This document shows, in pieces, positions 1 to 27,854 of a DNA stretch of 27,854 nucleotides; positions within the stretch are counted from its first letter, which is position 1; each line of letters begins with the position of its first letter. The notes beneath the pieces were generated by a model. It was not told the DNA's origin. It made no database searches and worked only from the letters and a program-made list of their open reading frames with translations. Both the position numbers and the translations under genes were made by a program. This DNA is from a virus. The stretch is taken from positions 1 to 27,854 of IMG/VR virus record IMGVR_UViG_3300008259_000439. The stretch is one strand, 5' to 3'.

Positions 1-177
1 ACCCGTCAAACTGATTTGAGCTAACAGGTGGTCATAAAACTTACCTCCAAGCAATGGTTGAAGTTGGATATCCTGTGCGATTCCAATCTCAGCTCTGATA
101 GCGTCAATATCAACGTTCTTGTTGATGTTGGTAAACGCTTTTAATTTATTCTCTGATATTAATAATTTGGTTGCCAT
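1..177 (-). CDS. Head-tail connector-like protein (DUF6712-like), 3' end outside window
   Basis: This reading frame starts at ATG 177 and is open for 59 codons to the window's left edge, so only the N-terminus is visible. It begins MATKLLISENKLKAF and continues with IDAIRAEIGIAQDIQLQPLLG. An N-terminus with 'I.IAQD..LQPLLG.K.Y..LL' resembles the small head-tail connector proteins (DUF6712 type) found next to portal or capsid genes of Bacteroidota phages; that assignment is from memory of the family. It lies three bases after the portal stop codon and is probably co-transcribed with it. The role would be in the neck, between the portal and the tail. Without the C-terminal part the family call is moderate; that it is a real gene is well supported by position and composition. 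Confidence 0.6.
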   Translation of the reverse strand, partial: MATKLLISENKLKAFTNINKNVDIDAIRAEIGIAQDIQLQPLLGGKFYDHLLAQISLTG

Positions 178-180
178 AGA

Positions 181-1341
181 TTACTGTAGTACTGGTGTGA
201 TTGGTTTATCTTCAACGATTGGTTTTTCAACAACATCTCCCACCTCAAAAATTGATAGAGGTTTGATTTCAAATGTAGTTGGTGTTTGGAATTTCATTGA
301 TACAAGTTTATTGAAACAAGGTAACATAGCATTTTGATATGGCATAATTACTGTTTTTCTGAAGTATTCTGTGTGTTCAACAATCTCATTTGCTGCACCC
401 AATTTACCCGCTGTGGCAATACCAAATAGTTCAAGTGATGATACTCTATGGGCGGAAGCAATTGAACGGATTATATCCTCGTAAATTGCTTGATAATAAC
501 CATCATTTGCTGAAGGTTGAATCTGAGTTACCTTTGGAGATAATTCAGCACTTTCTGAGAAAGAAATGATTGGTCTACCTGCGTTATTAACACTTGAATA
601 TTGTTCTTCCAACGCTCTTGTAATTAAACGTTGTTCTTCCTCGCCAGGAACCCCATTAACGAAGTCAATCCATAGTGATGGTAACATACCATTCTGAAGG
701 TTTCTTGCGTGGAATTCTTTGATGTTTACGTCAATCTCAATACTCGCAAGACCACCTGAATAGTCGGGGTGTGGATAATAAGAAAGATTCGGAGAATAAT
801 CCTTATAATAATAAATTTGAGATGGATTATCAGCATCTTGAGCAAACGAAGGGAATTCTTCAGGAATGTACTTTCTTGGATATGCCCAATCGTGTGAATA
901 ATAGTAACTATCAACTTCGTCAGTTTCAGGGTTAATTTTACCACTTCTAAGTTTTGTGAAATCAATGTGATAAATTTCTGCAATTGATTGTCTGTCTCTG
1001 CTCCATACCACATTCAACGCAAACCCACCAAATAAAACATAATCCAATGCACATTTCTTAAATACATCATATACGTTTTCTTTGTTATTGATTAGGTTAA
1101 CCGTTGCCATTGGGTTATTGAGAGATACTAAACCATCACCAACAATCTGATGTTGTTTGGCGGTTATAATTGCTTTGTGTATCGCACTGTTATTATATCG
1201 TGATACCAAATAAATTGGCATTAAATTGTCTTCTCCGTAATATACCCAAGGTTGTTTTTGTAAAACCTCTGAGAAGATTGGTAAAAAGGGTTGTTGTGTG
1301 AAGTTAACCCTTGCTAATTCGTATTTCTTTTTATTCTCCAT
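181..1341 (-). CDS. Phage portal protein
   Basis: The 386-aa product is read as the portal protein, the ring at the capsid vertex through which DNA is packaged and to which the neck attaches. Support comes from the overall sequence style: an early segment with QPWVYYGEDNLMPIYL, a following 'YNNSAIHKAIITAKQHQIVGDG', a central FGGFALNVVW stretch, and a helical region around residues 290-335 (YEDIIRSIASAHRVSSLELFGI). Such patterns are typical of portals from Bacteroidota phages, though shorter than many portals (400-550 aa). The start ATG overlaps the last base of the preceding gene's stop codon (position 1341), a layout that suggests translational coupling. Unusually, the gene is downstream of the capsid genes and far from the large terminase gene. 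The last 20 residues are rich in Pro, Val and Glu and look like a flexible tail. Confidence 0.75.
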   Translation of the reverse strand: MENKKKYELARVNFTQQPFLPIFSEVLQKQPWVYYGEDNLMPIYLVSRYNNSAIHKAIITAKQHQIVGDGLVSLNNPMATVNLINNKENVYDVFKKCALDYVLFGGFALNVVWSRDRQSIAEIYHIDFTKLRSGKINPETDEVDSYYYSHDWAYPRKYIPEEFPSFAQDADNPSQIYYYKDYSPNLSYYPHPDYSGGLASIEIDVNIKEFHARNLQNGMLPSLWIDFVNGVPGEEEQRLITRALEEQYSSVNNAGRPIISFSESAELSPKVTQIQPSANDGYYQAIYEDIIRSIASAHRVSSLELFGIATAGKLGAANEIVEHTEYFRKTVIMPYQNAMLPCFNKLVSMKFQTPTTFEIKPLSIFEVGDVVEKPIVEDKPITPVLQ

Positions 1342-1709
1342 TAGTCAATGTATATATAACTTTCGTTGTCTTCGTTATTTGAAATGTATTCAATGTACGA
1401 GTTATCTTCTGATGTTCCATCTAATCTTGCTAATCCTGTAAATACCAAATTGGTACCGTTACCAAATATTTGTAATTGATATTGTCCCTCATAGATTAAT
1501 GCTCCGTTACCTGTAAGATTTATTATAATCTCACAGTATCTATCATTCTCACCGAACTGTGCGGGATTTGATGTATTAACAGTATATGACCTTGTGTTTT
1601 GCGACAAAGTATGGGTAAAGGTTAATGTATAACCCGTAAAGTCGACCCTTGAATTGTTATTGATATTCAACACCAATTCATTTTGTTGATTGTTATTAAG
1701 TATAATCAT
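1341..1709 (-). CDS. Small structural-like protein of unknown function
   Basis: The product is 122 aa, rich in Asn, Thr and aromatic residues, with no signal peptide or membrane segment. Alternating hydrophobic and polar residues (YTLTFTHTLSQNTRSYTV, YEGQYQLQIFG) suggest an all-beta, Ig-like fold of about 100 residues. The acidic C-terminus (SEDNSYIEYISNNEDNESYIYID) is low in complexity. Its position, sharing one base with the portal start and sitting between a terminator and the portal, suggests a head or tail accessory role such as capsid decoration or an adaptor. No family was recognised with confidence. It appears to be the first gene after the terminator at 1764-1790, so it depends on read-through or on a promoter in 1710-1763 that I could not define. 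Confidence 0.55.
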   Translation of the reverse strand: MIILNNNQQNELVLNINNNSRVDFTGYTLTFTHTLSQNTRSYTVNTSNPAQFGENDRYCEIIINLTGNGALIYEGQYQLQIFGNGTNLVFTGLARLDGTSEDNSYIEYISNNEDNESYIYID

Positions 1710-1763
1710 AATTATCCCGTATATAATTAAATATAAAAATTCTTAAATTGAAATGGTACGTAA

Positions 1764-1790
1764 TAAAAAAGGGGACCGAAGTCCCCTATT
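1764..1790 (-). terminator. Rho-independent terminator with UUCG tetraloop
   Basis: On the minus strand the sequence reads AGGGGAC-TTCG-GTCCCCT followed by a run of T (TTTTTTATT). This is a perfect 7-bp GC-rich stem, an especially stable UUCG loop and a U-tract, which are all the parts of an intrinsic terminator. It lies about 28 bases after the stop codon of the 179-aa tail tube-like gene and before the portal pair, so it should end or attenuate the capsid and tail-tube transcript. Confidence 0.9.
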
Positions 1791-1817
1791 CCAACTTTCA
1801 ACAGTTGTAGTTTGGTA

Positions 1818-2357
1818 TTATCCAACAAAGGTATTACCTGAGAACACAGTAGCAAGTGTACCTGAGATTACTCTCGCCGGTACAGGTTCTTGTCCTGTGA
1901 ATGTCAATGTGAAACCATTCTTATCACCCAATGCAGTACCAGTTCCGGCGTTACCACCTGACAAGTACATACCATTTGTTTGACCCAATAGATACTGAGT
2001 ATCGTTTTGGTCAATTGCTATGATAAAGATTTCATCGTTTTGTGAAAGGATTTTTAGTGCGTTTCTTTTGTCCGCATCATATTTGTAGAAACTTGCGTTC
2101 ACCACTTGCTCAAAGAAAATGGTTCCGTTCTCGAAAGATTTCTGTACGTTTTGAGTTAAGTCAGAAGTATTTCTCTTCAACTCAAATGCGTAGAAACTTC
2201 CTGAACCACCGGTAGCACCTGTAATGGCATCATCGACATTGTATGCGACAGTACCAAAAGTTGCACCTGTTGAACCACCAAGAACGTATAGTTTTTTAAG
2301 ACCACCAATACTATCGGAACAACCTAACGCGATACCTTCAGAAATAAAACAACTCAT
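1818..2357 (-). CDS. Probable major tail (tube) protein
   Basis: The 179-aa product starts MSCFISEGIALGCSDSIGG and ends with GFTLTFTGQEPVPARVISG. This layout (an N-terminal 'GIALGCSDSIGGLKKLYVL', a middle 'ENGTIFFEQVVNASFYKYDADKRNALKIL' and a C-terminal 'ALGDKNGFTLTFTGQEPVPARVI') resembles structural proteins that follow the capsid gene in many Bacteroidota phages and are thought to form the tail tube. The size suits a tube subunit and the gene is directly downstream of the capsid gene, with its own A-rich leader and no Shine-Dalgarno sequence. A strong terminator follows it, in keeping with high expression of capsid and tube together. It could instead be a capsid accessory protein; structural class is more secure than the exact role. 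Confidence 0.6.
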   Translation of the reverse strand: MSCFISEGIALGCSDSIGGLKKLYVLGGSTGATFGTVAYNVDDAITGATGGSGSFYAFELKRNTSDLTQNVQKSFENGTIFFEQVVNASFYKYDADKRNALKILSQNDEIFIIAIDQNDTQYLLGQTNGMYLSGGNAGTGTALGDKNGFTLTFTGQEPVPARVISGTLATVFSGNTFVG

Positions 2358-2395
2358 ATTTTTATATTTTTTTTAATTTTTGTTTATTTTTATAA

Positions 2396-2416
2396 GGGGG
2401 AGGTTTTCCCTCCCCC
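2396..2416 (-). other. GC-rich hairpin between capsid and tail-tube genes
   Basis: A perfect 8-bp stem (GGGGGAGG / CCTCCCCC) with a 5-base loop (GAAAA on the minus strand) lies in the 75-base gap between the two genes. On the minus strand it is followed by TTAT and then a long A-rich leader, not by a T-run. It is therefore a poor classical terminator. It could be a partial terminator, or an mRNA stability or processing element that sets the ratio of capsid to tail-tube message. Confidence 0.65.
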
Positions 2417-2432
2417 ATAAGGTTTGGTTAGA

Positions 2433-3404
2433 TTATAGACCGTTTACAGCGAAGTATGCAGTAGAACCGAACTTAGCGATTTGTGCACCGTAGTTGTAGT
2501 TAGCTGCCAATCTGATTTCTTGGTTATCTCTTGAGAACCACATATCCAACTTCTCGTTAGAAAGTAAGTCGAAACCAACGAACATATACTTAGCAGGTCC
2601 GATAGAAACATAGTTATCAGTAATACCGATTGTAGGTACAACTTTAACGTTAGTGTTCGGATGGATAGCGTACATATTCATTTCAGAACCGATAGCTTGT
2701 GAACCACCAATGTAATTTTGGAAGTAGTTAGCTGCGGTTAACGCTTGTACATACTTACGGAAAGCTGGTACAGAACAGAAAACAACTAAATCGTCGAACG
2801 CTTGAGCGTCGTCAGCAAGAGCGTTTACAAGTTTGTCAACTTCCCAAATTGGGTTACCGTTAGTACCGTAAGCGATTGATGGGTTCCAAGCAGTACCTGA
2901 TACAGATACAGCTACACCAGTTTGACCTGAAGCGATAATAGTTTTGAAACCATCGAAACAGTCACCACCTGATACGGTAGCATTCCACAATTTAGATTCA
3001 ATTCTTTGCTGAATTTGCTTAGATTTAAGGTCACCAATCATAGTTTCCATTGGTACAGCTTCTTCCAACATACCAGGTTGTAACAACATTGACTGGTAAG
3101 TGTCATAAAGTGCGATAGGACACAATGATTCGTTAATTTTTTCAGGACAAGTTGTGATGTCTCTTTGTGTCCAAGTAGTTGTACCACTTGCAGACCATCC
3201 ACAAGCACCATCTTGGAAAGATGGAGCTGAGTCCAATAAGTTAAGAGCTTGGGTACCTTTGATACCTAAACGTACAGTTACATTTTGAGGAGTTGTAGCA
3301 CCAAGTAATGCTTTTGACAATACTGCTCCACCAACTTGGTCGGTGAAACCAGTGATTGAAGATACTACGTAGCTAAACTCACTTCTAGTTAATGCTTTTT
3401 TCAT
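2433..3404 (-). CDS. Major capsid protein
   Basis: The 323-aa product is read as the major capsid protein, the shell subunit with the HK97 fold. It starts MKKALTRSEFSYVVSSITGF, has a long helical middle (YDTYQSMLLQPGMLEEAVPMETMIGDLKSK at about residues 105-130, like the spine helix), and a C-terminal half with FRKYVQALTAANYFQNYIGG and a final beta-rich part (NYGAQIAKFGSTAYFAVNGL). Length and gene context (directly after a scaffold-like gene and a protease gene) support this. Codons are noticeably more regular and G/C-containing than in the fibre genes, as expected for the most abundant product. The leader is A-rich (CTAAAAAAGAATTAAA before ATG) and has no Shine-Dalgarno sequence. Sequence identity was judged by eye, so the family within HK97-like capsids is not named. 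Confidence 0.75.
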   Translation of the reverse strand: MKKALTRSEFSYVVSSITGFTDQVGGAVLSKALLGATTPQNVTVRLGIKGTQALNLLDSAPSFQDGACGWSASGTTTWTQRDITTCPEKINESLCPIALYDTYQSMLLQPGMLEEAVPMETMIGDLKSKQIQQRIESKLWNATVSGGDCFDGFKTIIASGQTGVAVSVSGTAWNPSIAYGTNGNPIWEVDKLVNALADDAQAFDDLVVFCSVPAFRKYVQALTAANYFQNYIGGSQAIGSEMNMYAIHPNTNVKVVPTIGITDNYVSIGPAKYMFVGFDLLSNEKLDMWFSRDNQEIRLAANYNYGAQIAKFGSTAYFAVNGL

Positions 3405-3433
3405 TTTAATTCTTTTTTAGTTTTAATTTTTAA

Positions 3434-4030
3434 TTATTCACCTCTAAGGGCCATAATCGTTTTAATTCTTGCATCCAATAAGGATTCAGGTTTATCTTTT
3501 CCGAATAATTCGGTTTTACCAGTTTTAATTTTAGAAGTGGCTGGTTCCTTCTTAAAGTTTTCGAAATCGTTTGATACAGCTTCCATCTTCTCTTCCATCT
3601 TTTTCATCTTGTCAGAGATTTTCTCCATCATATCTTTCAACAATGCATAGAGTTCAGCTACGTCAACTTTTTCTTCAACCTTTTCCTTGATTTCGTCAAT
3701 CACAGGAGTTTCGTCTTCGGCTTTCACCTCAACCTCTACTTCAGGTCCTTCCTCAACTTCAGGAGCTTCAATCTTAGCGATAACACCTTCTTTGGTTTCC
3801 ACTTTTGAACCATCTTCTAGTTCGTGAACACCATCGGGGGCCGGTAGCTCCCCTTCTTCTGTTACCACTACTACCTTCGCGCCTTCAACTGCAGATTCAC
3901 CTTCGATTTTGATTGCGGTTCCGTCCTTCAACTTTGCGTCCAAAAACTTCTCTTCAACAGTTTCAGAATAGAATCCGAATCTTTTCATCAAGTTTTTGAT
4001 TTCGCTAATTGCGGTTTTTTCGTTTGACAT
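3434..4030 (-). CDS. Scaffold-like capsid assembly protein
   Basis: The 198-aa product is very rich in Glu and Lys. Residues 30-85 hold a repeating beta-hairpin-like pattern (LKDGTAIKIEG, DGVHELEDGSKVETKEG). Residues 85-115 are an acidic linker (EVEEGPEVEVEVKAEDE). Residues 110-160 form a predicted coiled coil (KEKVEEKVDVAELYALLKDMMEKISDKMKKMEEKME). A basic C-terminal segment ends with RIKTIMALRGE. An acidic, helical protein with a charged C-terminus, coded between the head protease and the major capsid gene, is the usual picture of a scaffold removed by the protease during maturation. No catalytic motif is present. The role is inferred from architecture and position; a decoration protein is less likely. 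Confidence 0.6.
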   Translation of the reverse strand: MSNEKTAISEIKNLMKRFGFYSETVEEKFLDAKLKDGTAIKIEGESAVEGAKVVVVTEEGELPAPDGVHELEDGSKVETKEGVIAKIEAPEVEEGPEVEVEVKAEDETPVIDEIKEKVEEKVDVAELYALLKDMMEKISDKMKKMEEKMEAVSNDFENFKKEPATSKIKTGKTELFGKDKPESLLDARIKTIMALRGE

Positions 4031-4105
4031 AATAGTTTTTTTTATTGGTTTATTTATTACCTCTTAATAATATATATGAATTTATATTAATTTTACCAGA
4101 GGTTA
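4031..4105 (-). other. AT-rich gap with two-step inverted repeat
   Basis: This 75-base gap separates the protease and scaffold genes. It holds the outer pair ACCTCT (4059-4064) / AGAGGT (4098-4103) around the inner pair TAATATA (4068-4074) / TATATTA (4083-4089). The arms are short and the inner ones are pure A/T, so a stable RNA structure is doubtful. No TAnnTTTG motif is present. The part next to the scaffold start is an A-rich leader. Confidence 0.3.
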
Positions 4106-4975
4106 TTATTTATACTTTTTAAGTATCTGTGCAACTTGAGATAAGAATTCTCTTTCGATTGAGAACTGTCTGATTTCTTCAAAGTATCCACTTACAGAGA
4201 ATCCATTCAATTCACCACTTTTAACCTTATCCCATACCTCATCGTTTCTAACTTTCATTGATACAAACCAAGTTCCGACAGGTAAATCCTCATAACCGTA
4301 CTTGTTTGATTTATCTTGAGAATCTTCTTTAATCCAAGATTCAACAACATAAACATCCTTTGCTGCTTCACCATTGTGATTGGTATCGTTATTATCGATG
4401 TATTTGTATCTCATATATTTCTCAGCAATCATTTTGATTGTGTCAGAACTGAAATACACATAGTAAGGTTTACCACTGGCATCTTTCCTGAATATCTTTA
4501 AATCAGGAATCATTGCTGGTCCAACCACAATTCTTTTCTCATCATCCGTTTGGAACTTCTGTGATGACATCTTTTCCTTTTCGATTTGGTCAAGTTTCTT
4601 TTGTGCCCATTCAATACCCTCAGTTCCACCCCAAGCATCCCACATTAATCCACCACAACCTTCTTCGTAGGGTACATCTTTGTTTTGACGGTGACGTTCA
4701 AATGACGCCATTCTTGAGATTGTTTCCTCTGAGATGTTTTCGCCACCACACAATTGGCTTGCTCTCATTTTTCCAACGGGAGTTCCACAATCACCCCAAC
4801 CATTCTCCTCAGCAAATTTGATTGCTCTACAAGCATTGTTTTTTGCCGCATCGGGGTAATCATTATATGATTCAAATTCCTCTGATTTCTTTTTCTTCTT
4901 TCTTGGAACCTCATCAACAAATGGGGGTAATGTATTATCATATCCCAAATCTTCAGGATGTTTCTCACACGGCAT
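4106..4975 (-). CDS. XkdF-like prohead serine protease
   Basis: From ATG 4975 the product is 289 aa. Residues 35-130 form a Cys/Trp-containing N-terminal domain (FESYNDYPDAAKNNACRAIK, CGTPVGKMRASQL, GCGGLMWDAWGGT). From about residue 140 the sequence matches the XkdF-type phage protease family (Peptidase_S78_2): EKRIVVGPAMIPDLKIFRKD, then DTNHNGEA with a possible catalytic His (about 200), VVESWI with a possible catalytic Ser (about 213), LPVGTWFVSMKV and LNGFSVSGYFEE. The enzyme would cleave scaffold and capsid precursors inside the prohead. The frame is open further upstream, and a TTG start at 5068 would give a 104-base overlap with the previous gene. I prefer ATG 4975, with an 11-base overlap, as typical of coupled phage genes. 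The catalytic residues are assigned by analogy. Confidence 0.7.
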   Translation of the reverse strand: MPCEKHPEDLGYDNTLPPFVDEVPRKKKKKSEEFESYNDYPDAAKNNACRAIKFAEENGWGDCGTPVGKMRASQLCGGENISEETISRMASFERHRQNKDVPYEEGCGGLMWDAWGGTEGIEWAQKKLDQIEKEKMSSQKFQTDDEKRIVVGPAMIPDLKIFRKDASGKPYYVYFSSDTIKMIAEKYMRYKYIDNNDTNHNGEAAKDVYVVESWIKEDSQDKSNKYGYEDLPVGTWFVSMKVRNDEVWDKVKSGELNGFSVSGYFEEIRQFSIEREFLSQVAQILKKYK

Positions 4976-5717
4976 ATAGTATTTCAAATAATGGATAACT
5001 GAATTTCTCTTTTGATAATCCCAAGTTTCTTGCTGTACTTGGTGCCGCTCTACCTTCTTGTACCGCAACCAATGTTGGATTGGTAATGGTTGAAGGTTGT
5101 GGATAACCTATGATATCCGTTTCTGTCACCAATGAACTTAGAGGGAAATCACCTTCCAATGCTTTGTTCTTATTAACTGACGCTTTGTTTACAATATCAC
5201 CTGTTTTCTTATAACGAATCTTTGCCCATATGTGACGACAGTTATAACCACCTCTCCATACGATTGCTGGTGAACCAAAATCATTTACCAATGAATCCAT
5301 TTCCTCAACTCTCCATACGTAGTTCTTGTTGATTAAATCTTTACAGAAATCTCTTGTAGTATCAATAATAGCACGTTCCTTAATCTCAGGACGTAACATA
5401 TACTTATAACGGATTCTATACAGGGATTCGTCCCATTCACTATCGTTATTTGGGTTGGTGGCAAATCCCTCTTTACCGAAGTAATAAACATCATCTATCT
5501 CCCAACCATTATCTAATAGTTCTGTTTCATCTTGAGCAATTGCTGCAAGTTTCTCAAAGTAGATTTGGTCCTCACCTTCGGGGATGTGGAATTCTTCTTT
5601 TTCTTTGTTAAATGCAATCCAATTAACTTCTATTGCTGGTTCATCAACAAGAGAGATACTATCAATACCTGATAATTCATCCTCTTCGTCGATTCTAAGT
5701 TCAAATATTCTTTCCAT
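4965..5717 (-). CDS. MuF-like head morphogenesis protein with XkdF-type N-terminus
   Basis: The 250-aa product begins MERIFELRIDEED and has SISLVDEPAIEVNWIAFNKE at residues 20-39, a segment usually seen at the start of XkdF-like phage proteases. Residues 100-170 (YRIRYKYMLRPEIKER, TTRDFCKDLINKNYVW, VWRGGYNCRHIWAKIRYK) resemble the C-terminal part of the phage Mu F / SPP1 gp7 head morphogenesis domain, with its conserved RGGYNCRH motif. The remaining 80 residues look flexible. It would be a minor head protein that enters the procapsid. The protease core itself is in the next gene, in the +1 frame, so the two genes look like a split version of one longer protein. The start ATG at 5717 is clear and lies 17 bases after the preceding small gene. 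Confidence 0.55.
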   Translation of the reverse strand: MERIFELRIDEEDELSGIDSISLVDEPAIEVNWIAFNKEKEEFHIPEGEDQIYFEKLAAIAQDETELLDNGWEIDDVYYFGKEGFATNPNNDSEWDESLYRIRYKYMLRPEIKERAIIDTTRDFCKDLINKNYVWRVEEMDSLVNDFGSPAIVWRGGYNCRHIWAKIRYKKTGDIVNKASVNKNKALEGDFPLSSLVTETDIIGYPQPSTITNPTLVAVQEGRAAPSTARNLGLSKEKFSYPLFEILYAV

Positions 5718-5734
5718 ACTAATAAATATATATT

Positions 5735-5869
5735 TTAACGTCTTCCACCTTGCCCACGATAATTTCTTTCCTTTTTATCGTGTTTATTGAATGATTTCTT
5801 ACGTTTACCGGTTTTCTTCTTACCGAAGGTTATTTTAACTGAGTTTCCTACGTTCTTTTTAGTTGCCAT
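5735..5869 (-). CDS. Very small basic protein (44 aa), unknown function
   Basis: A 44-codon frame starts at ATG 5869, one base after the tape measure stop codon, and ends in TAA at 5735, filling nearly all of the gap before the MuF-like gene. The product begins MATKKNVGNSVKITFGKKK and ends KERNYRGQGGRR. It holds about 20 Lys or Arg residues and only one acidic cluster, so it should bind nucleic acid or an acidic partner such as the scaffold. There is no cysteine and no membrane segment. Tight fit between neighbours, an ATG start and a non-random composition argue that it is real. I recall similar tiny Lys/Arg-rich proteins in related environmental phages but cannot name a function; capsid-internal DNA binding or head assembly is a guess. 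Confidence 0.65.
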   Translation of the reverse strand: MATKKNVGNSVKITFGKKKTGKRKKSFNKHDKKERNYRGQGGRR

Positions 5870-5870
5870 A

Positions 5871-8156
5871 TTACAGGGTTGATAAATCTTTTAATCTTGC
5901 TTGACGTTGTTGCATTGTAGTTAATTCATTCTCAACAACATATGTCTTAGTTATTATTGCATTTTGTTGCTGTGCTGGATTTGTTGTTAATGGATTATCA
6001 GGTAATGTAACCATTGCATTCCTATTGAATGATGTTCCACCACCCATTTGATTCATTGCGGATAATAACGGTGCAAACATTGTAACTGCTCCACGTGTCA
6101 TTATGGCTTCACCAGCTTCTGCTTCAATTATGGTTCCACCTTGTGCGTGTCTTCTTCCTCCAATTAAACCACCATCAGCATAGTTTCTACCCAAATTTTC
6201 TCCTCCTCCACCACCTGCGGCACCTTCAAATTTCGTTTTCTTAATATTGGCAATCTGAACACCTGTGGTAATACCTAATGCTAACGCATTTGCTCCTTTT
6301 ACAATCCAATCAAAAGGTGATGGTAAAGTAGATGGTTGAGTTAGAATTTGTATAATACCCGATGCTGCCGACATTAATGCGGTTGCTATTTGTAATTTTT
6401 TACGTTGTTCAAACGCTTTTTTACTTGTCTTAGCTTCCTCATCATATGAAGCGGCAACCGCACTTAAAACACCCGTAATTGCATTAATAGTTTGTGATGC
6501 AACTTCACCAATGGCTTGAATCTCTTGTTGTTTTAAATTCTTCTTTTGTTGTTGATATCTTGCTTCAATTTCTAATAACAACTGAGCATTTCCTGCTGCA
6601 TTCTGTCTTTCAATCTCGTAACCTTTTTCAAGTAACGCTCTTTGGTTTTCAAAATACGCTTGAGTACCCTTGGTTAATGTATCATTTCTTGTTTGAAGAA
6701 TTTGTAATTCAGTACTTAATTTTTTTAATTCATCATCCTTCTCTTTTTGCTTGGCATCATCTTTAATTTTCTTGATGTCGGCTTCTGCCGCTGCTGTAAG
6801 ATTTTTTCTAATCTCAGCTTTCTCTTCTTCAGATTTTTTGATGAATTCTTTGTCCTCTTCTAATTCTCTTAAATCTCTTACTTTCTGTTCTTCTCTCTGT
6901 GCAAGAGCTCTGGCTGTTTCGTCAGCAATTGCGGCAAGTTGTATATCCTTAACCTTATCGTTAAATTCTTTTTCAGCATTTAATTGGTCTTCGGTTAATT
7001 TAACAATTTCACCACTTCTTTCTGTCTTATCTTCTAGATAATCCTTTTCAAGATTATTTCTTTCAACTATTAATGCTTTATATTCTTTAGAATCTTTTTT
7101 CTCTAATTTTAATAAATCATTAATTCTCTTTAATTCACGTTGATAATCTTGGTCTTTTTGTACTTGTTCTGTATGTAGATTCTGTAATTCATCATCTGTA
7201 GTTTGTGCTTTAGCTCTTGCTAATTCAACCTCAGATTGTTTTACAGATTCATTAATATTAATTTCATCTTGAGCGGCTTGTTTTCTTGCTGCTGCAAGTT
7301 CCTTTGCTTTCTGTGCGGCTTCTTCCGCTTTTTGTTTTCTTTCTTCTTCTCTTTTCTTTGCTTCCTCTTGTCTTTCTTTTTCTTTCTCCGCCGCTTCTTT
7401 TGCTACCGTATCAATCTCACTGGTAACTCTTTTGATGTCTTTACTTGAAACACCCATTGATTCAACCAACCAACTAAATCCATCAGCAACATAACTAATT
7501 ACATTTGCTAGTGTTTCAAAGATTGGTACAGCAACTTTTTCAATTAATGCAAGTAATGGTCCAAGTAACTTTGAGAATGCAGAAGATACTTTATTTAAAG
7601 TTTCCTGACCTTTAGATGTTTTAGATAAAGATTCTTGGAAGAATTTAAATATACCAACAAGTGCGGTAATTGTAGCCAAAATTGGGTTGGCAACAAGTAC
7701 TTTAAACGCTTTATCAACACCTTGAATTGATTGACCAACCATACCAGCAATACCCGGCATTGTTGCCAATGCATCCTCAAATTTCATTGATTTTAGTGTG
7801 GCAATTTCTAATTGGTCACTATAATCATCAATTTGTTTTTTAGCTTTCGCCATTCCCGCCATATCACCCTTAGATTCGGCTTCTTGGAATGCAACGGTTG
7901 CTTGACGAACCTGAACACGAAGTGATTTAAATTTACCTTCGGTTTCATTTAAAATCTCTTTTGTTTGTTGAAAAGCTTTATCCGCGTTCTTTAGTTCTTT
8001 GTTAAGATTTTTGTATTCTTCAGAACCAATTGGAAGTGAGTTAATTTTTTTAGTGGTATCCTGATAAACTTTCTGAAAATCTTTAACAGAAGTTTTAGCC
8101 AAATCTATCTCCTTACCGTCAACCTTTATTATAAAATTTGATTCTTTTAGCGCCAT
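5871..8156 (-). CDS. Tail tape measure protein
   Basis: The 761-aa product has the layout of a tape measure protein, which sets tail length during assembly and leaves the tail lumen at infection. Residues 1-125 are helical and charged. Residues 130-235 are hydrophobic with two or three possible membrane-inserting segments (VLVANPILATITALVGIFKF; LLGPLLALIEKVAVPIF). Residues 250-560 are a long coiled coil rich in Glu, Lys, Gln and Ala. A second hydrophobic region at 590-640 leads into a Gly-rich part (EGAAGGGGGENLGRNYADGG, GEAIMTRGAVTMFAPLL). The last region, with 'GGxxxGxxHxxGG' and 'AExGEAI', is frequent in the C-terminus of these proteins. At about 0.15 nm per residue it would set a tail of roughly 110-115 nm. 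The expected chaperone is not next to it but 15 kb upstream. Confidence 0.8.
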   Translation of the reverse strand: MALKESNFIIKVDGKEIDLAKTSVKDFQKVYQDTTKKINSLPIGSEEYKNLNKELKNADKAFQQTKEILNETEGKFKSLRVQVRQATVAFQEAESKGDMAGMAKAKKQIDDYSDQLEIATLKSMKFEDALATMPGIAGMVGQSIQGVDKAFKVLVANPILATITALVGIFKFFQESLSKTSKGQETLNKVSSAFSKLLGPLLALIEKVAVPIFETLANVISYVADGFSWLVESMGVSSKDIKRVTSEIDTVAKEAAEKEKERQEEAKKREEERKQKAEEAAQKAKELAAARKQAAQDEININESVKQSEVELARAKAQTTDDELQNLHTEQVQKDQDYQRELKRINDLLKLEKKDSKEYKALIVERNNLEKDYLEDKTERSGEIVKLTEDQLNAEKEFNDKVKDIQLAAIADETARALAQREEQKVRDLRELEEDKEFIKKSEEEKAEIRKNLTAAAEADIKKIKDDAKQKEKDDELKKLSTELQILQTRNDTLTKGTQAYFENQRALLEKGYEIERQNAAGNAQLLLEIEARYQQQKKNLKQQEIQAIGEVASQTINAITGVLSAVAASYDEEAKTSKKAFEQRKKLQIATALMSAASGIIQILTQPSTLPSPFDWIVKGANALALGITTGVQIANIKKTKFEGAAGGGGGENLGRNYADGGLIGGRRHAQGGTIIEAEAGEAIMTRGAVTMFAPLLSAMNQMGGGTSFNRNAMVTLPDNPLTTNPAQQQNAIITKTYVVENELTTMQQRQARLKDLSTL

Positions 8157-8167
8157 AATATATTAGT

Positions 8168-9436
8168 TTAACAACTGTAAGGTGGGATGGTTATTGATGG
8201 GTCAGAACAAGCTGTTATACAAGCTCCACAAACATTTGCTCCACTTGCGAAATAGAATCCATTACTACAAGCATTGAAGTTACTTGTGGTTTGTCCCGCC
8301 AAAATATCAATCACAAAGAATCTTGTGTATGATGCCCCTGAGAATGGTCCTGAACAAGTTGATGGTGGTAATTCATAGTAAACTGTTACATCAAATGATG
8401 TATCTACAGCAACCGGTGTGTTTACCGATACATATGCTCCCATATGGTCATCAACTGTACCACCAATACACGGTTCCATATAACCAAATACACTGGTCAC
8501 ATAAATTCCTTGACTTGGAGTAAGTGTTGGAGTTCTTGTTAACGTAGGAGTTAATGTAGGTGTTGCAGTTTGTGTTGGTGTAGGTGTAGGTGTTGCCGTA
8601 CAAGGTGTACCGTTGTAAGTATAAGCTGTTGAATAAGAACTTGCTCCACAAGCACCAAGTGTTTGAACTCTTACATAGTAAGGTGTAGTATATCCTGATG
8701 GGACAGGTACACTTGTTCTTGTATATGTTGTTCCCGTACCACAACCTGCGGTATTTCCACCCGTCCAAGTAATGTTATCTTGTGAGAACTGAACTGTTGA
8801 TGCGTAACATCCCGTACATCCTGTAACGGTAAACGTGATATCCACACTATTTAAATCTTCACCCTCTTCAACACAAGTAATAATTGGTGTTGCACACGTA
8901 CATCCACTTGTAGGTGTAAGTGTCGGTGTTCTTGTAAGAGTAGGTGTAGGAGTTGGTGTAGGTGTTGCGTATGTTTCTGTTGAAGTAATACATACAGGAT
9001 AGATTGCTCTATGACCAATAAATCTTACCTCAAATACATAATCACCTGTTGAAAAGTTTGCCAAGTTAAAATCAGCCGCTTGTACTGTATAAGCAACCGA
9101 AGCACTAAATGTGGTTCCTGTTAAATTTGACGTTGCTCTATGACCAATTAATCTCCAAGGTTTGTAATAGGTTTTGGATGGTTCCATCATATGTACAGAG
9201 AACAAATGAACCAAGTTGTTATCATCAATGAATCTCTCTGCTCCGTTTAAACTGAATGTGAAATTAAATTGAACATTAACGGAAGATAATGTAACGTCAC
9301 ATACAAAATTGGTAACCGTTCCACTAACGGAATTATCGTTGATATCGTGAACAATCTCAATATCATATTCTGAAATGGTATTATTAGGATATACAAAATT
9401 TTCCGATATCCTCTCTCTGACATATTTCCTACTCAT
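8168..9436 (-). CDS. Cysteine-rich tail adhesin-like protein with Thr-Pro linkers
   Basis: The 422-aa product has three beta-rich domains joined by two Thr-Pro linkers. Residues 1-155 look like a beta-sandwich (GTVTNFVCDVTLSSVNVQFN, YVFEVRFIGHRAIYPVC). Residues 157-177 are the first linker (TPTPTPTLTRTPTLTP type). Residues 178-280 resemble a fibronectin III or Ig-like domain (VDITFTVTGCTGCYASTVQFS, PYYVRVQTLGACG). Residues 281-308 are the second linker. Residues 309-422 are a Cys-rich C-terminal domain ending in PPYSC. More than fifteen cysteines, many in pairs (CTC, CTGC, CGAC), are unusual for a phage protein. The gene lies between the tape measure and the large delta-60 protein, 11 bases before the former, so a tail-tip or fibre role in host binding is likely. 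There is no signal peptide, and no enzyme motif was found. Confidence 0.5.
   Translation of the reverse strand: MSRKYVRERISENFVYPNNTISEYDIEIVHDINDNSVSGTVTNFVCDVTLSSVNVQFNFTFSLNGAERFIDDNNLVHLFSVHMMEPSKTYYKPWRLIGHRATSNLTGTTFSASVAYTVQAADFNLANFSTGDYVFEVRFIGHRAIYPVCITSTETYATPTPTPTPTLTRTPTLTPTSGCTCATPIITCVEEGEDLNSVDITFTVTGCTGCYASTVQFSQDNITWTGGNTAGCGTGTTYTRTSVPVPSGYTTPYYVRVQTLGACGASSYSTAYTYNGTPCTATPTPTPTQTATPTLTPTLTRTPTLTPSQGIYVTSVFGYMEPCIGGTVDDHMGAYVSVNTPVAVDTSFDVTVYYELPPSTCSGPFSGASYTRFFVIDILAGQTTSNFNACSNGFYFASGANVCGACITACSDPSITIPPYSC
8513..8596 (-). repeat. Thr-Pro linker repeat, second copy in the 422-aa protein
   Basis: This codes residues 281-308 of the Cys-rich protein, a run of alternating Thr and Pro with Leu, Gln, Ala and Arg at set places. 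The DNA is a GGTGTNG-type purine/T repeat on the plus strand. It closely resembles the linkers at 8906-8968, 9733-9855, 11345-11402 and 17602-17724. Confidence 0.85.
8906..8968 (-). repeat. Thr-Pro linker repeat, first copy in the 422-aa protein
   Basis: This codes residues 157-177, beginning with four Thr-Pro pairs and continuing TLTRTPTLTPT. The same TLTRTPTLTP phrase occurs in the second linker of this protein and in the C-terminal linker of the 1701-aa protein. Confidence 0.85.
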
Positions 9437-9469
9437 ATTATTAAATATAAATCTCGTTTAAACGTGTTC

Positions 9470-12400
9470 TTACGGACAGTTATAGGTGGCTAGTATAACA
9501 CCAGTATTGTCGATTTGGAACGCTCTTGATGGTCCCACACCCAACTCTTTGAATGCTATCCAATTATTATTACCCACAGTTGGTGTACTTGGGTAAGAAT
9601 CATAAACCACATCACCAATTGTTAATCCTGTTAATGGTTTGGTTGTAATATATCCACGACTTGACAAGTATGTTGAACAAGCTGTTGGACCATCTACTGC
9701 ATCAGGTATAGTTCTACCTAACATACCAAATGTACTTGGAGTACTTGGAGTTGGAGTTAAGGTAGGTGTTCTTGTCAACGTAGGTGTTGGTGAACCTGGC
9801 GTTGCTGTTAATGTCGGTGTTGAGGTAATCGTTGGTGTTGGAGTTGGTGTTGGGAATGGAGGACAATCGTTAATTGTACCGTCAGCATTTAATCTAACGA
9901 TTCCATTGGCGGTTACTCCGTTATATGTTGTGAATTCACCAACAACCACAATCTTACCATCGAATTGTAATTCAATATCAAATATTCTTTGGAATGAATT
10001 AGTGTAACCAACAGTAAATGATGTATCTAAAGTTCCATCAGAATTTAATTTAACTAAATCTACATTTGTTAATGTTGATGTGTCAAATTCCACACCACCA
10101 ACTATTATACTATTATCAGGATTTAATACCATTGCTCTTACCTGACCATTACTTAAAATTGGTGTAAATGTGTTATCATATCCACCATCAGAATTTAATC
10201 TTACAACATTACCTTTAACAATACCATTGAAACTTAAATTAGAACCTCCTCCAAGAATTATTTTTCCATCACTTAATACTAAAATATCATCCACAATATT
10301 GGTAATATCACTACCAAGAGTAATAAACGATGTATCAATTGAACCGTCAGAATTTAATTTTAAAATACCACCACCTACGGCTGTACCATTATATGAATCA
10401 AATCGGCCACCAATTAATATTTTACCATCAGATAAAACTTCTATTTCACGAACTTGGTGAACTCCAGTAACACTCCACTCAAATCCTGTTCCTATATTAA
10501 ATGTATTATCAATTGAACCATCAGAATTTAATCTAATTAAACCATTTCTTTGATATGTTACACTATTAACTGTATACGCTGAGAATCCACCACCATATAA
10601 AATTTTACCATCGTTTTGTATTGCTATTATTTCATCACTAATCACAGTTGTTATTCCTGTTGTTGAACCGCTATAAAAAGTATTATCGATTGTTCCATTT
10701 ACATTATGTCTTATTAATGCGGATGGGAAATAACTTACTATTATTTTTCCATCAGATTGAAATTTAAAATCACCAATATAAGTATATGTTATTCCCGTTG
10801 GGATTGTTAAAGTAAAACCAGTGTTTAATGCTCCTGTTGAATATAATTTAGCCATATCAGTTTTTGATATGCCATTATAAGTTGTAAATGCACCACTTGT
10901 ATATATGAAATTACCTTGAATCTCGGCATCAAATACAGATGAATTAAATCCTGTCCCACTATCAAAACAAGAACCAACTGTAACTCTGTATTCAAAGTTG
11001 TAAGAATCAGGTACAGTTGATGCAGTAAATGTTACTACGGTACTGTTTGAACCATAATTCAACTGTGCTGCGGTTATAAACGTATCAACGATACCGTTGT
11101 TACCATTCTCATCATCTGTGGTGTAATCTCTTCTGAAAACGGTTAAATCATAGTAATTCTGACCGTTTGTATATAGTTCAACACTCACAGTATCACCGGT
11201 GAATAAATAAGTTGAATAGAACTCAGTTACGTCATCGTATGTACGTTCTCTAAGTTCACCATTAACAATCACTTGGTAGTAATCAATTGGTTCTGTATCA
11301 ATCTCCTTGTCAAATGACATAATCAACGAACCTCTCATACCTTCTGCTGGTACCGATGCGGTTGGGGTTTGAGTTAATGTAGGAGTTGGAGTTGGTGTTA
11401 AATATGTTCCGTGATATGTTGAAGAACCTGTGGTAATTCCATACGCACTTGCTGCAGTATAGAAATCACTACACTCAGCAAATAAATTAAATAGAATACC
11501 AGCAGTTCCTGTTGAAAAAATAAATTGTGGCCAACCCCAAACATTTAATGGTCCCTGTGTAGGTAAATTTGTAATTAGATTTGTATATAAAGTATCAGAA
11601 CTTCTTGGTAAACCACTAGCGTTATATTGTGCTTCAGTAACCTCAAATATAGTATAAGGAACATATTTGTACCCACTTTGGTTATCTCTAACACACGCTG
11701 TAAAGGTACTCACACCGGTTGTGTTTCCACTTAATAAAATACCAATATTATAATCATAAAATGTACTATAACCATAACTTGTTCCACTCAACGATGGATT
11801 GGTCATATCAGTTTCAAACTTAAATACCACTGATTGATTGTCACAATAGTAGTATTTAAAGTATCTCTTTGGATATGTGTTAACAACATTGTTATATTGT
11901 ACCAATTCTACCTTTGTTAATTCAGGGTTAGTTAAATCATAATCATTTATCTTGTTCCACGTGAAATATTGTTCTCTAATTTTGATTATATCATTCGGTC
12001 TTAGATTATCTATATCAGATAATTTTAGATTGAAATAACCACTTAAAAATCTTGTATCTTTGTCATATAAATTATTTACTCTATTTGAGTAGAATAAATT
12101 GTATGCGTCGTTATCTGTGTATACCTCATATGGTGCTACACCTAAATCAACAGGTTGTTCTGAATTAAATAAAACAGAAATAGAATCGTTATTAAGTTTA
12201 TTTGTATCAGGGTTACCCACCGGCATTGTATGACTTACAATCGGTAAATTGTTTGATTGACGTGGACCTGTACCATCTGATTCACAAACGTAAACCACAT
12301 TGGTTAGAACACCACCTGAGAATGGTAAGAATTCACCTACGGTATCCAAGAATGGTGAGAAGTTACCAACCCAATAGAATAGTTTTGGTTTAGTTTTAAC

Positions 12401-14575
12401 ACCAGTGTATTGCCAGTTTACTTTTTGAGTATCACCACTAGCACTTGATGAAGATGATGACGCATAGTTAATACCAAGTGGTAATTTTACGTTACCATTT
12501 GGAGCGGTATCAGGGGTATCCCATTGTCTTAATATTTCTGATGAGAATATGGTATCAATCTTCTTTGTTTGTGATTTAAAATCAGTTGGATTATATACCT
12601 TATTTTCACCATATAAACGGTTGTTTTGGTCCTTAAATGTCTTATTACCATAATCACCATCTTCTGTATCTGTTACAATCAATTCTGATTCCACATAATT
12701 CAGTGCTGGTTCTACAGTAAATCCTTTATCGTATGATAATTTCTCGGTCCAATCGTGTATCTCTCCTGTACCAATATAATACGTATATGGTTCAACAATA
12801 ATATTGGTTGGATTATTTGGGTCAGGAACAAAAACTAAATTAAATTTCTTTGCGATAGATGCTAATAAATCTATCTGTTTTAGATTAATATCCATCACCA
12901 AACCAAAATCTACCAAATCACCATCTTGATAAACAACTGTTGTATTTGGTGGTTGTGGAAGATATGCCAATGGTGATGCCGATTCCTCAACATTTGAATA
13001 TATATCGTTTATACCAACAAAGTTTTGATATTCTGCTTGGAAAGGACATCCAAATCCACAATCAACATATTGTTGTGACCAATAAGTTGTTGTTGCTCCT
13101 GTTTGTAAAGGTGCAATATTAAGTGGTAGTTGATATATGGTAGGTGGACCAAAACAAGCTTGTTGTTCAATATCTAATGCCAAACCAATTGAATCAGAAC
13201 ATATACAAGGTATACCTGTACCTTTCTTAACAACATATGCGGTTACTGTTGTAATATCATATGGATACCAAGTTGAACAATTAAACTGTTGACCGGCATT
13301 AACACTAAATTGTAATACTACTTCAACACCGTCAATTGGTAATACTTGTGGTGCTTGTGTTTGATATGAGAATTTGGTTGTGTCAGAACTGAAATAACCA
13401 TACATATACAACATATTAAACCACGGTGTATTGAAGAATTCAGATTCAATGGTATATCCATATGTTTTAAACATTAATTGTATTAATGATTTGATATTCA
13501 ATGATGGTTTTAATTGATTATCAAACAAACCATCTTCAGGTGAATTGATTCTAAATCTTTTTACACCGGCAGAATACGCTGCTGCGGTACTTGCGTAAGC
13601 ACCAGCAATAGTTGTTGTATATAATCTTGTTGCGGTAGTTGTTGTACCTGATACTTGTACAGTATCTCCTGAATAGTTATAACCATTGTGTACAACAGGG
13701 TAGAAATAAAGTGGTGGTTTATCACCTTGCCACGGAATATAATCACCCCAAGTTTGAACAACAAATTTGTTGAATGTATGATTGAAGTGATATTCTGAAT
13801 CATTATAATCCAAATCTTTTAGTAAGTTGTTACCAATCTTACCAAATAAATCACCAACAGTTGAGAATAAAGTTACATCATATTCTACCTTGGTATTTAC
13901 AACTGAAATCTTATTCAGTTTCATATAACCATTGAAATATGATTGGTCATTAATTAATACAGAACAAGGTATTCTCAATATTGGATTGAAGTACAATGTT
14001 GATATATCTACATTATAGAAATTTTCAAAGAATCTATTATTCTTTTTTGAGCCAGGTAATTGTAAACTAATTGATAAATCACTGTTTCTTTTACCGATAT
14101 CTTGTAACTCCGCAAATGATTTGGTAATCTTGATTGGAATATCACCATATAAATCTAAAAAATCGTATTCGTAAATTACAGGTGGAATTGGATTTAGAAC
14201 TAATGAATTAACTGTAGTTGTTCCTGTATTGGTAATTACAAATTGAATGAAATCACCAATATTAACATTTATTGCACTAGATGCGTTGGTAATATATAAA
14301 CTACTGTATGAAGTATAATATTGACCATTAACATTAATTGTAAGAAAACTAAAATCCTCAAGGTCATAACTAAATTGACCACCCGTATTATTAACAGTTA
14401 GATTAATTGTTGATGTAACACCTGTAGCAGTTCCCATATATGGGTTACTCGTAGTACCACTACCTGAAAATGTAAAACCTGTTGAAGCAATAGATAATGA
14501 ACCAGTTGTGATATTAATACTATCGTTTGGTTTATTGGTTTGTACTCGTAATACTGTCTGTTGTTGTTGTGCCAT
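9470..14575 (-). CDS. Large tail hub/spike-like protein with delta-60 repeats
   Basis: The 1701-aa product is the largest in the window. Residues 1-1055 look like a baseplate hub or tail-associated protein: YDFLDLYGDIPIKITKSFAEL and LPGSKKNNRFFENFYNVDI near residue 150-190, then KQIDLLASIAKKFNLVFVPD around 570 with an adjoining beta-rich stretch, plus a short Ser run (ASSSSSSAS). Residues 1058-1077 are a Thr-Pro linker. Residues 1206-1572 hold about seven delta-60 repeats, the beta-propeller-like family with 'LNSDGSIDNTF' and 'SDGKILIGGxFxxYNG' phrases. A second Thr-Pro linker (1574-1613) leads to an 88-residue C-terminal domain (ACSTYLSSRGYITTK, GVILATYNCP) of a type often seen at fibre ends. 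The protein starts two bases after the stop of the 535-aa gene. It probably sits at the tail tip and binds the host surface. The hub assignment is inference; the repeats are plain. Confidence 0.6.
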   Translation of the reverse strand: MAQQQQTVLRVQTNKPNDSINITTGSLSIASTGFTFSGSGTTSNPYMGTATGVTSTINLTVNNTGGQFSYDLEDFSFLTINVNGQYYTSYSSLYITNASSAINVNIGDFIQFVITNTGTTTVNSLVLNPIPPVIYEYDFLDLYGDIPIKITKSFAELQDIGKRNSDLSISLQLPGSKKNNRFFENFYNVDISTLYFNPILRIPCSVLINDQSYFNGYMKLNKISVVNTKVEYDVTLFSTVGDLFGKIGNNLLKDLDYNDSEYHFNHTFNKFVVQTWGDYIPWQGDKPPLYFYPVVHNGYNYSGDTVQVSGTTTTATRLYTTTIAGAYASTAAAYSAGVKRFRINSPEDGLFDNQLKPSLNIKSLIQLMFKTYGYTIESEFFNTPWFNMLYMYGYFSSDTTKFSYQTQAPQVLPIDGVEVVLQFSVNAGQQFNCSTWYPYDITTVTAYVVKKGTGIPCICSDSIGLALDIEQQACFGPPTIYQLPLNIAPLQTGATTTYWSQQYVDCGFGCPFQAEYQNFVGINDIYSNVEESASPLAYLPQPPNTTVVYQDGDLVDFGLVMDINLKQIDLLASIAKKFNLVFVPDPNNPTNIIVEPYTYYIGTGEIHDWTEKLSYDKGFTVEPALNYVESELIVTDTEDGDYGNKTFKDQNNRLYGENKVYNPTDFKSQTKKIDTIFSSEILRQWDTPDTAPNGNVKLPLGINYASSSSSSASGDTQKVNWQYTGVKTKPKLFYWVGNFSPFLDTVGEFLPFSGGVLTNVVYVCESDGTGPRQSNNLPIVSHTMPVGNPDTNKLNNDSISVLFNSEQPVDLGVAPYEVYTDNDAYNLFYSNRVNNLYDKDTRFLSGYFNLKLSDIDNLRPNDIIKIREQYFTWNKINDYDLTNPELTKVELVQYNNVVNTYPKRYFKYYYCDNQSVVFKFETDMTNPSLSGTSYGYSTFYDYNIGILLSGNTTGVSTFTACVRDNQSGYKYVPYTIFEVTEAQYNASGLPRSSDTLYTNLITNLPTQGPLNVWGWPQFIFSTGTAGILFNLFAECSDFYTAASAYGITTGSSTYHGTYLTPTPTPTLTQTPTASVPAEGMRGSLIMSFDKEIDTEPIDYYQVIVNGELRERTYDDVTEFYSTYLFTGDTVSVELYTNGQNYYDLTVFRRDYTTDDENGNNGIVDTFITAAQLNYGSNSTVVTFTASTVPDSYNFEYRVTVGSCFDSGTGFNSSVFDAEIQGNFIYTSGAFTTYNGISKTDMAKLYSTGALNTGFTLTIPTGITYTYIGDFKFQSDGKIIVSYFPSALIRHNVNGTIDNTFYSGSTTGITTVISDEIIAIQNDGKILYGGGFSAYTVNSVTYQRNGLIRLNSDGSIDNTFNIGTGFEWSVTGVHQVREIEVLSDGKILIGGRFDSYNGTAVGGGILKLNSDGSIDTSFITLGSDITNIVDDILVLSDGKIILGGGSNLSFNGIVKGNVVRLNSDGGYDNTFTPILSNGQVRAMVLNPDNSIIVGGVEFDTSTLTNVDLVKLNSDGTLDTSFTVGYTNSFQRIFDIELQFDGKIVVVGEFTTYNGVTANGIVRLNADGTINDCPPFPTPTPTPTITSTPTLTATPGSPTPTLTRTPTLTPTPSTPSTFGMLGRTIPDAVDGPTACSTYLSSRGYITTKPLTGLTIGDVVYDSYPSTPTVGNNNWIAFKELGVGPSRAFQIDNTGVILATYNCP
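9733..9855 (-). repeat. Thr-Pro linker repeat, C-terminal copy in the 1701-aa protein
   Basis: This codes about 40 residues of mostly alternating Thr and Pro (PTPTPTPTITSTPTLTATPG, then PTPTLTRTPTLTPTPSTPS). It lies between the last delta-60 repeat and the C-terminal domain. Confidence 0.85.
9865..10955 (-). repeat. Delta-60 repeat array
   Basis: About seven imperfect repeats of 50-55 residues code for phrases such as LNSDGSIDNTF and SDGKILIGGRF. The plus strand shows the repeats as recurring ccatcagaatttaat-type words near 10028, 10187, 10348 and 10520. Divergence between copies shows it is an old array and not a recent tandem duplication. Confidence 0.8.
11345..11402 (-). repeat. Thr-Pro linker repeat, internal copy in the 1701-aa protein
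   Basis: This codes TPTPTPTLTQTPTASVPAEG at residues 1058-1077, at the junction between the hub-like part and the exposed beta-rich part that carries the delta-60 repeats. It marks a domain boundary. Confidence 0.8.
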
Positions 14576-14577
14576 AT

Positions 14578-16185
14578 TTAGAAACCTTTGTTAACAAAGA
14601 ATGAATCTGCGTATTTACAGGTTATTCTATACTTGTTTAATTTTCTGTGTTTTTTGGTAATGGTTTCCACCTCTGTTGATAATATCTGTATTGGTCTTAA
14701 ATCCTTATATACCTTATCCTGTCTGTCGATAGGGGAGATATAATCAGGTCTTACCTCATATACTTGCGGTGAGTAGAATAATTGTTGTAACCATTCACCA
14801 TATGCTACAGATAAATAATCCGATTCAAGTACGAATTCTCTATTAACATTGGTATCAAATGTCTTAACTGTCCTTGCGAAATCTCTATCAGGTGCTTGTA
14901 AAGAAGTTGAATAATATCTATTATCAAAAGTTTGTCTTTCGATTTTCTTTGTATCTTGTCTGAATTGGGTGAATGTATAATAATCAAATCCACCACGATT
15001 ATTTAAGAATGCAAGACGTGTATCTTCGGGACCACAGTTTGGTTCCACATAGAAGAAGAACTCCTCGGAAACGGGACCTATTGGTCCATATAACGCTCTA
15101 TAAGTAGTACCTGGTGCTGATTCAGGGTCTTCTACATTTGTTGGGTATGAATAAAACAATTGAACTCTGTAGTATGCTACGTTTGACCAGTTAATAGTTT
15201 CATATATATTATCAATGTCCACAGGTCCACAAGGGAGTGACCATACTCTTAGAGTATCAGTATATCCTGTTGGAGATTGATAGGTAGTTCCACTATAGTT
15301 CAATTCTACGTCAAAATAATCAATTCTTGTATTGCTTACGTCATAAAATTCAAAAACAGCAAAATCTGCTTCAATAACTTGACGGTCACCTGTTTGTCCA
15401 TTCAAATACCACAATACATAGTTTTCATTTTGTTGGATAACTTGAATACGTGGTGCGTCAGTTAAGAATCTTGCTGTTTCTGACATTTCAGGTACCGATG
15501 GATAATCCATAAGGAACTGACCCATTGGTGATAATCTACGATTGATATCAACGGTATTAATGGTTAATCCTGTACCGATTGTTGAACCAATCTCTTGGTC
15601 AAAGTTTGGTAGTATAAACTTCTCTTGTAGTTGGAAAGAACCACCAACCATATCAAAATACTGACCTGTGTTGGTAAATCCCGACGCGGTAAAACCTGTT
15701 GATGTAACACACGCAGGGATGTCCGTAAAGTGAACAAGATTGTTACTTGGACTACCTGTGTATTCTGTTACCAAAGTATTACCAGAAAAGAATCTATACC
15801 CGTATTTATAATTTACCTTTTTGTTGTTTGGGTAAGGGTTGTTGATGTTAATGGTTTGATTGGTTGATACCCAATCGTTTAACCAATAGTATCTGTAATG
15901 TTCTGTTTCTAAAAAGTTCTGAACATAATCGTAGGGACGAATATTAAATCTGTAATAAGTAAGACCACCCGATTGTGATACGTCATAAGGAACAATTTGC
16001 ATTCTTCCCTGAACTTCATCTTGAACATATATATCCACATCTAATTCCATAGATGGGAAATATGATGAACCTGTTAATACAACCTCGTAGGTTGCTCCTC
16101 GTTGATATACCATATCCACCGCTCTTCTGAGCTGAGTGTTGGAGTTAACTCCGTTTGAGTATAATGATTGATATCCAAATGACAT
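14578..16185 (-). CDS. Tail/baseplate structural protein, unknown family
   Basis: The 535-aa product is rich in Tyr, Asn, Thr and Val and looks beta-rich throughout, with no cysteine pairs or membrane segments. The N-terminus reads MSFGYQSLYSNGVNSNTQLR and includes DMVYQRGATYEVVLTG. Middle parts such as VIEADFAVFEFYDVSNTRID and AYYRVQLFYSYP resemble beta-sandwich domains, and the last third carries RQTFDNRYYSTSLQAPDRDF, 'FDTNVNREFVLESDYLS' and a basic end (ITKKHRKLNKYRITCKYADS). The gene sits between the gp10-like neck gene and the 1701-aa hub-like gene with gaps of one and two bases, which places it in the tail tip or baseplate. A distal tail protein role is possible but could not be shown from motifs. 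Confidence 0.5.
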   Translation of the reverse strand: MSFGYQSLYSNGVNSNTQLRRAVDMVYQRGATYEVVLTGSSYFPSMELDVDIYVQDEVQGRMQIVPYDVSQSGGLTYYRFNIRPYDYVQNFLETEHYRYYWLNDWVSTNQTININNPYPNNKKVNYKYGYRFFSGNTLVTEYTGSPSNNLVHFTDIPACVTSTGFTASGFTNTGQYFDMVGGSFQLQEKFILPNFDQEIGSTIGTGLTINTVDINRRLSPMGQFLMDYPSVPEMSETARFLTDAPRIQVIQQNENYVLWYLNGQTGDRQVIEADFAVFEFYDVSNTRIDYFDVELNYSGTTYQSPTGYTDTLRVWSLPCGPVDIDNIYETINWSNVAYYRVQLFYSYPTNVEDPESAPGTTYRALYGPIGPVSEEFFFYVEPNCGPEDTRLAFLNNRGGFDYYTFTQFRQDTKKIERQTFDNRYYSTSLQAPDRDFARTVKTFDTNVNREFVLESDYLSVAYGEWLQQLFYSPQVYEVRPDYISPIDRQDKVYKDLRPIQILSTEVETITKKHRKLNKYRITCKYADSFFVNKGF

Positions 16186-16186
16186 A

Positions 16187-16672
16187 TTAAATTCCTTCGA
16201 TTGCGTTTATTAAATCATCAAATGCTTCTTGACCGATAATCTCAATGATTCTATCATCATCCATTATCTTGTCAAATGCCACATCCAAAAAGTTTGATGG
16301 TCTTATTCCAAATTTCTTTATATTGGTTTGTATTGCGAATGCAAAACTTCTTCTCGTTATATATCTTCCTTTTCTATCCCTACCTTGAAGTTTTCTATCT
16401 TTAATCCATTGTTCAATTGCGGAGATGGGTACACCTTTCTGACCCGGTATTCTACCTGATTGTACAAACTGTCCGTAATCTTCCATAACCACAGATAATA
16501 CAGATTCATTTCTTTTTTGAACCACATTTACCTGTACTGAATTCACAAGTTTTCCACTAGCAACCTTATCTCCCAAACCTGTGTATCTGGCAAAACCAAA
16601 TCTGTATCTCTTTTCTTCAAGAGATTCTTTTAAGATTTGTTCAAGAATTGGTGCTACTGCTTCTAAATCCAT
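16187..16672 (-). CDS. HK97 gp10-like tail completion/neck protein
   Basis: The 161-aa product fits the HK97-gp10-like family, small proteins that join the neck to the tail. Residues 60-90 (VVMEDYGQFVQSGRIPGQKG, ISAIEQWIKDR) match the typical 'YGxFVxxGxxPG...P...I..WI' pattern, and residues 103-130 (YITRRSFAFAIQTNIKKFGIRPSNFLD) the following 'AFAIxxxIxxxGIxPxxFL' helix. The length is normal for the family. It starts two bases after the stop of the 88-aa gene and ends two bases before the 535-aa gene. In most phages this gene lies between the capsid and tube genes; here it is deep in the tail module. Confidence 0.65.
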   Translation of the reverse strand: MDLEAVAPILEQILKESLEEKRYRFGFARYTGLGDKVASGKLVNSVQVNVVQKRNESVLSVVMEDYGQFVQSGRIPGQKGVPISAIEQWIKDRKLQGRDRKGRYITRRSFAFAIQTNIKKFGIRPSNFLDVAFDKIMDDDRIIEIIGQEAFDDLINAIEGI

Positions 16673-16673
16673 A

Positions 16674-16940
16674 TTAGTTTATTGTTGAACCTGATGTTTG
16701 TATCGGACCTGTCCACTCTTCTGTTTGAAGAATTTCCATTATCTCCTCTATATTATAAATAGGTGATTTTGTATTTAGCGTGCTGACAAAGTCAGGGGTA
16801 ACACCATCCCATTTAATAATACCTTTTGTTCCATCAAATGATTTTCTCATTGTCTCAAAAGAGGTAATTAATATCTGATAGTAATTGATTTTATCTATTT
16901 CAGATAAATCAAATATTAAATATTTTCTATTAGTATCCAT
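16674..16940 (-). CDS. Small protein of unknown function (88 aa)
   Basis: The product starts MDTNRKYLIFDLSEIDKINY and continues with a helical stretch (YYQILITSFETMRKSFDG). A WDGVTPDFVSTL turn and a helix IEEIMEILQTEEW follow, with a polar end. It looks like a folded alpha/beta protein of about 80 residues with no metal ligands and no membrane segment. It overlaps the LamG-like gene by 11 bases and is followed after one base by the gp10-like gene, so it is translated with the tail module. Similar short proteins lie near fibre genes in environmental phages, to my recollection, but no role is known to me. A fibre chaperone would be a fair guess given its place just after the adhesin genes. Confidence 0.55.
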   Translation of the reverse strand: MDTNRKYLIFDLSEIDKINYYQILITSFETMRKSFDGTKGIIKWDGVTPDFVSTLNTKSPIYNIEEIMEILQTEEWTGPIQTSGSTIN

Positions 16941-17775
16941 ATCTTCCTTTAAAATAATTCCAAATTGTTGTTAGTTCCGCACCAGATAATGCTCTATTAT
17001 AAACCATCATTACTGACATATTTCCATCAAGATAATCATCCAAACCATTACCAATATTCGTCATTGCTACCAATAAACCACTTTGAGTTTGAATGTTAAG
17101 TGTACCGGATGGAGTGTTTGTTCCAATAGAACTGTTATTAATTAACATTTGTCTTTGGTTTGATGTTTTATTATATGTTGAAACCATTGAATACCAAGTA
17201 GCACTATTAATTGTTGTAGTAACGGCAAAATCATCACCATACCAATAAGTTACTAAACCATCGGTTTCAAATAATGGACCTCTTGTTCTAAATCCAAGAT
17301 ATTCTCTTGGATTTCCAAAAGTACCCCATCCAATGATACCATCTCTACGTTCTACAGTATCTTTCTTAATGAAAGAAATAAGGGTATATGCGGTATTACC
17401 TGTTGGCATATTATTAACTGATGAGAATGATACATAATCATTCACACCATCAAATACAATTGAACCACCGTCACTGCTACTATAAGTTGGACCATTTACT
17501 AATGTTCCGTGGTTGTTATTCCCTGAGAGGTCGTACCAAGCGGTACCTGAGCCAGGATAAGATGAACTATTACCAGCATCCAAATAAAGTGTTAAACCAC
17601 TTGTTGGTGGAGGTGTTAAACCTGTTGCAGTTGGTGTAGGGGTTGGAGTTGCTGTTTGTGTAGGTGTTGGTGTTTGCGTAAGTGTTGGTGTCAACGTAGG
17701 AGTACTAGTTGGTGTTGGGGTGGGAGCAACCCCACCCACTTCCTCATTTCTAAATCCAAACGGAGCAAATATCAT
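16930..17775 (-). CDS. LamG-like lectin adhesin with Thr-Pro linker
   Basis: The 281-aa product has a short N-terminus (MIFAPFGFRNEEVGG), a Thr-Pro linker at residues 18-58, and a C-terminal concanavalin A-like (LamG/Laminin_G_3) domain at 60-281. The domain shows the usual order: LTLYLDAGNSSSYPGSGTAW, DLSGNNNHGTL, then IVFDGVNDYVSF, WYSMVSTYN, YLDGNMSVMMVYNRALSGAE. Such domains bind glycans or other surface ligands, so this is a probable tail appendage for host attachment. The tiny N-terminal part could be the anchor to the tail. It starts one base after the end of the fibre's frameshifted extension and overlaps the next gene by 11 bases. The domain call is strong; the ligand is unknown. Confidence 0.75.
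   Translation of the reverse strand: MIFAPFGFRNEEVGGVAPTPTPTSTPTLTPTLTQTPTPTQTATPTPTPTATGLTPPPTSGLTLYLDAGNSSSYPGSGTAWYDLSGNNNHGTLVNGPTYSSSDGGSIVFDGVNDYVSFSSVNNMPTGNTAYTLISFIKKDTVERRDGIIGWGTFGNPREYLGFRTRGPLFETDGLVTYWYGDDFAVTTTINSATWYSMVSTYNKTSNQRQMLINNSSIGTNTPSGTLNIQTQSGLLVAMTNIGNGLDDYLDGNMSVMMVYNRALSGAELTTIWNYFKGRYGY
17602..17724 (-). repeat. Thr-Pro linker repeat in the LamG-like protein
   Basis: This codes about 41 residues of alternating Thr and Pro (TPTPTSTPTLTPTLTQTPTP and onward). It is of the same style as the linkers in the 422-aa and 1701-aa proteins several kilobases away. Confidence 0.85.
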
Positions 17776-17776
17776 A

Positions 17777-17896
17777 TTATATTAAGTTTTTAACACTTGC
17801 TAAGTACAAATCATTACTGTCGAATGATACCAATGTTACCACATCCACACCTGTTGTTGTAGTTGGAACATATGATGAACCACTTACTTGTTTAAC
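17777..17896 (-). other. Probable -1 frameshift extension of the fibre gene (slip site 17890-17896)
   Basis: The zero frame of the fibre ends ...GCG TTA AAC AAG TAA. The heptamer GTTAAAC lies just before the stop. A -1 slip there gives CAA GTA AGT and 37 more codons to TAA at 17777-17779, adding QVSGSSYVPTTTTGVDVVTL followed by VSFDSNDLYLASVKNLI. This peptide reads like a normal fibre C-terminus, and its stop lies one base before the ATG of the next gene. Without it, 108 bases would be non-coding in an otherwise packed region. The -1 frame is closed by a TAA nine codons before the GTA codon, so the shift must happen within a narrow window that contains the heptamer. A one-base deletion (mutation or assembly error) is the alternative. 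Confidence 0.6.
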
Positions 17897-20800
17897 GCGG
17901 TATTTGAGTTAACTGTTAGAGGTAATACATTACCTTGAACAGAACCCGTAATAACTGTTTTCTCAATATCAAGGGTATAAGTTGTTACACCACCTGCGTT
18001 TGTTAACTGCAATCTACCTGTGGTACCACCATTTGTAGCTTCCCATTGTTGTTGTGAATAGTTTGAACCTGTATCAACAGTTGAGTTCCACAATGATTGT
18101 GAAGCTGGTGTGTTAAGGTTAAAGTTATCAATGGTTAATGTGGTTGGAGAGGTTGCGTTTAACTTAACAAAGTTCTCCATTGGTTGTGCGAAGAATGTAC
18201 CTCCGTTGAATACAATTTCACCATTGGTTTGTGTTTGTACACCACTCACAACAAGTCCACCACCTCTAACATTCAATGTTCCACTTACACTTAGAGAACC
18301 AGTTACAGTATGGTCTGAACCACTTATATTTAATGAACCGGTGGTTCTATTGTTAACAAGTTCCAATGAACCTGATTGAACCATACCACTTCTTACAGAT
18401 AATAAACCTGAAGAAGATACAAACAATGATGTTCTTCTTGCTGTTGCTCCCGTACCTGTACCTAATGCGAATACAGTTTGTTCAGAATCAGATAATAAAC
18501 TACCTGTTTCGTTATATCTACCTAAGAAAACACTACCACCACCAGTATTGACTGTACCATCAGCGTGAGAACCTGTAATTGTTAAGGATTGACCAACAAC
18601 TAATGAATTAACAAAAGAACCACTTGTGGTTGCCTCATCCCTACCGACGATAATGATACTATTACCTTGAATTGTGTTATTGAGTATGATTCTTCCAAGG
18701 TTAACAGCACTTGTACCTCGAGAATTCAACGTGACCGAACCACCAATATTGTTATTGTTAACATTCATTATCTGTGACGTACCGATGGCACCAAGTCCAC
18801 CAATAAAATCATTAACAAAAGTAACAGTACCATTAAGGTTATTATTAGTTATACTTATAGAACCACTTCTTGCAGTGCTAGTAACTGTTCCATTAATATT
18901 ATTCGATTGAATTTGGCGAACAGTTGGGATTGAATTAAAACCAAGGACAGTAGAATTATAAGTAAAACTACCGTTAACGTTATTAGCCACAAAAAATGGT
19001 AATCTATTATCCTGTGAAGTATTGAAACTTACAGTACCGGCAACTATGTTATTATTAATAGTAGCACTACCTGTTAATGAACCTGTACTAAATTGTAACA
19101 AAAATGGTGCTGTGGTACCTCTACCAATGTTATGTGACATTGATACAGGTAAAATTTGTCCTCTGTTTGTTACACTTATTTGTGGTGGTACTGAATATAT
19201 ATTTGAACCTTGAGTACTACCTAAAATAACATTATCAAATACATTACTATTTGCAGTAGGTCTATTAAATATAATATTATTAGAACTTGATACAACCAAA
19301 CTTTGAGATACTGTATTAGCAACAACAACGTCTTGGAAGAATATATTACCACCAGAAGTAAGACTTGATGTTACATATGAGAAGTTTCTACCAATTAATG
19401 AGCCCGTTCTCTCACCTCTCATAAATAAACTACCACTGATATCTACAGAACCTGAAATAAATTGACTTCCACTAAATACGTTTGAACCTGTGGTTGCGAA
19501 TGAACCTGAATTAACATTGGCATTTAATGCGTAAGATGCGGTTACTGCGTATGATGATGATACTGAATTCTGTGCAAATGATGATGAACCTTCTAATGAA
19601 CCTGTGATACCATTTGTAACTACTAATGAACCCGTTACGTTTACATTACCATTAATATTTTGTTGTCCAACAAAGTTATTAGAACCTGTGGTTGCGAAAT
19701 AACTCACGTCTGGCATTGGTGCAAAAGATGCGGATACCGCATTTTGTGCTTGTGAACTACTAATTGCGTTGGTCGCAAATGAGGAGGAAACCGCAGTGTC
19801 AGCATTCTGTGCGTAAGAAGAAGACACCGCCGTGTCAGCATTTGTTGCGAATGATGAGGAAACTGCAGTTCCCGCATTAGATGCGTATGAGGAACTAATC
19901 GCATTCTGAGCAAATGATGAACTAATTGCGTTATCACTGTTAACAGAATGTGAAGAAGATATTGCATTAGTAGCAAAACTTGAACTAATTGCATTATCTG
20001 AATTTATCGAATGTGATGATGATACTGCGTTTGTTGCGAATGATGAGGAAACTGCGGTTCCTGCATTAGATGCATATGATGATGATATCGCGTTAGTTGC
20101 GAAACTTGAACTGATTGCGGTATCTGAATTTATCGAATGTGATGATGATACTGCATTCTGTGATTGGGAAGAACTTACAGCGTAATTTGAGTAAGATGAA
20201 GAAACCGATGTTAATATGTTAGTTGTACCTTGTTGGAAACTTGTACCACTACCATTAACAGAAGTTAATGATATTGTACCATTAACACTTGATAAGGTTG
20301 CACTTACTAAGAAACTTCCTGTATTTGTTGTATCAGGTGCGTAAGATGCTGAAACAGCATTTTGTGCAAATGATGAGGACACAGAGTTCTGTGCAAAAGA
20401 TGAACTGATTGCGGTATCTGCGTTTAATGAGTGTGATGAACTAACCGCTTGTGCTGCGTGTGATGCAGATGTTGCGGTTGATGCGTTACCTAATAATGAA
20501 CCCGTAATACCGTTTGTAACAGATAATGAACCTGATACATCGGTTTTAATTTTCATTGTGATAACGGTATCGTCATCAGTAATATTTGAATCGTATAAGT
20601 GGTCACCGCCCTGACCTCTTGTAATTGTATTTAAAGTTGGATATGGTTCATCACCCAATGAACCTGTATGTTTTGGACCTGATAATAATCCACCACCTGT
20701 GTACATTGCTCCTGTTACGTTCTCATAAATCCAATGGTTCTTTTGAGAATCCCAAAGTAATGATGCTGTAGCATTTGATGAACCTGAATCGTATGCAACC

Positions 20801-22338
20801 AATCCACCAAATCTCTGTGCCGGTACTGCGATGTTTACCGCAATGGTGTTACCTGTTACAGATATCTGTGATGATGTTACATAAGTAATTGATGCTGAGG
20901 TTGCATAAAGGGTATCAGTTACATATAATGAACCTGAAATGGTTTGTGTACCATTAAATGTATTTGAACCTGTTGTTGCCAATCCCGCTTGAAGTGGTGA
21001 TTTGTTAACCCATTGTCCATAAGAACCTGTTGTATATACCAATAAATCACCAGCAACAGGAGTTGTAATATTTACATCGTGAAGTTCTGTTAATTCATAA
21101 CCATTATCAACGGTGATATATGCGGAACCATTATTTAATTGTGCTCTTAATACTTGTCCCAATCTAACCTCGTGATATGGTGTTGGTGGTATTTGATTTG
21201 TATATTGTCCTGAAGATGATAGATATAATACATCACCAGCGGTCATACCACTTGTATTGATACCGGTAACTTTACCTAAAACAACAATGTTTGCGAAAGC
21301 ATTGTACACAACATCTTCACTCAACATACCTATGGTATTTGCTGAGTTTTGGTCATCCTCCCAAGATGCAACATTAAATAATGGGTTATCACCAACGGCA
21401 CCTGTAATTCTTACAATTGTACCTCTTGTTAAACCTGCCAAGTTATCACACTTACCAACAACGATTACATCGTTTGCGATAGATGCGGTTGCTGCATTTG
21501 TTGCGAATGAAGAAGAAACTGCGTTGGTGGCAAAACTTGAACTAATTGCATTTGTTGCGAATGAACTACTAATTGCGTTAGTGGCAAATGATGAACTGAT
21601 TGCGTTTGTTGCGAATGAACTACTAATTGCGTTTGTTGCGAATGAAGAAGAAACTGCGTTCTGTGCTTGAGATGAACTAACACTTGTTTGTGCGAACGAT
21701 GCTGAGGTTGCGTTAACTACGTTATTAACAGTAACAGTATTTGTTGTACCATTACCTTTGGTTACTGTGATTGTATCACTTACCCCTGTAACACTTGTTA
21801 CAAATGAACCACTCTCAGTTTCAGTTACATAAGAACCTGTTTGAGCAATTAACGCATTAACCTTGGTATCATTTGATGAAGTATATGCATTGAAAGAAGA
21901 TGTTAAAAGATATGAGTTTAAAGAACCTGTTGTTGCTAAACTACCTGTAATACTTTCAATAGAATTTAATCTATTATTTTGTGCTAAATCCGTCGTCGCG
22001 ATTGAACCCGATAACGAAGACAACGATGAAGTAGTAGCATAACTACCAGTAGCATTAATGAGAGAATTAACCCTTGTGTCATTTGATGATGTATATGCGT
22101 TAAATGATGATGTGGTTACCAATGAACCACTATCAATAGTTATCCCTGTCAATCCACTACCATCCCCACGGAATGAACCGGTGATGACAATGGAAGAGGT
22201 TGATGCCAACATTGGGAGATTATTTCCCAATCCATCTTGTACATATTGGAGTGTTCCTGTTACTCCTGTTGTACTATCTTGAAGTTTTAACAATCCTTGG
22301 TAAGATTGTGATACATATAAATTTGTTAACTGACCCAT
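17884..22338 (-). CDS. Long tail fibre protein with Ser/Ala repeats
   Basis: The 1484-aa product is a fibrous tail protein. Residues 1-70 form a head domain (MGQLTNLYVSQSYQGLLKLQ). Two copies of a SSFNAYTSSNDTxVNxLI segment lie at about 77-100 and 147-170. Residues 220-291 are 9-residue repeats (I/V-SSSFATNA). Residues 298-440 form a folded domain (VIVVGKCDNLAGLTRGTIVR, MTAGDVLYLSSSG) common in phage fibres. Further repeat blocks with SSSFAQNA and SSYASNA follow at about 640-890. The last 500 residues are Asn/Gly/Ser/Thr-rich and suggest a beta-helix. It should form a trimeric shaft that binds the host. The zero frame ends LTVNSNTALNK, and a -1 shift would extend it to 1520 aa. The leader after the preceding gene is A-rich with no Shine-Dalgarno sequence. 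Confidence 0.7.
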   Translation of the reverse strand: MGQLTNLYVSQSYQGLLKLQDSTTGVTGTLQYVQDGLGNNLPMLASTSSIVITGSFRGDGSGLTGITIDSGSLVTTSSFNAYTSSNDTRVNSLINATGSYATTSSLSSLSGSIATTDLAQNNRLNSIESITGSLATTGSLNSYLLTSSFNAYTSSNDTKVNALIAQTGSYVTETESGSFVTSVTGVSDTITVTKGNGTTNTVTVNNVVNATSASFAQTSVSSSQAQNAVSSSFATNAISSSFATNAISSSFATNAISSSFATNAISSSFATNAVSSSFATNAATASIANDVIVVGKCDNLAGLTRGTIVRITGAVGDNPLFNVASWEDDQNSANTIGMLSEDVVYNAFANIVVLGKVTGINTSGMTAGDVLYLSSSGQYTNQIPPTPYHEVRLGQVLRAQLNNGSAYITVDNGYELTELHDVNITTPVAGDLLVYTTGSYGQWVNKSPLQAGLATTGSNTFNGTQTISGSLYVTDTLYATSASITYVTSSQISVTGNTIAVNIAVPAQRFGGLVAYDSGSSNATASLLWDSQKNHWIYENVTGAMYTGGGLLSGPKHTGSLGDEPYPTLNTITRGQGGDHLYDSNITDDDTVITMKIKTDVSGSLSVTNGITGSLLGNASTATSASHAAQAVSSSHSLNADTAISSSFAQNSVSSSFAQNAVSASYAPDTTNTGSFLVSATLSSVNGTISLTSVNGSGTSFQQGTTNILTSVSSSYSNYAVSSSQSQNAVSSSHSINSDTAISSSFATNAISSSYASNAGTAVSSSFATNAVSSSHSINSDNAISSSFATNAISSSHSVNSDNAISSSFAQNAISSSYASNAGTAVSSSFATNADTAVSSSYAQNADTAVSSSFATNAISSSQAQNAVSASFAPMPDVSYFATTGSNNFVGQQNINGNVNVTGSLVVTNGITGSLEGSSSFAQNSVSSSYAVTASYALNANVNSGSFATTGSNVFSGSQFISGSVDISGSLFMRGERTGSLIGRNFSYVTSSLTSGGNIFFQDVVVANTVSQSLVVSSSNNIIFNRPTANSNVFDNVILGSTQGSNIYSVPPQISVTNRGQILPVSMSHNIGRGTTAPFLLQFSTGSLTGSATINNNIVAGTVSFNTSQDNRLPFFVANNVNGSFTYNSTVLGFNSIPTVRQIQSNNINGTVTSTARSGSISITNNNLNGTVTFVNDFIGGLGAIGTSQIMNVNNNNIGGSVTLNSRGTSAVNLGRIILNNTIQGNSIIIVGRDEATTSGSFVNSLVVGQSLTITGSHADGTVNTGGGSVFLGRYNETGSLLSDSEQTVFALGTGTGATARRTSLFVSSSGLLSVRSGMVQSGSLELVNNRTTGSLNISGSDHTVTGSLSVSGTLNVRGGGLVVSGVQTQTNGEIVFNGGTFFAQPMENFVKLNATSPTTLTIDNFNLNTPASQSLWNSTVDTGSNYSQQQWEATNGGTTGRLQLTNAGGVTTYTLDIEKTVITGSVQGNVLPLTVNSNTALNK
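19690..20175 (-). repeat. Imperfect Ser/Ala-rich repeat block in the fibre gene
   Basis: This stretch codes a long run of units like ISSSFATNA, VSSSHSINSDNA, VSSSYASNAGTA and ISSSFAQNA. Unit lengths are mixed (9 to about 12 residues), and the DNA copies differ mainly at third codon positions. It appears to be a longer relative of the regular 9-residue block at 21466-21654. Confidence 0.75.
21466..21654 (-). repeat. Seven tandem 27-bp repeats coding (I/V)SSSFATNA
   Basis: Seven exact protein copies of a 9-residue unit at residues 229-291 are coded by 27-bp repeats, with one diverged copy (VSSSQAQNA) before them. The DNA copies use different synonymous codons (for example gcatttgttgcgaatga against gcgttagtggcaaatga on the plus strand), so the array is kept by selection on the protein. 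Confidence 0.9.
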
Positions 22339-22362
22339 AGTTAGTTTATTGTTTGGTTTCTT

Positions 22363-23367
22363 TTAAACATTCTCCCAATCCTGAGAAATAGTGTTCCACA
22401 GTTCAGCCAATTCAGCCCAAGTATTATTGGTAAATGGTAACTCTGGTAAATCACATCTGTTGTAATCAAATGGTTGCGTTATTGTTAAGTTTAATGTCCA
22501 TCCAGCGAGAACCGTTTCAAATCTCTCCAAAAATGGTTCAACTGTTGCGTTCCACTCGCTCTCGTACTCTGATAAATATAAAATTGTGAATATATCTTTC
22601 GTAATTTCCAATGTGTCACTCATCACATCTCTTTGGTTGGAATAGGTATTATCTAATCTATCCGCAACAATGATTTGGAAATTGTATGTTAATTGGTTTT
22701 GGTCCAACACAGCATTATTCGGAACAACGTACATTCTCGTATACTCAGGTTCCTTTTCTGTTTCAATATCCATTGTAATCTGTGTTATGTCCCCAAAACC
22801 AAAACTGTTAATCTGTTCGTGTGCTCGTGCAATCTCCTCAAAATCTTCAATAACTTGTTTGTAGTTAACAAGATTTACACTTGGAGGTAATGTTAAACCT
22901 GAGAATGGTAATACACACTCATTGTAATCAAATGGTTGTTCTAACGTAATGTTAAGGGTCCATCCCCCTAATATTGTTTCAAATCGTTCCAAGAACGGGA
23001 TAACCTGTGGTCCCCACTCTGGTTCATAGTACCAACTGAAATTACCGTATTGTGCGGTATAAGATTGGTACATAATGGTGAACATATCTTTGGCAATCTC
23101 CAACGTATCTGACATAACGTCCCTTTGGTTGGAATAATCCTCATTAATTCTGTCACAGATAATAATGGCGAAGTTATATAATAACCTGTTTTGTGCTAGC
23201 GTAACCTGACCCGGTACCACGTACATTTTTGTATATACGGGTTCCTGTTTGGTTTCAATATCCATTGTTATCTGCGTGATATCACCAAACCCAAAAGAGT
23301 TGATTTGTGGGTGGTAATATGCCATCCCACTCATATCTTGGATAATTTGTTTTAAATTGGTAATCAT
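22363..23367 (-). CDS. Tandemly duplicated tail-completion-like protein
   Basis: The 334-aa product consists of two copies of one domain of about 150 residues (about 4-155 and 167-310) plus a short acidic C-terminus. Both copies carry INSFGFGDITQITMDIET, then MYVVP, NQRDVMSDTLEI, PFLERFETxLxGWTLN and PFDYN.C.LP. Copy 2 lacks about ten residues found between SDTLEI and FLERFE in copy 1. The domain is an alpha/beta phage protein; the 'ERFET.L.GWTLN' end recalls small neck or tail-terminator proteins, but I cannot prove that family. It lies 18 bases after the chaperone-like gene and 24 before the fibre. A duplicated neck protein could build a ring with half the number of chains, or the two halves may bind different partners. 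Confidence 0.55.
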   Translation of the reverse strand: MITNLKQIIQDMSGMAYYHPQINSFGFGDITQITMDIETKQEPVYTKMYVVPGQVTLAQNRLLYNFAIIICDRINEDYSNQRDVMSDTLEIAKDMFTIMYQSYTAQYGNFSWYYEPEWGPQVIPFLERFETILGGWTLNITLEQPFDYNECVLPFSGLTLPPSVNLVNYKQVIEDFEEIARAHEQINSFGFGDITQITMDIETEKEPEYTRMYVVPNNAVLDQNQLTYNFQIIVADRLDNTYSNQRDVMSDTLEITKDIFTILYLSEYESEWNATVEPFLERFETVLAGWTLNLTITQPFDYNRCDLPELPFTNNTWAELAELWNTISQDWENV

Positions 23368-23385
23368 CTACAATTAAATATAAAT

Positions 23386-23688
23386 TTAGTGGGTTTGAGT
23401 TCCCATCATTTGTTTTTGTTTCCTTTCAATCAATCTATCTTTTTCAATCATATAAGATAATTGATTCATAACCGATATTATTGTTTGGGTAATGATTTCT
23501 TTATGTCGTGTAAAGTCGTCTTGAGCAACTCTGTTGAGAACCAAGTACCATCCAAATCTTTTCGAAAAATTACCTTCCAAAGAATCGTCCTCCATTTCCA
23601 AGCGAATTTTATCTGCGTCCAACTTATCTTCATCCAATTCTTCAAAGATGTTGGGGTAAAGTTTAATAAGTTCTTTGCGAAAAGTGTA
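23386..23688 (-). CDS. Tail-chaperone-like gene, 3' part (-1 frame)
   Basis: This is the continuation of the gene starting at 24218, in the -1 frame after the T9 run. It reads YTFRKELIKLYPNIFEELDE, then DADKIRLEMEDDSLEGNFSK, RFGWYLVLNRVAQDDFTRHK and a long C-terminal helix with SVMNQLSYMIEKDRLIERKQ; the stop is TAA at 23386. This looks like a natural helical protein, whereas the zero frame over the same DNA is rich in Trp and Lys and looks like a shadow. A separate start is possible only at TTG 23637, in the middle of a helix, which is unlikely. A joined product would be 277 aa. The helical C-terminus could be the part that contacts the tape measure protein, as the T part of lambda GT does. 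Confidence 0.55.
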   Translation of the reverse strand, partial: YTFRKELIKLYPNIFEELDEDKLDADKIRLEMEDDSLEGNFSKRFGWYLVLNRVAQDDFTRHKEIITQTIISVMNQLSYMIEKDRLIERKQKQMMGTQTH

Positions 23689-24218
23689 AAAAAAAACTGA
23701 CCACCTAACGCAATCTCACAATCAAGTTTGGTTTTAAAGAGTTCTGCTCTACCCTCCAAACTTTCTTGGTTGTACTTTTCTATCTCAAACTTATGTTTAC
23801 CATTATCTTTTGTAATTGGTCGATATAAGATTGCGGTGATTACGTGTAGGTAATCTAATATCTCACTATCTTTCTTGGTTAATAATGTATCCAAATCCGC
23901 ATATTCACCAAATGACATCTTCTTCCAATTGGGTATAAAACCGTATTCCACACCATCTAATGTAAATCTATCCACAAAACCGGGTTTTTCATCAGGTATA
24001 ATTTCTAACAATCTATTGGTTATAAAATGTACTTTCTGATGTTCAGCATCCATAAGTTTCTCAACAGGTGCTCCTGTTAAAACACTAACTAACTTAGCTT
24101 GGAAGTATTCATCATCAAACAAACCATTTATCTTGTATAGTTTTACATAGTTTTCAAGTGTAATGTACGTGGGTATTTTATATTCAATACCTTCTAATTC
24201 AAAAGTTATTTTACTCAT
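23478..24218 (-). CDS. Tail-chaperone-like gene, 5' part (zero frame)
   Basis: The zero frame codes 246 aa from ATG 24218, which overlaps the terminase stop by four bases. Residues 1-177 look natural: MSKITFELEGIEYKIPTYIT, then SFGEYADLDTLLTKKDSEIL, 'LHVITAILYRPI', 'EKYNQESLEGRAELFKTKLDCEIALGGQFFF'. The pattern 'FGEYxxLD...I..YRP...Y......RxxxF...x...ALGxxFF' is seen in small tail or baseplate assembly proteins. After the T9 run (23688-23696) the zero frame turns unnatural (NWMKISWTQIKFAWKWRTIL) and runs 69 codons to a stop. Lambda-type tail assembly chaperones are also made in two forms by a -1 shift, which fits. It is a probable assembly chaperone for the tape measure protein, though the tape measure gene lies 15 kb downstream. 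Confidence 0.55.
   Translation of the reverse strand: MSKITFELEGIEYKIPTYITLENYVKLYKINGLFDDEYFQAKLVSVLTGAPVEKLMDAEHQKVHFITNRLLEIIPDEKPGFVDRFTLDGVEYGFIPNWKKMSFGEYADLDTLLTKKDSEILDYLHVITAILYRPITKDNGKHKFEIEKYNQESLEGRAELFKTKLDCEIALGGQFFFTLFAKNLLNFTPTSLKNWMKISWTQIKFAWKWRTILWKVIFRKDLDGTWFSTELLKTTLHDIKKSLPKQ
23688..23696 (-). other. T9 homopolymer slip site
   Basis: The minus strand reads CAG TTTTTTTTT ACA in the zero frame. A -1 slip, or one extra T, gives CAG TTT TTT TTT TAC ACT TTT and joins the natural-looking halves of the gene. Runs of nine A or T are known sites of transcriptional slippage in AT-rich genomes, and also of assembly errors. Confidence 0.7.
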
Positions 24219-25534
24219 AATCGTGCTATGGCGTATCTGCCACTATTTTTTGGTTTAAGTTCATAATACATACGCATCATAATTGCGTCAGCAAAGTCAG
24301 GAGAACGACCTAATAAACGTTTCTGTTCTTCCTTACTCATTACCGCAACCTTATTATCTTTATCCACATCTTTAAGTTTAATACTCATTAGTTCTTGAGT
24401 TAAAGAATCTATCAGTGATGGGTTGGATAGGTTTATAGATATATTTCCTTTTTTAAACTCATCCGCCAACTTAACATAACATTGGGATTTAAGATTGGAA
24501 TAGTTTTCATTATGTAATGGAGATGAATTGTTAATAAAGTTCTTACCCCTAATCTGGTCCGCAACACCCCCTCCAACACCATCAGAATCGATTATAACAT
24601 TCTGTGGATGTATTCCGTGGATTTGAATAAGAGTTTTAATCTCATCAGCAACTTGTACGGTATCTATCTTTTGATATTGTTTTACATCAATCAAACATAA
24701 TCCAACCCATATACAAATCATCGTAGAATCCGACCCAAATCGAGCAACGTCAACCGACATATACTTTGTATCACCAATGTTAATATCATTACGGAAAACG
24801 GATGATACGATACTGTCATAATCAAATACCATCCCTATCTCATCTGTGTATTCCCAATTACCTTGAAGTAATCTCTTTTGTTGTGGTAATGGTAATGATT
24901 TAAGGTTCTCAATATAATCGGGACTGATGTGTGGATTATCTGTTACCAACGATTGAACAAACTTCTTATTTGATTCTAAATCCCCCTTAATGAAGGGTAC
25001 AAAGAATTCTGATTTAATATAGTTTGTGCCAGGGTTACAGGTCATCAATATCTTTGGTTTAAGATTATATTCTGTTAACTTGTATCTTATACGACTTTTG
25101 ATTACTGCGTATGCGGTTCTACTTGATTGTTGTGCTTCGTCAATTGCCGCACCTGTAATTTCAAGTGAACCCAAACTATCGAAGTTAATATCTGAGGGAT
25201 TGTGTTGGATATCTTTAAAAATGATTTCTGACCCATTGTAAAAGGTCAGGACGTTGTTTTGACCGTTGTAGGTATAGTGTGTACCACTTTTTAATTCAAG
25301 TGTCTGTAATACCTCTAAAATCGTTTTTAGTGTGGTTAGTTTAAGATGTTGTAATACGGTACGTGCAACCAACCATCTTGTACCAGAATATTTTAATGAC
25401 ATAGTACAAACCCATAACGCCAATATAAATGTTTTACCACCGGCAACACCACCACCAAATACTACTTCGGTAGTAGAATCATCAGTTAGATATTCCCACG
25501 CTTCTGTTTGACGTTTAGTTAGTTTTATGTCCAC
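24215..25534 (-). CDS. terL: Terminase large subunit
   Basis: The 439-aa product is the packaging motor ATPase and nuclease, which acts at the portal and cuts genome ends. The ATPase half has Walker A GGGVAGGKT (residues 27-35), Walker B LEITGAAIDEAQ with Asp132-Glu133, and a coupling motif around MTCNPGTN (164-171). The nuclease half has an RNase H-like acidic triad: Asp262 in MSVDVARFGSD, Asp317 in VIIDSDGVGGG and Asp416 in SPDFADAIMM. Length and motifs are complete. The start is GTG at 25534, which overlaps the HNH gene by 20 bases; the sequence from MDIKLTKRQTEAWEYLT matches where this family normally begins. The next gene starts inside its stop codon region (four-base overlap). Confidence 0.92.
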   Translation of the reverse strand: MDIKLTKRQTEAWEYLTDDSTTEVVFGGGVAGGKTFILALWVCTMSLKYSGTRWLVARTVLQHLKLTTLKTILEVLQTLELKSGTHYTYNGQNNVLTFYNGSEIIFKDIQHNPSDINFDSLGSLEITGAAIDEAQQSSRTAYAVIKSRIRYKLTEYNLKPKILMTCNPGTNYIKSEFFVPFIKGDLESNKKFVQSLVTDNPHISPDYIENLKSLPLPQQKRLLQGNWEYTDEIGMVFDYDSIVSSVFRNDINIGDTKYMSVDVARFGSDSTMICIWVGLCLIDVKQYQKIDTVQVADEIKTLIQIHGIHPQNVIIDSDGVGGGVADQIRGKNFINNSSPLHNENYSNLKSQCYVKLADEFKKGNISINLSNPSLIDSLTQELMSIKLKDVDKDNKVAVMSKEEQKRLLGRSPDFADAIMMRMYYELKPKNSGRYAIARL

Positions 25535-26012
25535 GTTGTCTTTTGTTGTTATTCTGTTCTTTTATTGTTGCCCATCTACAATTATCGGGTTCATAAATAC
25601 CACTTTGATTTGGGTATCTATCTAATGTTGTTCCAATAGGTCGTTCACCCATATCGGAAAGAAAGTTTTCAAATGAATTTCTCCATCTTTCACAAACAGT
25701 TATTCCTGCACCACCGTAATTGTAATAATCCTTTCTATTTGAATTATAACATCTTTGTTTCATCATTGCCCAACTATTATATGTTGGGGTACTATTACTA
25801 TGTCCGTGTATTTTTCTGTTTTTATTTATAATTTTTCTATAACAACCACAAGATTTAGTAATACCTTTTGTTAAATGATGTAAACGTTCAATTGCTACAT
25901 TACCACAATCACATAAACATTCAAAATATCTATTACCATTTTTTGTTTCAACTCCTTTAATAATTGTTAAACGTCCGTATCGGTCACCCGCTTTTACTTC
26001 TAATCGTTTCAT
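25515..26012 (-). CDS. HNH-type homing endonuclease-like protein
   Basis: The 165-aa product starts MKRLEVKAGDRYGRLTIIKG. Residues 32-57 hold Cys pairs (CLCDCG, SCGC) that suit a zinc site. Residues 98-150 carry the conserved phage HNH-type block: NYGGAGITVCERWRNSFENF, LSDMGERPIGTTLDRYPN, then GIYEPDNCRWATIKEQ. This family is known from free-standing putative homing endonucleases in phages, often placed beside terminase genes. The gene lies between the small and large terminase subunits and overlaps the start of the latter by 20 bases. It is preceded by a promoter-like TATATTTG and an 18-bp palindrome, and its codons are more AT-rich than those of the terminase genes, which suggests later arrival. 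Whether it acts as a mobile element or helps in cos cleavage cannot be told from the sequence. Confidence 0.8.
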   Translation of the reverse strand: MKRLEVKAGDRYGRLTIIKGVETKNGNRYFECLCDCGNVAIERLHHLTKGITKSCGCYRKIINKNRKIHGHSNSTPTYNSWAMMKQRCYNSNRKDYYNYGGAGITVCERWRNSFENFLSDMGERPIGTTLDRYPNQSGIYEPDNCRWATIKEQNNNKRQRGHKTN

Positions 26013-26032
26013 TTATCGAAATTTTTATCTCA

Positions 26033-26040
26033 CAAATATA
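26033..26040 (-). promoter_or_regulatory. Bacteroidota-type -7 promoter element (TATATTTG)
   Basis: TATATTTG fits the TAnnTTTG consensus of Bacteroidota housekeeping promoters and ends 20 bases before the HNH start codon. No TTTG-like -33 element is seen at the usual 17-23 base spacing, so the promoter would be partial. It is the only such motif I found in a gap between genes in this window. Confidence 0.35.
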
Positions 26041-26046
26041 CAAAAA

Positions 26047-26064
26047 AATATATACGTATATATT
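26047..26064. promoter_or_regulatory. Perfect 18-bp palindrome
   Basis: AATATATACGTATATATT is identical on both strands. It overlaps the small terminase stop codon and on the minus strand is followed directly by a T-run. It could fold as a weak terminator for the small terminase message, or be a binding site for a dimeric regulator next to the TATATTTG element. Confidence 0.45.
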
Positions 26065-26464
26065 ACTTATCTAATATAATATTGATTGAGATTGGGTCCC
26101 CTCCACTGGTAATGTCCACCTTTTGAGTTCCCTCCAATCCAAATAGTTTTGTAAGAGAATCCAATACCTCTTTCTCTACCCTACGGTTATTTGACATTCT
26201 ACAACGATTAAGGAGGTCAAAGTACCTTTCTATCTGTGATGACAATAACTCTTCTCTCTCGTCCTCAAAACGTAGTTTTAACCTATCCTTTGCATCCTTC
26301 CATAGATTGTCCGCTTGTCGTGTGGTTATCCCAAACTCTTTTGATGCTTTGTTTCTGAACTCAATTGAGTTTAAACGTTCATACAACATCATCTCAAATA
26401 CGCGGACCAATCGTTCCTCATATTCTACCTCTGTTGTTTTGCGTCCTTTATTTTCCTTTTCCAT
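26063..26464 (-). CDS. terS: Terminase small subunit
   Basis: The 133-aa product is a probable small terminase subunit, which recognises the packaging site and recruits the large subunit. The N-terminal half is helical and basic, with a helix-turn-helix-like stretch (NKASKEFGITTRQADNLWKD, about residues 38-57). Residues 60-90 form a long helix for oligomer formation (RFEDEREELLSSQIERYFDL). The C-terminal tail, KLFGLEGTQKVDITSGGDPI followed by SINIILDK, is a phrase typical of these proteins. Position, two genes before the large subunit and separated only by the HNH gene, agrees. The length is normal for the family. Confidence 0.8.
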   Translation of the reverse strand: MEKENKGRKTTEVEYEERLVRVFEMMLYERLNSIEFRNKASKEFGITTRQADNLWKDAKDRLKLRFEDEREELLSSQIERYFDLLNRCRMSNNRRVEKEVLDSLTKLFGLEGTQKVDITSGGDPISINIILDK

Positions 26465-26475
26465 ACCTATAAATA

Positions 26476-26817
26476 TTAATTTTTGGGATAATGGGTGTCA
26501 ACATAGTGTTTTACCTTTCTGTACTGTCTTCTATCACATCCCTGACATTTATTCAATGGTTCGTTGAAGAGTAATGAATATATCATATTTAATTCATTAT
26601 ACATTTCATCTGTGAATGTCTTTCTTGTCATTTCGGTGTATAAGTACATTACTTCTTCTTTTGTTACCAATTGTATTATTTGTGGTAATGGTAATTCTTC
26701 CACGGGTTTCTTTTTCTTACAACTGGTACACTTTTTTGACTTGGGTGGTTCTCCACCATTCCAATTCTTTAATTCTTCGTTTAACACGTCATCAATTGTT
26801 TTCTTCTTGATTTCCAT
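26476..26817 (-). CDS. Small CxxC zinc-binding-like protein, unknown function
   Basis: The 113-aa product has two CxxC motifs, CTSC at residues 30-33 within a Lys-rich stretch (KSKKCTSCKKKKPVEELPLP) and CQGC at 91-94, separated by a helical part (KEEVMYLYTEMTRKTFTDEM, YNELNMIYSLLFNEP). The four cysteines may bind one zinc ion, with the helices forming the core. The basic surroundings suggest nucleic acid binding. The gene overlaps the methyltransferase gene by 26 bases and ends 11 bases before the small terminase start, so it is part of the packaging operon. It could be a packaging or transcription accessory factor. I do not recognise the family. Confidence 0.55.
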   Translation of the reverse strand: MEIKKKTIDDVLNEELKNWNGGEPPKSKKCTSCKKKKPVEELPLPQIIQLVTKEEVMYLYTEMTRKTFTDEMYNELNMIYSLLFNEPLNKCQGCDRRQYRKVKHYVDTHYPKN

Positions 26818-27367
26818 TCTTTCTGAGTTTAATTGTTACATTTTTAGGTTTCTTTAGGTGGAATACACCCATTGAATCAGGGTTTATATTCATTAACTGA
26901 TATCTTCCCTCAACATAGAACCCCCACTCTTTTGACATATTTTCAATAACTATCCTCGTGGCTAAATTGTGAAATTCTATTCCAATCTCTCTTACCGATT
27001 CCATTTGTTCCGCGGTAATGTTATTCAGGAATATCTCTGAACCTTCCACGTCGATTTTTAATACTTGAGGTTTATATGCATTAATGTAGAATCTGAACTT
27101 CTCAGTACTATCCAAGTAATCCATATGTTGAAAGAATCTTTCTGTCTTTAGATTATCTCGGTACCAATTATAACTTGGTTCATTGGGGTCAATTCCAATT
27201 ACCTTTGTTGCCCCTTCCTTTAAGAAATATATTGGTGTAGGTTCTACGTCGTTTTCCCAAATACCACATCCCATATCGATAATGGTTCTGCCGTCCACAT
27301 CCAAAAATCCCCAATGTTCTTTTGGGTTCTCTGTATGAATTACTTTAATTTCCATTAAGTTTGTCAT
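26792..27367 (-). CDS. FkbM family SAM-dependent methyltransferase
   Basis: The 191-aa product has class I methyltransferase features. Motif I is TIIDMGCGIWENDVEPTPIY (residues 28-47), the acidic end of strand 2 is IGIDPNEP (Asp60), and the FkbM hallmark VLKIDVEGSEIFLNNI lies at 102-117. FkbM-type enzymes put methyl groups on sugars or other hydroxyl groups. In a phage this could modify host surface glycans, viral glycans or a small molecule. It is shorter than many FkbM enzymes (about 200-280 aa) but the core is complete. The start may be ATG 27367 or, four codons later, ATG 27355; both overlap the upstream gene and neither has a Shine-Dalgarno sequence. The target is unknown. Confidence 0.75.
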   Translation of the reverse strand: MTNLMEIKVIHTENPKEHWGFLDVDGRTIIDMGCGIWENDVEPTPIYFLKEGATKVIGIDPNEPSYNWYRDNLKTERFFQHMDYLDSTEKFRFYINAYKPQVLKIDVEGSEIFLNNITAEQMESVREIGIEFHNLATRIVIENMSKEWGFYVEGRYQLMNINPDSMGVFHLKKPKNVTIKLRKNGNQEENN

Positions 27368-27854
27368 TAGTTTTAGTTTTCATTTGTAATTTTGCTTCTT
27401 TAACATATCGAGCAATACTTGTAAGTGGTATCCCCGTTTTTAATGCAACCTGTTTTAAACTACCGTGGGTCATATATAACTCAAATACAGATTTTTTAAA
27501 CCAATCAAGTTCAGAGAATGATATCTCCAAACATTGGATAAGAACTTCCCTTTCCATTTTTTGCTCATAATCATCAGCCACATCATAATTATAATCAAGT
27601 TCTTGACTTAAATCAACATATTTTTTATAACGATAATAGAACGGTGATGTTTTGGAATTCCAATTAATTCTCATTATTGCGGTGATATAGTATTTGATAC
27701 TATTCTCATCATATTCTTTTAACTCAATCTTCTCCTTCTCATAGAGTTGCAGTAAGACATCGTTTAAGAGGTCGTTGGATAGTTCGTGACCTCTTGTTAT
27801 TCTTTTTGAAATTTTACTTAATTCAAAGTAATTGTTAACTATAAATTGTTCTAT
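27345..27854 (-). CDS. Sigma-70-like/HTH regulator, 5' end outside window
   Basis: The frame is open from the right edge to the stop at 27345, giving 169 visible residues; the ATG at 27674 is internal because the frame continues upstream without a stop. Early residues (SKISKRITRGHELSNDLLND, VLLQLYEKEK) recall sigma region 2, which has a similar helical 'DLLxDVxLxLY' stretch. The C-terminal part (SELDWFKKSVFELYMTHGSL followed by KQVALKTGIPLTSIARYVKE) fits a region 4 helix-turn-helix with the 'xxVALxTGIPxxSIxRxVKxA' pattern. The gene is probably a small phage sigma factor or DNA-binding regulator that may drive the late genes downstream. The next gene starts within it (23-base overlap). The fold call is moderate since the N-terminus is missing. 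Confidence 0.5.
   Translation of the reverse strand: MEQFIVNNYFELSKISKRITRGHELSNDLLNDVLLQLYEKEKIELKEYDENSIKYYITAIMRINWNSKTSPFYYRYKKYVDLSQELDYNYDVADDYEQKMEREVLIQCLEISFSELDWFKKSVFELYMTHGSLKQVALKTGIPLTSIARYVKEAKLQMKTKTNDKLNGN

Follow-up and report, generated by a model that had tools for sequence, protein, structure and literature searches.

Conserved switch to the -1 frame at a T9 run in a terminase-adjacent gene of flavobacterial phages, with two C-terminal tails very likely under selection

Next to the terminase large subunit (TerL) gene of a virus lies a gene whose beginning and end are written in different reading frames, which raises the questions of whether the frame change is real, how it is made, and what its products would do. 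The window analyzed here is the whole 27,854-nucleotide stretch of this virus (IMG/VR record IMGVR_UViG_3300008259_000439, positions 1 to 27,854), and its relevant features are given in Table 1. An earlier note had placed the first 177 and the last 100 residues of the gene in different frames, joined by a -1 step at T9, and both the step and its coordinates are correct; a second reading of the last T of the run leads into the -1 frame (YTFRKELIKLYPNIFEEL..., 100 residues). We find that this frame switch is conserved, with certainty, and the explanation that we favor, at a probability of roughly two-thirds, is that tailed phages of Flavobacteriia have here a gene with programmed -1 frameshifting, two selected tails, and a G/GT-like role.

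Table 1. Positions of the frameshift gene, its parts, and the neighboring genes in the window
Feature	Position	Strand	Basis or remark
0-frame ORF, 246 aa	24218..23478	minus	start within last bases of terminase large subunit gene
Common N-terminal part, 177 codons (M...LGGQFFF), in both products	23688..24218	minus	ORF; conserved in all relatives
T9 run, TTT TTT TTT, codons 175-177	23688..23696	minus	read directly (A9 on plus strand)
Heptamer T_TTT_TTT, -1 slippage register	23688..23694	minus	124/124 junctions
CAG codon directly 5' of T9	23697..23699	minus	codon-usage excess; 107/124 junctions
0-frame tail, 69 codons + stop	23478..23687	minus	stop avoidance, residue conservation
-1-frame tail, 100 codons + stop, begins YTFRKELIKLYPN...	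23386..23688	minus	stop at 23386-23388
Stretch very likely dual coding (207 bases), frames 0 and -1	23481..23687	minus	selection on both frames
TerL gene, directly upstream, 4-base overlap	24215..25534	minus	phrog_2 7.7e-36, Pfam Terminase_3
Next downstream gene, 334 aa, two phrog_30964-like domain copies (function unassigned)	22363..23367	minus	
Tape-measure-like gene, 761 aa, ~15 kb downstream of frameshift gene	5871..8156	minus	phrog_1506 1.3e-9

Profile and pattern scans gathered about 200 loci, and 124 distinct junctions from viral contigs, Flavobacteriaceae genomes, and the isolated phages P12024S and P12024L were compared. The C-terminal part lies in the -1 frame in every one of them, which is far more than chance would give. 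The run is T9 in 111 junctions, T10 in 6, and T7 in 7, with no T8, and the sole element common to all is T_TTT_TTT, a heptamer of the X_XXY_YYZ type, in the -1 slippage register (124/124, including 7/7 T7 members). The IMG/VR scan found one 100% identical contig (L002), with the same CAG-T9 and -1 step, and relatives at 47 to 51% identity had CAG and then T9 at the same site, with the C part in -1. The divergent members include a prophage-like copy in Galbibacter pacificus CAA-3, a Winogradskyella MAG (two contigs), and two further Flavobacteriaceae genomes, and a locus from the pattern scan (L005) is a true distant member of the gene family. The comparison of homologues that the earlier note had proposed shows the run and the place of the frame change kept in 124/124 junctions and the protein coded in one frame in none; two exact-pattern scans for an in-frame fused relative returned unrelated chance matches only. 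Runs of this kind are scarce outside the slip site, which accounts for about 79 of the 87 A/T runs of at least nine in 576 kb (82 related loci), and they are rarer in these loci than dinucleotide shuffles of the window predict. Homopolymer runs are prone to error, but the proposal that one wrong T, from sequencing or assembly, explains the frame change can be discarded, since the same T run and -1 step occur in 124 distinct sequences from many samples and assemblies, including a cultured bacterium (Galbibacter pacificus) and two isolated phages, and the T7 and T10 members would need to be wrong too.

Upstream of the run, the -1 frame is closed within 9 to 36 codons. The -1 tail has its earliest possible start at a median of codon 21, after the conserved FYxxRKE residues. 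Since conserved residues precede the first start and the frame is closed upstream, the -1 part can only be produced as a fusion, and an independent start of this part is ruled out. Within the -1 tail, the RKE...GW...NQL residues are conserved.

The zero frame after the run had been taken for a shadow of the coding frame, and this is refuted by the lack of stops and by a conservation of residues that exceeds the controls. The frame is open for at least 62 codons past the slip in 108/108 main-clade members. In 61 representatives (<80% identity), 0 stops were found in 3,782 codons, compared to 188 ± 9 expected when the -1 codons were redrawn by each gene's usage and 124 ± 8 (lowest, 100) when synonymous codons were shuffled inside the C part. 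An earlier set of 44 had 3 observed stops versus 153 expected, with 643 versus 627 in the N part read at the same offset and 108 versus 127 in the C part past the overlap as controls. In the same set, the mean pairwise identity of the zero frame was 0.403 versus 0.273 expected, a ratio of 1.48, with control ratios of 1.20 in the N part, through inherited codon use, and of 0.97 past the overlap. The single position that shows this best is alignment column 34, where the third base is G in 43/44 and the 0-frame residue is Arg in 37/44; columns 24, 31, and 38 repeatedly have Trp in the 0 frame. Stop avoidance is the strongest of these signals and would suit a tail that is merely kept stop-free, so that ribosome release is avoided or the mRNA is kept translated, and that is functionless as a protein; part of the residue conservation may likewise be inherited synonymous codon use, as in the N-part control. 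We regard this alternative as improbable because the zero-frame residues are conserved beyond a simulation in which stops were forbidden (0.40 versus 0.285 ± 0.004) and because the Arg at column 34 holds at a position where the -1 frame has E, Q, A, L, V, P, S, or K. On these sequence comparisons, both tails are very likely protein coding under selection, and given selection on both, the 207 bases after the slip would be dual coding. The earlier idea of a homopolymer-based switch of the G/GT type stands as far as the universally conserved junction is concerned but not in the zero-frame shadow that was part of the same description.

Among the divergent members, the open length of the 0 frame past the slip is 25 (P12024), 40, 50, 55, 60, 67, or 76 codons. 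Several of these openings exceed chance (p 0.000 to 0.03), but those of P12024 and of L124 do not. A long and conserved 0-frame tail is thus mainly found in the clade to which the window belongs. The 0-frame tail looks as if it was overprinted on an older -1 part, a polarity that we infer.

The switch itself is probably made by ribosomal slippage at the run, to judge from the pattern of run lengths and registers, although polymerase slippage may contribute or even be the main route. Because any T9 run holds an in-register heptamer, the register is uninformative in the T9 members. T7 accounts for 5 changes in the maximum-likelihood tree, at least 4 of them forced by well-supported branches, and is nested among T9 members. 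All 7 T7 members read NNT TTT TTT (Thr ACT in six and Arg CGT in one), which is the sole T7 phase that keeps the heptamer in register. The presence of T7 on at least 4 to 5 branches, always with the in-register heptamer that tandem ribosomal slippage requires, favors ribosomal -1 frameshifting. Three points count against this reading: T9 is retained in three codon phases, which is more than tandem ribosomal slippage needs, U_UUU_UUU is weakly shifty on Escherichia coli ribosomes (PMC5009743), and a stimulatory RNA structure was looked for in vain. Of the Gln codons before the run, 39/42 are CAG, compared to 27% CAG elsewhere in these genes, and the base just before the run is constrained too. 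Ribosomal -1 sites usually, but not universally, have a stem-loop or pseudoknot stimulator downstream. No downstream RNA structure was detected in 45 representatives at 12 offsets, where the mean z score of pseudoknot-free folding against shuffles was about 0 in every folding window, and the T7 members had no such structure special to them by folding energy versus shuffles. A Shine-Dalgarno-like upstream stimulator was considered and rejected, as the codons before CAG vary (GGTGGT, GGAGCA, and GGGTCT) and are unconserved.

In the competing mechanism, the host RNA polymerase would add one U (or drop two) at T9, so that part of the mRNAs encode the fusion, and both tails would still be made. We take this alternative seriously but consider it unlikely. 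Polymerase slippage is steeply length dependent, and T7 is too short for efficient slippage. A homopolymer of about nine or more is not shared by all members, 7/124 having T7, and these seven still need the -1 frame and without exception have the heptamer in register, also where this places a Thr ACT or Arg CGT codon at the site. In its favor, the run is 9 or 10 in 117/124 junctions, in three codon phases and without T8, long A/T runs are otherwise rare, and an RNA stimulator was not found. Bacterial polymerases are also known to slip on nine A/T, about the length that this type of slippage requires, and the heptamer is a weak site for E. coli ribosomes (PMC5009743).

With ribosomal slippage as the preferred mechanism, and since the 0 frame is conserved as protein code, two isoforms are predicted that share the 177-residue domain and differ in their tails. 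Most ribosomes would pass T9 unshifted and make a 246-aa protein that ends with the basic 69-aa frame-0 tail, and a minority would shift back by one base on U_UUU_UUU, giving a 277-aa protein with the 100-aa -1 tail. The 0-frame tail of the window is Trp rich, with a net charge of +9 and a pI of 10.4, and the -1 tail has a net charge of -3 and a pI of 5.4; the family averages are +10.6 with 5% Trp for the former and -4.8 for the latter. AF2 models the N part as a fold of a beta-hairpin plus helices, with a pLDDT of about 80 to 90 over most of it, and the 0-frame tail as two helices (residues 192 to 217 and 225 to 242) with moderate to low confidence. The model of the -1 C part had no structural match in the PDB. 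By analogy, the pair would most likely work like lambda gpG/gpGT, with the common domain binding the tape measure and the -1 tail recruiting the tail-tube protein, and the extra 0-frame tail would be a lineage-specific overprinted addition. In this explanation, we infer the product ratio, the choice of ribosomal over polymerase slippage, and the tail-assembly role. With dual coding beyond the slip, frameshifting would determine in what proportion two different C-terminal domains are made. A stronger proposal is that the switch does not choose between a short and a long chaperone, as in lambda, but between two full-length isoforms with different functional C-terminal domains, each with its own tail-assembly partner: in frame 0 an amphipathic tail, basic and Trp rich, that arose de novo by overprinting, and in -1 the older T-like tail. 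We give this proposal even odds.

A role as a tail assembly chaperone is plausible by analogy. The frameshift lies at the end of the N domain and fuses a second domain to it in 124/124 junctions, as in G/GT, and tail and neck genes lie downstream. The top PDB match of the N domain by both aligners was 2OB9, the HK97 tail assembly chaperone (gp13), although the match is weak by either measure (Foldseek E of 1.3; VIA-align Z of 4.3 over 72 aa with an rmsd of 3.4 Å). In BFVD, the structural matches of the N domain were in P12024S and Flavobacterium phage 6H, and one annotated tail assembly chaperone and one tape measure chaperone were found below the threshold. Sequence searches gave no credible relatives in the PDB and Pfam, no match to a Pfam tail-chaperone profile in 43 members of the gene family at an E value of ≤1, and, in PHROG, matches of the N domain only to families without an assigned function (phrog_32199). 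The gene adjoins TerL, about 15 kb from the tape-measure-like gene, and does not lie between the major tail protein and tape measure genes. The gene is thus G/GT-like by design but agrees with the tail chaperones in neither position nor profile and is a candidate member of that family; the tail-chaperone label of the earlier note is plausible.

It is possible, though doubtful, that the programmed frameshift serves some other virion protein, such as one of the neck or connector. The place of the gene after TerL and ahead of neck/tail-completion-like genes, and not in front of the tape measure gene, together with the absent chaperone profile match, points in this direction, but the length, the G/GT-like design, the HK97 chaperone as the top fold match, and the weak BFVD matches to annotated tail chaperones do not. 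The gene order at the TerL end of the window recurs in a related locus (L118) and in P12024S. TerL is followed by the frameshift gene and phrog_30964, and P12024S next has a tail-completion/neck protein (phrog_5) and, further on, a tape-measure-like protein. In the window, the 334-aa product of the next gene is a tandem duplication of a domain of about 150 aa (HPQINSFGFGDITQITMDIET.../HEQINSFGFGDITQITMDIET...), and this phrog_30964-like domain is present as a single copy in L118 and P12024S.

In textbook frameshifting of phage tail chaperone genes, translation without a shift stops shortly past the slip site. Tail assembly chaperones made by a -1 frameshift include lambda G/GT and its relatives (PMC5009743) and that of TP901-1 (PMC4493119). 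Like lambda G/GT, the gene found here has a common N domain and a -1 slip that gives a fusion of about 280 aa, and it is part of a block of virion genes; among solved folds, that of HK97 gp13 comes closest to its N domain. It differs from lambda G/GT in the slippery site (U_UUU_UUU in a bare T9 instead of a GGGAAAG-type site), in a 0 frame that is open and conserved for 62 to 99 codons past the slip instead of ending soon after, and in adjoining TerL instead of the tape measure gene. Thermus dnaX and Shigella mxiE/spa, which use transcriptional slippage at T9/A9 (PMC5009743), likewise combine a nine-base A/T run with two frames, but in the family studied here T7 members persist, the heptamer is in register, and both downstream frames appear selected. 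The conserved second C terminus wholly in an overlapping frame resembles the frameshift-accessed overlapping ORFs of RNA viruses, such as arterivirus nsp2 TF (PMC5009743), although the present case is a morphogenesis-type gene of a double-stranded DNA phage. No earlier description of this two-tailed frameshift gene was found in the open-licence literature.

The closest isolated examples are the Persicivirga/Nonlabens phages P12024S (genes 38 and 39; JQ823122) and P12024L (genes 40 and 41; JQ823123), which have a homologous N part, about 30% identical to the Galbibacter prophage copy, and a -1 C part at T9. They differ from the window in a 0 frame that closes 25 codons past the slip, without long dual coding. 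The frameshift is unannotated in both records, which list two separate hypothetical genes and truncate the -1 domain at an internal start. The -1 domain is thus missed by gene callers, and neither phrog_32199, which covers the N part (L118, 1.6e-23), nor phrog_30964, the next gene, records the -1 part or the switch. The family extends across aquatic metagenomes and Flavobacteriia and combines a stimulator-free T9 slip with what is very likely more than 60 codons of dual coding, and its T7, T9, and T10 members in three codon phases form a natural series for separating ribosomal from polymerase slippage in Bacteroidota.

Some minor observations concern related loci and the rest of the window. 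Gp10 of Flavobacterium phage 6H (L125, 9900-10927, minus strand) is a structural relative of the N domain by the BFVD match only; it matches only 190/293 positions of phrog_25418 and is followed by two further frames, so that this locus may have one or two frame changes or errors. In the window, separate genes at 181-1341 and 4965-5717 (minus strand) match positions 12-335 and 422-520 of phrog_33693 (portal); they are separated by about 3.6 kb that include a protease-like gene and possibly encode a split portal protein. The virion block also holds a gene for a 1,701-aa protein with zero PHROG matches (9470-14575, minus strand). The 1,484-aa protein encoded at 17884-22338 (minus strand) has long repeats of the A-x-S-S-S type, with tandem repeats in its gene at 19918-20157 and 21493-21660, and is probably a fibre or adhesin.
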